Shown here: positions 1 to 64,000 of the stretch, piece by piece
Layout: every line of letters begins with the position of its first letter
Numbering within the stretch: position 1 is the first letter of the stretch
DNA from: an uncultured Spirochaetales bacterium
GTDB taxonomy: Bacteria > Spirochaetota > Spirochaetia > Sphaerochaetales > Sphaerochaetaceae
Length of the DNA stretch: 64,000 nt
NCBI GenBank assembly: GCA_949289305.1
Contig: CASENB010000003.1
Location: forward strand, 62,001-126,000
Reading direction: 5' to 3'
The notes under the pieces: generated by a model
Told to the model about the DNA's origin: nothing
The model's input: only the letters and a program-made list of their open reading frames with translations
Databases searched by the model: none
Made by a program: the position numbers and the translations under genes

Positions 1-388
1 TGGAAAATCCTACGGCGGCCGTTAAGAATCCGGTGAGGGTATGAAGTGCCGTATCCCATCCTTTAAACCTCGTATAATACGAACTGATTTCTCCAAGAAT
101 CTCTGCAGAAAATACCATTATTAGTACTATGATTTCTAGCGTATTAGGTATGTCTATCTTAAATTGATGCTCTATAATGGAAGGTGCAGCCAATAAAATA
201 AGCGTCAATACACATAAGAAGACATTATAATATTCCCCATTGAAGAACTGTAAAACCATTACGGCAATTACAATCGCACGTAGAAGGAAATAGACAGTCA
301 CTAAGACAGGCTCTTTTTTCGCTTTTTCTCTGAGTCGCTCTTTTTTAAGATCCCTTTTCTCTTTTTCATCATTCTTTTTCTTATTCAT
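1..388 (-). CDS. integral membrane protein, 3' part missing (runs off window start)
   Basis: An open frame of 129 codons reads from ATG at 388 to the window edge with no stop, so only the N-terminal part is present. The first ~28 residues are almost all charged (Lys/Glu/Arg). Hydrophobic segments follow at about residues 29-50, 55-70 and 80-100. The last visible part contains SSYYTRFKGWDTALHTLTGF, a loop with a WDT-LH pattern that I associate with small integral membrane proteins of the DUF2238 type; that assignment is weak. A second ATG at 392 runs into a stop after two codons, so 388 is the better start. Role unknown. Confidence 0.6.
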   Translation of the reverse strand, partial: MNKKKNDEKEKRDLKKERLREKAKKEPVLVTVYFLLRAIVIAVMVLQFFNGEYYNVFLCVLTLILLAAPSIIEHQFKIDIPNTLEIIVLIMVFSAEILGEISSYYTRFKGWDTALHTLTGFLTAAVGFS

Positions 389-502
389 TCATTTATCACC
401 TTAACTGCCTTGTTATCTAATGTTGTATAGTGACCACGTAATTGTAGCATAATAGAGAAAAAATTTTATTTAAAAAGCAAGATTTTTTGCAATAAGTCAT
501 TG

Positions 503-519
503 TTGCCTAGTTTTGCCTA
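503..519. repeat. tandem TTGCCTA half-sites, 10 bp apart
   Basis: TTGCCTA occurs at 503-509 and again at 513-519, one helical turn apart. The site lies in the divergent intergenic region between the membrane protein (start 388, minus strand) and the aminopeptidase (start 611, plus strand). The arrangement suits a regulator binding one face of the helix, but no regulator is known. The rest of 389-610 is AT-rich with no gene. Confidence 0.25.
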
Positions 520-610
520 TATCTAACCTTCAGGATGAGAGTTGCCACTACTCTAGAAAAAATATAAGTTTTAGACTAAAAGAAGATTAGTTATTTTTTC
601 AGGAGGAAAC

Positions 611-1921
611 ATGTCGGATACTGTAAAAAAGTATATTAAATTCATATCAGAAAACAAAAGCGAAAGGGAATGCGTACAAACATTCATTAAAGAGGCAGAG
701 AAAAAAGGATACTCCCCTATAGAGGATCATGAGATCCTAAGCCCGGGGGACAGAGTTTATATCACAGTTTACGGAAAGGCAATCGCTCTATTCGAGATCG
801 GCACAGAGCCGTTAGAAGAAGGGCTTAATATCCTTTGCGCACATATAGATTCGCCAAGACTCGATTTAAAGATGAAACCGCTTTACGAGAAGAACGGCAT
901 AGTCTATTTGAACACGCACTACTACGGGGGCATAAAGAAATACCAATGGGTAACCCTTCCTCTTGCAATACATGGCGTCGTGGCTAAAAAGAACGGAGAA
1001 GTTGTCAATGTCGTAATGGGAGAAGATGACGACGACTACACATTCGCAATTTCTGATATCCTTCCACATATCGCACAGGAACAGATGAAGAAGAGCGCAA
1101 GCGAATTCATCCCAGGAGAAAACCTCGATGTAATCGTAGGCCTTAACAGAGAGGACAAGAAAGGGGAAGGAAAAAACGAAGTTCTGAAAGTGCTCAAAGA
1201 GAAATATGGAATCGATGAAGATGATTTCTTATCTGCAGAGCTTGAAGTAGTACCGGCAGGAAAAGCGAAGTACCTAGGCCTTAGAAAAGATATGATCATC
1301 GGATATGGTCAGGATGACAGGGTATGCGCCTATACAAGTTTCCTTGCGGCTCTCGAACACAACAAGGCAAAGAGAACCTGCTGCTGTCTTCTTGTTGACA
1401 AAGAAGAGATAGGATCTGTTGGAGCAACTGGAATGGACAGTCTCCTTCTTGAGAACGCGTTATCAGAATTAGCTCTCCGCCTAGCTTCCTCAACAGAAAT
1501 CAAGATAAGACGAGCATTGAAGAACTCCTATATGCTTTCAAGCGATGTAAACAGCGCATTAGATCCTCTTAACATGGATTTATATGACGAAGACAACTCT
1601 TCATCGCTTGGAGGAGGAATCGTATTCAACAAATACACAGGTTCAAGAGGAAAGAGCGGAGCTAGCGACGCAAATGCAGAATACATTGCAAAACTTAGAA
1701 GAACCATGGATGACAATAAGGTAAAATTCCAGATGGCAGACATGGCGAAAGTAGATGTAGGAGGCGGAGGAACGATCGCTAAATATGCGGCATGGTACGG
1801 CATGAACGTAATAGATTCAGGCGTTGCGGTACTGAGCATGCACTCCCCGTTTGAAATCACATCGACCTATGACGTCGAGATGGCTAAAAAATGCTATACG
1901 GCGTTTTTGGATATTGAATGA
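611..1921 (+). CDS. M18-family metalloaminopeptidase (aspartyl aminopeptidase-like)
   Basis: 436 residues, normal for peptidase family M18. These are cytoplasmic dinuclear-zinc aminopeptidases that trim N-terminal residues, often acidic ones. Zinc-ligand regions typical of the family are visible: CAHIDSPR (His78, Asp80), GQDDRVC near residue 237, the catalytic DKEEIGSVGATG near residue 265, and LSMHSPFE with the C-terminal His. The start is set by a strong AGGAGG Shine-Dalgarno sequence at 601-606. Monocistronic; a stem-loop follows the stop. The family is clear. Substrate preference (Asp/Glu or other) cannot be read from sequence, since bacterial M18 members vary. Confidence 0.9.
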   Translation: MSDTVKKYIKFISENKSERECVQTFIKEAEKKGYSPIEDHEILSPGDRVYITVYGKAIALFEIGTEPLEEGLNILCAHIDSPRLDLKMKPLYEKNGIVYLNTHYYGGIKKYQWVTLPLAIHGVVAKKNGEVVNVVMGEDDDDYTFAISDILPHIAQEQMKKSASEFIPGENLDVIVGLNREDKKGEGKNEVLKVLKEKYGIDEDDFLSAELEVVPAGKAKYLGLRKDMIIGYGQDDRVCAYTSFLAALEHNKAKRTCCCLLVDKEEIGSVGATGMDSLLLENALSELALRLASSTEIKIRRALKNSYMLSSDVNSALDPLNMDLYDEDNSSSLGGGIVFNKYTGSRGKSGASDANAEYIAKLRRTMDDNKVKFQMADMAKVDVGGGGTIAKYAAWYGMNVIDSGVAVLSMHSPFEITSTYDVEMAKKCYTAFLDIE

Positions 1922-1925
1922 CAGT

Positions 1926-1950
1926 AATAGCCTGCAAAACGCAGGCTATT
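1926..1950. terminator. bidirectional terminator hairpin
   Basis: A perfect 10-bp stem (1926-1935 pairing with 1941-1950) with an AAAAC loop lies between two convergent stop codons. It overlaps the stop of the minus-strand gene. T-richness after the stem is modest on the plus strand (AATCTTTCTC). Confidence 0.7.
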
Positions 1951-2923
1951 AATCTTTCTCAATACTTTTACCAAGCAGCAGCCCAAGACCTTCCCGCACA
2001 AAAGGATAATACCGTTCTCTATTATTTGCGCTGAAATAACAGTACCATGTGTCATCGCTTTCAAGGTATTTTAAATCGCAAGAGGTTATGGCCCTGCTTG
2101 AAAAACCGCTCTCAGCTTGCGTGTGCATGACCTTTACAGTATCGAACTTGTAGCCGTCTTCACTCTTTAAAAGCAGCATGAGCGATCTTGATTTGTCATT
2201 TTCCTTGTCATAAACATAAGAACACTCAACGGCACAGAGCGCATCAGAGCATACGAAAAGCCTGACAGCTCCTGCAGCAAGACTCCTGTATTTCCCATCA
2301 GGCTCTATTTCTAGGACAGCCTTATTCCTCAGCTTATACGGCCCTTCTATGAACTTCGACTCTGCCGCCATAAAACGCACAGCAGTCTTTTGCCCGCTAT
2401 CGAACATCTTCGCCTCTCCTGAACCGAAAAATAGGATATAACGTCCCATCCATTCGACAACTTGGGGCCTTGAAATCCTGCAAGGCCCCATTCTATAAGA
2501 AGAAAGAGAGACGTCTCTAGAATCAAGTACAGGAGCATCAGGAGACCATTTAAAAAGATCTTCTGATTTTGAAAAGTAAATGAGACTATAGTTTTTTGAA
2601 ACACCATCGCTCTTTTTATTGAAGTTATGACGTTCAAAGAACATATAATAAACGTTTCCGACTTTAGTTATATAAGGAAAATGAGCCCTTAAAAAGAGAG
2701 GCCTGCCAGTCTCTTTCCAATCCAATCCGCTATCGGAGGTGTAATGGTGAATGCCTAAATACGTATGGCAGAACATATGATACTTTCCATCTACAGTTTC
2801 AGATGGAAAGAGTACGCATGGATCGCTTAGACGTGGAAGATACCATTTACTCTTTGCTATCTCATCTTCCCTAAAAGAGTACCATGAAGTGTTAACAAGA
2901 GCAGAGGAAGGGATATAACGCAT
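1949..2923 (-). CDS. glycoside-hydrolase-like five-bladed beta-propeller protein
   Basis: 324 residues without a signal peptide. Early motifs (SDPCVLFPSE, KYHMFCHTY, HYTSDSGLDWKETGRPL, VYYMFFERH) and later ones (GRYILFFGSGEA, SLAAGAVRLFVCSDALCAVECS, WYCYFSANNRERYYPF) repeat the pattern of one aromatic blade strand per ~60 residues. This is typical of the arabinanase/levansucrase/invertase (GH43/GH32/GH130-like) propeller superfamily. The SDP near residue 33 may hold the catalytic Asp. It would act on a cytoplasmic oligosaccharide or glycoside. Its start overlaps the stop of the upstream membrane-protein gene (TAATG), so it is last in a four-gene minus-strand operon. The exact GH family is not certain. 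Confidence 0.6.
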   Translation of the reverse strand: MRYIPSSALVNTSWYSFREDEIAKSKWYLPRLSDPCVLFPSETVDGKYHMFCHTYLGIHHYTSDSGLDWKETGRPLFLRAHFPYITKVGNVYYMFFERHNFNKKSDGVSKNYSLIYFSKSEDLFKWSPDAPVLDSRDVSLSSYRMGPCRISRPQVVEWMGRYILFFGSGEAKMFDSGQKTAVRFMAAESKFIEGPYKLRNKAVLEIEPDGKYRSLAAGAVRLFVCSDALCAVECSYVYDKENDKSRSLMLLLKSEDGYKFDTVKVMHTQAESGFSSRAITSCDLKYLESDDTWYCYFSANNRERYYPFVREGLGLLLGKSIEKD

Positions 2924-3216
2924 TATTCCCTCCTATCCCTCCTGTTCTTTTTAGGCGTGAATAAAGGATCAAGCTTGTCTTCCAAGTTGAACTTGACCGT
3001 AGCCCATTTTACAAGCTTCGTATAGATTAAGAACGACAGTATTATCGCAACAAGAAAAACAATGAATACCGCCATTGAAAAAAGTCCTGCGTTCTCTTCT
3101 GAAAACGGGATGAATGAAACAAGTACGATTCCTGCAACAACAAATGCAAACAGCAATGCGATGTTGACGACCGTAGCAACAGCCATGAATATTAATGAGT
3201 TAGTTTTTTTGTTCAT
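2923..3216 (-). CDS. small two-helix membrane protein, unknown
   Basis: 97 residues. Two strongly hydrophobic segments (about residues 9-35 and 44-66) are followed by a basic cytoplasmic tail (KNRRDRRE). No recognisable family. It lies between lspA and the propeller gene with overlaps of a few bases on both sides, so it is translated from the same mRNA. The overlaps and clean hydrophobic pattern support a real gene. Function unknown. Confidence 0.6.
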   Translation of the reverse strand: MNKKTNSLIFMAVATVVNIALLFAFVVAGIVLVSFIPFSEENAGLFSMAVFIVFLVAIILSFLIYTKLVKWATVKFNLEDKLDPLFTPKKNRRDRRE

Positions 3217-3719
3217 ATTTCTTTTTTTATTCCTCTATAGAACATCGATATTAACAGAAGGATTGCAGAGATCACAACAGAAGCATCTGCAATATTATAC
3301 GTGGGAAAACGTTCCATTCCAAAAAGACCATAATTATTTGTGCTTATGAAATCCACAACGCTCATTGATCTGAATATCCTGTCTATAAGATTGCCAATTC
3401 CTCCTCCAACAAAGCCAGCAAGCATATATTTTTCAAAAGTAGAAAATTCTTTCTCATCCTTTACAATATAATACGAGATTGCCGCAATGAGAATTAAAGG
3501 CAAGACTATAAAGAGAACTATCTTAATAGGGAGAGCAAAGCTCTCTCCAAGAGAGAACGCTACAGCATTATTTCTTACGTGCACAATACGAAGAAAGTCA
3601 TTGAACAATGAGAACTTAATGGTATTCTCCGGAATATAACGTACAACAAGAGCCTTGGTCACCTGATCTATGATTATGATAACAAAAGACAGGATAAAAG
3701 GTTTTAATTTCTTTATCAT
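3213..3719 (-). CDS. lspA: lipoprotein signal peptidase (signal peptidase II)
   Basis: 168 residues with four transmembrane segments. This is the inner-membrane aspartic protease that cleaves prolipoproteins just before the lipidated cysteine. Family motifs are all present: IIDQVTKALV near the N-terminus, VRNNAVAFSLG (residues 48-58), GGGIGNLIDR (105-114) and VVDFI. The catalytic pair should be Asp123 in VVDF and Asp145 in NIADAS. Its substrates in this window include the lipoproteins at 28.0 kb and 38.5 kb. It follows the Nif3-family gene with a 4-bp overlap. Confidence 0.93.
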   Translation of the reverse strand: MIKKLKPFILSFVIIIIDQVTKALVVRYIPENTIKFSLFNDFLRIVHVRNNAVAFSLGESFALPIKIVLFIVLPLILIAAISYYIVKDEKEFSTFEKYMLAGFVGGGIGNLIDRIFRSMSVVDFISTNNYGLFGMERFPTYNIADASVVISAILLLISMFYRGIKKEI

Positions 3720-4471
3720 AGCCCTGTAGGAGCATCGATAAAGAATGTTTCAATACCAAGCTCCTTCTCCGTATAGCGCATTACAGCCTGAACTCCAAAG
3801 ACTTCGCTCTTGTAGTGCCCGCCTGCTATCATAGTCATATTGCTCTCTTTCACCAGAGAATAATCTGAGTGTTCAGCCTCCCCTGTAATATAACAGTCAA
3901 CGCACTCTTTTATCGCATCCTTCACATCGCTTGATGCGCCTCCGCTTATGATTGCGACACTCTCAATCATATCCTTTCCGAAGTTGATTATCCTTAGCCC
4001 TTCATCTTCTGAAAAACCAAGAATACGTGCAATTTCATTGGCTGTCATCGCAAAAGGGAGCCTGCCTTTAAAGCCTACGTTCTTTCCTCTCCACTCTCCA
4101 AAAGGATCGTAACTATTAAGGCCAAGGCGCAGGGCCATCTGTGCATTATTCCCATATATAGGGTGAGCATCAAGGGGGATATGGCATGCAAAAAGCCCCA
4201 TATCGGAATCAAGAGCCTTCTTGACCCTATGATAGTGCATTCCGCTAATTGCTATAGGACTGCCCCAGAAAAGTCCATGATGGACAAAAAGAAGATCTGC
4301 TCCATTATCTGCAGCCTGACAGATCGTATCCATGGATGCGTCTACAGCAAAAGCGACCTTTTTTATATCCTTATTGCTCATTGAAATCTGAAGTCCGTTC
4401 AGTGAGATATCATCATAGCTTTCGATATCCAGCAGATTTGTATAATGTTTAATAAGTTCGTCTCGATTCAT
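3716..4471 (-). CDS. Nif3-like dinuclear metal-centre protein (YbgI/YqfO family)
   Basis: 251 residues from the chosen start. The metal-binding segments expected of the family are present: FVHHGLFWG, ACHIPLDAH, YITGEAEHSD and AGGHYKSE. The protein forms a toroidal hexamer with two metals per subunit; its biological role is debated (GTP cyclohydrolase I type 2 has been proposed). I chose ATG 4471 (MNRDELIKHY) because it matches the usual N-terminus. The frame is open upstream to 4531, but that would overlap the divergent Lon-like gene. A TATAAT lies six bases upstream of this ATG with no Shine-Dalgarno sequence, which predicts a leaderless transcript. Confidence 0.85.
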   Translation of the reverse strand: MNRDELIKHYTNLLDIESYDDISLNGLQISMSNKDIKKVAFAVDASMDTICQAADNGADLLFVHHGLFWGSPIAISGMHYHRVKKALDSDMGLFACHIPLDAHPIYGNNAQMALRLGLNSYDPFGEWRGKNVGFKGRLPFAMTANEIARILGFSEDEGLRIINFGKDMIESVAIISGGASSDVKDAIKECVDCYITGEAEHSDYSLVKESNMTMIAGGHYKSEVFGVQAVMRYTEKELGIETFFIDAPTGL

Positions 4472-4477
4472 ACTGAA

Positions 4478-4517
4478 ATTATAATGCGTTGACAGATAAT
4501 AATCTACAAAATACATT
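4478..4517. promoter_or_regulatory. divergent promoters for the Nif3-like and Lon-like genes
   Basis: Plus strand: TTGACA at 4489-4494, a 17-bp spacer and TACATT at 4512-4517, then exactly six bases to the ATG at 4524. Minus strand: TATAAT at 4483-4478, then exactly six bases to the ATG at 4471; its -35 is weak. Both genes lack a Shine-Dalgarno sequence, so both mRNAs are predicted to begin at or next to the start codon. Confidence 0.7.
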
Positions 4518-4523
4518 ATTGCT

Positions 4524-6413
4524 ATGATCAAAGAAATTAAAGCGGATGATCTCTCTCTTGAGTTTGAGGATCTAGATTATTCGGCAATAGAGGAAAAAGA
4601 CGAAATCGTTGGACAGGAAAGAGCTCTTGAAGCTCTTCGCCTTGGTTTTAAAATAGAGAGGAACGGCTACAACATATACGTATCAGGGGATGAATCCACA
4701 GCAAGAATGAGTGCTGTAAAAAGAGAGGTAAGTAAAATAGAATCTGATGTCTCGCATCTGTTTGATGCGGCATATGCATATAACGTAAAAGATCCGAAAT
4801 GCCCTATTTCACTTATTTTTAAAATGGGAGACGCGATAAACTTTCAAAATGATCTTTATGATATAAAAGATGGCAAAATAAGCATAGAAGAGATTAAAAA
4901 CAAATATAAAGATGCAAAAATAGACCATTTTTTAGACAGTCTTCCACCTTTTAAAGATAAAGAAAGCGCATACAAAATAAACATTGTTTTAAACAGAAAA
5001 GACGCAAAAAGAAGACCTCTCGTAATAGAGTCCCACCCATCTCATGACTCTCTGTTCGGTTTCAGAGACAAAGATGAAAAAGATGCTCATCTATCATATC
5101 ACATAGGATCTTATCAGATGGCATCTGGAGGTTTTCTAGTACTGAATGCAGAAGAGCTTCTTTTAGAACCAGGCCTTTGGACAAAGCTTAAACGCTATTT
5201 GAATATGAGCGAAGAGGCTCTTACGTCTTCCGCAGTACAAGGGGAGCTTATCGACACGATAAGGCCCTACCCTATAAGCAGAAGGACAAAAGTCATTCTA
5301 ATCGGAAGCGACGACACTTATGATGAGCTATCAGAAAAGGACGAACAGTTTCTGCGCCTTTTCAAAATCTCAGCAGAGTTCGACTACCAGATGGAAAGGA
5401 ATATAAAAAACATTGAGGGAACAGTCTCCTATCTGAAAAGAAACGCAAAAGGCCTTTTAAAGCTGACCAACGCTGCATATCAGGAAATACTTAGATACTC
5501 ATCATGGTATAGCGAGAATAAGAAGATGCTCACAACACAGCTATCCCTTTTAGGCGACTTGGAAAAGGAGGCGGACATAAGGGCGCGAGAGAGAGGAAAG
5601 AACGTAATAGACGGGGATGACGTAAAAGACGCGATAACAAATAGAAATTCGCTATCCGGTCTTACAGAAGACAGGATAAACAGGGAGATAAAAGACGGGG
5701 ACATGCTGATAACACTTAATGGAAAACTCGTCGGACAGGTAAACGGACTTGCTGTCATCGACAGAGGGCTTGCATCCTTTGGAACCCCTACCGTAATCAG
5801 TGCAACAGCCGCCCCAGGAAACGAAGGGATAGTAAACATCGAGCATGAGGCTGGGCTATCGGGAGGCATACACGACAAAGGACTATTAATTCTCGAAGGC
5901 TATCTGCGCCATCGATATGCAAAAAATTTTCCATTATCTTTATATGCTGGAATCTGTTTTGAACAAAGCTACGGCGAAGTGGACGGCGACTCTGCGAGTT
6001 CAGCAGAACTTCTTGCTCTGTTATCTGCTATAGGAGAGATACCTTTAAGACAGGATATAGCAGTAACGGGATCTGTAAATCAGATGGGATTAATACAGCC
6101 GGTTGGGGCAATCAATGAGAAGATCGAAGGTTTTTATAATGCCTGCAAAACGATAGGATTTACCAAATTCCAAGGCGTTATTATTCCAAGACAGAACGAA
6201 ATGAGCCTTATTCTCCCATACGAAATAGAGGGAAAAATAAAGGAAGGAGTCTTCCATATCTACTCGGTTGAGACAATAGACGAGGCAATGAGCATATTAT
6301 CTGAGAGAGAAAGCGGTGAGAGAATGACTAAAGGACAGTTCCCTCTTACAAGCGTAAACAGGGCAATTGAGGACGGGCTTAAACGCCTTTACTCTTCTTC
6401 GCAGAAGAATTAG
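4524..6413 (+). CDS. Lon-like protease with degenerate ATPase P-loop (LonB/LonC type)
   Basis: 629 residues. The C-terminal Lon protease domain carries the Ser-Lys dyad: GDSASS with Ser490 and NEKIEG with Lys533. The N-terminal half matches the AAA_32/LonB-like type (IVGQERALEALRLGFK, then GGFLVLNAEELL). The expected Walker A (GPPGTGKT-like) is replaced by SGDESTARMS at residues 54-63, lacking the P-loop glycine and lysine. The protein is also shorter than the ~750-800 residues usual for the family. This resembles LonC proteases, which degrade unfolded substrates without ATP hydrolysis; that comparison is inference. Its last 35 bases overlap the convergent SpoU gene. Confidence 0.82.
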   Translation: MIKEIKADDLSLEFEDLDYSAIEEKDEIVGQERALEALRLGFKIERNGYNIYVSGDESTARMSAVKREVSKIESDVSHLFDAAYAYNVKDPKCPISLIFKMGDAINFQNDLYDIKDGKISIEEIKNKYKDAKIDHFLDSLPPFKDKESAYKINIVLNRKDAKRRPLVIESHPSHDSLFGFRDKDEKDAHLSYHIGSYQMASGGFLVLNAEELLLEPGLWTKLKRYLNMSEEALTSSAVQGELIDTIRPYPISRRTKVILIGSDDTYDELSEKDEQFLRLFKISAEFDYQMERNIKNIEGTVSYLKRNAKGLLKLTNAAYQEILRYSSWYSENKKMLTTQLSLLGDLEKEADIRARERGKNVIDGDDVKDAITNRNSLSGLTEDRINREIKDGDMLITLNGKLVGQVNGLAVIDRGLASFGTPTVISATAAPGNEGIVNIEHEAGLSGGIHDKGLLILEGYLRHRYAKNFPLSLYAGICFEQSYGEVDGDSASSAELLALLSAIGEIPLRQDIAVTGSVNQMGLIQPVGAINEKIEGFYNACKTIGFTKFQGVIIPRQNEMSLILPYEIEGKIKEGVFHIYSVETIDEAMSILSERESGERMTKGQFPLTSVNRAIEDGLKRLYSSSQKN

Positions 6414-7128
6414 CCCAAGCAGAGAGTAGTATTGACGTAGCGGACGCTACGTTGATACTCCCTTTTGCGCCATACATATTTATTGAAACCACCCCCAGGC
6501 TATCTCTTGCCACTTTAAGGGCATCATTACTTACACCCTCTTCTTCGTTTCCTATCACGCAGATCCCTCTATCGGGAAACTGAAACTCCTCTATAGGGCA
6601 TCCTCCGACCTCAAGTGCAAAAACAGGAAGATCTAGATCGACATCCTCTAGTTCCGCATACTCATATCCAATGGCATCCACACAGCCTTTGCTGCTTTTC
6701 AATGAGCGAGGATGCCTTACATCTGCAGAACCGGGGCGTAAAAATATCTTCTTTACGCCAAAGGCCTCAGACGACCTGAATATAGATCCTGTATTAAACG
6801 GACTACGGATGCTGTCTAAATAGAGGTAATGGTCAAATACTTTGCGTTTAGAAAAATCAATATTTCCATTTTCATCAAAATCATCCCAGTCGGCAACGCT
6901 CTCGCCTAGAATGCTCAGACTCAGATAGTAGATATCGTCATAACGCCCTTTTGAGTAGTAGTACTCGGCTTTTTTCTTATCTTCATCGCTAATGAGGCTA
7001 AGAAAGTATGAAAAGATATCATCAAGTTCATCACAAGAAGATCCCATCTTCACAAGATGGAAAACCTCTCCGCATTTTCTAATCTGCACCCTCTCTTTAA
7101 GCGTCTTGATCTTCTTCAGTCTTATCAT
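6379..7128 (-). CDS. TrmH/SpoU-family RNA 2'-O-methyltransferase
   Basis: 249 residues. The C-terminal half has the SPOUT knot signatures: LDSIRSPFNTGSIFRS (motif 1, Asn and Arg), GICVIGNEEEGVS (motif 2) and GAKGSINVASATSILL (motif 3, SLNVAVA-like). It would 2'-O-methylate a ribose in rRNA or tRNA using S-adenosylmethionine. The N-terminal ~100 residues are not a typical L30e-like substrate domain that I recognise, so the target is unknown. The start overlaps the end of rsmI by 32 bases, which suggests translational coupling. Confidence 0.82.
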   Translation of the reverse strand: MIRLKKIKTLKERVQIRKCGEVFHLVKMGSSCDELDDIFSYFLSLISDEDKKKAEYYYSKGRYDDIYYLSLSILGESVADWDDFDENGNIDFSKRKVFDHYLYLDSIRSPFNTGSIFRSSEAFGVKKIFLRPGSADVRHPRSLKSSKGCVDAIGYEYAELEDVDLDLPVFALEVGGCPIEEFQFPDRGICVIGNEEEGVSNDALKVARDSLGVVSINMYGAKGSINVASATSILLSAWANSSAKKSKGV

Positions 7129-7804
7129 CTTGATTCCAGAAAAACAGTATTGCGAACTCCCCTTTTATGCTGCTTTTACCCTCTAAAATAGAGATTATAT
7201 CATCTATAGATCCTTTTTTTATCTCCTCAAACTGCTTAGTCATCTCACGCCCCATTACAGCAGAGATACTAGGATCTATCTCTTTAACCTCTTTTAGACT
7301 CTTAAGCACCCTGAACGGAGACTCATATATGATAAAAGGCTCCCTTCTAGAAATCAGCTCCTCTAGCCTCTTCTTCCTCCTTCCGCTTTTTGGGGAGAGA
7401 AAACCTTCAAAAGTATATGTACGCCCAACAGAGCCTGAAGCGCTAATAAGGGTTACAAACGCAGACGGCCCAGGGATTGGGATAACGTTATGATCTGAAT
7501 TATTTCTTATATAATCTGCCAAAACCGCCCCAGGATCGCTTATTCCCGGAGTGCCGGCATCAGAGCAGTATGCAATGTCGTTTCCTTCGTCAAGGAGCGT
7601 CAGTATTCCCTTACTGCTCTCTTTTTCATTATGTGCGTGTGTGGCTATCAGCCTCTTTTTTATCTCATAGTGGCTTAGCATCAGCGAAGTGTGCCTCGTG
7701 TCCTCACATGCAATAACATTAACATCTTTTAAAACCCTTAAGGCTCTGAGCGTTATATCTTCTAAATTTCCTATCGGCGTTGCAACTATATAGAGATTAG
7801 ACAT
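7097..7804 (-). CDS. rsmI: 16S rRNA 2'-O-ribose C1402 methyltransferase
   Basis: 235 residues. RsmI methylates the 2'-OH of C1402 in the decoding centre with S-adenosylmethionine. Family motifs: LYIVATPIGNLEDITLRAL at the N-terminus, ACEDTRHT, HAHNE, YCSDAGTPGISDPG, IPGPSAFVTLISASG and FEGFLSPK. The sequence lacks the C-terminal extension of longer members. No Shine-Dalgarno sequence is visible; TAGACT (minus strand, 7816-7811) lies six bases from the ATG, so the rsmI-SpoU mRNA is probably leaderless. Confidence 0.92.
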   Translation of the reverse strand: MSNLYIVATPIGNLEDITLRALRVLKDVNVIACEDTRHTSLMLSHYEIKKRLIATHAHNEKESSKGILTLLDEGNDIAYCSDAGTPGISDPGAVLADYIRNNSDHNVIPIPGPSAFVTLISASGSVGRTYTFEGFLSPKSGRRKKRLEELISRREPFIIYESPFRVLKSLKEVKEIDPSISAVMGREMTKQFEEIKKGSIDDIISILEGKSSIKGEFAILFFWNQDDKTEEDQDA

Positions 7805-7828
7805 ATTAGTAGTCTATCGTTATTTAAA

Positions 7829-7890
7829 AGGTTTAAAAAGACCAAAGAAGTGGTAAAAACCACCAATAATCAGGTTTAAAAGACTAAAAA
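7829..7890. promoter_or_regulatory. candidate PspF upstream activating sequence of psp operon 1
   Basis: Contains ACCA-N6-TGGT (7841-7854) running into the dyad GTGGT-AAAA-ACCAC (7850-7863). It also has two near-copies of a GGTTTAAAA motif, at 7829-7842 and 7873-7890. The second (GGTTTAAAAGACTAAAAA) matches 11131-11148 in front of psp operon 2 at 16 of 18 positions. Activators of sigma-54 promoters bind such sites about 20-150 bp upstream. Confidence 0.5.
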
Positions 7891-7908
7891 CAGCGCAAAA
7901 AGATCACT

Positions 7909-7924
7909 TGGCATGGCATTTGCA
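7909..7924 (+). promoter_or_regulatory. sigma-54 (-24/-12) promoter of psp operon 1
   Basis: TGGCATG-N4-TTGCA fits the sigma-54 consensus TGGCAYR-N4-TTGCW at every fixed position. GG is at 7910-7911 and GC at 7922-7923 with the required spacing. It sits 25 bases before the pspA-like ATG at 7949, and the overlapping ATG at 7913 is part of the promoter, not a start codon. Confidence 0.85.
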
Positions 7925-7948
7925 AAACAAGTGTCAAGGAGAAACAAA

Positions 7949-8623
7949 ATGAACGCATTAAAAAGAATTGTAGACATCATTAATTCAAACATCAACTCTG
8001 CATTAGATAAGGCAGAAGATCCTGAGAAGATGATAGATCTATCAATAAGGGAGACAGAGGAAGCAATCATAAAGATGAAAGCAGACTTAAGAGATAAGAT
8101 ATCAGAGAGAAACAGGGCTGAAGAGTATTTAAAAAATATGGAAGATAAAGTCTCTTCATGGCAGAAAAGAGCTTCTCTTGCAGTGCAAAGAAATCTTGAA
8201 GACTTAGCAAGGGAGGCCTTGATAGAAAAGCGAAGCGCAGAAGAAAAAAAAGAGATTGCAAAAGAGAATGTGGCCGCCCTTAACGACCTTATAAAGGTGA
8301 CAAAAGAGAACATAGAGGAAGCAAGCGAGAAACTAAAAGAGATGAAAGCAACATCTTCTACACTAAAAGCAAGAGCGAAACTTGCTAAAGATAGGATGGA
8401 AGTAAACAAAAGATTCAACTCTTATTCAAATCAATCGTATGCAAAGCGCCTTGAAGAGTTAAAAGCGAAGATTGAAAGATGGGAGACAGAGGCACAATTG
8501 TCACAAAACGACATTAAGAGAGAAAAAGAGACCGTCTCATTTGAAGACTTAGAGCGCGAAAGCGAGATTGAAAAAGAATTAGAAGAGTTAAAAAGGAACG
8601 TGAACAATGTTAAGGAAAACTGA
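7949..8623 (+). CDS. pspA: PspA/IM30-family phage-shock protein (copy 1)
   Basis: 224 residues from ATG 7949, preceded by CAAGGAGA (the longer frame from 7913 would begin inside the sigma-54 promoter). PspA is an ESCRT-III-like coiled-coil protein that coats and stabilises the inner membrane under envelope stress and often holds PspF inactive. Residues 1-25 can form the membrane-inserting amphipathic helix (MNALKRIVDIINSNINSALD). The usual DPEKMIDLSIRE motif follows, then long charged helices to the end (EKELEELKRNVNNVKEN). The downstream pspC-like gene overlaps the 3' end. Shares its architecture and many positions with the second copy at 11275. Confidence 0.88.
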   Translation: MNALKRIVDIINSNINSALDKAEDPEKMIDLSIRETEEAIIKMKADLRDKISERNRAEEYLKNMEDKVSSWQKRASLAVQRNLEDLAREALIEKRSAEEKKEIAKENVAALNDLIKVTKENIEEASEKLKEMKATSSTLKARAKLAKDRMEVNKRFNSYSNQSYAKRLEELKAKIERWETEAQLSQNDIKREKETVSFEDLERESEIEKELEELKRNVNNVKEN

Positions 8624-8780
8624 ATACCCTCTTCTATTCGGAGTCGTAGGAGGAATTGCTAACACACTAGGAGTGGGAGTTACATTTCTAAGAATCGTCA
8701 TATTCTGCCTATTTCTTTTCACAGGATTCTTCCCTGTTGGCCTGATATACCTTCTTCTTGCACTGCTAATGCCAAGATAA
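8607..8780 (+). CDS. short PspC-domain membrane protein
   Basis: A 57-residue frame that starts inside the pspA end (17-base overlap). The translation has the PspC-domain pattern: LLFGVVGGIANTLGVGVTFL, then RIVIFCLFLFTGFFPVGLIYLLLALLMP. In longer PspC proteins the matching segments are GVCGGIAEYFG and LIYIILALLLP. So this is a bare PspC domain with one or two membrane segments and no cytoplasmic coiled coil. It should act with PspA 1 at the membrane. Compare the 133-residue version at 12244. Confidence 0.8.
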   Translation: MLRKTEYPLLFGVVGGIANTLGVGVTFLRIVIFCLFLFTGFFPVGLIYLLLALLMPR

Positions 8781-8800
8781 GAAACAATAATCGTATGGGT

Positions 8801-9706
8801 CTAGCGCCCATACGAAAGGCGCTGCCTATTCTTCTTTATCTTAGAATGGTAGAAATAATTCACAATCAGCGGAGGGGAATCAAAGGGGTGTTCTATGCTA
8901 TCGTCATTGATAATATAGGGCAAACCAATACTACTGGCATATGCTCTAATATCTTCCTCCGCATCCTTCCAATAACTTAAGTCCCCTTTGTTATAAATTA
9001 GATCGTAAAGCGGAAATAAATCTGGATATTCATCTTTTATAAAATTTAGAATATCGGCTTTAAAGGTTCCTCTTAGATTCAGATTTTCAAGCCAGATATA
9101 ATTGCAAAAGTTTTTAACACGCTCTATTATCGCTTTTGCATCGGTAATGCCAGGAAATATCGGAGAAATGAAACAAGTAGTCGCGATTCCCTCCTTGTGA
9201 AATATTTCCATAGCAGAAAGCCTATCTTCAATTGAGGAAGCCCTGTCCATAGAACATCTGAAATTCTCATCGAGCGTATTAACAGACCAAGCAACTCTCA
9301 CGCTTCTAAATGATTTTAGCAGATCCAAATCTCTTAAAATCAGATTACTCTTTGTCGAAATACTTAGTTTGACATTACATTTACGAAGATCTTCTAAAAG
9401 CGCCCTAGTCCTCCGATATTCTGCTTCCTCAGGCAAATATGGATCTGTTACAGAACCAATGAAAATCTCTTTGCCGTCAAGCTTATTAAGATTTTTAATT
9501 TCTGGCCAATATTTTACATCTAAGAAAGTTCCCCAATTCTCTTCGTGCCCTGTGAATCTCTTCATAAACGATGCATAACAGTACCTGCAGCCATGAGTAC
9601 ATCCTACATACGGATTTGCAGAATAATCACAAACAGGAAGATTGGATTTGGTAAGCACGTTTTTTACATTAAGCTCTTTAATAACAATCACAACACTCTC
9701 CTGCAT
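8801..9706 (-). CDS. radical SAM protein, SplB/Rv2578c-like
   Basis: About 300 residues. The 4Fe-4S motif is CTHGCRYCYASF (CX3CX2C), preceded by NPYVGC, the signature of the spore-photoproduct-lyase-like Rv2578c group. Other group motifs: IFIGSVTDPYLPEE, LSISTKSNLILRDLDLL and VRVAWSVNTLDE. Members of this group are widespread but mostly uncharacterised; nothing here shows DNA repair directly. A GTG at 9691 is a likely alternative start because AGGAG sits 6-7 bases before it, while the ATG at 9706 lacks a good ribosome site. It separates psp operon 1 from pspF. Confidence 0.8.
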   Translation of the reverse strand: MQESVVIVIKELNVKNVLTKSNLPVCDYSANPYVGCTHGCRYCYASFMKRFTGHEENWGTFLDVKYWPEIKNLNKLDGKEIFIGSVTDPYLPEEAEYRRTRALLEDLRKCNVKLSISTKSNLILRDLDLLKSFRSVRVAWSVNTLDENFRCSMDRASSIEDRLSAMEIFHKEGIATTCFISPIFPGITDAKAIIERVKNFCNYIWLENLNLRGTFKADILNFIKDEYPDLFPLYDLIYNKGDLSYWKDAEEDIRAYASSIGLPYIINDDSIEHPFDSPPLIVNYFYHSKIKKNRQRLSYGR

Positions 9707-10084
9707 TTAAAATAACACAACAATCTATATCACAAACAACAAAAAATATAAATATAAAATTAAATATTTTATTCCTAATTCAGATTGATATTAATTTATA
9801 TTAAATATTAATAGCTTCATTTTCCCTTTTCAATCCTCTTAGAAAATATTTGGTGTTTCACTGAAAAATAAAAGAAAATTAATAATCTAATACGAGAAAT
9901 ATTACAGGTAGTTTTTTTCTAATAATGTATTCAAGATAAAACCTGAATATAAGAGAGAAACTTATCCTGCATAAAGCTACATTCCCATTTCATACTCATA
10001 AATACGACAAAAACAGAAGAATCTACGCTTATTTAAGCAAATTATTTTATTATAAAGATATATTTTCTAATGAAAAATTTTTCT
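9707..10084. other. gene-free AT-rich spacer
   Basis: About 380 bases of very AT-rich sequence between the radical SAM gene and the pspF stop. No open frame with coding character on either strand, no clear hairpin with a T tract and no repeat longer than chance. It may hold the radical SAM promoter near 9710-9780. Confidence 0.6.
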
Positions 10085-11086
10085 TTATAATTTTATCCTA
10101 TCTTTATATTTTCTGTATATGCCTCTGAACTGGTCATACGTCAAATTCATTAGAGTCGCAGCAATCCTTTGATTCCCGCCACTTTCTTCTAAAGCCCTTT
10201 TTATAAAAGATATTTCAAGATCTTCTTGCGCCATAGAGAAATCTTTTAATTCATATCTAAATTCTTTAGGTTTTTCCATCTCCATTGAAACATCATTCTT
10301 TTCTTCTTCATATGGATTTTTAAACGGATCAAAATCAACATCTTTTATTTCAGTACCTTCTGTTCTGTATACAGCACGTTCTATTACATTTTTAAGTTCT
10401 CTGACGTTGCCTGGCCATGCATAAGAATTAAGCTTTTTCTTGACCTCTTCAGAGAAAGTAATATCTCCATCCTTCTTGCATTCAAATGCCATTTTGGATG
10501 CAAAAAACTCTGCTAAAAGCATTATGTCCCCATTCCTCTTTCTGAGCGGAGGAAGGAATAGCACTTCAAATGACAGCCTATCAAGAAGATCTTCTTTGAA
10601 AAGCCCTTTCTCGCAAAGTTCCTTTAAATTTGCGTTTGTCGCTCCTAAAATTCGCACGTCTATCTCATGGGTATTTGAAGACCCGACTCTTTCAAAAGTT
10701 CCGTATTCAACAGCTCTAAGAATCTTTTCCTGCACTTGCATTGGAATTAGGCCTATCTCATCTAAGAACAACGTACCGCCATCAGCCTCTTCAAATCTTC
10801 CTTTCCTTGCCTGAACAGCCCCTGTAAACGCACCTTTCTCATAACCAAAGAGTTCTGACTCTATAAGGCTTGACGGAAGGGATGCGCAGTTTACAGCCAC
10901 AAGGGGAGCTTTCCATCTGTCTGATAGAAAATGGATTCGCCTTGCGCTTATCTCCTTTCCTGTTCCCCTTTCTCCTACGATTAAAACAGGTCTGTTTATT
11001 TTAGCAACCCTGCTGAGTTTTGTTTGAAAGTCTAGATAACTTTCAGATTCTCCAATACCGGTAAAACTTTGATCATGCAAATTCAT
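10085..11086 (-). CDS. pspF: PspF-type sigma-54 enhancer-binding activator
   Basis: 333 residues. It begins directly with the AAA+ domain and has no receiver or sensory domain, the PspF layout. Motifs: Walker A GERGTGKE (38-45), the sigma-54-contacting loop GAFTGA (85-90), Walker [11 protein letters not shown] (103-112), and a Fis-type helix-turn-helix at about 300-330 ([25 protein letters not shown]). It drives sigma-54 promoters and is normally inhibited by PspA. It is divergent from psp operon 2 and 1.5 kb from psp operon 1; both carry sigma-54 promoters, so it is the obvious activator of both. Confidence 0.92.
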
Positions 11087-11123
11087 ATCTAGATTCTACC
11101 TCGTTGTAATCTATAAAACTATA

Positions 11124-11164
11124 ACCAATTGGTCTAAAACACTAAAAATGGTAGTAATTACCAT
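11124..11164. promoter_or_regulatory. candidate PspF upstream activating sequence of psp operon 2
   Basis: Two dyads: ACCAATTGGT (11124-11133) and ATGGTAGTAATTACCAT (11148-11164). Between them lies GGTCTAAAACACTAAAAA (11131-11148), the near-copy of the motif at 7873-7890. The order ACCA..TGGT then TGGT..ACCA is the same as in front of psp operon 1. It lies 75-115 bp upstream of the -24 element and may also control pspF itself. Confidence 0.55.
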
Positions 11165-11238
11165 GTTTTATTTTATGCTATATTTGACTTTTTTATTTAT
11201 ATCCATGCACCTTAAGAAGTTACAAAAATAAGAATTCT

Positions 11239-11254
11239 TGGCATAATTATTGCG
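11239..11254 (+). promoter_or_regulatory. sigma-54 (-24/-12) promoter of psp operon 2
   Basis: TGGCATA-N4-TTGC, with GG at 11240-11241 and GC at 11252-11253. It matches the consensus except for G at the last weak position. The pspA-like ATG is at 11275 with GAGGTG (11265-11270) as ribosome site. Confidence 0.8.
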
Positions 11255-11274
11255 TAATAGCTTTGAGGTGAATT

Positions 11275-11916
11275 ATGGGAATTTTTTCTAGGTTTATGGA
11301 TATAGTTAATGCGAATATCAATGCAATCTTAGACAAGGCTGAAGATCCAGAGAAAATGCTTCGTCTTATGGTGCAGGAAATGGAAGACACCCTTATAGAG
11401 CTGAAAAGCAACTGCGCATCATTGATGGCAGAAGGCATAAGAAAAGAAAAAAAGCTTGAAGAAGAGAAGAAAGCCTATCAAAGATGGGAAAACAGGGCAA
11501 TGCTTGCCATAAGCAAAGGAAGGGAAGACTTGGCAAGAGAAGCACTTGTTGAAAAAAAGAATACCGAGTCTGAGATAGTAAAGATAATGGAAGAACTGAA
11601 AGACAACATGGCGGCTGTCGAAGAAGCAAAAACTGAAATAAACACCCTCGAAAAGAAACTAAAAGAAACTAATGGAAAACTCAGGACTCTGAAAGAAAAA
11701 AAAGAAAGAGCAGAAATGGAAAGAAAAGCAAATGAAGCCATGAAGAAAAAGACGCAAAATCATTTCGATGCAATGGAAGAGAAGATAGACAGGATGACCA
11801 GCTGGAATGAACTAAACAAAGAAGAAAAAACTGCAGAAGAGAAATTCAGGGCTTTTGAGAACAGTGATGAAATTGATAAAGAGTTGGAAGAACTTAAAAA
11901 GAAAATAGGAAAGTGA
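11275..11916 (+). CDS. pspA: PspA/IM30-family phage-shock protein (copy 2)
   Basis: 213 residues, almost entirely helical and highly charged. It opens with GIFSRFMDIVNANINAILD, the amphipathic membrane-binding helix, then EDPEKMLRLMVQEMEDTLIE. It shares layout and local motifs with copy 1 (NINxxLDKAEDPEKM; REDLAREALVEKK versus LEDLAREALIEKR). First gene of the second sigma-54 operon, followed with a 4-base overlap by the PspB-like gene. It is the better placed partner for PspF, which is divergent. Confidence 0.9.
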   Translation: MGIFSRFMDIVNANINAILDKAEDPEKMLRLMVQEMEDTLIELKSNCASLMAEGIRKEKKLEEEKKAYQRWENRAMLAISKGREDLAREALVEKKNTESEIVKIMEELKDNMAAVEEAKTEINTLEKKLKETNGKLRTLKEKKERAEMERKANEAMKKKTQNHFDAMEEKIDRMTSWNELNKEEKTAEEKFRAFENSDEIDKELEELKKKIGK

Positions 11917-12251
11917 GCATGCAACAGGTAATCGGAATAGTAGCAGTGGTGTTTACTTTTGTGACTATCGTAAGCATAGCTGGGATAATCAGTGAGACAA
12001 AACTTAAGAAAATGAAAATCGAGGCCGCACTAAGGAAGGCCGAGATGGAACACGGATATGCTCCTGGAACCTACTCAAGATCATTTTATTCAAAAAAGGA
12101 TAAGGACTTCGAGGCGGATTTAAATGAATGGGAGAAAAAAAGAGAGATCTCTCGCGAAGAGCTTGAAAAAGGGATAAGGGATCTTGAAAAGAGGATTGAG
12201 AACATTGACCTCATAATGAAAGAGAAAAAAGAAGGAAGGAAAAATGACTAA
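11913..12251 (+). CDS. PspB-like membrane/coiled-coil protein
   Basis: 112 residues: one N-terminal transmembrane helix (about residues 5-28), then a charged coiled-coil tail that includes EWEKKREISREELEKGIRDL. PspB in enterobacteria has the same order (one helix, then a coiled coil) and is membrane sensor and partner of PspC, but it is only ~75 residues. I therefore call it PspB-like by position and architecture, not by strong identity. Overlaps the end of pspA copy 2 and the start of pspC. Confidence 0.6.
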   Translation: MSMQQVIGIVAVVFTFVTIVSIAGIISETKLKKMKIEAALRKAEMEHGYAPGTYSRSFYSKKDKDFEADLNEWEKKREISREELEKGIRDLEKRIENIDLIMKEKKEGRKND

Positions 12252-12645
12252 AAGATGGACGAGATCACCACGGGCTAAGGTGTTTGGAGTAGTTGCAGGT
12301 TTTGCAGAATGGAGGGATCTGCCAGTACAAGAAACAAGATTAATAGTTTTTCTAATAATGATTTTCACTTCGGTATTTCCTGGCATCATCATATATCTTC
12401 TTCTAGCATTGATCCTGCCTATGCAAACTCCAGATGACGTCATATCATCATATGAGCCAAGGTCGTTTTCCCAAAGGCACAGCAGAAATAAAGCTGATGT
12501 TGAAGATGCTGTATTCGAAGAAAAAAATACTGATGATCTAAAGAAAGAATATGAAGAGTTGAAAAGAAAAGTGGAAGAGATGGAGAGCGAGATGTTCGAT
12601 AAAGAGAAAGACTGGGATGAGCGTTTTAATTCTAGCGGTAAATAA
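12244..12645 (+). CDS. pspC: PspC-domain membrane protein with coiled-coil tail
   Basis: 133 residues. Residues ~8-60 form the PspC domain (AKVFGVVAGFAEWRDLPVQ, then LIVFLIMIFTSVFPGIIIYLLLALILP). The cytoplasmic tail from ~90 is charged and predicted coiled coil (DLKKEYEELKRKVEEMESE). In known systems PspB and PspC sense membrane damage and take PspA away from PspF. Last gene of the sigma-54 operon. Its ribosome site (GAAGGAAGGAAAA) lies inside the preceding gene. Confidence 0.82.
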   Translation: MTKRWTRSPRAKVFGVVAGFAEWRDLPVQETRLIVFLIMIFTSVFPGIIIYLLLALILPMQTPDDVISSYEPRSFSQRHSRNKADVEDAVFEEKNTDDLKKEYEELKRKVEEMESEMFDKEKDWDERFNSSGK

Positions 12646-12689
12646 TGATAAAATATATTGTTATAACCACTAACTAAATATAAAATCAC

Positions 12690-12707
12690 GTTAAAGTCCA
12701 CTTTAAC
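12690..12707. promoter_or_regulatory. perfect dyad upstream of the LysR gene (candidate autoregulatory operator)
   Basis: GTTAAAGTCCACTTTAAC is a perfect 18-bp inverted repeat, 70 bp upstream of the LysR start. Its core AAGT-N2-ACTT resembles the AAGT-N3-ACTT core of the repeats at 13870 and 20076. LysR regulators usually bind such dyads in their own control region. Confidence 0.5.
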
Positions 12708-12777
12708 TAATTGTTTTATTTATATAATTTTACAAGTTTTTCTAGAAAGATCTCGCTCTTTAGATTATTATTAGCAC

Positions 12778-13683
12778 ATGTATTCACCCAGACTAGAGAC
12801 TTTTATTCGAGTTGCAGAAACAGGAAGCTTTAACAAGGCCGCAGAAATAGGCTACATAACTTCTACGGCCGTAATAAAGCAGATGAATCTATTAGAAGAT
12901 GATATCGGAGTTCCTCTTTTTATCAGGACACACAGAGGCCTCAAGCTTACAAAGGCGGGAGAATCGCTTTATAAAGATGTGAAATATATAATACAGTACT
13001 CAAAAGATTCAATAGAAAGGGCAAAGCGAGCCGAACGAGAAGAAGAGAACGTAGTCAGAATAGGGACATCTCCTTTAACGCCTCCAGAGGCGCTTTTATC
13101 CCTATGGCCGAAAATCCATGAAAGTTTCCCTTCTTTAAAATTCCGCCTAATTCCATTTGAAAACACGCCAGAAAATGCAGTAGAAATTCTTGCGAATCTT
13201 GGTAAAAACATAGATGTCGTATTTGGCGTATTCGATGATACGATGCTAAATCTAAGAAAATGCCAGGGGCTTATAGTAGATTATATGCCACTAGGGGTTG
13301 CACTGTCTGTAAAACATCCGCTTGCACTAAAAGACAAATTAGAACCCGAAGATCTTATAGGAGAAAACCTTTATATCATGCACAGGGGCTGGAGCAGCTA
13401 CGTAGACAGCCTCAGAGATTACATACTCCTCAAGTATCCGGAGATACGCCTCAAAGATTTCGACTTCTATAATGTCGACATCTTTAACAGAACAAGCGAA
13501 AGCATGGATGCTTTAATCGCCACAGGACTATGGAAATCAATACACCCTCTATTGAAAGTCATAGAAGTAGATTGGGATTTCAAAATTCCTTACGGCATAC
13601 TATATTCTACAGAACCAAGCGACATGATTAAAAACCTAATTGATACTCTAAAGACAATAAATCCTGAAGCAAAGAACTATTAA
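12778..13683 (+). CDS. LysR-family transcriptional regulator
   Basis: 301 residues. The winged helix-turn-helix is at residues 1-60 (ETFIRVAETGSFNKAAEIGY, then LEDDIGVPLFIRTHRGLKLTKAG), followed by a substrate-binding-like effector domain. Effector unknown. TATTAT at 12766-12771 lies exactly six bases from the ATG and no Shine-Dalgarno sequence is present, so translation is probably leaderless. Downstream on the same strand are an exported hydrolase, an FMN reductase and an aldo/keto reductase, a grouping often controlled by a neighbouring LysR protein in anaerobes. The shared dyads suggest this regulator controls them. Confidence 0.9.
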   Translation: MYSPRLETFIRVAETGSFNKAAEIGYITSTAVIKQMNLLEDDIGVPLFIRTHRGLKLTKAGESLYKDVKYIIQYSKDSIERAKRAEREEENVVRIGTSPLTPPEALLSLWPKIHESFPSLKFRLIPFENTPENAVEILANLGKNIDVVFGVFDDTMLNLRKCQGLIVDYMPLGVALSVKHPLALKDKLEPEDLIGENLYIMHRGWSSYVDSLRDYILLKYPEIRLKDFDFYNVDIFNRTSESMDALIATGLWKSIHPLLKVIEVDWDFKIPYGILYSTEPSDMIKNLIDTLKTINPEAKNY

Positions 13684-13686
13684 AAA

Positions 13687-13731
13687 AGGAGGGCATCGTT
13701 TGTTATTAGAAGAAAAGAGTTATGCCCCCCT
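13687..13731. other. hairpin over an isolated Shine-Dalgarno-like sequence
   Basis: AGGAGGGCAT (13687-13696) can pair with ATGCCCCCCT (13722-13731) with one mismatch and a 25-base loop, just after the LysR stop. AGGAGG is a near-perfect ribosome site but no good start codon follows it. An open frame without a clear start runs through to TAG near 13827. It may be a terminator-like element of lysR or a decayed small gene. Confidence 0.3.
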
Positions 13732-13869
13732 AAAAAGACAGGAAAAGAGCTAATAAGATCTAAAGGATGGTCTGTGGTGATCCTGCCTTTTGAAAAGAGA
13801 ATAATACTTAGAAAAAATATCGGGTAGTCTTAGTTTTTCATATAGGTAAAACCTAAAGTTATAACTGCA

Positions 13870-13891
13870 TGAAAAAGTAAGACTTCAAAGC
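13870..13891 (+). repeat. 22-bp element shared with 20076-20097
   Basis: TGAAAAAGTAAGACTTC followed by AAAGC; the second copy has TAAGC instead, so 21 of 22 positions agree. Contains AAGT-AAG-ACTT. It lies about 30 bp upstream of the hydrolase start, just before a TATACT -10 at 13907-13912. Both copies precede redox/hydrolase operons, so an operator of the LysR protein is the simplest reading. Confidence 0.6.
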
Positions 13892-13920
13892 ATAAATTGC
13901 ATTCTCTATACTTCAAAGTG

Positions 13921-14877
13921 ATGAAAAAGAGAGCAATGCTAATGCTACTGACACTATTTACCTTAACCATGCCGCTTATGGCAGAGAATCAGTTGTTTTC
14001 ACCAAACGACAGCATATTAAGCATCATAAACGATCCGTCATTCTCTCCTTTCGGACGTTTTATATTTCCAACGAACAGACGGCACATAGACTCTTCTTGG
14101 ACAATAGAAGATACAGACCGCCTTCTGCCATACCATAGCAATATAAAAGTTGAAACAACTATAGACGTACTGAACTATTTAAAAGAGGAATCAGAGAAGA
14201 GAACAGTTTTCTATGATATCTACACGGAAGAGGAAAAGGCGGTAGATCCAAGCAAAAGGGATACGGGATTATTCTTCTTCAAGGGAAATGATGGTTCGCC
14301 ATTTGCGATAATATCTGCTGGCGGCGGATTTTCATATGTAGGATCAATTCACGAAAGTTTTCCGCATGCCATTCATATTGCAAGAAAAGGTTATAACGCA
14401 TTTGCAATTCAATATAGAACTGATGCAGAAGATGCGATGGAAGACCTTGCAAGAGCGATATCTTTCGTATTTGATAATGCAGGAATTCTCGGAGTATCTA
14501 CAGATTGTTATTCTCTATGGGGAGGATCTGCAGGAGCTAGAATGGCAGCATACCTTGGCTCCTATGGCAGTGCGGCATTTTATGGTGATGATTGTCCGAG
14601 AGCAGGAGCTGTGATAATGCAATATACAGGACACTCTGATTATACGGCATACGATCCTGCAACATTCGCAATCTGCGGAGATAACGATTACATAGCCTCA
14701 TGGCGCATTATGAAAAACAGGACAAACAATCTTAAACGTTATGGAATCGATGCAGAGTTTCATCTTGCAAAAGGACTGTCGCATGGATTTGGGCTTGGAA
14801 TCGGGACACATGCCGAAGGTTGGATAGACGATGCAATAGACTTCTGGCAAAGACAGATAGATAAGAAGGAAAAATGA
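13921..14877 (+). CDS. exported alpha/beta hydrolase (acetylesterase/BD-FAE type)
   Basis: 318 residues from ATG 13921; the frame is open eight codons further up, but those residues precede a good signal peptide (MKKRAMLMLLTLFTLTMPLMAE). The nucleophile elbow is WGGSAGAR. The hydrolase loop is ISAGGGFSYVGSIHESFPHA, and a late ICGDND plus LSHGFGLG supply the acid and histidine. It most resembles carbohydrate acetylesterases and feruloyl-esterase-like periplasmic enzymes. TATACT ends eight bases before the ATG, so the leader is very short. First gene of a three-gene operon with overlaps (ATGA) to the FMN reductase. Confidence 0.8.
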   Translation: MKKRAMLMLLTLFTLTMPLMAENQLFSPNDSILSIINDPSFSPFGRFIFPTNRRHIDSSWTIEDTDRLLPYHSNIKVETTIDVLNYLKEESEKRTVFYDIYTEEEKAVDPSKRDTGLFFFKGNDGSPFAIISAGGGFSYVGSIHESFPHAIHIARKGYNAFAIQYRTDAEDAMEDLARAISFVFDNAGILGVSTDCYSLWGGSAGARMAAYLGSYGSAAFYGDDCPRAGAVIMQYTGHSDYTAYDPATFAICGDNDYIASWRIMKNRTNNLKRYGIDAEFHLAKGLSHGFGLGIGTHAEGWIDDAIDFWQRQIDKKEK

Positions 14878-15404
14878 AAAAGATATTAATAATTAAGGCA
14901 AGTCCGAGAAAGGACGGGAATTCAGATCTTCTTTCAAAGGAGTTTGAAAGAGGCGCGCTTGATGCTGGACACAGCGTAAAAAGCGTATACTTAAAAGATA
15001 AGAATATTAAAAACTGCATGGCATGCTACGGATGCAGGAAAGAAGGACTATGCGTTATTAAAGACGATGCAAAAGAGATATTAGACGATATGCTTTCTAG
15101 CGACGTAATCGTTTTAGCAACCCCTGTATATTTCTACTCAATGGCTGGTTCTTTAAAGACGCTTATAGATCGGACTCTTCCTGTTTATACGAAGCTTATA
15201 AACAAAGAATTCTATTTCATAATTACAGCAGCTGCAGAAAAAGAAATGTTAAAGAGAACCGAAGATGCCCTTCTTGGATTTACAGATTGTCTGCCTGATG
15301 CAAAAGTCGTCGATGTGATTTTCGGAGACAACGTTTACTTAAAAGGTGAAGTAAAAGAAACAGATGCTTATAAAAAGGCATACGAAGACGGAAGGAGGGT
15401 ATAA
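14874..15404 (+). CDS. NAD(P)H-dependent FMN reductase / flavodoxin-like protein
   Basis: 176 residues. N-terminal FMN-phosphate loop KASPRKDGNSDLLS, a cysteine cluster CMACYGCRKEGLC (residues ~46-58) and the flavin-contact segment LATPVYFYSMAGSLKTLIDR. The cysteine cluster is typical of the flavodoxin/iron-sulfur flavoprotein-like group that reduces quinones, flavins or small electrophiles. Overlaps genes on both sides, so it is co-expressed with the hydrolase and the aldo/keto reductase. Two longer relatives are at 20137 and 30537. Confidence 0.85.
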   Translation: MKKILIIKASPRKDGNSDLLSKEFERGALDAGHSVKSVYLKDKNIKNCMACYGCRKEGLCVIKDDAKEILDDMLSSDVIVLATPVYFYSMAGSLKTLIDRTLPVYTKLINKEFYFIITAAAEKEMLKRTEDALLGFTDCLPDAKVVDVIFGDNVYLKGEVKETDAYKKAYEDGRRV

Positions 15405-16387
15405 TGGAAAAAAGAAGAATCGGAAACACTCAAGTTTCAGCACTTGGCCTTGGCTGCATGGGCTTTTCCCATGCTTATGGCGCACCGATGGAAGAAAACG
15501 AGGCGATAAAAAGAATTAGAAATGCCTACGATCTTGGCTATACATATTTCGATACAGCAGAGGTCTATAAAGGGGAATATGAAGACGGATGCATATCTTA
15601 CAACGAGGAGATTGTGGCAAAAGCGCTAAAAGATGTAAGAAACAACGTATTCATTTCTACAAAATTCGGTGTTCATATTAACGAAGACAGATCGCTAAAG
15701 ACGGACTCAAGCAAGAAAAAGATAATTGAATCTTTAAATTCATCTTTAAAAAGGCTGAATACAGATCATATAGATCTATATTACCAGCACAGAACAGACC
15801 CAAAAGTTGAACCTGAGGAAGTTGCTTCTTTAATGGCCGATCTTATAAAAGAAGGTAAAATTCTGTCTTGGGGGATATCGGAAGTAAGCGAAGAGTATTT
15901 AAGGCGTGCAGATAAAGTCTGCCATGTATCAGCTATTCAAAACAGATATTCAATGATGGCAAGGGACTGTGAAAAACTTTTTCCAACCCTTGAAGAACTG
16001 GATATCGCACTTGTAGCGTTCTCCCCACTTGCAAATGGATTTCTTACAGAAGCCACGAAAGGTTCTTTTAAAAACGGCGACAGCCTTGATTACAGAAATT
16101 TTCTACCACAGTTCAGCGAAGAAGGTTATGAAAGAGGAAAGGAACTTTTAGATCTCGTAAGGAAAATTAGCTTAGAAAAGAACATGACCATTGCACAGCT
16201 CAGCCTAGCATGGATGCTATCTAAAAAACCTTATATCATCCCTATCCCAGGTACGAGAAAGGTTGAGAGAATGCAGAAAAATGCAAAAGCCGCAGAAGTA
16301 AGGCTGAATGATGATGAGATAAAAATGCTTGATGATGCTCTCTCTAAAATGTCTCTGCTTGTATTCTCAGGTAGTAAGACAAATTAA
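15404..16387 (+). CDS. aldo/keto reductase
   Basis: 327 residues, a full-length NADPH-dependent TIM-barrel reductase. Catalytic residues expected of the family are visible: the Asp in YFDTAEVY, the Tyr three residues on, Lys in STKFGVH and His in DLYYQHRTDP. The cofactor end is marked by IPIPGTRKVERM. LGLGCMGFSHAYG places it in the YccK/AKR13-like group. Likely detoxifies aldehydes or ketones. It ends 24 bases before a strong terminator. Confidence 0.9.
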   Translation: MEKRRIGNTQVSALGLGCMGFSHAYGAPMEENEAIKRIRNAYDLGYTYFDTAEVYKGEYEDGCISYNEEIVAKALKDVRNNVFISTKFGVHINEDRSLKTDSSKKKIIESLNSSLKRLNTDHIDLYYQHRTDPKVEPEEVASLMADLIKEGKILSWGISEVSEEYLRRADKVCHVSAIQNRYSMMARDCEKLFPTLEELDIALVAFSPLANGFLTEATKGSFKNGDSLDYRNFLPQFSEEGYERGKELLDLVRKISLEKNMTIAQLSLAWMLSKKPYIIPIPGTRKVERMQKNAKAAEVRLNDDEIKMLDDALSKMSLLVFSGSKTN

Positions 16388-16410
16388 TTCATACACACAC
16401 CACCCACTTT

Positions 16411-16440
16411 GATCTGCCAGAGATGGCAGATCTCTTTTTT
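16411..16440 (+). terminator. intrinsic terminator of the hydrolase-FMN reductase-AKR operon
   Basis: Nine-base stem GATCTGCCA/TGGCAGATC (16411-16419 with 16424-16432), GAGA loop and then TCTTTTTT. Confidence 0.92.
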
Positions 16441-16520
16441 GTTAATTCTTCTTTAAATAACAGTTTCTCATCTTCCATAGAGGAGAATAATAATGTACAA
16501 ATTTTTCAGGATGAGAGAAA

Positions 16521-17123
16521 ATGAAAAAACTAATATTTATTCTTTTTATAGCCCTAATGACATTTTCATTAGCTGCTGTAGATTTGGAAAATGCAATGGA
16601 CGCAATCGAATACGGAATTGAAAACCAAGAAAAGGCCTTCATTACAGGAAAGACAGACTATGTAATTGAAGGTATGATGGTCAATGAGACTACAGATGTT
16701 TATAACAATCTTGAGCTTGTAAGCTATCATATTGAGGATGATGGAGAATCTGTACTTCTTAGAGGAACTCTTGGAGAAGAATGGGTTACAAACGTAAATA
16801 AGGTAATCTCAACTTATACAAAAGAGGATGGAAGTCCACTTACAGTAGAAGATTTTACCAACAATAAGGGAACCTTTATCAAAATTAAGACAATTGCAGA
16901 ACCAGATACGAATTTTGCACTTTTTGTTCCCAAAGATACAGTATTAAGAGTTGAAATAGCCTGGGGCGATATTCTTTATACGAATGCATCAGAAACAGAT
17001 CACGGAGATGGAGACTACTTAGTCTGCAACAACGTAAACGGACAGCCTGATATCAGCGATGTATGGGTTGTAAACGGAGCTGTATTTAAAACAACATACG
17101 ATCTGACAAATGAGAGCAAATAG
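16521..17123 (+). CDS. exported protein of unknown function
   Basis: 200 residues with a clear signal peptide (MKKLIFILFIALMTFSLAAV). The mature part is acidic and probably beta-rich, ending with DHGDGDYLVCNNVNG and WVVNGAVFKTTYDL; the GDGDYLVC-type pattern resembles small uncharacterised domains also seen fused to other proteins, but I cannot name a family. The ribosome site is AGGA nine bases upstream. A stronger AGGAG at 16481 precedes an out-of-frame ATG at 16493. Stands alone between two terminators. Confidence 0.7.
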   Translation: MKKLIFILFIALMTFSLAAVDLENAMDAIEYGIENQEKAFITGKTDYVIEGMMVNETTDVYNNLELVSYHIEDDGESVLLRGTLGEEWVTNVNKVISTYTKEDGSPLTVEDFTNNKGTFIKIKTIAEPDTNFALFVPKDTVLRVEIAWGDILYTNASETDHGDGDYLVCNNVNGQPDISDVWVVNGAVFKTTYDLTNESK

Positions 17124-17131
17124 CTAATTAG

Positions 17132-17398
17132 CTAACTGCGCAAAAGCCATGCAGACCCAAATTTGCATGGCTCTTTTTTTTTAATTTGTAGGCCTAATTT
17201 CGTTTCAATTTCTCTTACTTTTTCTAGAGAACTGTTGCTAACATAAGCAATTTGGCTTTCTGAGAATTCGCCAGACCTTAACATACGTTCTATGGTAGTA
17301 GTCTTCTCTTTTGTCGCACCTTTCGATTGTCCATATTCAACGCCTTTTACAAACTCTTCTTTTTGTATTGAAGCTATAAAGTCTACTGCTATTCTCAT
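17132..17398 (-). CDS. small protein resembling the C-terminal tail of Rpn-type nucleases
   Basis: 88 residues. The section ERMLRSGEFSESQIAYVSNSSLEKVREIETKL resembles the C-terminal helical repeat of Rpn/PD-(D/E)XK transposase-nucleases (compare the cut-off gene at 63646), but the catalytic domain is absent. The last ~15 codons run through the terminator hairpin of the neighbouring gene, so the natural C-terminus may have been replaced. Promoter: TTGACA at 17460-17455 (minus strand) with an 18-bp spacer and TAGAAA; the -35 overlaps the TGACA dyad. Likely a fragment of a mobile gene. Confidence 0.5.
   Translation of the reverse strand: MRIAVDFIASIQKEEFVKGVEYGQSKGATKEKTTTIERMLRSGEFSESQIAYVSNSSLEKVREIETKLGLQIKKKEPCKFGSAWLLRS
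17145..17181. terminator. intrinsic terminator of the 16521 gene
   Basis: AGCCATGCA (17145-17153) pairs with TGCATGGCT (17164-17172), followed by a run of T on the plus strand. The hairpin overlaps the 3' coding end of the minus-strand gene. Confidence 0.9.
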
Positions 17399-17454
17399 GT
17401 TCTGCTACCTTTTGTATTCTTTTTATTTTATTTCTACTAATATATAAAATTTAA

Positions 17455-17479
17455 TGTCAATAAATGACAGAAATTGTCA
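17455..17479. promoter_or_regulatory. three TGACA half-sites at exact 10-bp spacing
   Basis: TGTCA (17455), TGACA (17465) and TGTCA (17475) alternate in orientation one helical turn apart. The first overlaps the -35 of the leftward gene, and the array lies 44 bp before the rightward start at 17523. It reads as an operator for a dimeric regulator controlling both genes. Confidence 0.5.
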
Positions 17480-17522
17480 TATGATCATCATGATAAATTT
17501 AATTTAGAAAATATAGGGGAAG

Positions 17523-17783
17523 ATGAAAATTATGGCTTATTTAACTTTTAATGATGTTCTAGTGAAGGCAGGAATTACAAACCTTAATAGAGTATTACTT
17601 ATCAGACATTCCTTAAATCATGCAAACTTTGCTAAATGTTATTCTGATTCTCAAAACCGTGATTTATTTATTAAAACATATACAGCATGTCAAAGTATTC
17701 AATACAAAGGGAAATATGACTACGGGGCAGTTTTTAATTTTCCTCTAAAGGATATCTATCATTTAATCCTAATATCGACATAA
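17523..17783 (+). pseudogene. truncated N-terminal part of a GIY-YIG-nuclease-like protein
   Basis: 86 codons. MAYLTFNDVLVKAGITNLNR followed by VLLIRHSLNHANF resembles the N-terminal specificity domain of a family of ~300-residue GIY-YIG nuclease proteins (FNDLL-KAGIDP-VLL-RH pattern); I am working from memory of that pattern. The frame stops after the domain (ending NFPLKDIYHLILIST) and no GIY-YIG catalytic segment follows before the convergent Abi gene. It has a ribosome site (GGGGA). Probably the remnant of a larger defence or mobile gene truncated when the Abi module inserted or the region rearranged. Confidence 0.45.
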
Positions 17784-17816
17784 CCAAATAAAACTAAAAA
17801 ATGGCTCGCTTCTAAT

Positions 17817-18659
17817 TTACATTAGTTTCATAGCCCAGCCTTCAGGTATTCCAAGATGAACAAGTTCAATAAAACTACTGTACTCCTGAATAAGCAATGA
17901 AAGCTGTGGCATGAATTGATATCTCCATATTCTAGATTCTCCTACCATGTGTTTTAACATAAGCAATTGAGGGTATAATGTTCTTGGAAAGTCAATCTTC
18001 TCTTCTTTAAAAAGCAAAGGAATTGATGTGAAATTCCAGTAATATAGTCTGGAATAATGAGCACATCGATTTCTGAGATCAGTAAGACACCTTAACCAGC
18101 TTTCCATTTTACAATCGGATATACACCCTAAGATTTTCGCAATAGCTTTCTTATCCTCTCGAAGAAGATCTGAATAAAAATATGACAGCATTCCAAGTGA
18201 AAAAAATTCAATAATAACCCAGAAAGGATAATGACCATCATATTTAGCTTCATGATGAGCTACAATCTTTGATGATTTATTTTCTCTTATGCATCTTTCG
18301 AGATGGCTCTTAAAAACCTCGTGATTATGTCGATTAGAAAAATTTCTATCATCCAAATATCCTTCTACTCCATATTTACTGGAAAAATAATAAGAAATCT
18401 TTGCTCTTAAATTAATTTCAATGTTTTCTATTACAGGGAAAATTATTGAGCGAAGTTTAGAATCAAATTCATATATTTTTTTGATCCTACTAAATGGAAT
18501 CCCATCATAATGTCCTTTAAAAGGAAGAAGGAAAGCAGACAAACGATAATAGTTGACACTCTCAAGAAACGAAAGACTATTATCTTCGTCAATTATGATC
18601 CCTTTAATTTTCAATGCTTCAAGTTGCTGCTCATATGTGAAAAAAGGTTTTAGCTTCAA
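17817..18659 (-). CDS. Abi-family (Abi_2/AbiF-AbiD type) HEPN protein
   Basis: About 280 residues from a TTG start at 18659. Abi_2 signatures: KPFFTYEQQLEALKIKGIII at the N-terminus, ESVNYYRLSAFLLPFK, EFDSKLRSIIFPVIENIEI, and the HEPN RNase motif R-X4-H in LRNRCAHYSRLYYW. These proteins abort phage infection, most likely by cutting RNA. The frame is open to an ATG at 18719, but those extra 20 codons are the terminator hairpin of a small RNA and do not look like Abi protein. GAGGGAG, inside that hairpin, is the only ribosome site. No antitoxin protein is adjacent. Confidence 0.85.
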   Translation of the reverse strand: MKLKPFFTYEQQLEALKIKGIIIDEDNSLSFLESVNYYRLSAFLLPFKGHYDGIPFSRIKKIYEFDSKLRSIIFPVIENIEINLRAKISYYFSSKYGVEGYLDDRNFSNRHNHEVFKSHLERCIRENKSSKIVAHHEAKYDGHYPFWVIIEFFSLGMLSYFYSDLLREDKKAIAKILGCISDCKMESWLRCLTDLRNRCAHYSRLYYWNFTSIPLLFKEEKIDFPRTLYPQLLMLKHMVGESRIWRYQFMPQLSLLIQEYSSFIELVHLGIPEGWAMKLM

Positions 18660-18660
18660 A

Positions 18661-18715
18661 AAAAAATGTCTCCCTCTGGGCCACATCACATAAGTGAGAG
18701 GTGCGGGGAGTCCTG
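18661..18715 (-). ncRNA. short structured RNA directly upstream of the Abi gene
   Basis: A predicted RNA of ~55 nt. Nested stem: CTCCC (18710-18706) with GGGAG (18674-18670); inside it CAC/GTG (18703-18701 with 18684-18682); then TCAC/GTGA with loop TTAT (18697-18694, 18689-18686). Nine U residues follow (18666-18658), making a terminator. A promoter lies just upstream. CCUCU (18701-18697) can alternatively pair with AGAGG, so two folds compete. I recall a structured RNA class upstream of abiF genes; this may be a member. Expression and boundaries are inference. Confidence 0.6.
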
Positions 18716-18721
18716 TCATCT

Positions 18722-18752
18722 ATTATAGTAACAAATTTTGAAACGAAGTCAA
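18722..18752 (-). promoter_or_regulatory. promoter of the Abi-associated RNA
   Basis: TTGACT (18752-18747), 19-bp spacer, TATAAT (18727-18722) on the minus strand, placing the start near 18715, just before the hairpin. The inverted repeat ATTTTGAAA/TTTCAAAAT (18735-18743 and 18760-18768) spans the -35 and spacer and could be an operator. Confidence 0.6.
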
Positions 18753-19040
18753 TTATTCTTTTCAAAATAGTATTCTCCTCGTACATCATTCTTACTGCCG
18801 TCGCCATTAATAAATATTCGTATACTACTATACGTATTCTTCCAAAAATATCAGAAGAGCGTATCTACTGCCTTTTTCTTCTCCAATTTAGAAGACTTTC
18901 GTATGAAAATTTCCTTTCATATTATTAATGCAAAAAGACGCATTTTGTTTAATTTTTGAAAAAAACACCCCTAACCTTTTTCATCAAAAAGCCAGAAAGC
19001 ACCTATAGAAAGAAAGGTAAAAAACATTTAGATTTTACTT

Positions 19041-19898
19041 ATGCTTTTTGAAAATGCAGGACTTGTTTTAGAAGGTGGAGCAATGAGAGGCCTGTTCAGC
19101 ATGGGCATTCTCGATTACTTTTTAGAAAAAGATATAATAATAAAGAACGTCGTAGGGATATCTGCAGGCGCTGGTTTTGGCTGCAATTATAAATCAGGGC
19201 AGAAAGAGAGAGCCCTTAGATACTCCAAACGTTTTGCAAAAGATAAAAACTATGCCTCGCTTTATTCTCTTTTAACCACTGGCGACTTATATAACGTAAA
19301 CATGCTTTATAACCTCATCCCATATAAGCTTGATCCGTTTGATAGCGTTTCATATAAAAACAGCCCGATAGATTTCTATGTTGGAGCAACAAATATTGAA
19401 AGCGGAAAATGCGAATTCCATAAATGCGAAAATGGGGATGAGGATGATATCAAATGGTTCAGGGCCTCCGCTTCAATGCCCCTTGTATCTAGAATAGTTG
19501 AAATTAACGGTAAAAAATACCTTGACGGCGGTATTGCTGATTCTATTCCGATATCATTTATGGCTAGCCTTGTAAAAGGAAAAATAATAGTAATTCTCAC
19601 ACAGCCTGAAGGCTTTATAAAAGAAAAGAATAAAGCTATCTCTCTTATTAAGAAAAAATACAGCGCCTATCCAAAACTTGTCGAGGCAATGGAAAGACGC
19701 CATATCATGTATAACGAGGAAGTAAAGCTTACAGAAAAACTTGAAAAGGAAAATCGTGTTCTCATACTACGACCTAAAGAGAGTTTGAATTTGAAACCTG
19801 TGGTACACGATCCTATAAAGCTCGACGAGGCATACAAAAAGGGAAGAGATGTGGCAATAGAGCGCTTTGATGAAATCGTTAAATTTCTAAGTCAATGA
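19041..19898 (+). CDS. patatin-like phospholipase (RssA/YjjU type)
   Basis: 285 residues. Oxyanion loop EGGAMRG (11-17), nucleophile GISAG with Ser41, and catalytic Asp162 in DGG: the complete Ser-Asp dyad of bacterial patatins. Cytoplasmic lipid acyl hydrolase, substrate unknown. TAGATT at 19029-19034 lies exactly six bases before the ATG and no Shine-Dalgarno sequence is present, so it is probably leaderless. It follows the Abi control region but is an ordinary chromosomal family. Confidence 0.87.
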   Translation: MLFENAGLVLEGGAMRGLFSMGILDYFLEKDIIIKNVVGISAGAGFGCNYKSGQKERALRYSKRFAKDKNYASLYSLLTTGDLYNVNMLYNLIPYKLDPFDSVSYKNSPIDFYVGATNIESGKCEFHKCENGDEDDIKWFRASASMPLVSRIVEINGKKYLDGGIADSIPISFMASLVKGKIIVILTQPEGFIKEKNKAISLIKKKYSAYPKLVEAMERRHIMYNEEVKLTEKLEKENRVLILRPKESLNLKPVVHDPIKLDEAYKKGRDVAIERFDEIVKFLSQ

Positions 19899-20075
19899 AA
19901 CTATGATTCATCTATAGAAACACATGACGATTGCGACCATTATAAGGTACAATCGGGTGAGCCAAAATCATACATAAGCACTACTATCTCTGTTTCTTTC
20001 TAATTCATCATCGTCCGTAGGCTATAGATATAAAAAACAACAATAAAAGACTTATAACTTCTAGTTCTTAGTTGC

Positions 20076-20097
20076 TGAAAAAGTAAGACTTCTAAGC
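20076..20097 (+). repeat. second copy of the 22-bp element (see 13870)
   Basis: Same TGAAAAAGTAAGACTTC core, then TAAGC. It lies 40 bp upstream of the FMN-reductase start at 20137. The rest of 19899-20136 shows no gene. Confidence 0.6.
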
Positions 20098-20136
20098 TCT
20101 TTTATCATCTCTTATATTTAAGCTAGGAGGAAAGAG

Positions 20137-20769
20137 ATGAAAGTTTTGTTAGTAAATTCAAGCCCACATAAGAACGGATGTACGGATCGCGCTCTTACAG
20201 AGTGTGCGAAAACGTTAAATGAAAATGGAATAGAGACAGACTTCTTTTATATCGGGACGAAGGCCCTTTACAGTTGCATAGCATGCAAAAAATGCAGAGA
20301 AACTGGATTTTGCGCCCTTAGCGACAGAGTAAATGATTTTCTTAATATTGCAGGGGATTATGATGGATTCCTTTTCGGATCTCCTGTCCATTTTGGAGGA
20401 GCTACGGGCGCTTTAACATCGTTTCTAACCCGTGCGTTCTATGCAGATTTAAACGGAGGCAAGAGAAGGTTTTTACATAAACCTGTATCTGCAGTAATAT
20501 CTGCACGCCGTGCCGGAAGCGTTGCAACATTCGATCAGATAAATAGATTCTTCACCCTCATGCAAATGCCAATAATAACGTCTCGTTACTGGCCGATCGT
20601 ATACGGGGCTACTGCTGAAGATGTGGAAAAAGATGCTGAAGGCCTTGAGACGATGAGAATCCTTGCTGAGAACATGGCCTACGCATTAAAGGCAATAGAA
20701 GCAGCTAAAAAAGAGAACATAAAAGAGCCTCTTGGAGAGACTAGTGTATATACAAATTTCATTAGGTAA
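20137..20769 (+). CDS. NADPH-dependent FMN reductase family protein
   Basis: 210 residues. FMN loop NSSPHKNGCTDRALTE, cysteine cluster CIACKKCRETGFC, flavin segment FGSPVHFGGATGALTSFLTR and VSAVISARRAGSVATFDQIN. The ARRAG-type segment marks the longer flavodoxin/FMN-reductase subgroup, shared with its close paralogue at 30537. Strong ribosome site (AGGAGGAAAG). First of four same-strand genes: FMN reductase, Fe-alcohol dehydrogenase, exported esterase, exported flavodoxin. Confidence 0.87.
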   Translation: MKVLLVNSSPHKNGCTDRALTECAKTLNENGIETDFFYIGTKALYSCIACKKCRETGFCALSDRVNDFLNIAGDYDGFLFGSPVHFGGATGALTSFLTRAFYADLNGGKRRFLHKPVSAVISARRAGSVATFDQINRFFTLMQMPIITSRYWPIVYGATAEDVEKDAEGLETMRILAENMAYALKAIEAAKKENIKEPLGETSVYTNFIR

Positions 20770-20782
20770 GGAGGAGAAATTC

Positions 20783-21961
20783 ATGCAAGATTTTATTTAC
20801 TCTTATGATACAAAAGTATTCAGCGGAAAAGGATCTGTGGAGAAGAACCTAAAGGATGCAATCTCTGTTCTAGGAGATAAAATCCTATTAACGTACGGAG
20901 GAGCTTCCGCAGTAAAAACAGGTTCCCTTGACAGAGTTTCAAGCATTCTAAAAAACGCAGGAAAAGAAATCGTACTGTTTTCAGGCATAATGCCTAATCC
21001 GACATGGAACAAAGTAAAAGAGGGTGCGCTACTCGCTAAAAAAGAAAACGTCAACGGAATTTTGGCTCTCGGCGGAGGCTCTGTTATCGATGCATCAAAG
21101 ATAATCGCGCTTCAAGCGGTAACGGATGAAGACATATGGGATCTTGAGATCAATAAAAAAAGCGCATCAAAGGCTAAAGCGCTTCCTCTTGGTGCAATAG
21201 TCACAGCCACAGGTACTGGAAGCGAGATGAACGGCGGTGCGGTAATTACAAACGAAGATGTAAACTTAAAAAGCGGATTATTCGCTGCCGCTCCACGCTT
21301 TGCATTCCTTGATTATGAGTATTATAAGACAGTTCCAAGGAGACAGGTTCTCTCCGGCGCATTCGATACTCTTTCTCATGCGGTGGAGACATATTTCGGC
21401 TCCTCTAGCCTTCTAAACCCTTCTGACGACATTGCCCTCTCCGTTATGAAAAATACAGTGAAAAACATAAGGGTTATAATTGATGATTACTTAGACGAAG
21501 AGGCAAGATCCAATCTTGCTTGGGATTCGGCAATGGCTGAAAATGGAATTCTGAAAATCGGAAGGAAGACAGACTTCCAGGTTCATATGATGGAGCATCA
21601 GCTTGGAGCCTACACAGATTGCAACCACGGAGAAGGTCTGGCTGTCCTTCAGCCAATCTATATGCGTCATGTATATAAAAACGTGCTTAATAAGAGTGCG
21701 CGTTTTGCTCGCACAGTGTTCGATATTGTAGAAAAGGACGATGAGAAAGCTGCTATTCTTGGCATAGAAAGCCTTGAAAAACTTATAAGCGACATGAGCC
21801 TGCCAAGAAGACTTTGGGATTTGAAAATGAAAGATGATCAGGAAAAACTTTTAACGAATGAAAATCTGAAGAGAATCGCAGAAAGTACTGTAATCATCAA
21901 AACTGGTGCGAAAGAACTAAGCAAAGAAGAAATTCTTGAAATCTTCAAAGAGGCGCTATGA
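20783..21961 (+). CDS. iron-containing alcohol dehydrogenase (YqhD/butanol-dehydrogenase type)
   Basis: 392 residues from ATG 20783, set by TAAGGAGGAGAAATTC; the longer frame from 20732 overlaps the previous gene. NADPH-binding GGGSVIDASK, then TATGTGSEMNGGAVI, and metal ligands in FDTLSHAVE and MMEHQLGAYTDCNHGEGLAV (Asp/His/His/His). Reduces aldehydes or ketones to alcohols. Lies directly between the FMN reductase and the esterase, so the operon combines ester cleavage with carbonyl reduction. Confidence 0.92.
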   Translation: MQDFIYSYDTKVFSGKGSVEKNLKDAISVLGDKILLTYGGASAVKTGSLDRVSSILKNAGKEIVLFSGIMPNPTWNKVKEGALLAKKENVNGILALGGGSVIDASKIIALQAVTDEDIWDLEINKKSASKAKALPLGAIVTATGTGSEMNGGAVITNEDVNLKSGLFAAAPRFAFLDYEYYKTVPRRQVLSGAFDTLSHAVETYFGSSSLLNPSDDIALSVMKNTVKNIRVIIDDYLDEEARSNLAWDSAMAENGILKIGRKTDFQVHMMEHQLGAYTDCNHGEGLAVLQPIYMRHVYKNVLNKSARFARTVFDIVEKDDEKAAILGIESLEKLISDMSLPRRLWDLKMKDDQEKLLTNENLKRIAESTVIIKTGAKELSKEEILEIFKEAL

Positions 21962-23591
21962 TGAAAAGAATACTTGTCGCACTTTTAATTTTCATTGTTG
22001 CAATTTCTGCAGCTTTTTCCGCAGTCGTAGAGTCAGGGCCAGGAATAGCCACAGTAGAAATAACATCAGGTTTAGTACAGGGATATATAAGAGATGATGT
22101 TTATACTTTCCACGGCATTCCTTATGCAGTTGCAAACGAGAGATTTAAACCATCTGTTCCTGTCCAGCACTGGGACGGAGTATACCTAGCAAACACATTC
22201 GGACCAATTTCAATGCAGAGTGTCACAGCAGGAGGAACAGGGTCGTCTTGGGAAGAGCCGTTCAGAGTCTATGCCATGAGCAAAAGCCCTCTAAATCTAA
22301 ACGTCTGGACAAAAGGCATCAATGATGGAACAAAAAACCTATAATGGTATGGCTTCATGGAGGCGGTTTCTCTACAGGATCTGCAGTTGAACAAGCAACA
22401 TATGACGGTGCATCCCTTGCAAGAGAGGGAGATGTAGTCGTAATTTCTGTAAACCACAGGCTGAACGTGCTGGGATATTTAGATCTATCAGCTTATGGAG
22501 ATGAATACAAATACTCAGGTAATATCGGAATCTTAGATTTAATCGACGCTTTGAAATGGATTCATAAGAATGCCGAAGTCTTCGGCGGCGATCCTGATAA
22601 CATCACACTCTTTGGCGAAAGCGGAGGCGGTGCTAAGATCCTTGCCCTGATGGAAAGCCCATATGCAAACGGGCTATTTAAAAGAGGAATAGTTGAAAGC
22701 GGCGCAACTGAGATGATGGGAGTCCGTTTCATGGATAAAGAGTGGTCATCAAGAGTCACGGAACTCACAATGCAGTATCTAGTCCTCGATAATGTAGAAG
22801 ATCTGCAAAATATCCCCTACTCAGATCTTGCAGCAGCCTCAGACAAGGCGCTCATTGAAGTTGCAAATGAGTTTGAAATTCCTGCAGCACTTGGCGGTGG
22901 GTACGGCCTTTCATGGGAGCCGGTAGTAGATGGAGATCTAATCCCCTCAGATCCTGTAACAGAGGATGGTTTTGCAAAAGGCGCTGAGGATTACGGCCTT
23001 TTAATAGGATCTAATCTCACTGAATGGTCTGCGATATCATTAGTGTCAAATCCTGCACTCGGACAGTTCAACACACCTCAGACATGGTCCGAAGAAGAGA
23101 CCGAGGAAAGGCTACAAGAGGCGTATGGAGAGCATGCGGACGAAATTGCAGAGGAATTTCTAAAAGCATATCCAAATAAAACGAGAGCAGATGCCGTATA
23201 CATCGATTTTGATACTATTAGAATTCCAATGCTGAAGATCATGAACGCAAAAGCAAAGAATTCAAATGAGAACGTTTATGCATACGTATTCTCATGGACT
23301 TCATCTCTTATGAATGGAGTGTTCTCATCATACCATACATCTGAAATCCCATTCGTATTCAGCAACATAGAAAAAGCAGATACGACGATCGGCGGCGGAG
23401 ATGATGCAGCAGCACTTGAAAAGAGAATGAGCCAGGCCTGGATAAATTATGCAAGAACTGGAAATCCAGGATGGGAACCATACACGATAGACGGCGGAGC
23501 TACAAAGATTTTCGACAGCGAAGACAGAGTCGTTTACCACCATGATCAAAGATTAATTGAACTACTACTTGAAGCAAAGGAGAGCGTATGA
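21958..23591 (+). pseudogene. exported type-B carboxylesterase interrupted by a frameshift
   Basis: Two frames together make one carboxylesterase of ~544 residues. The first (21958-22344) carries the signal peptide and TFHGIPYAVANERFK. The second (22344-23591) begins at MVWLHGGGF and includes the nucleophile FGESGGGAKIL, the acid in SNLTEW and the histidine in SSYHTSEIPF. The break is at an A6 run (22332-22337): with one more A the text would read DGTKKPIMVWLHGGG, the normal family sequence. All catalytic parts are otherwise intact. It may be a recent mutation, a phase-variable or slippage site, or a sequencing error. Confidence 0.8.
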
Positions 23592-24118
23592 AAAAAACTA
23601 TTTTACTATTACTTGTTTTATTAACATCAACCTTGTTATTCGCATCTACTGCAGTAGTATATTTCTCTGCAACAGGAAACACTGAAAGAGTTGCAAACGT
23701 AATCGCAGAACATGAAAATGCTGATATTTACGAAATTGTTCCAAGTATTCCATATTCTTCTGCTGATCTTAACTGGAGAAATGATGAAAGCAGGGTAAAT
23801 CAGGAACATAACGATCCGTCATTCAGACCTGCAATTGAAGCTATTCCTTCTCTTGAAAGCTATGACACGATCTTCCTCGGCTATCCTTTATGGTGGCAGC
23901 AGGCACCGCATGCCGTATACACATTCGTAGAGAATACCGATCTAAGCGGTAAAACTATAATTCCATTTGCAACATCTCAAGCTTCCCCACTTGGGAACAG
24001 CGCAGAGAACCTTGAGAGTGCAAGTGACAGCGATGCCACATGGCTGGAAGGAATCCGCTTTAGAGAAAGAGCAAGCGATAATGATGTTATTTCTTGGCTT
24101 GAAAGTCTAAATATTTAA
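23588..24118 (+). CDS. exported flavodoxin
   Basis: 176 residues. A signal peptide (MKKTILLLLVLLTSTLLFAS) is fused directly to a flavodoxin domain: FMN-phosphate loop SATGNTE, then PSIPYSSADLNWRNDESRVN, LGYPLWWQQAPHAVYTFVE and the late loop ATSQASPLGNSAEN. Ordinary flavodoxins are cytoplasmic, so export across the membrane is unusual; FMN would have to be bound in the periplasm. It overlaps the end of the esterase gene and closes the operon. A paralogue with the same layout is at 49750. Confidence 0.85.
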   Translation: MKKTILLLLVLLTSTLLFASTAVVYFSATGNTERVANVIAEHENADIYEIVPSIPYSSADLNWRNDESRVNQEHNDPSFRPAIEAIPSLESYDTIFLGYPLWWQQAPHAVYTFVENTDLSGKTIIPFATSQASPLGNSAENLESASDSDATWLEGIRFRERASDNDVISWLESLNI

Positions 24119-24142
24119 GTTCATCCATTACCCATTTATTAA

Positions 24143-24178
24143 GGCACGTAAGGCTCTTTAGTTTTACGTGCCTTTTTT
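24143..24178 (+). terminator. intrinsic terminator after the flavodoxin
   Basis: GGCACGTAA (24143-24151) pairs with TTACGTGCC (24164-24172), followed by TTTTTT. Confidence 0.9.
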
Positions 24179-24219
24179 AATATCTTCATTGTGTATACTT
24201 ATAGAAAAGGAGCTTCTAA

Positions 24220-24711
24220 ATGGAATATAAGATTATCAGCCTACCCTCTTTCTACTTCGCAGGGGTCTCCAAAAGAGTAAAGATGCAGTTTGAAGGTGTT
24301 AATGAAGATATTGCCAAATTAGAAAGGGAGATCACAACAGAACAAAGAGAAGAAATGCATCGACTTTTAGATCTGCCTCCTCATGAAATAGTAAACATCT
24401 CATACGACTCAGATACTTCATTCATGAAAGAAGAAGGTTATTTAACCCATATGATAGGAGTACTAACCACTCATGATGATATAAAGCCAATATTAGAGAA
24501 AAAACAGTTTGAAGAATCACTCTGGGCCGTATTCCCAGATAACGGCAAATACCCAGAATCAATGCAGAACAACATGGCAAAAATCTACTCAGAGTGGTTT
24601 CCATCATCCTCTTACATGCTCAAAACGCCCCTATCTTTTCTTTTTGCACGATGTACTGAAGACGGAAACGCATACAGCGAGGTATGGATGCCAGTTATAA
24701 AGAAGAATTAA
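24220..24711 (+). CDS. GyrI-like small-molecule-binding protein
   Basis: 163 residues, a stand-alone GyrI/SbmC-like effector-binding domain (also the sensor part of many AraC/MerR activators). No DNA-binding domain is attached. It opens with IISLPSFYFAGVSKRVKM, the usual first strand, and ends SYSEVWMPV-like (YSEVWMPVIKKN). Such proteins bind drugs or hydrolyse small electrophiles. TATACT at 24194-24199 and AAAGGAGC give a normal promoter and ribosome site. Monocistronic. Confidence 0.72.
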   Translation: MEYKIISLPSFYFAGVSKRVKMQFEGVNEDIAKLEREITTEQREEMHRLLDLPPHEIVNISYDSDTSFMKEEGYLTHMIGVLTTHDDIKPILEKKQFEESLWAVFPDNGKYPESMQNNMAKIYSEWFPSSSYMLKTPLSFLFARCTEDGNAYSEVWMPVIKKN

Positions 24712-24722
24712 TAACCTTTACG

Positions 24723-24772
24723 GAGAATCTTTAAGTATTCTCAGTAAAATAATTATTGAAATTACTGAGAAT
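24723..24772. promoter_or_regulatory. overlapping dyads upstream of the peroxiredoxin gene
   Basis: ATTCTCAGTAA (24737-24747) and TTACTGAGAAT (24762-24772) form an 11-bp inverted repeat. A third segment GAGAAT (24723-24728) can also pair with the first arm. An AATAATTATT palindrome lies in the middle. It may terminate the preceding gene, form alternative RNA folds, or act as an operator for a peroxide or metal regulator. Confidence 0.5.
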
Positions 24773-24831
24773 ATCCTTACTGGTAAAAAATCAGCAGTAA
24801 TTATGCTAAACTACTAAAAGAGGAGAACATT

Positions 24832-25290
24832 ATGTTAGAAGTTGGAAAAGAAGCACCAGACTTTACATTACAAGACCAAGATGGAAATGAAAGAAAATTA
24901 AGCGATTATAGAGGACGCAGGGTAATCCTTTATTTCTACCCTAAAGACAACACCCCTGGATGTACTAAAGAGGCCTGTTCATTAAGAGACAACAAACCAG
25001 TTTTTGATAATCTTGATGCGGTAATTATCGGAGTAAGCAAGGACAGTACGGCATCACACCAGAAGTTTATTGCAAATCAGAATCTGAACTTCACCCTCCT
25101 TTCAGATCCGGAACATAAGGTTATGGAGATGTACGGCGCATGGGGAGAGAAGAACATGTACGGAAAGATCACGATGGGCACGATCAGATGCACATACATA
25201 ATCGATAAAAACGGAATAATTGAAAAGGTATATAAGAAAGTAAATACTGCAACGCACGGCGAGGATGTAAGAAAGTATTTAGAAGGCTAA
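24832..25290 (+). CDS. bcp: thiol peroxidase, Bcp/PrxQ-type peroxiredoxin
   Basis: 152 residues. Peroxidatic Cys44 in TPGCTKEACSLRD and resolving Cys49 five residues later, the alpha-type 2-Cys Bcp layout. Reduces H2O2 and organic peroxides using thioredoxin or similar thiols. Promoter around TATGCT (24802-24807), ribosome site AGAGGAGA. It lies among redox genes and upstream of a second aldo/keto reductase. Confidence 0.93.
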   Translation: MLEVGKEAPDFTLQDQDGNERKLSDYRGRRVILYFYPKDNTPGCTKEACSLRDNKPVFDNLDAVIIGVSKDSTASHQKFIANQNLNFTLLSDPEHKVMEMYGAWGEKNMYGKITMGTIRCTYIIDKNGIIEKVYKKVNTATHGEDVRKYLEG

Positions 25291-25346
25291 TATGCCTTTT
25301 GGCTATGCTTTTGACTTACATTAAAGTATTGGACACAAAAACCAAG

Positions 25347-25379
25347 GACTCCTAGACTATCATTGCTAGGAGTCTTTTT
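25347..25379 (+). terminator. terminator hairpin that contains the next gene's ribosome site
   Basis: GACTCCTAG (25347-25355) pairs with CTAGGAGTC (25366-25374), followed by TTTTT and directly by the ATG at 25381. The only Shine-Dalgarno sequence for the downstream reductase, AGGAG (25368-25372), is inside the 3' arm. So the same stem can stop bcp transcripts and hide the ribosome site on read-through RNA. Confidence 0.8.
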
Positions 25380-25380
25380 C

Positions 25381-26424
25381 ATGGAATACAGAAAACTTGG
25401 AAATTCAGATTTATATGTGTCAAAAGTATGCCTTGGCTGTATGGGATTCGGCGACAGCAAAAATGGACAACACTCATGGACGCTAGACGAAACACACTCA
25501 AGAGAAATAATAAAGAAAGCGCTAGAGGAAGGAATAAACTTCTTCGATACTGCAATAGGATACCAAAGCGGAACTAGCGAGCAGTATCTAGGACGCGCAT
25601 TAAAAGATTTTGCCAAAAGAGATGATGTAATTATTGCAACAAAATTCTTACCAAGAACAAATGAAGAAGTAGAAAAAAACGTAAGCGCATATGATCATAT
25701 CTCCTCCATGATAAACACAAGCCTTAGGAACTTAGGCCAAGACTATGTAGATCTTTACATCTATCATATGTGGGACTATCAGACACCAATCTTAGATATC
25801 TTAACGGCGCTGGATAAAATCATAAAAGAAGGAAAAGTAAGATACATAGGACTTGCAAATGCTTATGCATATCAAGTAGCAAAAGCAAACGCTCTTGCAG
25901 ATAAATATGGACTTACAAAATTTGTTTCAGTTCAAAACCACTACAACCTCATATTCAGAGAAGAAGAAAGGGAGATGGTACGTCTATGCCATGAGGACAA
26001 TATTGCAATGACTCCTTATAGCGCACTTGCATCAGGACGGCTCTCAAGAAGACCTGGAGAAAGTTCAAAAAGATCTGTTGAAGACACCTACGCAATGGGC
26101 AAGTACGATAAAGCAAAAGAACTCGATGAAGAGATTATAAAAAGAGTAATCGAAATTGCGGAGAAAAGAGGCGTAAGCATGAGCGAAGTCTCTCTTTCAT
26201 GGCTTATGGAAAAAACGACATCCCCTATCGCAGGTACAACAAAAATAAGTCACGTAGAAACTGCGGCAAAGGCTACAGAATTAAAACTAACAGATGAAGA
26301 GATGAAATACCTAGAAGAGCCGTATGTCCCACATCATCTTGTCGGGGTCATGGCAGATAACACACCAGAAAAAGTCAAAGAGAAACACGTATGGGGAACT
26401 GGCAGCCAAAAGGTAGAGAAATAA
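25381..26424 (+). CDS. aldo/keto reductase (second copy)
   Basis: 347 residues from ATG 25381 (a TTG six codons upstream lies inside the hairpin). Catalytic pattern: FFDTAIGYQ with Asp and Tyr, ATKFLPR with Lys, DLYIYHMWD with His, and SPIAGTTKISHVE for the cofactor. CLGCMGFGDSKNGQHSW and YSALASGRLSRRPGE place it in the YdhF/YghZ-like group of ~330-350 residues. Its ribosome site is sequestered (see 25347). It converges with the MATE gene with two bases between stops. Confidence 0.9.
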   Translation: MEYRKLGNSDLYVSKVCLGCMGFGDSKNGQHSWTLDETHSREIIKKALEEGINFFDTAIGYQSGTSEQYLGRALKDFAKRDDVIIATKFLPRTNEEVEKNVSAYDHISSMINTSLRNLGQDYVDLYIYHMWDYQTPILDILTALDKIIKEGKVRYIGLANAYAYQVAKANALADKYGLTKFVSVQNHYNLIFREEEREMVRLCHEDNIAMTPYSALASGRLSRRPGESSKRSVEDTYAMGKYDKAKELDEEIIKRVIEIAEKRGVSMSEVSLSWLMEKTTSPIAGTTKISHVETAAKATELKLTDEEMKYLEEPYVPHHLVGVMADNTPEKVKEKHVWGTGSQKVEK

Positions 26425-26426
26425 GA

Positions 26427-27779
26427 TCAATTTTTGCCAAAAAGTTCTTTCCTCATAAAAAACGTTCCTATCAGCATGACGGAAAAACAGATTATCCATG
26501 AGGCAGGCTCTGCTATGCATACTGCTTTATAACCAAAGGAAGGAACGATAAAAACAGCAAAAATAGCCTTAGTAATAAGTTCCAATGCACTTGTGATTAG
26601 TGGAAGAAGTGGCCTGCCAATTCCTTGATGTGCGTTTCTCAGTATTACGAGAACCGCCATCGGAGGAATTAAAGGAATGCTTACATGAAGATAAAGGGAT
26701 GCGTTATTAATTACGTCCACGTTATTAGAACCAGTGATTAAAGCAATCGTAGGACGGACCAAAGTAAAAAGAAAGACAAGGGCGAAAACCCACCATATGA
26801 GATAAAGGGCAATTGCAGAAGCAACCCCACTCTTTATCCTCTCTTTCTTTCCCGATCCGTAGTTTTGGCTCGTAAATGTTGCAATGGCAGATCCAAGGGC
26901 AACGCCAGGGGTAAAGATAAACTCCGCAATACGTCTTGATGCGACTTGAGCTGCGATATAGATCTCGCCAAGAGCGTTTATGCTGCTTTGAAGAATTACT
27001 GAGCCAAGGTTATATAGAGCACTCATAAATGCCATGCCAAGACCTTGCACAGTCATTCTTCTAACATAACCTTTTTCCACAACAAAATCTTTTTTTCTAA
27101 GTTTTAACCACTTGTAATATCGAAGTATGTAAAATAGTCCGATAAAGGAAGCGATCGCTTGAGCTAGTACAGTTGCAAGAGCAGCCCCTTTCACACCTAA
27201 GTTTAACGGCCCCATGAAAGCGATATCCAAAAAAATATTTAAAATCGTAGAGAAAAATAATAGAAGAAGCGGAGTAAAACTGTTTCCAAGGGCTTGAAGC
27301 ATGCTCGACTCAAAATTATATGCCATTGTAAAAGGAATTCCTGAAAGAATCACAGTTAAATACGAAAGCGATCCCTCCCTAATTGAAAGCGGAACCTGCA
27401 TAAGGCTTAATATCGGAGATCTTAAAAGGAGAAAAAAGACTGTAATTAGAACCGCAAATACAGAAGATAGAACTATCATCCAAGAGAGGGCCTTCTTCAT
27501 TTCCTTTTCATCGTTAGATCCGAAAGAACGGCTTAAGCTCAATGCAAATCCATTATTAAGACCGAAAGCAAAATTAATGATTAGGCCGTAAAGAGCGCTC
27601 GTTGCCCCTATTTCAGAAAGAGCAGTCTCCCCTATTATGTGCCCTGCTAATGCAGTATCTGCCGCATTATAAAACTGCTGAAGCACATTAGCTAAAAACA
27701 AAGGAAGGGCAAACCTTATCAAAAGACTCATAGGATGCCCATTAGACATATTAAGAACCCTGCTCTCTTCTTTTCTCAT
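26427..27779 (-). CDS. MATE-family multidrug/cation antiporter
   Basis: 450 residues with twelve predicted membrane segments. The N-terminus NGHPMSLLIRFALPLFLANVLQQFYNAADTALAGHIIGE is the usual MATE start, and the mirrored second half begins near GLGMAFMSALYNLGSVILQSSIN. Exports cationic compounds using a Na+ or H+ gradient. MSNGHPM ten codons into the frame is an alternative start. TATAAT at 27796-27791 (minus) gives a very short leader. It is divergent from the lipoprotein gene and shares its intergenic repeat array. Confidence 0.9.
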   Translation of the reverse strand: MRKEESRVLNMSNGHPMSLLIRFALPLFLANVLQQFYNAADTALAGHIIGETALSEIGATSALYGLIINFAFGLNNGFALSLSRSFGSNDEKEMKKALSWMIVLSSVFAVLITVFFLLLRSPILSLMQVPLSIREGSLSYLTVILSGIPFTMAYNFESSMLQALGNSFTPLLLLFFSTILNIFLDIAFMGPLNLGVKGAALATVLAQAIASFIGLFYILRYYKWLKLRKKDFVVEKGYVRRMTVQGLGMAFMSALYNLGSVILQSSINALGEIYIAAQVASRRIAEFIFTPGVALGSAIATFTSQNYGSGKKERIKSGVASAIALYLIWWVFALVFLFTLVRPTIALITGSNNVDVINNASLYLHVSIPLIPPMAVLVILRNAHQGIGRPLLPLITSALELITKAIFAVFIVPSFGYKAVCIAEPASWIICFSVMLIGTFFMRKELFGKN

Positions 27780-27830
27780 AGCAGTATAGGATTATATGAA
27801 AATTTAAGAAATTGAATAATATACATATTC

Positions 27831-27957
27831 GCGTATTATTGCGTTTCCACAATATATTCAATAATTTAATTGCGTATTACGCAATATTCAGCAATAAATT
27901 ACGCAATTAAAATTTGATTACGCAATATTTCCGTAATTATTACGCAATACACGCAAT
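27831..27957. repeat. array of ATTACGCAAT motifs between divergent genes
   Basis: At least six copies of (A)TTACGCAAT or its complement, plus one variant: ATTGCGT at 27838; a fused dyad ATTGCGTATTACGCAAT at 27869-27885; direct copies at 27898-27907, 27917-27926 and 27939-27948; and a CACGCAAT variant at 27950-27957. Spacing between direct copies is 19-22 bp, about two helical turns. The array ends ~12 bp before a TTGACC-N17-CATAGT promoter of the lipoprotein. It looks like a multi-site operator. Confidence 0.7.
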
Positions 27958-28019
27958 CCTTACTTCTTATTGACCAAAGAAAATAAATCATACATAGTTT
28001 ATCTTATAAACGGAGAAGG

Positions 28020-30512
28020 ATGGGAATGTGTTATAAATTGCTCTCTGGCTGTATTAACACTGTCACTCTTTTACTTAATCGTTTGAAAAGCAGACATATA
28101 AAAAGCAAGCTATTTGCTCTTACGCTTGCTCTATTACTCTCTGTCAGCTGTTCAAACAACATAATAGTAGAAGATAGTGCAACTGTAGAGATACTAATTG
28201 CAACAGAAAGGATACTTAGTCCTATTAACTCCTATGCAGTATCCCTTGCAAATACAGAAACTGATGAAAAGTACGAAAATATATTTAAAACGGGATCTGA
28301 AATAATAATAAATGACGTAAAAGAAGGTTCTTACTGTTTATCTGTAGAAGCACAAGATGAAAAAGAAAATATAATATCAGCATCTGTTGATGAAGTAATA
28401 AACGTACAAGCAAAGAGAGAAAATAAATATACATGCTTCATTAAAAGCAATGATTTCATTGAGTTTGATATCTCTTGGGAAGAAAATCTTTTCAAAAGTT
28501 TCGATGAACTAGGCTTTTTAATCGTAGATGAAAAAGAGAAAAAGCCTTTAAATGAAAATGCAAAAATAAAATGGATAGATAACCTAAGAAAGGAAGAATT
28601 TAAATACGTAGAAAAATACCCCGAAACAGAAGAAGAAACAGAAATATCGCTTCAAATCTATGCAAAAGATGATAGTAGCGACATCCTTATTGCTACAACA
28701 TCCCCTCTCTCTTTTAATGCAAATGATAGTATCGAAGTAAAAGAAGATTATATTCGTCCTAATTTAAATAACATCAAAAGCGCATCCATAAATCTTGATG
28801 CCTCAGATCCTAAAACGACTATGAACGTCACATGGCAAGACGTTCCACTTTTACAATCGTCCTATCCTGTTTTAATAACAATAAGTTTAATTGATGAAGA
28901 AACAAACGAAATCATAGATACAAGAACTGTTAAACAAGATTCAAAAGAAAATAAAGATTCAATTACATTTGAAAACTTAGACAACAGTAAAACATACTCA
29001 ATTTCATTTAAAACGGAAAACAAAGATGGTTCAACTTCTGATGATGTCCTAATAAAAGGTGTAACGACGGAAAAAGATGTAAGTGAGATAGCATTTGCTG
29101 AAGGTTTTTCCACATCATACACAACAAAAGACGAGATAGAGCTTGAATATGTGGTTACGAATACAACCGCAAAAGAAGAAGATTTTATAATTACTTCCGA
29201 CAATGCAGTTATAAAAGACCACATAATAACTTTCCCAAGCTTTGGAGACTATACGATCACAATAAAGAGTAATGATAATCCTGAAGTGACAAACAGCACC
29301 ACGGTCACAGTAAACCTTACCCCTGTGGAATCATTCTCTTATGAAAACAACGACGACGGAAGCATCCTCTTAAACTGGAATGAAGTAAAGAGCGCATCTT
29401 CCTATAAGATAAAGAAAACAACAATAAGAGGTGAGAATGCAGATGAGGAGATTATCGTCTCCAATGCCACAGAATACGTCGATAGCAATCTGTTTTTAAA
29501 TTCGGCATATCGTTATACGATAATCGCACAGGCAGATGGGGACTCTAAATTTAATAGCGCAGAGTCAAAAGCGATTGAAGTAGAAACAGAAAGTCCGGAC
29601 TTAAGAATCTCAATGAACTCAGAAACAAACAATAGACTTCCCTATTTAATAAAAGGATACGATATACCCGCTTTCACTTTAGCAGCAGAAAAAACAGACG
29701 GCGCATACTACAAGTGGATCCTAAACGGGAAAGTAGTCAAAGAAGGCATCTGGTCAGCAAATATAGAAAGACTCAAAATAGATGGAAATGAAAAAGAATT
29801 AAAACTGAGCAAAGCAGAAGAAGAAAATATTATCGAGCTGAAAGTAAGCAAAGAAGGAAAGGAATACATAAAAGAATTTTCTTTCTTCGTCCTTGATAGA
29901 AAACCTCTTCATCCTACCCTATCTTTTTCAGACGGGAACAACATTGTCTCATCAGAAAAGAATGAGAAATTAATCGTAACGTTTTCAGATCCTTCTTACA
30001 GGCCTAAAATACTTTTCACATCATCAGACGAAAACATTTTAACAGTCGATAAAAACGGACTAATTACAGCAAAAAAAGACGGAGAAGCAACTATTACTGC
30101 AACTGTAATCTCCACTGGAGAAAAAGAATCAATTAAAGTAAAAAGCTACATAAAGGCAGAGAATATCGCATGGTCGTTAATCAGTCCAATAGAAAGCAAT
30201 ATTCTAATTGTTAATGAAGAAATGAATTTAAATGACAACCTTGTCTTAAAAACAAAGAGCGGAGAAAAGCCGTCATCCCCTGTAGTCTGGAAATCTTCAG
30301 ATGAAAGCGTTATCAGTGTAAATGATGGCATTATAAAAGCGCATAAATATGGAAAAGCAACTATAAATGCAAGCATAGACAGTATTGAAATAAATCATGA
30401 CTTCATAGTTCTTGAAGATGCTGATAAAAAAGAGAAAGGACAGTTTCTTGACGATAATTTCTTAAGCCAAGAAGAACTGTCCTTGATCGGATCTAATGTC
30501 ATCCTATTCTAA
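28020..30512 (+). CDS. large surface lipoprotein with Fn3 and Ig-like (Big_2) domains
   Basis: 830 residues. A type II signal peptide ends in LLLSVSC (lipidation at the Cys near residue 43), so the protein is lipid-anchored. A string of beta-sandwich domains follows: a fibronectin-III-like domain around 430-520 (ILLNWNEVKSASSYKIKK, YRYTIIAQADGDS), and two Ig-like group 2 domains toward the end (SSDENILTVDKNGLITAKKDGEATITAT and KSSDESVISVNDGIIKAHKYGKATINAS). Likely a cell-surface adhesin or scaffold. A second in-frame ATG at 28026 is possible. Ribosome site CGGAGAAGG. Upstream is the repeat array. Confidence 0.82.
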   Translation: MGMCYKLLSGCINTVTLLLNRLKSRHIKSKLFALTLALLLSVSCSNNIIVEDSATVEILIATERILSPINSYAVSLANTETDEKYENIFKTGSEIIINDVKEGSYCLSVEAQDEKENIISASVDEVINVQAKRENKYTCFIKSNDFIEFDISWEENLFKSFDELGFLIVDEKEKKPLNENAKIKWIDNLRKEEFKYVEKYPETEEETEISLQIYAKDDSSDILIATTSPLSFNANDSIEVKEDYIRPNLNNIKSASINLDASDPKTTMNVTWQDVPLLQSSYPVLITISLIDEETNEIIDTRTVKQDSKENKDSITFENLDNSKTYSISFKTENKDGSTSDDVLIKGVTTEKDVSEIAFAEGFSTSYTTKDEIELEYVVTNTTAKEEDFIITSDNAVIKDHIITFPSFGDYTITIKSNDNPEVTNSTTVTVNLTPVESFSYENNDDGSILLNWNEVKSASSYKIKKTTIRGENADEEIIVSNATEYVDSNLFLNSAYRYTIIAQADGDSKFNSAESKAIEVETESPDLRISMNSETNNRLPYLIKGYDIPAFTLAAEKTDGAYYKWILNGKVVKEGIWSANIERLKIDGNEKELKLSKAEEENIIELKVSKEGKEYIKEFSFFVLDRKPLHPTLSFSDGNNIVSSEKNEKLIVTFSDPSYRPKILFTSSDENILTVDKNGLITAKKDGEATITATVISTGEKESIKVKSYIKAENIAWSLISPIESNILIVNEEMNLNDNLVLKTKSGEKPSSPVVWKSSDESVISVNDGIIKAHKYGKATINASIDSIEINHDFIVLEDADKKEKGQFLDDNFLSQEELSLIGSNVILF

Positions 30513-30536
30513 TAAATGAAACCTATGACATTTTTA

Positions 30537-31154
30537 TCATCTTATGAAATTCAATCTCTCGAAATCGTTCTTCGGCTCTTCAAGACCGCTTTCCCTTGCA
30601 ATCTTAAGACTCTTTAGAAGCCACGCCATGTTCTTGCCAAGATTTCTCATGGTATTAAGCCCTTCTACATCCTCCGAACTTTCATCCTTATTATTTCCAA
30701 ACCCCTGATTCCAATAAGTACTTGTAACTATGGGCATTGAAGTAATGCCAAAGTACTTATTAATTACATCATAAGATGCTGTGCATCCTGCCCTTCTTGC
30801 AGAGAGTACAGCAGCTGCAGGTTTATGGAAGAAAACACTTCCTGCAGAATAGAAAGCCCTATCCATAAAAGATAAAAGCCTTGCAGAGGGATGCGCATAA
30901 TATACAGGAGAGCCGAATACAAAACCATCAGCATCTTCTGCCATCTTCGTAAATTCATTTACTTGATCGTCAAATACGCACTTTCCAGTATCTTTACACT
31001 TTCTGCATCCTATGCAATCTCTAAGCGGATCGTTGCCGATGAAATAATTAATTGTTTCAATCCCCTCTGAGTTCAAAGTGTTTTCAACTTCTTTTAGCAT
31101 CCTTGCGGTCGCACCATCTTTATGACTGCTGCCGTTAACAAGTATTACTTTCAT
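30537..31154 (-). CDS. NADPH-dependent FMN reductase family protein
   Basis: 205 residues, close paralogue of the protein at 20137: NGSSHKDGATARMLKE, CIGCRKCKDTGKC, FGSPVYYAHPSARLLSFMDR and AAVLSARRAGCTASYDVIN align throughout. Same cysteine cluster and ARRAG segment, so probably the same kind of reductase. Good ribosome site (GAGGAGATAAC). Monocistronic; next to the decayed insertion sequence. Confidence 0.87.
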   Translation of the reverse strand: MKVILVNGSSHKDGATARMLKEVENTLNSEGIETINYFIGNDPLRDCIGCRKCKDTGKCVFDDQVNEFTKMAEDADGFVFGSPVYYAHPSARLLSFMDRAFYSAGSVFFHKPAAAVLSARRAGCTASYDVINKYFGITSMPIVTSTYWNQGFGNNKDESSEDVEGLNTMRNLGKNMAWLLKSLKIARESGLEEPKNDFERLNFIR

Positions 31155-31937
31155 ATGTTATCTCCTCTCATAAAGAAAATAGCCCCACTTACTTAAATCG
31201 TCCAATATGTTTTTATTTTATGATCTCGCCTTTCCAGAGTTTATCAAGGAAATATTCATATGGCATGATCATAATACCGTCACAACAGTACGGCAGACTA
31301 GTATGTAGCTTGAAAATATGCCCTCTTCCTTTAAGGCCCTGATATGATGTGACCGTTGTCAAGAGTATATTTCTATTCTTTTCTCCTTCTGACAGTTTAA
31401 AGGATGGCAGGACCTGCACAGGTAAGGGAAAGAGCTCAGTTTCTTTCGGCACTTGGCCATTCTGATATACGCGGATTGGTTACCTGCAGGTCAATGGTTC
31501 GCCGGAAGCTCTTTCAGTCTAGCATCGGGAATTTATCTCAATCCCATAGGGCCTTCGAAGATAGCTGAATCATGCACTTATGTCCTTTCCCCTGCCTCTA
31601 TCTGCCTCAGGCAATATTGCCTGTCATTATTCCCCATACGAAGCATGCAAGCTCCCTTGCTCCGGCTGTTGTCGAAACATTCCTGTTCTTGCCATGGCTG
31701 TCCATTCTCATCATTTTCTGCCAGATGCGTTAATATATTTCATGCAAAAACGTTTTTTGGACTTTTCAAAGCCGTTATTAAGCCATTTATCGTAGCTTTT
31801 AAGCTCTCCTTGAGATTGCCATATCTTCTAAAGACTCAAACTCAAACCAGAGTAGTCGTTGATTGCATAGTCGTATAGCATCAGACAAATTGTGTACAAT
31901 AGCATTTTTCTAAATTAGAATAACAGAAAAAGGAATA
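31155..31937. other. region without an intact gene
   Basis: About 780 bases with base composition less AT-rich than the neighbours and only broken frames. Most of it can be read as a decayed transposase (next entry). A perfect 16-bp palindrome, CAGGCAATATTGCCTG, is at 31608-31623. No promoter or RNA gene recognised. Confidence 0.6.
31213..31650 (-). pseudogene. decayed IS30-like transposase fragment
   Basis: Read on the minus strand in shifting frames with several stops, the sequence gives NNDRQYCLRQIEAGERT, then DARLKELPANH, then KCRKKLSSFPYLCRSC and CQKEKRIEIYS. This recalls the N-terminal region of IS30-family transposases, which have an R-IE-G-helix-turn-helix start and a Cys-rich C-PY-C-GC-C-LEK segment before YxAxxAH. 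No terminal inverted repeats or target duplication could be defined. The resemblance is by eye. Confidence 0.35.
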
Positions 31938-32366
31938 ATGATGAAAATCAATAGAAGGAAAATCGAATTAGAACTATTTCTTAAAGATAAAGAATTGCAA
32001 GATCGGTTCCATATAGAAGCATACTGGATGCCTGTATTGCCAAAGGTAGATGGAAGTGAAGAAAGATACAAGATTCTTTCAGCGTCTCAAGCGACATGGG
32101 AAGGAGAAGAAAGCGGCCATCTTATAATCGCATCCCCTCTTATGAGAGATGCACAAGGAGAGATGCTGTTGTTCTCTTTCTTAATTGAAGAACTTTATGG
32201 GATAAACTACCTTACATCCCCAGAAACGGATGATGCAATACAAATACAAAGCGTTCAAAACGGAACAATTGTAGGAGGATACAGAGAACTTACGGTTTCT
32301 GAAAATGGAAGAGCATCTACAAAAGTCGGTTATTTTAAATCGACGACGAACAGTTACCATCTTTAA
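31938..32366 (+). CDS. hypothetical protein
   Basis: 142 residues, start supported by AAAAAGGAATA. No signal peptide or membrane segment. Contains a central stretch SQATWEGEESGHLIIASPLMRDAQGEMLLFSFLIEELYGINYL, given here only in outline (residues ~50-95), and looks like a small soluble alpha/beta protein. I do not recognise the family. It stands alone between the decayed insertion sequence and carA. Confidence 0.55.
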   Translation: MMKINRRKIELELFLKDKELQDRFHIEAYWMPVLPKVDGSEERYKILSASQATWEGEESGHLIIASPLMRDAQGEMLLFSFLIEELYGINYLTSPETDDAIQIQSVQNGTIVGGYRELTVSENGRASTKVGYFKSTTNSYHL

Positions 32367-32408
32367 GGCTCTGTTTCCATACCATTTATTTTATTTTCCA
32401 AGATATGG

Positions 32409-32426
32409 TGCAACATTTTTGTTGCA
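32409..32426. other. TGCAAC hairpin upstream of carA
   Basis: TGCAAC-ATTTTT-GTTGCA forms a six-base stem 70 bp before carA, and GTTGCA recurs at 32451-32456. A TATTTTT follows at 32435. It could weakly terminate the hypothetical gene or be part of carA control. The region lacks a convincing ribosome site for carA. Confidence 0.35.
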
Positions 32427-32498
32427 TAATGGTGTATTTTTCCCTAGCCCGTTGCAAGAGATGTCTCATTTTCATAAACTTCAAAAAGTTTGAATCTT

Positions 32499-33596
32499 AT
32501 GAAAAAAGCGATATTGAAATTAAAAGACGGAAAAGAGTTTTGCGGCGTTCCATTTGGAGCAGAAATTAACTTAGATTGTGCCGAAGTCGTATTCAACACG
32601 GGAATTCCAGGATATGAGGAAATTCTTACAGATCCATCATACAAAGGCCAGATAGTAAATCTTACAAGCCCCATGATAGGAAACTACGGGATTACTAAAA
32701 AAGATGGAGAGAGCGACAGCGTAAAAGTTACTGCCCTGATAGTAAAAAAACTATACAAGGGTAAAGTAATGAATGGTCGTCTTACTTTAGATGAATATCT
32801 GAAAAAAGAGGGAATACCCGCCATTGAAGGAATAGATACAAGAGCTCTCACCATACATTTAAGAGAGAATGGAAGCCAGAACGGCATTCTCTTTTATGAA
32901 GAGGATAGAAAAGAGGCAGAAGAGAAACTTGCATCTTATCCATCAATTACAGAGCTAGATCTAATAAATGAAGTAAGCGTAAAAGAAACTAGATATAATC
33001 CAAGCCTCGGAGAAGGATGGACTAATCCACCTTCAAATCCTGATAAACATTTTGCACTTGTAGACTATGGAATTAAAAAGTCTATCATCGACAATTTTTA
33101 TAAAAGAAATATTGCTGTAACGCTTCTTCCATCTAAAGCAAATGCCGAAGACGTGCTTAAAACAAATGCCAACTGTCTTTTCCTTTCCAATGGTCCAGGA
33201 GATCCTTCCCTTTTAAAAGACGCTGTGTCTCTTGCAAAAGAATGCATAGGAAAGATTACAGTGCAAGGGATATGCCTTGGGCATCAGATAATAACACTTG
33301 CGCTTGGAGCAAAGACAGTGAAGATGAAATTCGGACATCACGGATCTAACCAACCAGTAAAAGATCTCGATACTGGGAAAGTTTTCGTAACAGCACAGAA
33401 CCACGGTTTTATGAGTAATGAAAAGACGCTGCCAAATAACGTCAAAGTCTGGATGAGAAACGCAAACGACAACACAGTCGAAGGGCTATATTCAAAGGAA
33501 CTAAATGTCTATTCTGTACAGTTCCATCCAGAGGCCGGACCGGGGCCAGAAGACGCTCTATGGCTATTTGATTTCTTTAAAGAGAGGGCAAAGTGA
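32499..33596 (+). CDS. carA: carbamoyl-phosphate synthase small (glutaminase) subunit
   Basis: 365 residues from ATG 32499 (a TTG three codons upstream is not needed). N-terminal CPSase_sm domain (AILKLKDGKEFCGVPFGAE, FNTGIPGYEEILTDPSYKGQ) and a class-I glutamine amidotransferase domain with nucleophile Cys in QGICLGHQI and catalytic His-Glu in QFHPEAGPGPED. It releases ammonia from glutamine and channels it to CarB for carbamoyl phosphate, feeding pyrimidine and arginine synthesis. Overlaps carB by four bases. Confidence 0.96.
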   Translation: MKKAILKLKDGKEFCGVPFGAEINLDCAEVVFNTGIPGYEEILTDPSYKGQIVNLTSPMIGNYGITKKDGESDSVKVTALIVKKLYKGKVMNGRLTLDEYLKKEGIPAIEGIDTRALTIHLRENGSQNGILFYEEDRKEAEEKLASYPSITELDLINEVSVKETRYNPSLGEGWTNPPSNPDKHFALVDYGIKKSIIDNFYKRNIAVTLLPSKANAEDVLKTNANCLFLSNGPGDPSLLKDAVSLAKECIGKITVQGICLGHQIITLALGAKTVKMKFGHHGSNQPVKDLDTGKVFVTAQNHGFMSNEKTLPNNVKVWMRNANDNTVEGLYSKELNVYSVQFHPEAGPGPEDALWLFDFFKERAK

Positions 33597-36500
33597 AAAG
33601 AACCGATATTAATCACATACTGGTAATAGGCTCTGGTCCTATCGTAATAGGACAGGCATGCGAATTCGATTACTCCGGAGTTCAGGCAGTAAGGGCTTTA
33701 AAAGAAGAAGGCTATGAAGTATCCCTTATAAACCCAAACCCTGCGACAGTAATGACCACTCCCGGACTTGCTGATCATATCTTCATGGAACCTCTTAGAC
33801 CTGAATACATAGAAAAGATATTCGAGCAGGCAGCGCCTGATGCAATCCTTTCCACGATGGGAGGACAGACTGCGCTGAACCTTACGATAGAACTTGAGAA
33901 ACTCGGACTGTTAGAAAAATATGGAGTAAAGGTCATAGGCGCTAGCGCAGAAGCAATTGAAAGAGCTGAGGACAGAGGAAAGTTTAAAGAGATAATGACC
34001 TCTTTGGGGCTTGAGAGTGCGAAAAGCGGTATCGCACACTCTGTAGAAGACGCACTTAAAGTAAAAAAAGAAATCGGACTTCCGATTATTATACGTCCGT
34101 CATTCACCCTTGGCGGAATGGGAGGCGCAATTGCAAAAACAGATGAAGAGTTCGTACCTCTTGTTGAAAATGCGCTGTCCATCAGTCCTACAAATGAGAT
34201 CCTTCTCGAAGAATCGTTAATCGGATGGAGAGAATTCGAGATGGAGGTAATGAGGGACAAGGACGATAATGCGATCGTCGTATGCTCTATTGAAAATATT
34301 GATCCTATGGGAGTCCATACAGGAGACAGCATAACAGTCGCACCAATCCAAACCCTGACAGATGACGAATACCAGAAGATGAGGACTGCTTCAATTAATA
34401 TTCTAAGGGCAGTAGGCGTCGACTGCGGTGGATCTAACGTACAGTTTGCAATTTCTCCGGATCATAAGAGGATGATAGTAATAGAGATGAATCCAAGAGT
34501 CTCTAGATCTTCAGCCCTTGCATCAAAAGCAACAGGCTACCCTATTGCAAGAATTTCAGCAAAACTTGCTGTCGGCTATACGCTCAGCGAAATCTTAAAT
34601 GAGATAACAGGGGAAAGCGTAAGCTGTTTTGAGCCGGCGCTAGACTATGTGGCTGTAAAAGTTCCAAGATTCGAGCTTGAGAAATTTCCACTCCCCTCAT
34701 CTGCTCTAGGAACTCAAATGAGAAGCGTCGGAGAGGCTTTAGCACTCGGAAGAACGTTAAACGAGGCGCTAAACAAGGCATTCAGATCTTCCGAGCAGAA
34801 ACTAGAAGGAATAGTAGAACTTGACAGATCAAAGTATGACGTTGAAACGCTCTCAAAGTGCGCTCACCCTATGCGCTACCTTGCACTCTATACTTTAATA
34901 AAGGAAGGACTGACAGACTTAGAAGAATTAAGCAGAGAATCTGGATACGACGTCTACTTCCTTGAAGCATTAAAGGAACAGGCGGAACTAGATAGGGAAA
35001 TCGCAAAAGATCTGACTTTTGAAGTTTATAAGAAAGCAAAAGAGAACGGAATGAGCGATAAGAGAATAAAAGAGCTATCAGGAAAATCTTCTATTGACTT
35101 CCATATAAATGCAGTCAGCCACTATGTTGACACATGTGCAGGAGAGACGAAAGCAAAGACTCCATACTGCTATCTGACATACGGGGAAGAGGACGAAGGA
35201 AAGTCTATTGGAGAGAAAGCCGTAATTATTCTCGCATCTGGGCCTAACAGAATAGGACAGGGCCTTGAGTTTGACACCTGCTGTACCCTTTCTAGCCTTG
35301 CATATAGAAAGCTTGGAAGAAAGACAATCATGGTAAACAGCAATCCAGAAACGGTTTCAACCGATTACAACACCTCAGACCGCCTTTATATAGAGCCACT
35401 TTCAGCAGAATCCGTAATTGAGATAATGAGGAAGGAAAAAACAAACGACGTCATAGTGCAGCTAGGAGGTCAGACTCCGCTTAATATGGCAGAAGAGCTC
35501 GAAAAAGCTGGCGCTAATATAATCGGAACAAGCCTTGATTCCATCAACAGAACAGAGGACAGGGAACTTTTTGCAAACCTCGTAAGAAAATTAGGACTCA
35601 GACAGCCAGAGAACAGAATCGCACACAGCAAGGATGAAGTAAGAGAAAAAGCAAAGGAAATCGGATATCCTGTACTGCTAAGGCCTTCATTCGTTCTTGG
35701 TGGAAGAAGCATGTTCATAGCATATGATGAGGACTCTCTTGATGAGTTCTTCGATAAGATGAACGTAAAGGCCTCACTTGATCACCCAATCTTAGTAGAT
35801 CAGTTCCTAGAGGATGCGTTTGAATACGATTTGGACGCAGTATCGGATGGAGAGAGGATTTACATAGGAGGAATACTTCAGCACATAGAGGCAGCCGGAA
35901 TCCACTCAGGAGACAGCGCAGCGGTATTTCCACCCTATAAGGCAAAGCCTGAAATACTGAACGAGATGAGAAGTTGGACGCTCAAGATTGCAAAAGAGAT
36001 CAAAGTAAAAGGCCTCATGAACATCCAGTTTGCAGAAAAAGATGGAAAGCTTTATATAATCGAAGTAAATCCAAGGGCAAGCAGAACCGTGCCTTTCATT
36101 TCAAAAGCAAGCGGAGTAAATCTTATAGAAGCAGCTGTAAGGGTATTTGAAGGCGAAGATCTGATAAAACAGGGATTATTAGAAAAAGGAGATGAAATAA
36201 GAGAAGGAAGATGTCTAACAGGATGGGCTATAAAAGAGGCCGTTTTCAGTTTCGACAGATTCTCAAACGTAGATCCAGCCCTTGGCCCTGAGATGAGAAG
36301 CACAGGAGAGGTCGTAGGAATGGGAAGAACGTTCGGAGAGGCTTATGCAAAAAGCCAGGCGGGTGCCAACAACATTCTTCCTGCAAAAGGAAGGGTTATC
36401 ATAAGCGTAAACAATAAGGACAGAGTAACGATCGCACCTATTGCAAAGTCCCTTCAGGAAATGGGTTTTGAAATTCTCTGTACGAAAGGAACTGCAAGGG

Positions 36501-36775
36501 ATCTGTTTAATTTAGGAATCCTTACCGATGTAGTTTTAAAGGTACACGAAGGTCATCCTAATATCGTGGATTACATAAGACATAAAAGAGTCGATTTGAT
36601 AATCAACACTCCTATGGGATTCCATGCTAGAAGAAGCGATGATGATATCAGAACGGAAACCATAAGAGCTCACATCCCATACACTACGACAACCAGTGCC
36701 GCTAGTGCCGCAGTAGAAGCGATAAAATACATACAAAGTGGACGCTATGTCGTAAGAGAACTTCCAAGGAAATAA
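33593..36775 (+). CDS. carB: carbamoyl-phosphate synthase large subunit
   Basis: 1060 residues, full length. Two homologous ATP-grasp halves: the first begins HILVIGSGPIVIGQACEFDYSG with TLGGMGGAIA, the second ASGPNRIGQGLEFDTCC with VLGGRSMFIAYDED. A C-terminal MGS-like allosteric domain (last ~130 residues, VIISVNNKDRVTIAPIAKSL) follows. Catalyses ATP-dependent bicarbonate activation, carbamate formation and carbamate phosphorylation. Immediately follows carA; a terminator follows the stop. Confidence 0.97.
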   Translation: MKRTDINHILVIGSGPIVIGQACEFDYSGVQAVRALKEEGYEVSLINPNPATVMTTPGLADHIFMEPLRPEYIEKIFEQAAPDAILSTMGGQTALNLTIELEKLGLLEKYGVKVIGASAEAIERAEDRGKFKEIMTSLGLESAKSGIAHSVEDALKVKKEIGLPIIIRPSFTLGGMGGAIAKTDEEFVPLVENALSISPTNEILLEESLIGWREFEMEVMRDKDDNAIVVCSIENIDPMGVHTGDSITVAPIQTLTDDEYQKMRTASINILRAVGVDCGGSNVQFAISPDHKRMIVIEMNPRVSRSSALASKATGYPIARISAKLAVGYTLSEILNEITGESVSCFEPALDYVAVKVPRFELEKFPLPSSALGTQMRSVGEALALGRTLNEALNKAFRSSEQKLEGIVELDRSKYDVETLSKCAHPMRYLALYTLIKEGLTDLEELSRESGYDVYFLEALKEQAELDREIAKDLTFEVYKKAKENGMSDKRIKELSGKSSIDFHINAVSHYVDTCAGETKAKTPYCYLTYGEEDEGKSIGEKAVIILASGPNRIGQGLEFDTCCTLSSLAYRKLGRKTIMVNSNPETVSTDYNTSDRLYIEPLSAESVIEIMRKEKTNDVIVQLGGQTPLNMAEELEKAGANIIGTSLDSINRTEDRELFANLVRKLGLRQPENRIAHSKDEVREKAKEIGYPVLLRPSFVLGGRSMFIAYDEDSLDEFFDKMNVKASLDHPILVDQFLEDAFEYDLDAVSDGERIYIGGILQHIEAAGIHSGDSAAVFPPYKAKPEILNEMRSWTLKIAKEIKVKGLMNIQFAEKDGKLYIIEVNPRASRTVPFISKASGVNLIEAAVRVFEGEDLIKQGLLEKGDEIREGRCLTGWAIKEAVFSFDRFSNVDPALGPEMRSTGEVVGMGRTFGEAYAKSQAGANNILPAKGRVIISVNNKDRVTIAPIAKSLQEMGFEILCTKGTARDLFNLGILTDVVLKVHEGHPNIVDYIRHKRVDLIINTPMGFHARRSDDDIRTETIRAHIPYTTTTSAASAAVEAIKYIQSGRYVVRELPRK

Positions 36776-36780
36776 CGCTT

Positions 36781-36807
36781 ATGGCCTCAAAAATGAGGCC
36801 ATTTCTT
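36781..36807 (+). terminator. terminator of carAB
   Basis: ATGGCCTCA (36781-36789) pairs with TGAGGCCAT (36794-36802), AAAA loop, then TTCTT. Short T tract. Confidence 0.75.
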
Positions 36808-36814
36808 ATAACTG

Positions 36815-36860
36815 CAATATCGTAAGCTACTAACTCGTAAACTACTAACTTACGATATTG
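36815..36860. promoter_or_regulatory. 12-bp inverted repeat upstream of the AAA ATPase gene
   Basis: CAATATCGTAAG (36815-36826) and CTTACGATATTG (36849-36860) are perfect inverted copies 22 bp apart. The intervening DNA has two copies of CTACTAACT/CTACTAACTT. It may be an operator with two sites about three turns apart, or an mRNA leader stem. Confidence 0.5.
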
Positions 36861-36903
36861 TATATTTAATTATCCTATGATAACCTTTTTCTAGGAGATT
36901 AAA

Positions 36904-38301
36904 ATGTTCATCGCCAGAGAAAAAGAGTTAAATGCTCTAACAGAAAAATATGAAAGTACAAACTTTGAATTCGCAATTATCTATGGAAGAAGGCGTGTCG
37001 GAAAAACACGTTTAATAGAAGAATTTACAAAAGATAAAAATTGTATTTTTTTCTCAGCAATGAAGGACTCAAACAGAAATAGCAGCCTAATTCAGCTATC
37101 GAAATGCATCTCAGGTTCAGATGATGATAATTTCCCTGTTTTTTCATCATTTCAAAGTGCTTTCCATGAAATAGCAGAAAAAGCAAAAAGAGAAAGATTG
37201 GTCTTTGTTATAGACGAATTTCCATATCTTGAAGATGACAACGGGTATTTCTCATCTCTCTTACAAAATACGATAGACAGGGAATTCAAGCATACACAAC
37301 TTTTCCTTATAATAAGTGGATCTGCCGTAAGTTTTATGGAAGATAACGTTCTAGGATATAAGAATCCTCTCTATGGAAGAAGTACACTTATCTTAAAACT
37401 TTTGAACTTTGACTATTACGACACTTCCAGGTGGTTTCCTCAGTATAGTGATTACGAAAAAGCAGTACTGTATGGAATAACAGGAGGCATACCCTTTTAT
37501 ATCGAACAGTTTTCTCCTAATTTGGATTTAAAAGAGAACATTAAAAGAAATTTCTTTAACAGTAATTCTATACTATTTAATGAAGCGGAAAATCTCTTGA
37601 AAGAAGAATTCAGAGAACCAGGGATATATAAGGATGTGATAACGTCGATTGCAAGTGGAAAAACAAAATATACGGAAATTGCTGATTCTACAGGAATAAA
37701 AAGCGGTGCCCTTAATAAGTATTTGAAAACTCTAATAGAACTAAAGGTAGTGTCAAAGAAAAAACCTCTGGGAGGGGATGAAAAGAAGTCAATTTATTAT
37801 ATTTCAGATCTGTATTTCAGATTCTGGTTCTTCTTTATTCCAAGAAATTATTCTGCAATCATCTCAGGCCGAATACAAGGAGCCTTTGACACAGCCGTCT
37901 GGCGTTTAATGAACGACTATATGGGGCCAGTTTTTGAAACAATATGCAAGGAATATCTTGAGTTCCGAGATCCAAATCTTCCCCTTCTCCCTTCCGTTGT
38001 CGGTTCTTGGTGGGGAGGTAATCCTAAAACTAAAAAAGAATGCGAAATTGATATAGTAATCACAAGTGCAATAAATAATGATGTAATTATAGGATCATGT
38101 AAATTCAAAAATACAACACTTAACGCAGAAGAATTCAATCTAATGGAAGAATATGCCGATGCAATGGGAACAAGAGGAAAAAGATATTATTATTTTTTCT
38201 CTCTATCGGGGTTCTCAAAAGAAATGCAAGAAAAATCAAATGAAAATATCCACCTCATAGATTGCAAAACTCTTTATCGTGAAGATGTATTAAAAAATTA
38301 G
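36904..38301 (+). CDS. ATP-binding protein, AAA/DUF234 family
   Basis: 465 residues. N-terminal archaeal-type AAA ATPase: FIAREKELNALTEKYES, Walker A IIYGRRRVGKTRLIEEF, Walker B LVFVIDEFPYLED. Then a helical/winged-helix middle (ITSIASGKTKYTEIADSTG) and a C-terminal DUF234 domain that may be a PD-(D/E)XK-like nuclease (KKECEIDIVITSAINNDVIIGSCKFKN, a D-x-I-G-xCK pattern). These stand-alone ATPases are common in anaerobes and of unknown role. Ribosome site CTAGGAGAT. Upstream carries a 12-bp inverted repeat. Confidence 0.8.
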   Translation: MFIAREKELNALTEKYESTNFEFAIIYGRRRVGKTRLIEEFTKDKNCIFFSAMKDSNRNSSLIQLSKCISGSDDDNFPVFSSFQSAFHEIAEKAKRERLVFVIDEFPYLEDDNGYFSSLLQNTIDREFKHTQLFLIISGSAVSFMEDNVLGYKNPLYGRSTLILKLLNFDYYDTSRWFPQYSDYEKAVLYGITGGIPFYIEQFSPNLDLKENIKRNFFNSNSILFNEAENLLKEEFREPGIYKDVITSIASGKTKYTEIADSTGIKSGALNKYLKTLIELKVVSKKKPLGGDEKKSIYYISDLYFRFWFFFIPRNYSAIISGRIQGAFDTAVWRLMNDYMGPVFETICKEYLEFRDPNLPLLPSVVGSWWGGNPKTKKECEIDIVITSAINNDVIIGSCKFKNTTLNAEEFNLMEEYADAMGTRGKRYYYFFSLSGFSKEMQEKSNENIHLIDCKTLYREDVLKN

Positions 38302-38436
38302 TTTTTATAATAAGTCATTAGACCTGTATAATAACAAAGAAACGAATAAATGCTATCCAATAATTCAAGAAAAAAGATTATGTGGATAGTCTTTATAAGT
38401 ATTATTTTCACGCTGAATAAATTTTTCTATTTTCCA

Positions 38437-38467
38437 TTGACTTTTGTGTTACACAAAACTTTATCTT
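38437..38467 (+). promoter_or_regulatory. promoter with a perfect palindrome in the spacer
   Basis: TTGACT (38437-38442), then TTTTGTGT-T-ACACAAAA (38442-38458) filling the spacer, then a -10 at about 38460-38467 (TTTATC/TATCTT). A protein bound here would block RNA polymerase. It precedes the lipoprotein at 38504. Confidence 0.6.
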
Positions 38468-38503
38468 GCAGTCAGAGATAAAAAACAACAAATGGAGAAC
38501 AAT

Positions 38504-39154
38504 ATGGGAAAGAAATATTTATTAACACTATGTGCTCTTTTAGCTTTAATTGCATTACCAAGCTGTGCAGCTAATAATGATTTTACAGCGGATTCTTACA
38601 GTGCTATAGAAGAAGTAACTTCTATAACAATAGATGTTGAAGACAGAATTGTTAACGTAAGAGAATCAGAAGATGGGAGCGTTCATATCGATTACTTTGA
38701 AAGCAGTAAAGAGTTCTACGAGATAAGCGAGAACAATGGCACTCTAAGTATGCAGATCAAATACAATAAGAAATGGACAGATTTCATCGGCACTAAGCCA
38801 TCTTCAGAATTCAGAGTAATCACGGTGTATGTACCTTCTACGCTTTCAGACCTTTCTATTACTACAAAGAATGAAGCAATTGATCTTGCATCTATCAAAG
38901 TAAGCAATACAGTAAGTCTTAATAATAACAATGGTACTATCAGATTTACAAATCTTGATGCAGGAGAGGCGATCAAGCTAAATGTAAAGAACGACAATAT
39001 TAACGGAAGCATCGTTGGAAGCGTTGAGAACTTCAAAATCACGATAGAAAAGAAAGATAAAGATTCGTCCAACATCTATCCAAGCAACAGCGGCACTAAA
39101 ACCCTCGATATAAAAGCCAATAACGGAGACATAAACATAAGCTTTGTAAACTAG
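38504..39154 (+). CDS. lipoprotein with DUF4097-like beta-helix domain
   Basis: 216 residues from ATG 38504, supported by GGAGAACA; the longer frame starts inside the promoter region. Signal peptide ends in LIALPSC, a lipobox. The mature part is a repetitive beta structure (VRVITVYVPSTLSDLSITTKNEAIDL, then NNNNGTIRFTNL and ANNGDINISF, each shown in part) typical of DUF4097 putative adhesin/beta-helix proteins. Monocistronic with its own terminator. Confidence 0.75.
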   Translation: MGKKYLLTLCALLALIALPSCAANNDFTADSYSAIEEVTSITIDVEDRIVNVRESEDGSVHIDYFESSKEFYEISENNGTLSMQIKYNKKWTDFIGTKPSSEFRVITVYVPSTLSDLSITTKNEAIDLASIKVSNTVSLNNNNGTIRFTNLDAGEAIKLNVKNDNINGSIVGSVENFKITIEKKDKDSSNIYPSNSGTKTLDIKANNGDINISFVN

Positions 39155-39163
39155 AGGTAGCAG

Positions 39164-39191
39164 AAGGTGGTTTCGGCCACCTTTATTTAAT
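39164..39191 (+). terminator. terminator of the DUF4097-like lipoprotein gene
   Basis: AAGGTGG (39164-39170) pairs with CCACCTT (39177-39183), loop TTTCGG, then TATTTAA. Confidence 0.75.
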
Positions 39192-39280
39192 TAGGTATAA
39201 ATGCATTTCCTTCTTGCTAAAAAGGCTGTTAATAATTATGCTCTCAGTAGTAGAAAACAAAACTTCCAAAGGAGAATATT

Positions 39281-41074
39281 ATGGAAGAGGCATTCATGCA
39301 AAGAACCGTCACTTGCGGCTCTCTGAGGGCTAAAGATGAAGGTAAAGAAGTTATTCTAAACGGATGGGTCCAGAGGAACAGGGACCATGGCGTTCTACAC
39401 TTTATAAATTTAAGGGACCGCTACGGAGTAACGCAGGTCGTAGTAGATGACGATGCGAACGAAGAGCTTGAAAAGACCGCAAGATCTCTGAAAATGGAGT
39501 ATTGTATTGCAGTTAGAGGAATCGTTAGGAAACGCCCTGATGATATGATAAACCCAGACATGGAGACAGGAGAGGTCGAAGTAAAGGCAGAAGAGATTGA
39601 GATATTATCACAATGCGCAACACTTCCATTCATGATTGAAGATGAGAACAACGCAAGAGAGGATCTCAGATTAAAATACCGATTCTTAGATTTAAGAACA
39701 AAAGGCATGCAGGAGAGAATCAGACTCCGCCACGAAGTTGTAAAGGCAATAAGAGAATTCTTCTACAAGACCGACTTCTATGAGATAGAAACCCCAACTC
39801 TCGTTAAGAGCACGCCTGAAGGTGCGAGAGACTTCTTAGTGCCGTCAAGAATCTATCCTGGAAAATTCTTTGCGCTTCCTCAGTCTCCTCAGCTTTATAA
39901 GCAGATATTAATGGTCTCTGGATTTGACAAATACTTCCAGATAGCAAGATGCTATAGAGATGAAGATCCACGCGGAGACAGACAGCTTGAATTTACTCAG
40001 CTAGATATCGAGATGAGCTTCGTAAAAAGAGATGATGTACTTACCTTAATTGAAGATCTTTTCGTAGATGTATTTAAAAAGGTTGTGAACGTAGATCTTC
40101 CTGCTCACTTCAAAAGATTAAGCTACCAGGAGGCAATGGAGAAATACGGATCGGACAAGCCTGATCTAAGATTTGATCTAGAAATTAAAGACGCATCATC
40201 TTTTGCAAAAAAGAGCACGTTCAATGCTTTCTTAGACACACTAAACAACAACGGTTATGTAAGATACATCGTAGCTCCGAAGACAGAAGGACACGAGTAT
40301 ACAAGAAAGTATCTTGCAGAACTTGAAAGCGCAGCAAAGATCTATGGCGCACATGGACTTGCTTGGATGAAAGTCGAGGGAGGAAAACTCAATGGCGGAG
40401 TTTCAAAGTTCTTCGCAGGAGCAGAGGAAGATGTTCTTAGCGAGACTGGGGCTAAAGACGGCGATGTAATCTTAATCGTCGCTCATAACGACTTTAAGAA
40501 GTGCGCAAACAGCCTTGGGGCAGTTAGAAACCGTTTAGGAGCAGATCTCAACTTAATTAAGGACGGCTATGCATTCTGCTGGATTATCGACTTCCCTCTA
40601 TTTGAATACAACGAGGACGAGGGACATTGGGAAGCTGCGCACCATATGTTCAGCATGCCGCAGGCTGAATACATCGATACGATGGAACAGGATCCGGGGG
40701 CAGTAAAGGGAGACCTTTACGATCTCGTTCTAAACGGATACGAGCTCGCATCAGGATCAATAAGAATTCACGATATCGAACTGCAGAAGAGAGTATTTAG
40801 AATCTGTAACTTCCCAGATGATGTTGCACAAGAGCGCTTTGGCTTCCTTCTCGACTGTTTCAAGTTCGGTCCACCACCACACGGAGGAATCGCACCTGGA
40901 ATCGACCGTCTCTGCATGATTCTCGCAGGACAGAGTTCCATAAAAGAGGTCATCGCATTCCCAAAGAATACGGCAGCCCTCTCACCTATGGACGACTGCC
41001 CATCAGAGGTAGATCAGAAGCAGCTTGACGAGTTGCATCTTGCAGTCGTAAATCCTAAAAAGGATGAAGAGTAA
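39281..41074 (+). CDS. aspS: aspartyl-tRNA synthetase (bacterial type)
   Basis: 597 residues, the normal bacterial length. N-terminal OB-fold anticodon domain (VILNGWVQRNRDHGVLHFIN), class II motif 2 (FQIARCYRDEDPRGDRQLEFTQLD), the GAD insertion domain in the middle and motif 3 (GGIAPGIDRLCMILAG). Charges tRNA-Asp. Start set by AAAGGAGAATATT. Its last 11 bases overlap the next flavoprotein gene. Whether it is discriminating or also charges tRNA-Asn cannot be told here. Confidence 0.96.
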   Translation: MEEAFMQRTVTCGSLRAKDEGKEVILNGWVQRNRDHGVLHFINLRDRYGVTQVVVDDDANEELEKTARSLKMEYCIAVRGIVRKRPDDMINPDMETGEVEVKAEEIEILSQCATLPFMIEDENNAREDLRLKYRFLDLRTKGMQERIRLRHEVVKAIREFFYKTDFYEIETPTLVKSTPEGARDFLVPSRIYPGKFFALPQSPQLYKQILMVSGFDKYFQIARCYRDEDPRGDRQLEFTQLDIEMSFVKRDDVLTLIEDLFVDVFKKVVNVDLPAHFKRLSYQEAMEKYGSDKPDLRFDLEIKDASSFAKKSTFNAFLDTLNNNGYVRYIVAPKTEGHEYTRKYLAELESAAKIYGAHGLAWMKVEGGKLNGGVSKFFAGAEEDVLSETGAKDGDVILIVAHNDFKKCANSLGAVRNRLGADLNLIKDGYAFCWIIDFPLFEYNEDEGHWEAAHHMFSMPQAEYIDTMEQDPGAVKGDLYDLVLNGYELASGSIRIHDIELQKRVFRICNFPDDVAQERFGFLLDCFKFGPPPHGGIAPGIDRLCMILAGQSSIKEVIAFPKNTAALSPMDDCPSEVDQKQLDELHLAVVNPKKDEE

Positions 41075-42200
41075 TACGATAATAATAGGCCTTGGCGCTG
41101 CCGGGGCCTTCTTATACAGCCTTTTCAACGAAGAAGTTCTTGCTATAGAGCAAAATGAAGAAGCAGGGAGGAAACTCCTTTTAAGCGGCGGAGGAAGATG
41201 CAACTACGCTCCCTCTTTTGATGATATCTCATCCCATTACTACGATAAGAAGAACTTCGTAACACCGGCTCTTTTAACCCTCCCTCCAAGTAAAATCAGA
41301 TCATATTTAAAAGAATTAAACATTGAGAGCAAAACAGAAGGCGATAAACTTTTCCCCATAACAGACAAAGCATCAAGCATAAGGGATGCTTTAATTAAAA
41401 ATGAAAAGAACATCAGATACGATGAAAAAGTATTAGATATTACAAAGGGCGAAGACTGCTATTATATAACAACGACTAAGGAAAAGTACGAAGCAAAGCA
41501 TCTTGTTATTGCAACAGGAGGAATTACACAGAGCAAAACTGGATCTGACGGTTCAATGTTCAAAATATTAAAATCTTTAAACGAGAAGATAATAGATCTA
41601 AGGCCGACCCTATCTGAGATAATAATAGAAGACAACCCTTTAAGAAATGCAGAAGGAGTAAGTTTAAACATCAAGCTTAAAAAAGGGAAAGAAGAGATGA
41701 GCGGAGATGCTGTAATAACAAGAAATGGCATTTCAGGACCTGTTGCTGAGAACTTCTCGCATTATGTAGATGGCGATGACGAGATTGAAATTGCATTTTC
41801 ATCCATTACAAAAGAAGAACTAAACGCTATCAGAAGTAAGGCATTAGTTAAAAACGCCCTGAATATAAGCGAAAGGGTGATAGAAGCAATTACCCCTAGC
41901 CTCAGTTCAAAACGATTTATAGATCTGAAAAAAAATGAAAAAGAGATGCTTTTCAAAGCTCTCACAGGATATAAAGCCAATGTAAGCGTCAATTCAAAAA
42001 AAGCGATGTGCACACGTGGAGGGATAGACACTAAAGGGATAAACAGAAAGACAATGGAGTCAAAGACGAATAAGAACCTCTACATAATCGGTGAAGCCCT
42101 CGATGTGGACGGAGAGTGCGGCGGCTTTAATATCGCATGGGCATTCTCTTCTGCCGCTTTAGCATACTTAGATATAAAAAAGAAGAATGACATCTCTTAA
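41064..42200 (+). CDS. HI0933/BaiN-family FAD flavoprotein
   Basis: 378 residues. Rossmann start TIIIGLGAAGAFL, then EQNEEAGRKLLLSGGGRCNY, the NAD(P)/FAD signature LVIATGGIT and the C-terminal NLYIIGEALDVDGECGGFNIAWAFSSA. This matches the aminoacetone-oxidase/BaiN-like flavoprotein family, slightly shorter than the ~400 usual. Members include a bile-acid reductase, but most are uncharacterised. Co-transcribed with aspS by an 11-base overlap. Confidence 0.9.
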   Translation: MKSNTIIIGLGAAGAFLYSLFNEEVLAIEQNEEAGRKLLLSGGGRCNYAPSFDDISSHYYDKKNFVTPALLTLPPSKIRSYLKELNIESKTEGDKLFPITDKASSIRDALIKNEKNIRYDEKVLDITKGEDCYYITTTKEKYEAKHLVIATGGITQSKTGSDGSMFKILKSLNEKIIDLRPTLSEIIIEDNPLRNAEGVSLNIKLKKGKEEMSGDAVITRNGISGPVAENFSHYVDGDDEIEIAFSSITKEELNAIRSKALVKNALNISERVIEAITPSLSSKRFIDLKKNEKEMLFKALTGYKANVSVNSKKAMCTRGGIDTKGINRKTMESKTNKNLYIIGEALDVDGECGGFNIAWAFSSAALAYLDIKKKNDIS

Positions 42201-42222
42201 CAAAGTATGCTAAACTCAGGGC

Positions 42223-42606
42223 ATGGGCAAAAGAATTATCGACGCATATTTTACAAAAGAGAGATCGTATTTTGAGAACCAGATCGGAAGGGAGTTCGAC
42301 TACACATCCACAACAGGTCCTTACGAGTATCTTCTTGGAGCGCTTGCAGGGTGTTTTGAAAGAACTTTGATATCATATCTTGATAAGGATTTTCCTTTCT
42401 CTTCAATTTCCATCCACGTGGAAGGAGAAAAAAGAACTACAGAGCCTACCACCCTTGAAAATACAAGCCTTAGCATAAAGGCAAAAGGCGTAGAGGATAA
42501 AAATGCCTTTAAAGAGGCAGTAAAGAAGGCTGAGGAAAACTGTTCGATCTTTCAGACGATAAAATGCGTCAGCACAATGAACGTCGATTTAACGTTCGAG
42601 GATTAG
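42223..42606 (+). CDS. OsmC-family protein
   Basis: 127 residues. The OsmC peroxidatic Cys44 (ALAGCFERTL) and second Cys107 (ENCSIFQTIK) are both present. Such small homodimers reduce organic hydroperoxides. TAAACT at 42211-42216 is exactly six bases before the ATG and there is no ribosome site, so probably leaderless. Confidence 0.85.
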   Translation: MGKRIIDAYFTKERSYFENQIGREFDYTSTTGPYEYLLGALAGCFERTLISYLDKDFPFSSISIHVEGEKRTTEPTTLENTSLSIKAKGVEDKNAFKEAVKKAEENCSIFQTIKCVSTMNVDLTFED

Positions 42607-42608
42607 AT

Positions 42609-43124
42609 ATGAAAACAGACCAGAGAAGCGAGAATATAGATACGTTCCAACTCTTTAAAAAGGCTTTAAAGCTACTTTGCGAAGAGGACACGTTCTTATT
42701 TGCAAAGAAATCGAAAAGAGAGGCGTTCTCATGCCGTATGGCACAGCATCTTAATCGTTATTTTGGTTCTGCGTGGTACATCGATGCCGCTATAGACGGC
42801 TCAGACCTATTAATCTGGGATAGACAGGGCAATATTGCACTTGCCCTGTTTATTGCAAAAGACTACGTATCTACGATACAGAAGGAAAAAGCAAGAAGAT
42901 TCCATTTAGAGAAAAAGCCTGCACTTACATTAGCCCTCTCCCTCTTAGAAGGAAAGGACTATGCTTTAATTTATCGTTTTGAAAAGGAATTTATTGATTA
43001 TCTTCATATCTATCCCGATCAGGATTATGAAGACAAGGTTTTAAAACGTTGTCAAATCAACGACGACGAAGATACGGATCCAGCCCTCTTCAGGATTGTA
43101 AAGAGGAAGAAAGCTACTTCTTAA
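42609..43124 (+). CDS. hypothetical protein
   Basis: 171 residues from ATG 42609, two bases after the OsmC stop; the frame is open earlier but overlaps OsmC. Soluble, no signal. The stretch IDAAIDGSDLLIWDRQGNIA, LALFIAKDY has the beta-hairpin spacing of PD-(D/E)XK folds but lacks the usual acidic-Lys residues, so a degenerate nuclease fold is only a guess. Its end overlaps the convergent DUF6062 gene by 11 bases. Confidence 0.55.
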   Translation: MKTDQRSENIDTFQLFKKALKLLCEEDTFLFAKKSKREAFSCRMAQHLNRYFGSAWYIDAAIDGSDLLIWDRQGNIALALFIAKDYVSTIQKEKARRFHLEKKPALTLALSLLEGKDYALIYRFEKEFIDYLHIYPDQDYEDKVLKRCQINDDEDTDPALFRIVKRKKATS

Positions 43125-43851
43125 GTACAGGATCTATTACTTCAGCCTCTCCTATAAACTTATATACAGCGCGCTTTGCTGCATCCTCGCATCCATTCCA
43201 AGGCTTATCTTTATTCTCACTCTTATATTTCTGAGTCAAATAGTAATCATCTGCCTGAACCCTGTCCAAATTCCTCTTTAAAAGAGATGCCAGAGTCTGG
43301 TAGTAATCTAAAAGATCATCCCCTTTTAACGCCTCTTTCGCTATTTCAAACAAGACTTTTGTATGATGAATGCAGAATCCCTTGCTCTCTTTAAGAGCCT
43401 TATTAAAGTCGCTGTCATCCTTATAAAGGGCTGCTACAGTATATGCATAGCGAACTAAGCGCTCATTCATCCTCGAACAAATCAGGCATCCTTTCTTTCT
43501 ATCCTCATAGGCTTTAAACAGATTTGAAAATCCTTTTTCAGCGTTTCGCACCTTGTTTGCGCTTATTACGGAATCAAGGGCTGGATAGAAACATTTTTTA
43601 TTCTCTTCGTAATATGTATCCATAACAAGGCCAAGACTTTGTGCCTTGTTCTCTTCTGCAAGAGCAGAGAAATGTTTGGTACAAAAACCATATTTGTTCG
43701 TCTCGACTCTGATCTCTGGAGTCATTATCGCAGAAGAGAGATAGTATTTAATACCATCCCTCTCCGCTTCCTTCATCAGAGCACAGATGAAACACTCGTC
43801 GTCTTTTTTCAAAGCATCCCATACGGGGATTGTCTCAAGCTGTATCTTCAC
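43114..43851 (-). CDS. DUF6062-like protein
   Basis: 245 residues. MKIQLETIPVWDALKKDDEC followed by FICALMKEAERDG, TNKYGFCTKHFSAL, CLICSRMNERLVRY and GFCIHHTKVLFEIAK form a recurring C-x2-C/H-type pattern. This matches what I recall as DUF6062, a probable metal- or thiol-containing protein of unknown role. Last in a minus-strand operon after split transketolase, with a 4-base overlap. Confidence 0.65.
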   Translation of the reverse strand: MKIQLETIPVWDALKKDDECFICALMKEAERDGIKYYLSSAIMTPEIRVETNKYGFCTKHFSALAEENKAQSLGLVMDTYYEENKKCFYPALDSVISANKVRNAEKGFSNLFKAYEDRKKGCLICSRMNERLVRYAYTVAALYKDDSDFNKALKESKGFCIHHTKVLFEIAKEALKGDDLLDYYQTLASLLKRNLDRVQADDYYLTQKYKSENKDKPWNGCEDAAKRAVYKFIGEAEVIDPVLKK

Positions 43852-44792
43852 TTAATAAGTTCCTTTGCCATTTCAGCAAGGTTTGTTCCTGTAAAACCGA
43901 AAGCTTCTTTTAAATAGGCAAGGTTTCCAACCTCACCAAACCTCTCTTTTACGCACATGAAATCCATCTTTACAGGGTAGTTCTTAGCCAAAAAGGCCGC
44001 AATTCCTTCACCTACTCCACCTGCATAACGCCCGTTTTCGCAGACTATTACATGCCCTGTTCTCTTGGCAACCTTGAGTATCAAATCCTCATCTAAAGGC
44101 TTGATAGTATGAAGATCGATAACGGTTGCATTGATTCCGTCCTTTTTAAGAATATCATAAGCTTCAAGCGCATTGTCGACCATTACCTGACCTGTCGCAA
44201 TAAGTGCGACGTCAGAACCGTCCCTGAGTTCAATACCCTTTCCTATTTCAAACTTAGTTCCTTCATCATAGCGGTAGAAAACACCTTTTCTTGGCGTTCT
44301 GATATATGAGTTCTGTTTCTTGGAATATACCTGTTTTGTAAGTTCATACAGGCTCAGCCCGTCACTTGGCTCAAGAACGATGAAATTAGGAATCTGTCGA
44401 TATAGCGCAATGTCTTCAAACGGCATATGTGTTCCACCATTATACTGCGCAGTAATGCCGGGATCGCTTCCGATAATATGGACACACCTCTTTGCATATG
44501 CTATTGAGAGGAATACCTGGTCATACATTCTTCGAGATGCAAAACATCCGAAACTGTGAATAAAAGGAGTAAGGCCTGCAGCACTCATACCTGCTGCAAC
44601 GGCGGCCATATTAGCCTCGGCTATGCCGCAGTTAATAAAGCGATCTGGAAATTCCTTTTCAAAAGAAGTGCTTGTTATGCAGGATGAAAGATCGCTATCA
44701 AGGAATACGATATCGCTATGCTCTCTTGCAAGAGATTCCACTGCGCCCACGACGACCTCTCTATAGTTCTTATAATCTAAAGCGGCACTCAT
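43848..44792 (-). CDS. transketolase, C-terminal (pyrimidine-binding) subunit
   Basis: 314 residues: the half transketolase with the Pyr and C-terminal domains. Pyr domain: IVFLDSDLSSCITSTSFEKEFPDRFINCGIAEANM with the cofactor-contact Glu in GIAEANM. C-terminal domain from about 190 (DVALIATGQVMVDNALEAYDIL). Pairs with the subunit encoded just upstream to transfer two-carbon units between sugar phosphates. Overlaps both neighbours. Confidence 0.92.
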   Translation of the reverse strand: MSAALDYKNYREVVVGAVESLAREHSDIVFLDSDLSSCITSTSFEKEFPDRFINCGIAEANMAAVAAGMSAAGLTPFIHSFGCFASRRMYDQVFLSIAYAKRCVHIIGSDPGITAQYNGGTHMPFEDIALYRQIPNFIVLEPSDGLSLYELTKQVYSKKQNSYIRTPRKGVFYRYDEGTKFEIGKGIELRDGSDVALIATGQVMVDNALEAYDILKKDGINATVIDLHTIKPLDEDLILKVAKRTGHVIVCENGRYAGGVGEGIAAFLAKNYPVKMDFMCVKERFGEVGNLAYLKEAFGFTGTNLAEMAKELIK

Positions 44793-45628
44793 CTTATCCC
44801 CTCCCTCTCAATCAGCTTCTCAATCGCATCCTCAGCACTCTCTTTGCTTACGCTCATGCTGTGGTTGCTCTTAATTCCCTCTCCAGGGATATAACCATAG
44901 CTTTTTGTCGTATGAGCTATTATCATATGGGGCTTGCCCTTCACACTCTTTGCCTTTCTAACAGCATCATCTATCTCAGAAAAAGAATGTCCGTTTATCT
45001 CGTAAGCATCCCATCCGAAGCTCTCATACCTCTCCTTCAAATTGTGCATAGGAATGATGTCTTCAGTGTATCCGTCAAGTTGCTGTCCATTTAAATCGGT
45101 AAATGCGATAAAGTGATCAAGCTTCTGCGCTCCTGCAAGCTCGGCAGCCTCCCAAACTTCACCTTCCTGACTCTCTCCGTCTCCGACTATTGCATATGTA
45201 TAAGCATCGCTATGCTTTATTCTTAAGGCTAATGCAATACCGACTGCGGCGCTGATTCCCTGTCCTAGAGATCCTGCAGTAAAATCAATGCCTGGCGTTT
45301 TAGTCATGTCTACATGGCTCGGAAGGTTAGTTCCACCTTTATTTAGAGTACTAAGCCACTCAAGAGGGAAATATCCCTTTCGTGCCAAGGTAGCATAAAG
45401 TGATGGGCCGCTATGTCCTTTAGATAGCACAAACCTATCCCTATCTTCCCATGCCGGATTTTTAGGATCGATATTCATTTCATGAAAGTAAAGATACGTA
45501 ATTATCTCCACGATCGACATCGCACCTCCGATGTGTCCAGATCCGAACGATGATATGCATTCGATCGTCTTAATTCTCGTTTCAAGTGCCTCTTTTTTCA
45601 GCCTGTCAATAGTTTGCTGATCCATCAC
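44789..45628 (-). CDS. transketolase, N-terminal (ThDP pyrophosphate-binding) subunit
   Basis: 279 residues. Contains the ThDP motif GDGESQEGEVWEAAELAGAQ and DLNGQQLDG, plus SFGSGHIGGAMSIVEI and LSKGHSGPSLYATL. Supplies the pyrophosphate-binding half of the enzyme completed by the next gene. Ribosome site GGAGGAGTG. Split transketolases are common in Firmicutes and spirochaetes, often in sugar operons, as here beside a class II aldolase. Confidence 0.93.
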   Translation of the reverse strand: MMDQQTIDRLKKEALETRIKTIECISSFGSGHIGGAMSIVEIITYLYFHEMNIDPKNPAWEDRDRFVLSKGHSGPSLYATLARKGYFPLEWLSTLNKGGTNLPSHVDMTKTPGIDFTAGSLGQGISAAVGIALALRIKHSDAYTYAIVGDGESQEGEVWEAAELAGAQKLDHFIAFTDLNGQQLDGYTEDIIPMHNLKERYESFGWDAYEINGHSFSEIDDAVRKAKSVKGKPHMIIAHTTKSYGYIPGEGIKSNHSMSVSKESAEDAIEKLIEREGIR

Positions 45629-45640
45629 TCCTCCTAATCT

Positions 45641-46255
45641 TTATAATCTGTCTATCTCAGCTTTTTCAGATTCTGTAAGCCTAGAGAGATTAACAGTTTT
45701 TGCCATTAATGTCATTTTTGCAGCGTTTTCAAGACATTCAAGACGCTCAAGGGCATCTAGCAAGCTCCTATCCGATACGGTAAGGACTCCATGATTTCTT
45801 ATTAGAATAGCATTGCTATCTCTTGCATCATTACTTACAGCTTCTGCAAGCTCACTGCTTCCCATTACGGCATAAATGCTCTTCTTCACGCTTTTTAGCT
45901 GATAATAGCTCTCTTGGATTATATCACATAATATTTCCTCTTTGGCAGAAGAAAATAGACTTGAGAACGGACTATGAGCATGAATTACCGCTTTTGCGCT
46001 ATCTCTTTTAAGATAGATCTTTCTATGCATCTCCGATTCGATCGAAAGTTTTAAATGCGGAGTGAGATTTTCACCGCTCTCAATATCGACAAGGGCTATA
46101 TCAGCAGCTCTGAGATTAGCCTTATCAAGGCTCGAAGGGGTAATTGCCATTAAAGATCCGCTTCTTAGGGATATGTTTCCTCCAAGGCTTGTAGTAAGTC
46201 CCCTCTCGTAAACCCTTTTCATATAATATGCGACTTCTTCTTTCTCTTTAAGCAT
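45641..46255 (-). CDS. class II aldolase/adducin family protein (fuculose-phosphate-aldolase-like)
   Basis: 204 residues from ATG 46255 (the frame is open six codons further). Zinc/phosphate motifs: GLTTSLGGNISLRSG, AITPSSLDK, SEMHRKIYLKRDSAKAVIHAHSPFSS with HAH, and LIRNHGVLTVS. Cleaves a deoxy-ketose phosphate or acts as an epimerase; substrate unknown. TATACT at 46267-46262 (minus) is exactly six bases from the ATG, predicting a leaderless start. Heads the operon with transketolase. Confidence 0.88.
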   Translation of the reverse strand: MLKEKEEVAYYMKRVYERGLTTSLGGNISLRSGSLMAITPSSLDKANLRAADIALVDIESGENLTPHLKLSIESEMHRKIYLKRDSAKAVIHAHSPFSSLFSSAKEEILCDIIQESYYQLKSVKKSIYAVMGSSELAEAVSNDARDSNAILIRNHGVLTVSDRSLLDALERLECLENAAKMTLMAKTVNLSRLTESEKAEIDRL

Positions 46256-46332
46256 AAGGAAAGTATAAAGCATTGCTAATTGAGAAGAAAGTTAATTTGT
46301 GATTAAATAGCTTAGGCGGAGAAAAGAAAATT

Positions 46333-48087
46333 ATGAGAATGTCTAATATGTTTTCAAGAACCCTAAGGGAAGCGCCTCAGGGAGCTGAAAGTAAAGGTTA
46401 CGAATACCTTCTTAGAGCTGGATATATCAAGCAGTTGGGAGCTGGAATTTTCTCATTGCTTCCACTTGGCTTTAAAAGTACGAAAAAGATAGAAAACATC
46501 ATCAGAGAAGAGATGGACAGGATCGGCGGTCAGGAGATATTGATGCCGGTCGTAAACCCTGCAGACCTTTGGAAGGAAAGCGGCAGGTATTATTCAATAG
46601 ACAAAGAGCTTGCACGTTTTAAGGACAGAGTCGGACGTGACATGGTTCTTGCTATGACTCACGAGGAGGCCGTAACAGATATTGCAAGAGCCGAGATCGA
46701 TTCTTATAAGAGGCTGCCTTTGTTTGTTTATCAGATACAGACGAAATTCAGAGACGATCCTCGCCCAAGGGCAGGACTGATAAGAGTAAGGGAGTTCACA
46801 ATGAAGGACGCCTACTCTTTCGACAGGGATCAGGAAGGGCTGGAAAAGATATATAGAGATAACTACAGGGCGTATTTCAGGATCTATGACAGATGCGGAC
46901 TGCCTTCCATTGCAGTCTCTTCGGACACAGGAATGATGGGAGGAAAAGTCGCACATGAGTATATGTATCTTTCTCCTATTGGAGAAGACACGATTATCAT
47001 ATGTCCTCACTGCGGCTATACGGCAAACAGACAGATCGCAAAGATCTACAAAGAGTACGAAAAGGAAGAAGCAAAGCCTATTGAGAAAGTTGAAACACCT
47101 CATGCAAAGACAATAGACGATCTTGCCTCATTCTTGAATATAGATGCAAAGAAGACATGCAAAGCTGTATTCATGGTCGGTTCTTTTATAAACGACAAGA
47201 CAGGAGAAGAGGAAGATAAGCTCATTGCCGCCTTCATTCGTGGAGATTTGGAAGTTGAAGAGGCAAAGCTTCAGCACGCAGCGGGGGCAAATAGCCTAAG
47301 GCCTGCACACGAAGAGGAGATAAGAGAGTGCGGCATGGTTCCAGGCTTTGCATCTGCTATTGGCGCAAAAGGAAATTTCATCACAATCGTGGATGAGAGC
47401 GCAGCATACTCGTCAAACCTTGTGGCGGGAGCAAATGAAGAAGGTTACCACTACATAAACACGAACTTTAAAAGAGATTACGATGGGATAGTTGCAGATA
47501 TCGCATCAGCACGTGACGGACACCTCTGTCCTCACTGCCATAAACCGATGGAAGCAAAGAAAGGAATTGAGATTGGAAACATCTTCCAGCTTGGAACAAA
47601 GTACAGCGAAGCTATGAACTGCACGTTCCAAGACGAGACAGGCGCTCAGAAACCTGTAATCATGGGCTGTTATGGAATCGGTGTTGGAAGACTTCTTGCA
47701 TGTCTTGCAGAGGAGTACAATGATGAGGGCGGACTTAAGATGCCTATCACAGTCGCACCATACGACGTTCATCTCGTCTCACTCGTAAAGGACACTGAAG
47801 TTGCTGAAAAGATCTACGAAAGCCTTCTCGAAAGCGGAATCGACGTTCTATATGACGACAGAAAAGAGTCTGCTGGAGTAAAATTCGCAGATGCCGATCT
47901 AATCGGACTTCCAATCAGGATAACGCTTGGAAACAGAAGCCTGAAGGAAGGCAAAGTCGAAGTCAAACTAAGATCTACAGGTGAAATAACAAGCTACGAC
48001 ATAGCAGATCTTGCAAAAGAGATCAAAGAGGAAATCTCAAAAGAGAAAGCAAAGATTCTGGACAACATCGTAGATAAAAACCTATAA
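46333..48087 (+). CDS. proS: prolyl-tRNA synthetase (bacterial type with editing insert)
   Basis: 584 residues. Class II motifs: RAGYIKQLGAGIFSLLPLGF, EILMPVVNPADLW, FRDDPRPRAGLIRVREFTMKDAYSFD, and motif 3 GCYGIGVGRLLACLAEE. Between motifs 2 and 3 lies the ~180-residue YbaK-like editing domain (HAKTIDDLASFLNID, KTCKAVFMVG). C-terminal anticodon domain at the end. Ribosome site GGCGGAGAAAAG. Divergent from the aldolase operon. Confidence 0.96.
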   Translation: MRMSNMFSRTLREAPQGAESKGYEYLLRAGYIKQLGAGIFSLLPLGFKSTKKIENIIREEMDRIGGQEILMPVVNPADLWKESGRYYSIDKELARFKDRVGRDMVLAMTHEEAVTDIARAEIDSYKRLPLFVYQIQTKFRDDPRPRAGLIRVREFTMKDAYSFDRDQEGLEKIYRDNYRAYFRIYDRCGLPSIAVSSDTGMMGGKVAHEYMYLSPIGEDTIIICPHCGYTANRQIAKIYKEYEKEEAKPIEKVETPHAKTIDDLASFLNIDAKKTCKAVFMVGSFINDKTGEEEDKLIAAFIRGDLEVEEAKLQHAAGANSLRPAHEEEIRECGMVPGFASAIGAKGNFITIVDESAAYSSNLVAGANEEGYHYINTNFKRDYDGIVADIASARDGHLCPHCHKPMEAKKGIEIGNIFQLGTKYSEAMNCTFQDETGAQKPVIMGCYGIGVGRLLACLAEEYNDEGGLKMPITVAPYDVHLVSLVKDTEVAEKIYESLLESGIDVLYDDRKESAGVKFADADLIGLPIRITLGNRSLKEGKVEVKLRSTGEITSYDIADLAKEIKEEISKEKAKILDNIVDKNL

Positions 48088-48090
48088 GAC

Positions 48091-48118
48091 AAGCAGGCTT
48101 CGGCCTGCTTTATTATTG
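48091..48118 (+). terminator. terminator of proS
   Basis: AAGCAGGC (48091-48098), TTCG loop, GCCTGCTT (48103-48110), then TATTATT. Confidence 0.85.
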
Positions 48119-48126
48119 AGGCAATT

Positions 48127-48855
48127 ATGAAAATTCTTGGCGATATGCATACGCACACAATAGCAAGCTCGCACGCATTCTCAACGCTAAAAGAGCTGAC
48201 AGAGGCGGCAAAAGAGGCAGGACACAGTTTCATAGCGATTACAGATCACGGACCTGAGATGAACGACGGAGCAAACCGTTTGCACTTTGTCGGTCTAAGC
48301 AATCTACCTGAATATATTAACGGCGTAAGAGTATATAAGGGGGCTGAAGTTAACATAAAAGATGCAAATGGACGCATAGATTTAAAAGGAAAGGCTCTAA
48401 AGCGTCTTGAGTTCGTAATTGCAAGCTTCCATAAGGAGGCAATTGAGCCTATGAGTGAGGCAGAGCATACTCAAGCATGGCTTAAAGTGATTGCAAATCC
48501 ATATGTTGACTGCCTTGGCCATATGGGGAATCCCGTATTTTCATTCGACCATGAAACGGTAATGAAAGCTCTTAAAGATAGCGGCAAAATATTTGAAATT
48601 AACGCAAACTCACCTCTTGTTAGAAAAGGAAGCGAAGAGAACTGCAGAGATCTTATCCGCCTTGCAAAAAGATACGAAATACCAGTAATTGCAAATAGCG
48701 ACGCGCACATCTACTTAAATGTTGGCAATGTGGAAAACGCACTTACACTGCTTAAAGAGGAAGACTTTCCAGAAGACCTCATTCTAAATCTTTCTAAGGA
48801 GAAAATGGATGAGTACATAAAAAGGCGAAGAGCTGAAAAAGACTCTCTTTGTTGA
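48127..48855 (+). CDS. PHP-domain phosphoesterase (YcdX-like)
   Basis: 242 residues. Metal-binding motifs of the PHP domain are in order: GDMHTHTIAS, ITDHGPEM, YKGAEVNI, ASFHKEA, DCLGHMGNP and IANSDAHI. Forms a trinuclear metal site that hydrolyses phosphoesters. The YcdX type is a small stand-alone phosphatase, substrate unknown. Starts 8 bases after the proS terminator. Confidence 0.9.
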   Translation: MKILGDMHTHTIASSHAFSTLKELTEAAKEAGHSFIAITDHGPEMNDGANRLHFVGLSNLPEYINGVRVYKGAEVNIKDANGRIDLKGKALKRLEFVIASFHKEAIEPMSEAEHTQAWLKVIANPYVDCLGHMGNPVFSFDHETVMKALKDSGKIFEINANSPLVRKGSEENCRDLIRLAKRYEIPVIANSDAHIYLNVGNVENALTLLKEEDFPEDLILNLSKEKMDEYIKRRRAEKDSLC

Positions 48856-48896
48856 TATTTTCTTCATTTTTCTGTTTTTCGTGCTACTTATAAAAC

Positions 48897-49757
48897 ATGA
48901 AAACATCCCTTTATTATTGGTTGCGTTTTGATGCAAAAGATTATAAAACGCCAGAACCCTCTCCTTTTGTAAAATGGGTTGGAGGGAAAAGGCAGCTCCT
49001 TACTAGAATAACCCCTCTTCTTCCCAAATCTTTCAATACATACTACGAACCATTTTTAGGAGGCGGTGCCCTATTGCTGAGTCTTCTTCCTGAAAATGCC
49101 GTAATTAACGACCTAAATAAAGATCTTATAGATACATACAGAGTGATCAAAAATGAAGAAGAATACCATAAGATGCTATTTCTTTTAAGAATCCACGAAG
49201 AGAAAAACACAGGAATCTACTATAATGAAATAAGGGCATTAGACAGAAAAAAAGAGTACAGCTACCTTCCTAGATATATAAAAGCGGCTAGGCTGATATA
49301 CCTCAATAAGAGCTGCTATAACGGACTTTTCAGAGTAAACAGCAAAGGCTATTTCAATACCCCGTTCTCCCATAACAAGATCATTAACACGTTCAGCCTT
49401 GAAAATCTTGAAAGACTTCACAGATACCTCAACACAAACAATATCACAATAATGAGCAGAGATTTTGAATCTGCTATAGAAAATGCGGGAAAAGGAGATT
49501 TCATTTACTTTGATCCCCCATATGATGAGACATTCTCAAGTTACAATGAAAACGGCTTTTCAGAGAGAGAACAACTAAGGCTTTTTAACGCGTTCTCATC
49601 TTTAGATAAGAAAGGGGTGTTTTTAATGCTTTCAAACAGCGACACCCCGTTTATAAGATCGTTATATAAGAAATTCAACCTAACTTTTATAGAATCAAAA
49701 GTAATGACGAATAAAGGCAAGGCAAAAGAAATTCTAATCAGAAACTACTCTAATTAA
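48897..49757 (+). CDS. Dam-type (D12 class) DNA adenine methyltransferase, orphan
   Basis: 286 residues. Motif X/AdoMet start FVKWVGGKRQLL, motif I PFLGGGALL (residues ~52-60), target-recognition section around RSKGYFNTPFSHNK-like (RVNSKGYFNTPF), and catalytic motif IV FIYFDPPYDE (~residue 205). Alpha-class N6-adenine methylase, most likely of GATC. No restriction partner lies beside it, so it may be a solitary regulatory methylase. It overlaps the convergent flavodoxin gene by 8 bases. Confidence 0.9.
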   Translation: MKTSLYYWLRFDAKDYKTPEPSPFVKWVGGKRQLLTRITPLLPKSFNTYYEPFLGGGALLLSLLPENAVINDLNKDLIDTYRVIKNEEEYHKMLFLLRIHEEKNTGIYYNEIRALDRKKEYSYLPRYIKAARLIYLNKSCYNGLFRVNSKGYFNTPFSHNKIINTFSLENLERLHRYLNTNNITIMSRDFESAIENAGKGDFIYFDPPYDETFSSYNENGFSEREQLRLFNAFSSLDKKGVFLMLSNSDTPFIRSLYKKFNLTFIESKVMTNKGKAKEILIRNYSN

Positions 49758-50280
49758 GATTGTTCTCTTCAAGCCAAGAAGAGAGATCACGGTCTGCGTA
49801 TCTTCTTGCCGTCCTTAATCCATCTATGACATCAGCAGATGGCTCAAGCTCCCTTATTTCATTAACTGCCGTCTCTATTCCACTTCCGCCGCTAGTACAG
49901 AAAGGCGCTACTGTCTTACCGCTAAGATCATATGTCTCGAAGAACGTATACATGATTTTCGGAAGACGGCCCCACCAGATAGGAAAGCCTACATATACCG
50001 TATCATAAGAAGATAGATCGAAACTGCCTGAAATTTCAGGCCTTGAAGAGGGATCGTTCTGCTCATTATTCGCCCTAGAATCATCTTCTCTGTAATTAAG
50101 ATCATCTTCCGTATAAGGCACTGCTGGAACAATTTCAAAAACCTCAGCACCTGTCAAATCTGAAAGGGTGTTAGCAACAGACTCTGTATTTCCGGTTGCT
50201 GAAAAATATACTATTGCAGATGTTGCAAATAACGACATAGCTAAAGTAAGGGCAAATAACAATGTGATAGCCTTTTTCAT
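49750..50280 (-). CDS. exported flavodoxin (second copy)
   Basis: 176 residues from ATG 50280, chosen because GGAGG lies just before it (an ATG four codons earlier overlaps that site). A signal peptide (MKKAITLLFALTLAMSLFAT) runs straight into a flavodoxin: YFSATGNTESVAN, PAVPYTEDDLNYREDDSRANNE (in part), VGFPIWWGRLPKIMYTFFE, and CTSGGSGIETAV. Same layout as the protein at 23588, so two periplasmic flavodoxins exist. It is monocistronic and divergent from the sensor kinase. Confidence 0.85.
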   Translation of the reverse strand: MKKAITLLFALTLAMSLFATSAIVYFSATGNTESVANTLSDLTGAEVFEIVPAVPYTEDDLNYREDDSRANNEQNDPSSRPEISGSFDLSSYDTVYVGFPIWWGRLPKIMYTFFETYDLSGKTVAPFCTSGGSGIETAVNEIRELEPSADVIDGLRTARRYADRDLSSWLEENNLN

Positions 50281-50385
50281 TTTATCCTCCATAAAAAAGT
50301 ATAATTATAATTTTTTAAACATTGCCAATACTTTGTTCTTATGGCCATTAATGCTTTTAAGGCATTTATATTCCTCCCCTTTTTG

Positions 50386-50414
50386 TTGAAAACGCAAAAT
50401 ACTCATCTTATACT
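50386..50414 (+). promoter_or_regulatory. promoter of the two-component/ABC locus
   Basis: TTGAAA (50386-50391), 17-bp spacer, TATACT (50409-50414), then 8 bases to the kinase ATG. No ribosome site, so the leader is one or two bases at most. Confidence 0.75.
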
Positions 50415-50422
50415 TTTATCTT

Positions 50423-52207
50423 ATGAAATCGCATCTCTTTAGAATAAAGAAGCTCTCTGCAAGAATATTTTTATTAATCGCAGTTCTTGTAGTTCTTCCT
50501 ATGTCGCTTATCTCCATATACATTGCACACCATATGGAAAAGACGATGGCTAAAGAACTAAGCGAAAGAGTATTTTCCAATATAGGAAGAAACGAACAGT
50601 CGATATATAACGCCTTAACAGATTTAGCATATTACTCAAACGTATTTGTAAACGATAAGACATTCACATCTCTCTTATCAAATGAGAGTGCAACAGAATA
50701 CGAAATTGCAAGTTATTTTGACGACATCGTAGCTAGATCTGAGATAGAGAGCGCAAGCAGCTTAAGAGAGGATGCTAAAGTTATCGTAATGGATAAATTC
50801 GGACGTTACGCATCAAACTGGTCTCTTAATTTCAACGATTATGCTTTCATACAAAACGAAAGCTGGGTAAAGGAAAGCTTAAATAACGACGGACATATCA
50901 TATGGTCTCTTTTCTCCCCTGCCTACATATTGGGAGAAAGCGGAAACTACATATCCTTAGCGCGTTCAATCCTCTCAGAAACCACAAGCGGAGATTATAT
51001 AGGAACACTTATAATAAGCATTGAACAAAGCAAATTTGAAAGCATCGTAAGGGAGTATTCGGGAAGAGACGATCAGGTATATGTGCTTATCGACAATAAG
51101 ACCGTTTTAATGTCGTCGTACCAGGATATAAGACTTGGCGACGAAGAGCTTTCCTATCTATACGACAAAGAAAGAACAAAAGCACAGGGAACGGACACGA
51201 TAGATATCGAAGGAAACAGATACCTCCTATCGTTTTTCACACTTCCCTCCCCTTGGCTTTTTAACGGAAGCACGATTAAGTTCTTCAATCTCTCCCCTTA
51301 CGAGCCAATTGAAACTGAAATTAGAGGAACCATGCTTGTCCTCTGGATTGCGATAGCAATAATTATTGCGCTATCAATCCTTCTCTCCTTATATATCTCA
51401 AACAGGGTCGTAAAACCGATAAGAGCAGTTACGAAACAGCTTAGGGATTACAAGATGGATATGAGATTCGAAGGCTTGGACGTGCTAAGGAATGACGAAA
51501 TTGGCGATTTAAATCGAGGCGTAATTAAAATGAATGCCAGAATACAGAACCTCTTGAAAAAGGCTGAAGAAGAGAGGGAAGCGCGTGAAAGATATTACTA
51601 TAAGGCGCTTCAGGCGCAGCTTAATCCGCACTATATATTTAACACTCTAGGCACGATCAGATGGATGGCAATTGCAAGGGATGCGGACAACATAGTAGAG
51701 GCGATAGACAGTTTTGCCACGACGCTTAAATACAGCATGGGAAACGACAATACAGTAAAAGTGAAGGATGAGGTTGAACATATAGAGAGTTATATATTCA
51801 TCCATAATTTAAGGTATGACGAATATGTGAATCTGAAACTCGACATTCCAGATAAGATAATGAACATGAATGTCATGAAATTCATTTTGCAGCCTATCGT
51901 AGAAAATTCCATCATCCATGGCTTTGATAAATCAAAGAGCATGATGAACATAGAAATTTCAGCTTATACGGATGATAAATACCTTTATATTAAGGTTCTT
52001 GACGATGGAATCGGGATTAAAAGCGATGCTGTAATGGCTTTTGAGAAAAAGGGTGAAAAACGACGAGGGCTCACAGGAATAGGACTTAAAAACGTCGATG
52101 AAGGGATAAAAGGAAGATTTGGTAAGGAATACGGAATTAAAATAAGAAAAAGAGAGGATGAAAGAGGAACGGAAGCTCTATTTATACTCCCGAAGGACAT
52201 AGTATGA
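50423..52207 (+). CDS. YesM-type sensor histidine kinase
   Basis: 594 residues. N-terminal membrane helix (~14-36), a long extracytoplasmic sensor (~37-310, probably a Cache fold), second helix (~312-335), HAMP (SNRVVKPIRAVTKQLRDYKM), then the His_kinase domain with phospho-His403 in QAQLNPHYIFNTLGTIRWMA, and HATPase_c (PIVENSIIHGFDKSK, DDGIGI, GIGLKNVDEGI). This is the LytS/YesM class paired with AraC-type regulators to sense sugars. Overlaps its response regulator. Confidence 0.93.
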   Translation: MKSHLFRIKKLSARIFLLIAVLVVLPMSLISIYIAHHMEKTMAKELSERVFSNIGRNEQSIYNALTDLAYYSNVFVNDKTFTSLLSNESATEYEIASYFDDIVARSEIESASSLREDAKVIVMDKFGRYASNWSLNFNDYAFIQNESWVKESLNNDGHIIWSLFSPAYILGESGNYISLARSILSETTSGDYIGTLIISIEQSKFESIVREYSGRDDQVYVLIDNKTVLMSSYQDIRLGDEELSYLYDKERTKAQGTDTIDIEGNRYLLSFFTLPSPWLFNGSTIKFFNLSPYEPIETEIRGTMLVLWIAIAIIIALSILLSLYISNRVVKPIRAVTKQLRDYKMDMRFEGLDVLRNDEIGDLNRGVIKMNARIQNLLKKAEEEREARERYYYKALQAQLNPHYIFNTLGTIRWMAIARDADNIVEAIDSFATTLKYSMGNDNTVKVKDEVEHIESYIFIHNLRYDEYVNLKLDIPDKIMNMNVMKFILQPIVENSIIHGFDKSKSMMNIEISAYTDDKYLYIKVLDDGIGIKSDAVMAFEKKGEKRRGLTGIGLKNVDEGIKGRFGKEYGIKIRKREDERGTEALFILPKDIV

Positions 52208-53751
52208 AAAAGGTTATGATTGTTGACGATGAGATCATAGTAAGAAAAGGTCTAATATCCCTATTCGACTGGAATACTGCCGGCTACGATATCGTAAGCG
52301 AATGCGAAAGCGGAAATGAGGCGCTGAAAGAGATAGAGAGAGTCAGGCCGGACATAATACTGACGGATTTAATGATGGATGACGGAGACGGCTTTTTCGT
52401 AATAGAAGAGGTTCAGAAGCACTACCCTTCTATTAAGTGCGTAGTACTCTCTAGCTATAATGATTTCGACAACGTAAGACTGGCAATGAAAAAAGGAGCA
52501 TCAGATTACATATTTAAACTCACTGTCAAACCGGAAGAACTGATTAAAACACTAGATGATATAAGCAAGGATATAAAAAGCGGCGAAAAAGAAGAGATGG
52601 AAAAGAGCGCAGATCTAAGCACACTAATAAAAGCAATAGAAGATAATGCCAACATAGACGATATAAATCTACCAGTTTCTCTGGACTCTCCTTACAGAGC
52701 CATTGCAATGATGTTAGAAAACTTCCCTCTTTTAAAGAAAAAGAACATATATCTTAACTGGTCAAGAACGATGCCATTAATAGAGGGAATATGCGAGGAA
52801 GCACTTAAAAAAGATGGGGAGATATTCTTATTCAGATACAGCGAAGAGATAAGGATTATCATAATAAAGACAGAAAAAGAAAGCCTAAAAGATGACTTAG
52901 AACTTCTTTCTAAAAGAATAAAGATGCTTACAAGTCTGAAAGTCTCTTTTTCTGTTTCTAAGGCAGCAGCTAAGAGAGAAAACCTAATTCCCCTGATAAA
53001 AGAATCAATCGACCTTTTATCAGGCCTTTATTACTCAGATGAAAGCTACATCGATAAAAAGAAAGACTACCTTCCCCTTATTATGCCTGAACAGTTTTCA
53101 AAGGAAGAGTACTTAAAACTTTTAAGCACGATGAACGCATACTCAGCCCTTAAGCTTTTTATAAAAGAGATAGAATACATAAACGAAACGAGATCATATG
53201 AAAAAAGCGATGTGATAAGAGAACTATGCAAAAGTGCAGGACTATTACATGTAATTCTCTCATCCGAAGGGGTCTCTGAAGACTCCCTTATAAAAGACGG
53301 AATCACATTATTTGATTTAATCAGAATGAGCGACCGCTGGAATTTTCTATTATCGCAGATAGTTCCATTTTTAAACGGGATAAAAAAAGATCTGAAGAAA
53401 AAGCGAAACATAAGATCTGAGATTGAAGATACGCTTTCCTACGTTTATTCAAATATAGATAAGGACATCACAGTACGTGACGCAGCAGAGAGAATAAACA
53501 TGAGCGAGAGTAACTTCTCCCATGTATTTTCAGACGAGATGGGCATCTCTTTTCTGCGCTTTGTCATAAAAGCAAAAATGGAACGCGCGGCAAGACTTTT
53601 AGTCACGACAGACCTAAGGATAAACGAAATTGCAGATAAAATCGGAATTAATAATCCCAATTACTTCAGTGTGCAGTTCAGAAAATATTACGGAATATCC
53701 CCTGCCTCATTTAGAGATGAAAAAAGAATGCAGGATGATGAAGAAAAATAG
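52204..53751 (+). CDS. YesN-type response regulator with AraC DNA-binding domain
   Basis: 515 residues. Receiver domain with Asp55 (PDIILTDLMMDD), a long middle region without known fold, and a C-terminal AraC/XylS pair of helix-turn-helices (VRDAAERINMSESNFSHVFSDEMG, shown in part, and LRINEIADKIGINNPNYFSVQFRKYYG, in part). Activates the sugar transport genes that follow, from the promoter region near 53.8 kb. 4-base overlap with the kinase. Confidence 0.93.
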   Translation: MKKVMIVDDEIIVRKGLISLFDWNTAGYDIVSECESGNEALKEIERVRPDIILTDLMMDDGDGFFVIEEVQKHYPSIKCVVLSSYNDFDNVRLAMKKGASDYIFKLTVKPEELIKTLDDISKDIKSGEKEEMEKSADLSTLIKAIEDNANIDDINLPVSLDSPYRAIAMMLENFPLLKKKNIYLNWSRTMPLIEGICEEALKKDGEIFLFRYSEEIRIIIIKTEKESLKDDLELLSKRIKMLTSLKVSFSVSKAAAKRENLIPLIKESIDLLSGLYYSDESYIDKKKDYLPLIMPEQFSKEEYLKLLSTMNAYSALKLFIKEIEYINETRSYEKSDVIRELCKSAGLLHVILSSEGVSEDSLIKDGITLFDLIRMSDRWNFLLSQIVPFLNGIKKDLKKKRNIRSEIEDTLSYVYSNIDKDITVRDAAERINMSESNFSHVFSDEMGISFLRFVIKAKMERAARLLVTTDLRINEIADKIGINNPNYFSVQFRKYYGISPASFRDEKRMQDDEEK

Positions 53752-53867
53752 CAGGATTTTTAAGGAGCGCCCTTTTTGTGAAGATTTTATAAAGCAGATA
53801 TTTAAAGAGTTTTAACAGCACAAGGAAAAATAACCACCTTAGACTGGAGGTATAAAAGGAGGAAGCA

Positions 53868-55205
53868 ATGATAAAAAAGAGAAACATTTTCATCACAGCA
53901 TTGCTATTGGTATTAGTAACTCTATCTCCGGTTTATGCAAATGGAGCCGGAGAAAGCGCTAGCGAAGAAGACGTAGTTACAATCAGATTCTGGGGAGGCG
54001 TACCGCCAGAAGCAGGCCCGCAGGCATCAGTAGACCTATTCAACGAACTATATAAAGATCAGGGAATCCAGGTAGAATACGAAAGATTCGTAAATGACGA
54101 CACCGGCAACCTCAAGCTAGAGACAAACCTCCTCTCAGGAGACGGCGTTGACGTATATGTAACATACACATCGGACGTTCTCACAAAAAGAGCAGAAGGC
54201 AATATGGCCCTAGATCTTACAGAACTCATTGAGAGGGATGGTTTCGATCTTACACAGTATGGCGGATCTCTTATGGAGACATATTACATCAACGGAAAGC
54301 CGTATTCAGTTCCTACGAAACTCGATCAGTATGGAATCGTACTCAATAAGGATATGTTCGATGCAGCAGGAATCCCAATTCCTACAGAGTGGACATACGA
54401 CGAATTCAGAGAGATCTGCAAGCAGCTAACACATGGAGAAGGTCAGGATAAAGTATATGGAATGTTCTGGAACTCACAGCAGGATATGACATACGTATTC
54501 GACTACTTCTCAGCCCAGACTCTAGGCGGAGATCCTCTTTATAAGAGCGAGAGCGAAGCAAACTTCACAGATCCTGTAAACGTTGCAAGCGCACAGCTTA
54601 TCTACGATACGATGATCACAGACGGCTCTGCACCTACTCATGCGGACTCTGTAACACAGAAGCTATCACAAGAGGGTGTATTCCTTGCAGGAAAGTCAGC
54701 AATGACAATCGGACCTTGGATGGTAAGAAGCATTAAAGACCTAGACAACTATCCACATGATTTCGTTACGGCATTTGCTCCATACCCTGTCTATAAAGAG
54801 GGCGAGAGGAATTACACACAGGGCGGATATGGCGACATGCTATGTATCAACCCAAAGAGCGAGCACATTGAAGAGGCTTGGACATTCGTTAAGTGGTATG
54901 CGACAGAAGGCATGCTTCCTGTAGTCGAGGGCGGAAGAGTACCATGTTTCAACACATATGATGCTACAGAGGTAACAGATGCGTTCTTAAAGGGCGGTGA
55001 GGATCTTCTTGATGCAGAGACTACAAAGAAAGTTCTAATCGAACCTGCAGATAATTACGCAGCTCCATCTATCACGGCACACAGCCCTGAGCTGAATAGA
55101 ATCCTTACAGAGGAGATGGAAGCAATCTTGCTCGGCGAGCAGACGCCAGCTGAAGGCATGGCAAAAGCTCAAGAGAGAGGAAACGCAATACTTCAGGCTA
55201 ATTAA
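53868..55205 (+). CDS. ABC transporter sugar-binding protein (family 1)
   Basis: 445 residues. Signal peptide MIKKRNIFITALLLVLVTLS-PVYA, then the extracellular solute-binding family 1 fold: IRFWGGVPPEAGPQASVDLF, LDLTELIERDG, YSVPTKLDQYGIVLNKDMF, GKSAMTIGPWMVRS. A C-G-A-type lipobox is not present; NGAGESA follows the cleavage site. Binds the locus's sugar for the permeases downstream. Its own promoter (TAGACT near 53840) and strong AGGAGG site suggest high, regulated expression. Confidence 0.9.
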   Translation: MIKKRNIFITALLLVLVTLSPVYANGAGESASEEDVVTIRFWGGVPPEAGPQASVDLFNELYKDQGIQVEYERFVNDDTGNLKLETNLLSGDGVDVYVTYTSDVLTKRAEGNMALDLTELIERDGFDLTQYGGSLMETYYINGKPYSVPTKLDQYGIVLNKDMFDAAGIPIPTEWTYDEFREICKQLTHGEGQDKVYGMFWNSQQDMTYVFDYFSAQTLGGDPLYKSESEANFTDPVNVASAQLIYDTMITDGSAPTHADSVTQKLSQEGVFLAGKSAMTIGPWMVRSIKDLDNYPHDFVTAFAPYPVYKEGERNYTQGGYGDMLCINPKSEHIEEAWTFVKWYATEGMLPVVEGGRVPCFNTYDATEVTDAFLKGGEDLLDAETTKKVLIEPADNYAAPSITAHSPELNRILTEEMEAILLGEQTPAEGMAKAQERGNAILQAN

Positions 55206-55222
55206 AACCAAATAATATTCAC

Positions 55223-55242
55223 GTCGGGGAGAGATCCCCGAC
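55223..55242 (+). other. intercistronic hairpin
   Basis: GTCGGGGA (55223-55230), GAGA loop, TCCCCGAC (55235-55242), with no T tract. It lies between binding-protein and permease genes, where such stems usually protect the 5' mRNA and keep the binding protein in excess. Confidence 0.75.
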
Positions 55243-55262
55243 AATATCAATAGGACATCATT

Positions 55263-56162
55263 ATGGCGCTAAGTGCTCGAAAAAAGAGAGAAATCCGGGC
55301 AAACTTAACCGGATATACATTCATATTGCCGAATATTATAGGAGTTTGCGCATTCACCCTTATCCCTATGATCTATTCGCTCATAATGAGTTTCACGGAT
55401 TGGGACTATACGCAAGGTTTCGGCAATTACAATTTCATCGGTTTTAAGAACTTCATAGACATGTGGAGCGACGAATGGTTCACGACATCGCTTACAAACA
55501 CGATTTTCTTTTCAATCGTAGTCGTTCCTGTAACGGTAGCACTAGCTTTGGCTATCGCAGTGATTATAGACAAATATTGCTTTGCAAAGCTTCCAATAAA
55601 GCTTGCAATGTTTATGCCATATATATCAAACGTAGTAGCAGTTGCAATAGTATGGGTCATGATGTACTCCCCATGGGGACCTTTTACGCAGCTTGTTCAA
55701 GCCCTTGGATGGGAGAATCCTCCACAGTGGCTTGGAGATCCTACTTGGGCGCTTCCTGCTATCATGCTCATGACAATCTGGTCAAACGTAGGATATGCAA
55801 TCATGATTTACACATCCGCAATTCAAGGTCTGCCTAAAGACGCTTATGAGGCCGCAGAGATAGATGGAGCAAATGCATTCCAACAGTTTAGATATTTAAC
55901 GCTACACTTTCTATCCCCTACTACGTTTTTCTTGGTAATAACGACGTTCATATCATCATTCCAGGTTTTCGCCCCTATTCAGATAATGACGCGCGGAGGT
56001 CCAGGATCAAGTTCGAACGTTCTTGTTTACTACATCTATACATCTGCATTCAGCTATTACAAAATGGGGTATGCCTCTGCAATGAGCTGGATACTCTTCA
56101 TTATTCTCTTTGCCATTACCATGGTTCAATGGCATGGACAGAAGAAATGGGTTTCTTACTAA
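55263..56162 (+). CDS. ABC sugar transporter permease (MalF/LplB-like)
   Basis: 299 residues with six membrane segments. N-terminus LTGYTFILPNIIGVCAFTLIPMIYSLIMSF and the EAA loop YEAAEIDGANAFQQFRYLTLHFL that docks the ATPase. First of the permease pair for the sugar bound by the preceding protein. No ATPase gene lies in this operon, so a shared MsmX-type ATPase encoded elsewhere is likely. Confidence 0.92.
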   Translation: MALSARKKREIRANLTGYTFILPNIIGVCAFTLIPMIYSLIMSFTDWDYTQGFGNYNFIGFKNFIDMWSDEWFTTSLTNTIFFSIVVVPVTVALALAIAVIIDKYCFAKLPIKLAMFMPYISNVVAVAIVWVMMYSPWGPFTQLVQALGWENPPQWLGDPTWALPAIMLMTIWSNVGYAIMIYTSAIQGLPKDAYEAAEIDGANAFQQFRYLTLHFLSPTTFFLVITTFISSFQVFAPIQIMTRGGPGSSSNVLVYYIYTSAFSYYKMGYASAMSWILFIILFAITMVQWHGQKKWVSY

Positions 56163-56171
56163 GGAGGGCGT

Positions 56172-57029
56172 ATGCTATTAACAGATAAAAGGAAAAAGCT
56201 TCTTTTAAGGATTGTTTTCACATTCCTGATCGGACTATTGGCCCTCACCATGATAACCCCATTTCTATGGATGTTATCAGCATCGATGAAGAGAGCACTG
56301 GATGTTATGAAACTTCCAATCGACTGGATCCCAGACTATTTTTACCCCGACAACTATATGAAAGTATGGAATATCGGGGATAAGGCGGTAAGGGATTACC
56401 ACTTTGGTACGGCATACTTCAATTCCCTTAAAATCGCTTTCATAAATCTAATTGGAAGCGTAATAACGAGCACTCTCGCAGGCTATGCGTTTGCGAAACT
56501 GAAATTCAAGGGAAGGGACGTCCTTTTTTTAATATATCTTGGAACGATGATGATTCCAAGCCAGGTAACGCTTATTCCAAAGTTTGCAATCTTCAACGCT
56601 CTTGGGATAAAAGGACACCTTACCCTAATACTTCCAGGGCTAGTAACGATTACAGGAACATTCTTAATGAGGCAGTACTTCATGCAGATTCCAAACGAAC
56701 TTAGAGAGTCGGGAGTCGTAGACGGCGCAAACGAGTTCAGAATATGGGCGAACATCATGGTTCCTATTGCAAAACCAAGCATGGCAAGCCTTGCTGTTAT
56801 CGTATTCTTATGGAACTGGAACGCATACCTTGAGCCTCTGGTATTTTTATCTAACTGGCGACAGTACACGATACCTCTAGCTCTTACTAACTTCATCGAA
56901 GAGAGCGTAACAGAATACAATCTCGTCATGGCAGCAGCCTCTTCTGCATTAATTCCAGCTTTCATAGTGTTCTTGTTCGGACAGAAGTTCTTTATCAAAG
57001 GTCTTGTTGCAGGAGCTGTTAAGGGTTAA
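56172..57029 (+). CDS. ABC sugar transporter permease (MalG/YtcP-like)
   Basis: 285 residues with six membrane segments. FLWMLSASMKRALDVMKLPIDW, GTMMIPSQVTLIPKF, and the EAA loop RESGVVDGANEFRIWANIMVPIAKP. Second permease. Ribosome site AAGGAGGGCG; separated by 9 bases from the first permease. Confidence 0.92.
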   Translation: MLLTDKRKKLLLRIVFTFLIGLLALTMITPFLWMLSASMKRALDVMKLPIDWIPDYFYPDNYMKVWNIGDKAVRDYHFGTAYFNSLKIAFINLIGSVITSTLAGYAFAKLKFKGRDVLFLIYLGTMMIPSQVTLIPKFAIFNALGIKGHLTLILPGLVTITGTFLMRQYFMQIPNELRESGVVDGANEFRIWANIMVPIAKPSMASLAVIVFLWNWNAYLEPLVFLSNWRQYTIPLALTNFIEESVTEYNLVMAAASSALIPAFIVFLFGQKFFIKGLVAGAVKG

Positions 57030-57039
57030 GGAGAAGAAA

Positions 57040-58404
57040 ATGGAAAGCAATATCGCAAAAATGACAATAAAAGAGACAGAAAGGGAGATTCCAATCGTCG
57101 CAAACGTAGATGTCCTAGTTCTTGGATCAGGGCCAGCAGGGGTATCTGCGGCAATACAGGCAGGAAGAGAGGGGGTAAAAACACTCCTTATCGAACAAAG
57201 CGGAGATATCGGAGGCATATCAACAGCAGGACTCATGAGCCACTGGACAGGAAATACAAAAGGCGGAATCTATGAAGAGATCTTATCTCGGTCATCCGAT
57301 ATTTATAATGAATCTGACGATACTTTTAACGGAGGAATGAGGCAGGTAATCAATCCTGAACGTTTAAAAACCGTATATCTTGAAATGCTTGGAGAGGCTA
57401 ATGTCGGCATAAGGCTTTATACGTTTGCTTCCTCTCCTATAATGGACGGCGATAAGATTATCGGCGTTATTACTGAAAGCAAATCTGGACGCGAAGCTGT
57501 ACTTGCAAAGATCATAATCGATGCAACAGGGGATGGCGATATCGCGGCAAAAGCCGGAGCGCCATACTTCATAGGAAGAGAGAGCGATGGAAAGATGCAG
57601 CCGGCAACCCTTATGTTCAAAGTCGCAGGAGTAGATACAAGCCGCGCCGTATTCCCAGGGGCTTTTGAAGATCACATTCAAATACCGCTGAAAGATAAAA
57701 AAGTTCTGCCTAATGGAAAAGTCGAGATGAAAGACATACAGAAACTTGGAGAAGAAAATCTTCCCTCCCCTTCAGGCCATGTCCTTTTATACAGAACGAC
57801 GCTTCCTGGTGTTGTCACATGCAATATGACAAACGCAATCGACATCAACGGAACTAAGGCCGAAGATCTTACGAAGGCATACATCAATTGCCGTTTCCAG
57901 ATGGATAAGATCGTGGAATTTCTACGATCTTTCGTTCCAGGCTTTGAAGAGTGCTATGTTATAAGTTCTGCTTCTTTAATCGGAATAAGGGAGACTCGAC
58001 ACTTCAAAGGGGAAGAAACCATCACAGAAAAAGACATCGTAGATGCCCGTGTTTTTGAAGACTGGATAGTAACAAAAGCAAGTTTTAATTTCGATGTTCA
58101 TAATATGAGTGGAAACGGCCTTGATGAGACAGGGGTTCAAAAGGGTTTCAAACAGAAGAAAGGCTATACGATCCCATATGGATGTTTCGTTCCTCTGAAA
58201 GTAGAGAACCTCTATCTTGCAGGAAGGAACATATCAGGAACGCACATGGCGCACTCTAATTATCGCGTCATGCCAATTTGCGCGAATATGGGGCAGAGCG
58301 TGGGAGTAGCCGCATCAATCTGCGTTAAAACGAACACAAGTCCAAGAAAATTAGATTACCATCTAGTACAGAACAGACTGAAAGAACTTGGAGTCGAGCC
58401 ATGA
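57040..58404 (+). CDS. FAD-dependent oxidoreductase (FAD_oxidored family), copy 1
   Basis: 454 residues from ATG 57040, set by AAGGAGAAGAAA (the frame is open earlier but overlaps the permease). FAD-binding start VDVLVLGSGPAGVSAAIQAG and IEQSGDIGGISTAGL, then ATGDGDIAAKAGAPY, and a late LYLAGRNISGTHMAHSNYRVMPICANMGQSVGVAAS. PF12831-type proteins oxidise sugars or related substrates; several lie beside sugar ABC transporters. Followed by a longer relative with 4-base overlap. Confidence 0.88.
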   Translation: MESNIAKMTIKETEREIPIVANVDVLVLGSGPAGVSAAIQAGREGVKTLLIEQSGDIGGISTAGLMSHWTGNTKGGIYEEILSRSSDIYNESDDTFNGGMRQVINPERLKTVYLEMLGEANVGIRLYTFASSPIMDGDKIIGVITESKSGREAVLAKIIIDATGDGDIAAKAGAPYFIGRESDGKMQPATLMFKVAGVDTSRAVFPGAFEDHIQIPLKDKKVLPNGKVEMKDIQKLGEENLPSPSGHVLLYRTTLPGVVTCNMTNAIDINGTKAEDLTKAYINCRFQMDKIVEFLRSFVPGFEECYVISSASLIGIRETRHFKGEETITEKDIVDARVFEDWIVTKASFNFDVHNMSGNGLDETGVQKGFKQKKGYTIPYGCFVPLKVENLYLAGRNISGTHMAHSNYRVMPICANMGQSVGVAASICVKTNTSPRKLDYHLVQNRLKELGVEP

Positions 58405-60149
58405 TAGAACTAAACACAGAGCTGGCTGTAATCGGAGGTGGCTTAAGCGGAACAATCGCCGCAATAGCCGCCGCAAGAAACGGAATAAAAGTAATACTAA
58501 TAAACGATCGTCCGATGCTTGGAGGAAATGCATCAAGCGAATTCAGGATGCACATATGCGGTGCCGACTACCATATGTCGCGTCCTAACGCACGAGAAAC
58601 AGGAATATTGGAAGAGATCGAACTAGAGAATAAAAGAAGAAATCCTGATTTCAGCTACCCTATCTGGGATGAGATAATAAGGGAGAAAGTAGAAAAAGAA
58701 GAGAACATCACGCTTCTTTTAAACACTTATATGTACTCGGTCGAACACTCAGAAAACAGAGTCACATCATGTGCATGTATTCAAAGTACAAGTGAAAAGA
58801 CATTTAAAATCAACGCTAATTTCTTTATTGACGCTACAGGAGATGGTTCGCTATCAGAAAAAGCAGGGGCTGAATATAAAATAGGACGTGAAGCAAAAAG
58901 CGAATATGGCGAATCCCTTGCCCCCGATAAGGCAGACTCTGTTACTATGGGCAGCTCTATAATGTTCCAAGCGGAAGAGCTCGATCATCCTGTAAAATTC
59001 ATTAAGCCTGACTGGGCGTATAGCTATAGTGAAAAGGATATGGCAAGCAGGGATCACAGCTCAATTAAAAGCGGTTATTGGTGGATCGAACTCGGTGGGG
59101 ATAAAGAACGTATTATAGAGGATGCGGAAGAAATCCACAGAGAACTGAGAAAAGTTTTATACGGCGTCTGGGATCATATAAAAAATCATGGAGACCACGG
59201 CGCTGAGAACTACAAGCTATCCTGGGTAAGTCCAATAGCAGGAAAGAGAGAGAGTCGCAGAGTAATTGGCGACTATGTGCTTAAAGAAGACGATATCAAT
59301 AATTGCCGTATATTTGAGGATGCAGTCTCCTATGGCGGATGGCCTATGGATATTCACACTGCAGGAGGTTTTCTAAAACACGATGATGTTCCAACAGTAT
59401 GGAATCATGTTGAAGACATATATACAATTCCATACAGGTGCTACTACTCAAAGAACATAGACAACCTCTTTATTGCAGGACGAATAATAAGCGCAAGCCA
59501 TGTGGCCTTCTCGTCCTCACGAGTAATGGGAACGTGCGCAGTCGGTGCAGAAGCAGTCGGAAACGCAGCATCAATTGCCATAAAAAAGGGATTAAAAAGC
59601 GCAAGAGAGGTTGGAAAATACATAAAAGAACTTCAGCAGAAACTATTAAAAGACGACTGCTTTATCCCAGGCTTTAAAAACGAAGATGAATCTGATAAAG
59701 CAAGAAGAGCCACAATAACATGTACGAGCGGAGAAAACCCTGCTGACGTTATTAACGGATACGCAAGAAGCATAAAAGATAATGTGAATGCATGGACTGC
59801 AAACATAAAAGAAAGCCCAAGTCTAAATCTTTCTTTTGCTAAAAAAGAAGAGATAAGGGAAATAAGGCTCACATTCGACTCAAATCTATCTCAGGAAATA
59901 ACTCCATCAATTATAGAGGAAGTTCTTGCAAGAGCAGAAAGACAAAGTCCTTCAACACTCGTAGATGAATTTTCAATAGAAATAAAAGATGGAAATACGT
60001 CTCTTTTAAAACTGAAACAGAGTACGAACGGACAGCGTCATATCGTAATAAAATTAGACGATCCTCTTTTTGCGGACAGCATAACCCTTACCCTTCTCTC
60101 CTCATTTGGAAAAGATAAAGTAAAGGTTTTTGAAATTAGAGTTTATTAA
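58401..60149 (+). CDS. FAD-dependent oxidoreductase (FAD_oxidored family), copy 2 with C-terminal beta-sandwich
   Basis: 582 residues. Starts LAVIGGGLSGTIAAIAAARNG and LGGNASSEFRMHICGADYH; has FIDATGDGSLSEKAGAEYKIGR and LFIAGRIISASHVAFSSSRVMGTCAVGAEAVGNAAS, matching copy 1. The extra ~130 C-terminal residues (from ~450; KEEIREIRLTFDSNLSQEITP, FADSITLTLLSSFGKDKVKVFEIRVY) look like a jelly-roll, possibly carbohydrate-binding. Last gene of the locus. Substrate unknown. Confidence 0.87.
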   Translation: MIELNTELAVIGGGLSGTIAAIAAARNGIKVILINDRPMLGGNASSEFRMHICGADYHMSRPNARETGILEEIELENKRRNPDFSYPIWDEIIREKVEKEENITLLLNTYMYSVEHSENRVTSCACIQSTSEKTFKINANFFIDATGDGSLSEKAGAEYKIGREAKSEYGESLAPDKADSVTMGSSIMFQAEELDHPVKFIKPDWAYSYSEKDMASRDHSSIKSGYWWIELGGDKERIIEDAEEIHRELRKVLYGVWDHIKNHGDHGAENYKLSWVSPIAGKRESRRVIGDYVLKEDDINNCRIFEDAVSYGGWPMDIHTAGGFLKHDDVPTVWNHVEDIYTIPYRCYYSKNIDNLFIAGRIISASHVAFSSSRVMGTCAVGAEAVGNAASIAIKKGLKSAREVGKYIKELQQKLLKDDCFIPGFKNEDESDKARRATITCTSGENPADVINGYARSIKDNVNAWTANIKESPSLNLSFAKKEEIREIRLTFDSNLSQEITPSIIEEVLARAERQSPSTLVDEFSIEIKDGNTSLLKLKQSTNGQRHIVIKLDDPLFADSITLTLLSSFGKDKVKVFEIRVY

Positions 60150-60153
60150 CCAC

Positions 60154-60191
60154 AGAAAGGCAGAAGTCAAGTTCCTCTCTTCTGCCTTTCT
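60154..60191. terminator. bidirectional terminator
   Basis: AGAAAGGCAGAAG (60154-60166) pairs with CTTCTGCCTTTCT (60179-60191), a 13-bp perfect stem. The second arm encodes the end of the convergent GrpB protein. No long T tract. Confidence 0.75.
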
Positions 60192-60712
60192 GCCTTCTTT
60201 AAAACCGATGTTATATAACACTCTTTAGCCTTCGTATAGCTACTTCTATCGTTTTTAAAAGTCTCAGCAAGTCTCTTTTTCAGGCTCTCGTATTTCAATG
60301 CCTCATCCTCATGGGAAATCATATAATCTCTAAATGCAATGTAATCAGACCACCTTTTGCCATCGTACTCTACTACGTGGATGTGATGCGTTCTAAGCCC
60401 ATTATTGTCAATAGTGAAAAATCTCTCACCTACAATAATCTCCCCTCTGTAGATAATAGAGTACTTTTTAAAGCAGTCAATAAAAGGAAGCACAGAATCA
60501 AGATTCTCAACTGCTACCGCAATATCTATTATAGGCTTTGCATAAATCGCTTTAATTGATGTGCTGCCAACCCATTCTATAGCTATCGCCGTATCCCCCA
60601 TTACGGTTTTTATAAGATTGATAGCTTTCTCTGCCTCTTTTTCCCAAGATGGAGAGTACTCTTCAAGCCTTACGGTACCTTTTTTTACCCCTAACATAGA
60701 TTTTAACTCCAT
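60167..60712 (-). CDS. GrpB-family protein (nucleotidyltransferase fold)
   Basis: 181 residues. GrpB core motifs: RLEEYSPSWEKEAEKAI, IEWVGSTSIKAIYAKPIIDIAVAV, HHIHVVEYDGKRWSDYIAFRDYM. UPF0157/GrpB proteins have a nucleotidyltransferase-like fold and an unclear job. The C-terminal KKAERQKRGT is encoded in the terminator stem. A homologous domain is fused to a deaminase at 62674. Confidence 0.87.
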   Translation of the reverse strand: MELKSMLGVKKGTVRLEEYSPSWEKEAEKAINLIKTVMGDTAIAIEWVGSTSIKAIYAKPIIDIAVAVENLDSVLPFIDCFKKYSIIYRGEIIVGERFFTIDNNGLRTHHIHVVEYDGKRWSDYIAFRDYMISHEDEALKYESLKKRLAETFKNDRSSYTKAKECYITSVLKKAERQKRGT

Positions 60713-61243
60713 TTACTTGACTGCTCCCATAGCAGGCATTGGATTCGGATGAACAAGGATTCATTGTCCCCCCTCATTCTCAGACTTCGGAACTAATCAG
60801 AACTATCGGCTTTTGCCTTTAAGGAGGACAGCCAGCAATCCTTTTATTGTATTTTGCTTTAGACTCTTGCTGTCTCCAGAATAAGAATACGAATCTCTAA
60901 TATGGATTCATACCCATCTGGTTCTGTGCGATTGTTGCTAAAGTCCATACATTTTGTCATATCCACAATCCCCAGTTTGATGCAATAGGAGAAACTGTTT
61001 GAATCTAAAATTTTCTTTTTTTATGCAAACTAAATTATATTCATTTTTATGCTTATTTGTTTACCGCTTATACTCAACCGTTGCATATCGGCGGCAGGCA
61101 TCTTCATGCCAACCACATGCCCCCTTTTTGTTGCTTTATAGAATGTCGGCATAATGGGGCTAATTATCTTCCAAGCCTTTCATGGCAATGACATCAACCA
61201 ACAGTTTGTAGAAAAATAGGCTGAAAATGTTAGAATATCATGT
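60713..61243. other. region without a recognisable gene
   Basis: About 530 bases with broken frames on both strands. Local composition is less AT-rich than the flanks in 61080-61200. It may be a decayed gene or insertion sequence, but no family could be named. The final 40 bases hold the promoter of the XRE gene (TAGAAT at 61231-61236). Confidence 0.5.
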
Positions 61244-61864
61244 ATGGATACAGAAAAGATTGGGCGTTACATAGCGCAGAAAAGGAAGGAAAAGGGATAT
61301 ACGCAAAAAGATCTTGCATCACTTTTCTCTATTACAGACAGAGCTGTCTCAAAATGGGAGAGAGGGCTCTCCCTTCCAGACGCTTCTATTATGATAGACC
61401 TATCTAAAACCCTTGGAATAAGCGTAAATGAACTTCTAAGCGGAGAAGATTTAGAAAGTGCTGAGGAATACAATAAGAAAGCAGAAGAAATAATAATAGA
61501 AATGAAAAAACGAGAAGAGGATGCAAACGAAATCCTCCTAAGAAGCGAGAGCATCCTTACAGGTTCTACTGTTGCTTTATTCGTGCTTATAATACTCACA
61601 TCTGCCCTTCTAATTGAAAACGAGATTCTTAAAATTGTTATCATCATCCTATCCTTAATTCCACTTTTAATTGCCGTTTTCTATGCGCTTAGAATAGAAC
61701 AGAAGGCAGGGTATTATGAATGTCCACATTGCCATAACCGTTACATCCCCTCCTATAGCGCAGTATTGAAAGCAATGCATATGGGAAGAACTCGTTACCT
61801 TAAATGCCCTGAATGCAACAAAAAAGGATGGCATAAGAAAGTGACAAAACAAAGAGATGAATAA
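61244..61864 (+). CDS. XRE-family regulator with membrane helices and zinc ribbon
   Basis: 206 residues. N-terminal XRE helix-turn-helix (GRYIAQKRKEKGYTQKDLA, FSITDRAVSKWERGLSLPD), a charged linker (~75-105), two membrane helices (~108-150), and a C-terminal zinc ribbon with CPHC and CPEC. Membrane-tethered HTH regulators of this form are common in gut anaerobes. TAGAAT ends seven bases before the ATG and no ribosome site is seen, so a leaderless start is likely. Confidence 0.85.
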   Translation: MDTEKIGRYIAQKRKEKGYTQKDLASLFSITDRAVSKWERGLSLPDASIMIDLSKTLGISVNELLSGEDLESAEEYNKKAEEIIIEMKKREEDANEILLRSESILTGSTVALFVLIILTSALLIENEILKIVIIILSLIPLLIAVFYALRIEQKAGYYECPHCHNRYIPSYSAVLKAMHMGRTRYLKCPECNKKGWHKKVTKQRDE

Positions 61865-61891
61865 TGTATAATCATTAGTAGGAGACGGGCT

Positions 61892-62668
61892 ATGAGCATA
61901 AGAATAATATTTTTCGATATCGATGGAACTCTTATCGATATGAATAAAAAAGAAATTACAGAGAAAATAATTGAGACCCTGATAAGGCTAAAAGAGAGAG
62001 GGGTTAAAATCTGTATTGCAACAGGAAGATCTCCTATGCTTGTGCCATCTTTTAAAAATGTAGAGTTTGATGCCTTTTTAACTTATAACGGCTCATACTG
62101 TTACGATAACAGTAATACGATAGTAAGCCGTCCTTTGCTAAAAGAAGATGTTTACACAATTATTAGAAATGCAAAGAGAATAAATAGGCCGCTGTCGCTT
62201 GCAACGAAAGACCGCCTTGCATCTAATGGAACTGATGACGATCTAGACGAATACTACAGCTTCAGTAAACTCAAAGTGGTAGTTGCAGATGATTTTGCCA
62301 CAGTTGCAGAAAAAGATGAGATCTATCAAATTATGGTCGGAGGCCGAAAAGATGAATACGGAGATCTCATGAAAGATGTAAAGGATGCTCGCATCACTGC
62401 ATGGTGGGATCGCGCTGTGGATATAATACCGTCATCAAGCGGAAAAGGTCCTGCGATATCCAGAATGTTAGAGTACTATGGGATAACTAAAGAAGAAGCA
62501 ATGGCGTTTGGAGATGGAAATAACGACATAGATATGCTTAAAGCTGTTGGAAGCGGTATTGCAATGCAAAACGCATCAGAATCTCTTAAGGCTGTTGCAA
62601 CAGAGATATGCAAAAGCGTGTCTGACGATGGAATTTATCACTACTGCTTAGATCATGGCCTGATTTAA
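61892..62668 (+). CDS. HAD-superfamily phosphatase (Cof type)
   Basis: 258 residues. HAD motif I FFDIDGTLIDM, motif II ATGRSP, and motifs III/IV GKGPAISRMLEYYGI and AFGDGNNDIDMLKAVGSGIAM. The C2B cap domain lies between them. Dephosphorylates sugar phosphates, flavin or similar metabolites. TATAAT and GTAGGAGAC precede it, a conventional start. Confidence 0.92.
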   Translation: MSIRIIFFDIDGTLIDMNKKEITEKIIETLIRLKERGVKICIATGRSPMLVPSFKNVEFDAFLTYNGSYCYDNSNTIVSRPLLKEDVYTIIRNAKRINRPLSLATKDRLASNGTDDDLDEYYSFSKLKVVVADDFATVAEKDEIYQIMVGGRKDEYGDLMKDVKDARITAWWDRAVDIIPSSSGKGPAISRMLEYYGITKEEAMAFGDGNNDIDMLKAVGSGIAMQNASESLKAVATEICKSVSDDGIYHYCLDHGLI

Positions 62669-62673
62669 AAAAA

Positions 62674-63567
62674 TCAAGCCCACCAGGAAGGAATGAGATC
62701 TTTAAGCCTTATGCTCTTTTTCTTTTCGTAGTCTATAAGGATTTCTATATCAGCTGAAGATAAGCCTAACTGCATCATCTCGCGGCAGACTCCGCATGGC
62801 ATTATCACAGCTCCACCCTCTTTAACCGCAACGATTTTTTTTATCTTCTTTTCTCCACACGTTATCATATTAGCTATTGCGTTCCTCTCTGCACAAAGGC
62901 CTAAAGAACATGCAGTGTCTATAGAAACACCGAGATACATGTTTCCTTTGCCGCTTAATAAGGCTGAAGACACACTCCCAGCTTCAATCAGGTCTGATAT
63001 ATCCCTCTCATATTGCACCGCTCTGGCATTAAGATATAGCTTATCCCAAGAAGAGTCATATTCTTTTAAAGCCTCCGCTTCTACCCTTTTGACGAAATCA
63101 TCTTTGCCATCTGAATAGCCTTCAATATCATAAGGAAATTTCTCTGCAAGCCTTATTTTAAGTTCGGCATATTTATCTTTTACATCATCATGTTTTCTAA
63201 GATAATCTCTGAATGCTAAGTGACGCATGATATTAGCTAAATCATCATACTTGAAGATATGGATTTGATGGGTCCTCTCATCCCCTCCTTTTCTTAAATA
63301 TCTGCGCCCTTTTATTCCAAACTCTCCAAGATACTCGTACCCGATATCTTCAAATGAGACTGCAATACTGTCAACAGCATCAAGACTTCTTACCGCAACC
63401 ATTATGTCTATTATCGGCTTAGCAGGAAGATTTGGAACGGACGTGCTTCCAATGTGGTAAATTGAAAGCGCATTATCTTGTAAAATATCTTCTATCTTCG
63501 CCTTCTCTTTATTAAATTCTTTTATCCAAAGAGGATTATAAGGTTTAACTATAATGTGTTGTGCCAT
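62674..63567 (-). CDS. fusion of a GrpB domain and a cytidine-deaminase-like domain
   Basis: 297 residues. Residues 1-~170 are GrpB (IYHIGSTSVPNLPAKPIIDIMVAV, HQIHIFKYDD, RDYLRKHDDVKDKYAELKIRLAEKF). Residues ~175-297 are a cytidine-deaminase fold with the zinc ligands Cys225 in CAERNA and Cys258/Cys261 in PCGVCREM. Both halves look intact. Stand-alone blasticidin-S/cytidine deaminases have this C-terminal part. Fusion suggests both domains act on one nucleotide or antibiotic substrate. Confidence 0.85.
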   Translation of the reverse strand: MAQHIIVKPYNPLWIKEFNKEKAKIEDILQDNALSIYHIGSTSVPNLPAKPIIDIMVAVRSLDAVDSIAVSFEDIGYEYLGEFGIKGRRYLRKGGDERTHQIHIFKYDDLANIMRHLAFRDYLRKHDDVKDKYAELKIRLAEKFPYDIEGYSDGKDDFVKRVEAEALKEYDSSWDKLYLNARAVQYERDISDLIEAGSVSSALLSGKGNMYLGVSIDTACSLGLCAERNAIANMITCGEKKIKKIVAVKEGGAVIMPCGVCREMMQLGLSSADIEILIDYEKKKSIRLKDLIPSWWA

Positions 63568-63645
63568 ATGCTATTTTTCTAATAATAAAACAAAATAAAT
63601 TATAGGCTGCACAGGAATACTACCTAACATAATAGCCTATGAATA

Positions 63646-64000
63646 TTACGAATAACTTATTGCAAGATTTTTCACTTCAGCAACACTAACGCGAGATATT
63701 TCAGCTATTTCTTCAATAGAATAGCGTTTTGTACGTAACATATCCTTTGCAACTTCAATGCTTCTTTTTTCTTCTGTTTCTTTCACTATCTCATCCAATA
63801 TCTTTCTTGCTTCGCTACTCATCTTATTCCTCCCTTCTTCTTTCAGCTTGTAATTTTTAGCCGCATACTTAAATGTATCGCTCTCCATCTTGTAAGGATC
63901 ATTTTCATGCAGATCCCTTGCAAGCACTCCAAGCTCTTCTCCTTCAAGCCCTCTTGCCGCCTTTAGGTTGACTATCTTTATTCCCATTTCGAAGCCTTTG
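63646..64000 (-). CDS. Rpn-family PD-(D/E)XK nuclease/transposase, C-terminal part (runs off window end)
   Basis: The visible frame continues past the window edge (codons for KGFE precede MGIKIVNLKAARGLEGEEL). The section LKAARGLEG-, KMESDTFKYAAKNYKLKEEG, EEKRSIEVAKDML and YSIEEIAEISRVSVAEVKNLA is the helical C-terminal tail of Rpn recombination-promoting nuclease proteins; the catalytic domain lies outside the window. Compare the 88-residue fragment at 17132. Confidence 0.6.
   Translation of the reverse strand, partial: KGFEMGIKIVNLKAARGLEGEELGVLARDLHENDPYKMESDTFKYAAKNYKLKEEGRNKMSSEARKILDEIVKETEEKRSIEVAKDMLRTKRYSIEEIAEISRVSVAEVKNLAISYS

Follow-up and report, generated by a model that had tools for sequence, protein, structure and literature searches.

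The window, a stretch of 64,000 nucleotides from a gut spirochaete (2.27 Mb assembly, 30 contigs), encodes on its minus strand an intact Abi_2/AbiD-F HEPN protein, a predicted phage-defence ribonuclease. Directly upstream lies a small structured RNA which, by analogy with characterized relatives, very probably switches AbiF off. Gene and RNA probably form a type III-like RNA-protein toxin-antitoxin, or abortive-infection, module of the AbiF-AbiFr kind, a reading by analogy that is held with considerable confidence. Compared at the sequence level, the RNA falls into an uncatalogued sister class of the Rfam abiF RNA (RF03085), to which it is linked by intermediates. The most surprising lead is the presence of abiF-type RNAs in phages; RNAs without a toxin had been missed by the first-pass annotation of this DNA.

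The protein was matched by Pfam Abi_2 at 167 bits (cut-off 25.6; 5e-49) and by PADLOC AbiD (2.2e-89). An AlphaFold2 model of it has a pLDDT of 93, and the only significant PDB match found by Foldseek was 8vz6 ('PbAbiF dimer bound to ncRNA'; E 6e-12, TM 0.86), from a Prevotellaceae bacterium. The two proteins, between which this comparison was made, are 25% identical. Pfam, PADLOC, the homologue alignment and the PbAbiF-like fold agree with the earlier assignment of an Abi_2/AbiF HEPN protein carrying RNRCAH. The divergent neighbor (19041-19898, plus strand) is a patatin-like phospholipase with DUF6363, of which this genome has a 42% identical copy on contig C14; a search for this neighbor across the genus established no orthologous empty site. 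Downstream of abiF, an 86-residue open reading frame (17523-17783, plus strand) has a weak PADLOC match to UzuA (2.6e-7) that is confined to positions 1-64 of the 278 in the profile.

The promoter had initially been read as TTGACT-N19-TATAAT. Both hexamers are present (18752-18747 and 18727-18722), but the probable -10 is TACTAT at N16, which has an extended TG and matches TTTGCTANNAT, the sequence that occupies the -10 position when the upstream regions of relatives are compared. The promoter of the locus is therefore probably TTGACT-N16-TACTAT. By itself, a promoter scan did not outperform its shuffled controls (5 found against 6.2 expected). The predicted transcription unit has its promoter, RNA, U-tract and start codon all inside 95 nt (Table 1).

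Table 1. Features of the abiF locus, in window coordinates
Feature	Position	Strand	Basis or remark
abiF gene, 280 aa, TTG start	17817-18659	minus	Pfam Abi_2, PADLOC AbiD, AlphaFold2, Foldseek
HEPN motif R-N-R-C-A-H, residues 196-201	18057-18074	minus	near-invariant in 31 homologues
Putative -35, TTGACT	18747-18752	minus	direct reading and consensus scan; TTGACA at the same position in Brachyspira-type relatives (a putative label)
Probable extended -10, TGT-TACTAT	18725-18733	minus	16 nt from the -35; overlaps TATAAT 18722-18727 (N19 spacing)
abiF-type RNA, ACAGGACTCCCCGCACCTCTCACTTATGTGATGTGGCCCAGAGGGAGACATTTTTTTTT	18658-18716	minus	ACAGGA leader to end of U-tract, about 59 nt; matches of covariance model R1 and covariation
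Outer stem, 5' arm CTCCC	18706-18710	minus	pairs with GGGAG 18670-18674; changes on both sides in 3 of 5 pairs
Middle stem, CAC / GTG	18701-18703 / 18682-18684	minus	every cell paired; one compensatory pair
Apical stem, TCAC / GTGA	18694-18697 / 18686-18689	minus	TTGC/GCAA in relatives is compensatory; RF03085 has no such extension
Single-stranded bulge, GCCCAGA	18675-18681	minus	CA kept in 23 of 23 copies
Outer stem, 3' arm GGGAG	18670-18674	minus	doubles as the gene's only Shine-Dalgarno match, at 10 nt from the TTG start
U-tract, nine U	18658-18666	minus	U-tract kept in AbiF-linked copies

All three nested stems and the nine U residues were found where they had first been described. The outer stem and U-tract form a probable intrinsic terminator, although not a textbook one because three bases (ACA) separate them; a simple terminator scan did not report the hairpin, which it misses owing to the nested loop. 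Single-sequence folding of the RNA with short flanks was slightly better than chance (z -0.8 to -2.0). The proof of the RNA is comparative. The same element, in unrelated flanks, occurs in relatives whose AbiF proteins are 61-65% identical to that of the window. Across six sequences 12 of 12 pairs were kept, with two compensatory pairs (a double change between TCAC/GTGA and TTGC/GCAA), and across 23 sequences 8 of 8 were kept, a result equalled by none of 500 shuffles. When the 23 copies were aligned with MAFFT, pairing was 100% in the outer and middle stems and four pairs changed on both sides; no shuffle reached the paired percentage or the covariation score, and while the shuffles ignore kinship, slid controls were also far lower. 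The check for covariation in homologues that the first-pass annotation had proposed thus returned compensatory changes in all three stems. A covariance model (R1) built from six copies, including that of the window, matched the window copy at E 1.5e-16 in its own genome, with the next site at 0.1. RNAalifold favors a shifted middle stem (CGCA/UGUG), and either register is possible. Taken together, the sequence comparisons indicate that the RNA is a genuine structured element.

Two further pairings were considered. Leader-tail pairing or an AGG/CCU pseudoknot, sought by eye, is not kept in the Brachyspira-type copies. The alternative CCUCU/AGAGG pairing, which had been put forward as a switch, is lost in four of the nine closest copies, with AGCGG or AGUGG in place of AGAGG, and in the other groups; a riboswitch-like switch of this kind was ruled out, as the pairing is not conserved.

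The Rfam abiF covariance model, with which the RNA was originally to be recognized, did not recover it: the window RNA stays below the RF03085 gathering cut-off of 37 bits, and Rfam gave no abiF match in the window at gathering, nor on 18500-19100 at E <= 10. RF03085 has the layout CCCGCC-A-AGC-CUCUCAACGAU-GCU-CAAAUC-GGCGGG. Like it, the window RNA stands upstream of abiF and has two nested stems under a GC-rich outer helix, and the two share the outer stem, a one-nt offset, a 3-bp inner stem, a CUC...AU loop and a 3' bulge. However, the inner stem is AGC/GCU and the bulge CAAAUC in RF03085, whereas the window class has CAC/GUG and NCCCA, together with an extra apical stem, a fixed ACAGGA leader and a fixed GACAU tail. 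L054, one of the intermediates that both models recognize, is a bridge between them (53 bits with R1, 28.5 with RF03085), and 28.5 bits is also the best RF03085 score of a relative of the AbiF-linked type. The class copies searched all miss the RF03085 cut-off of 37, and an intermediate-type phage copy (L112) scores 38.

The RNA class was also compared with AbiF phylogeny. In an IQ-TREE analysis of 36 AbiF proteins, carriers of the window RNA class formed one group (support 98/94), and the RNA-class label changed once on the tree, against 12.2 times when shuffled. Protein searches had found the closest spirochaetes and every carrier of another RNA, but the phage members and several distant spirochaete members had been found through their RNA, so for these the match between class and clade is a matter of consistency and not an independent test. 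The two-part RNA-protein module proposed at the outset is supported by one RNA class going with one AbiF clade, and such a module has been worked out in Clostridioides difficile (PMC12373285). The same genome holds a second AbiF (G000 C29:175791-176429; L004), 35% identical to the first. It has a classical-type abiF RNA upstream (23.7 bits, E 0.031), so that two RNA classes are found in one genome.

R1 was then searched blind against 139 genomes of the family and 393 of the phylum, and found the RNA across Spirochaetota. About 21 new matches were obtained at E <= 1e-3, ten with an AbiF open reading frame of at least 200 residues directly downstream; L074 is an eleventh with such a frame, at an R1 E of 0.002. 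AbiF remnants were confirmed by tblastn behind three more (L049, L051, L061), and one was seen by eye behind the second copy at L057. No AbiF was seen at the remaining matches, one of which is at a contig end. A remnant was not confirmed by tblastn behind L050, L054, L055, L058, L062, L066 or L071, of which L062 ends 98 nt past the RNA. R1 matches fall mostly just 5' of Abi_2 genes or their remnants. At five loci (L047, L048, L049, L051, L052) the RNA is intact beside a truncated, frameshifted or remnant abiF, and decay of the toxin with retention of the RNA is common in these relatives. RNA beside broken abiF, along with RNA alone in phages, fits a trans-acting molecule.

Several other arrangements were observed in these genomes. 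At L057 (the same locus as L015; 1501-1557) and L053 (the same as L027; 1501-1558), a window-type RNA that lacks an AbiF of its own precedes, by about 120-160 nt, a different AbiF (35% identical) equipped with a classical-type abiF RNA. One genome (G055) has three window-type copies on a single contig. Close to AbiF loci of relatives there are also the Rfam RNAs DUF3800-XI (L015 722-770, minus strand) and DUF3800-I (L049 1721-1841, minus strand), which belong to another RNA-linked gene family close to AbiF modules.

The 3' arm of the outer stem doubling as a Shine-Dalgarno sequence is new here and had escaped the earlier reading. With its flanking AGA, GGGAG gives a Shine-Dalgarno duplex of -9.4 kcal/mol. 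Within the window, a Shine-Dalgarno core site was present at 29 of 54 open reading frames and at 113 of 600 random ATGs. The fused site was found at ten loci (the window, L047-L049, L051, L052, L054, L061, L063 and L076); in these the start lies 7-11 nt past the 3' arm, the arm is the only Shine-Dalgarno match, and at most of them it is predicted to be paired in the read-through mRNA. The fused site is limited to part of the class, since Brachyspira-type relatives have their start codon 22-24 nt past the arm and no Shine-Dalgarno sequence, and several phage relatives have a separate one after the U-tract.

The closest characterized counterpart is RCd22-AbiFCd of the C. difficile phi027 prophage, in which the RNA likewise lies just 5' of an Abi_2/AbiF HEPN gene (PMC12373285), with a single promoter, a terminator between the two and an R-N-x-C-A-H motif. 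RCd22 neutralizes AbiF in cis and in trans and co-purifies with it, deletion of RCd22 raises abiF 17-fold through loss of transcription attenuation, and the RNQCAH residues are required for toxicity (PMC12373285). The two differ in layout: the two RF03085 motifs of RCd22 are followed by a terminator hairpin and an AGGTGA site as distinct elements, and its start codon is 168 nt away from the transcription start, whereas in the window a single motif of about 59 nt would serve as candidate antitoxin, terminator and Shine-Dalgarno sequence. PbAbiF-AbiFr is reported to have one RNA per monomer and an inhibitory single-stranded bulge in the RNA (reviewed in PMC12737573), of which the bulge at 18675-18681 may be the positional analogue.

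By close analogy with RCd22-AbiF and PbAbiF-AbiFr, the released RNA is expected to bind the HEPN dimer and keep it inactive, and the U-tract to attenuate transcription. With its start at the (A)ACAGGA leader, which is conserved, transcription would mostly end at the U-tract, yielding an RNA of about 59 nt whose nested stem and single-stranded CCCA bulge would bind the AbiF HEPN dimer and block its active site. Occasional read-through would give AbiF mRNA, with the GGGAG arm as Shine-Dalgarno sequence, so that one fold may inhibit the protein, terminate transcription and hide the ribosome site. AbiF in excess could also attach to its own leader and so halt its own production, and if the supply of RNA were lost in phage infection, the ribonuclease would be freed and growth would stop. 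Toxicity, RNA binding, neutralization, attenuation and the need for the active site were demonstrated on relatives and would extend to the window copy by analogy; the Shine-Dalgarno lock, autoregulation through the leader and the infection trigger are steps that we infer.

A simpler scheme would make the element a cis-acting leader only, an attenuator and ribosome-site lock whose released RNA has no antitoxin activity. Shine-Dalgarno sequence and terminator share one stem just ahead of the start codon, which would suit such a leader, as would the attenuation measured in the C. difficile relative (PMC12373285). However, in the tested relatives the RNA binds AbiF and neutralizes it in trans, RNAs with the same core exist without abiF, usually without a U-tract and with covarying stems, and the bulge and loop letters are conserved beyond the needs of a terminator; a purely cis-acting role is accordingly considered unlikely. 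The first-pass annotation also suggested that the RNA might guide the ribonuclease. A guide that steers AbiF to phage RNA in the manner of Cas13 would suit the proposal that AbiF is ancestral to the HEPN domains of Cas13 (PMC12165695; PMC12737573). Nothing points to such a role: there is no variable spacer, the letters outside the stems are among the most conserved, and the transcript would end at the stem and U-tract. This makes guidance a very improbable function.

It might also be argued that the stem arises incidentally from coding sequence and that the correct product is a 300-residue protein, because the frame, as previously noted, is open across the RNA back to ATG 18719. That ATG is no further downstream than the predicted start of transcription, and the loop of the RNA differs in length by 1-3 nt among relatives, so no conserved reading frame runs through it. 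Relatives read M-x-x-KPFFSYEQQ, with ATG directly after the U-tract, and this aligns with L-K-L-KPFFTYEQQ from TTG 18659 in the window; the TTG (18659-18657) shares its first two bases with the last two T of the nine-T tract. The 20 extra N-terminal residues, which had been judged unlike Abi proteins, are not conserved among relatives. The longer protein thus seems scarcely credible, and the start proposed at TTG 18659 stands. The preferred reading remains an RNA that both controls AbiF expression and inhibits the protein.

Viral sequences gave a further set of RNAs. A search of plasmids gave no match. Pattern searches of IMG/VR returned no matches with the strictest pattern and 8, 17 and 33 contigs with looser ones; 33 contigs contained the 23-base core GCACCTCTYRACRATGTGNCCCA and six contained the classical core. 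An intact AbiF follows some of the viral copies, which have a U-tract (L092, L093, L100, L101, L103, L105), and a broken one follows two (L088, L089), while on about 30 viral contigs the RNA was found with no AbiF on the flanking stretch examined. Solitary RNAs were recorded on phage contigs from IMG/VR and INPHARED (L087, L090, L091, L094-L099, L104, L106-L137) and in named phages (L138-L144, L147-L155). In 22 solitary copies the sequence of the outer stem mostly differs and its pairing holds (mean 5.5 contiguous pairs, against 2.9 in an arm-swapped control; 0 of 20000 as high as observed). A same-strand tRNA lay within 250 nt in 13 of 35 distinct stretches without intact AbiF, two of which hold a broken AbiF, against 2.9 expected (P about 5e-11, independence assumed). 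Other solitary viral copies were located in head and packaging operons or next to connector, scaffold or capsid genes.

The classical RNA was matched in 68 annotated phage records; some 70 phage records have an abiF-type RNA and no AbiF. In cyanophage S-CREM1, where PMC9964418 annotates it as abiF, the RNA lies 4 nt before tRNA-Gly; in S-SZBM1 tRNA-Ala follows it after 5 nt; Bromden has it between tRNA-Gly and tRNA-Lys, Aziz between tRNA-Gly and tRNA-Val, and Mimi in its tRNA array. In T7-like Aeromonas phages the RNA sits between the connector and capsid-assembly genes and, as we read the sequence, just behind a putative T7-type promoter, CCCTGACTATAGGGATAA; its stem shows compensatory changes between phages at the same locus, and seven such loci scored 50-58 bits with RF03085. 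Where phages do encode an AbiF protein, they are mainly those of Streptococcus, Clostridioides and Lactococcus, a set that includes no named genus with solitary RNAs.

These observations tentatively suggest that many kinds of phage may use solitary abiF-type RNAs as trans-acting decoys against host AbiF, with copies in tRNA arrays perhaps obtaining their 3' end through RNase P cleavage of the next tRNA. The idea is likened to the pseudo-ToxI used against ToxIN, another system with an RNA antitoxin and an attenuated toxin gene, where phages can carry the RNA to escape (PMC3475682); the ToxIN toxin fold and RNA are unrelated to those of AbiF, and ToxI is a repeat array. It is possible instead that the solitary phage RNAs are remnants of lost modules, or have another use. 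In the searchable part of the literature mentioning RF03085, no phage-decoy role for abiF RNA was found.

The pairing of a second abiF RNA class, one that Rfam misses, with a distinct AbiF clade makes RNA-protein specificity and cross-neutralization testable, and the window genome has both kinds (L003 and L004). The fused layout would be a minimal antitoxin-attenuator-translation lock within one hairpin. Toxin-free copies, including those of lytic phages that grow on laboratory hosts, make RNA decoys against the family ancestral to Cas13 directly testable, and decoys may explain some of the accessory RNAs of phage tRNA arrays. If the decoy reading is true, the window module would represent one party in an RNA-for-RNA arms race, and the Shine-Dalgarno sequence within its stem a compact variant.
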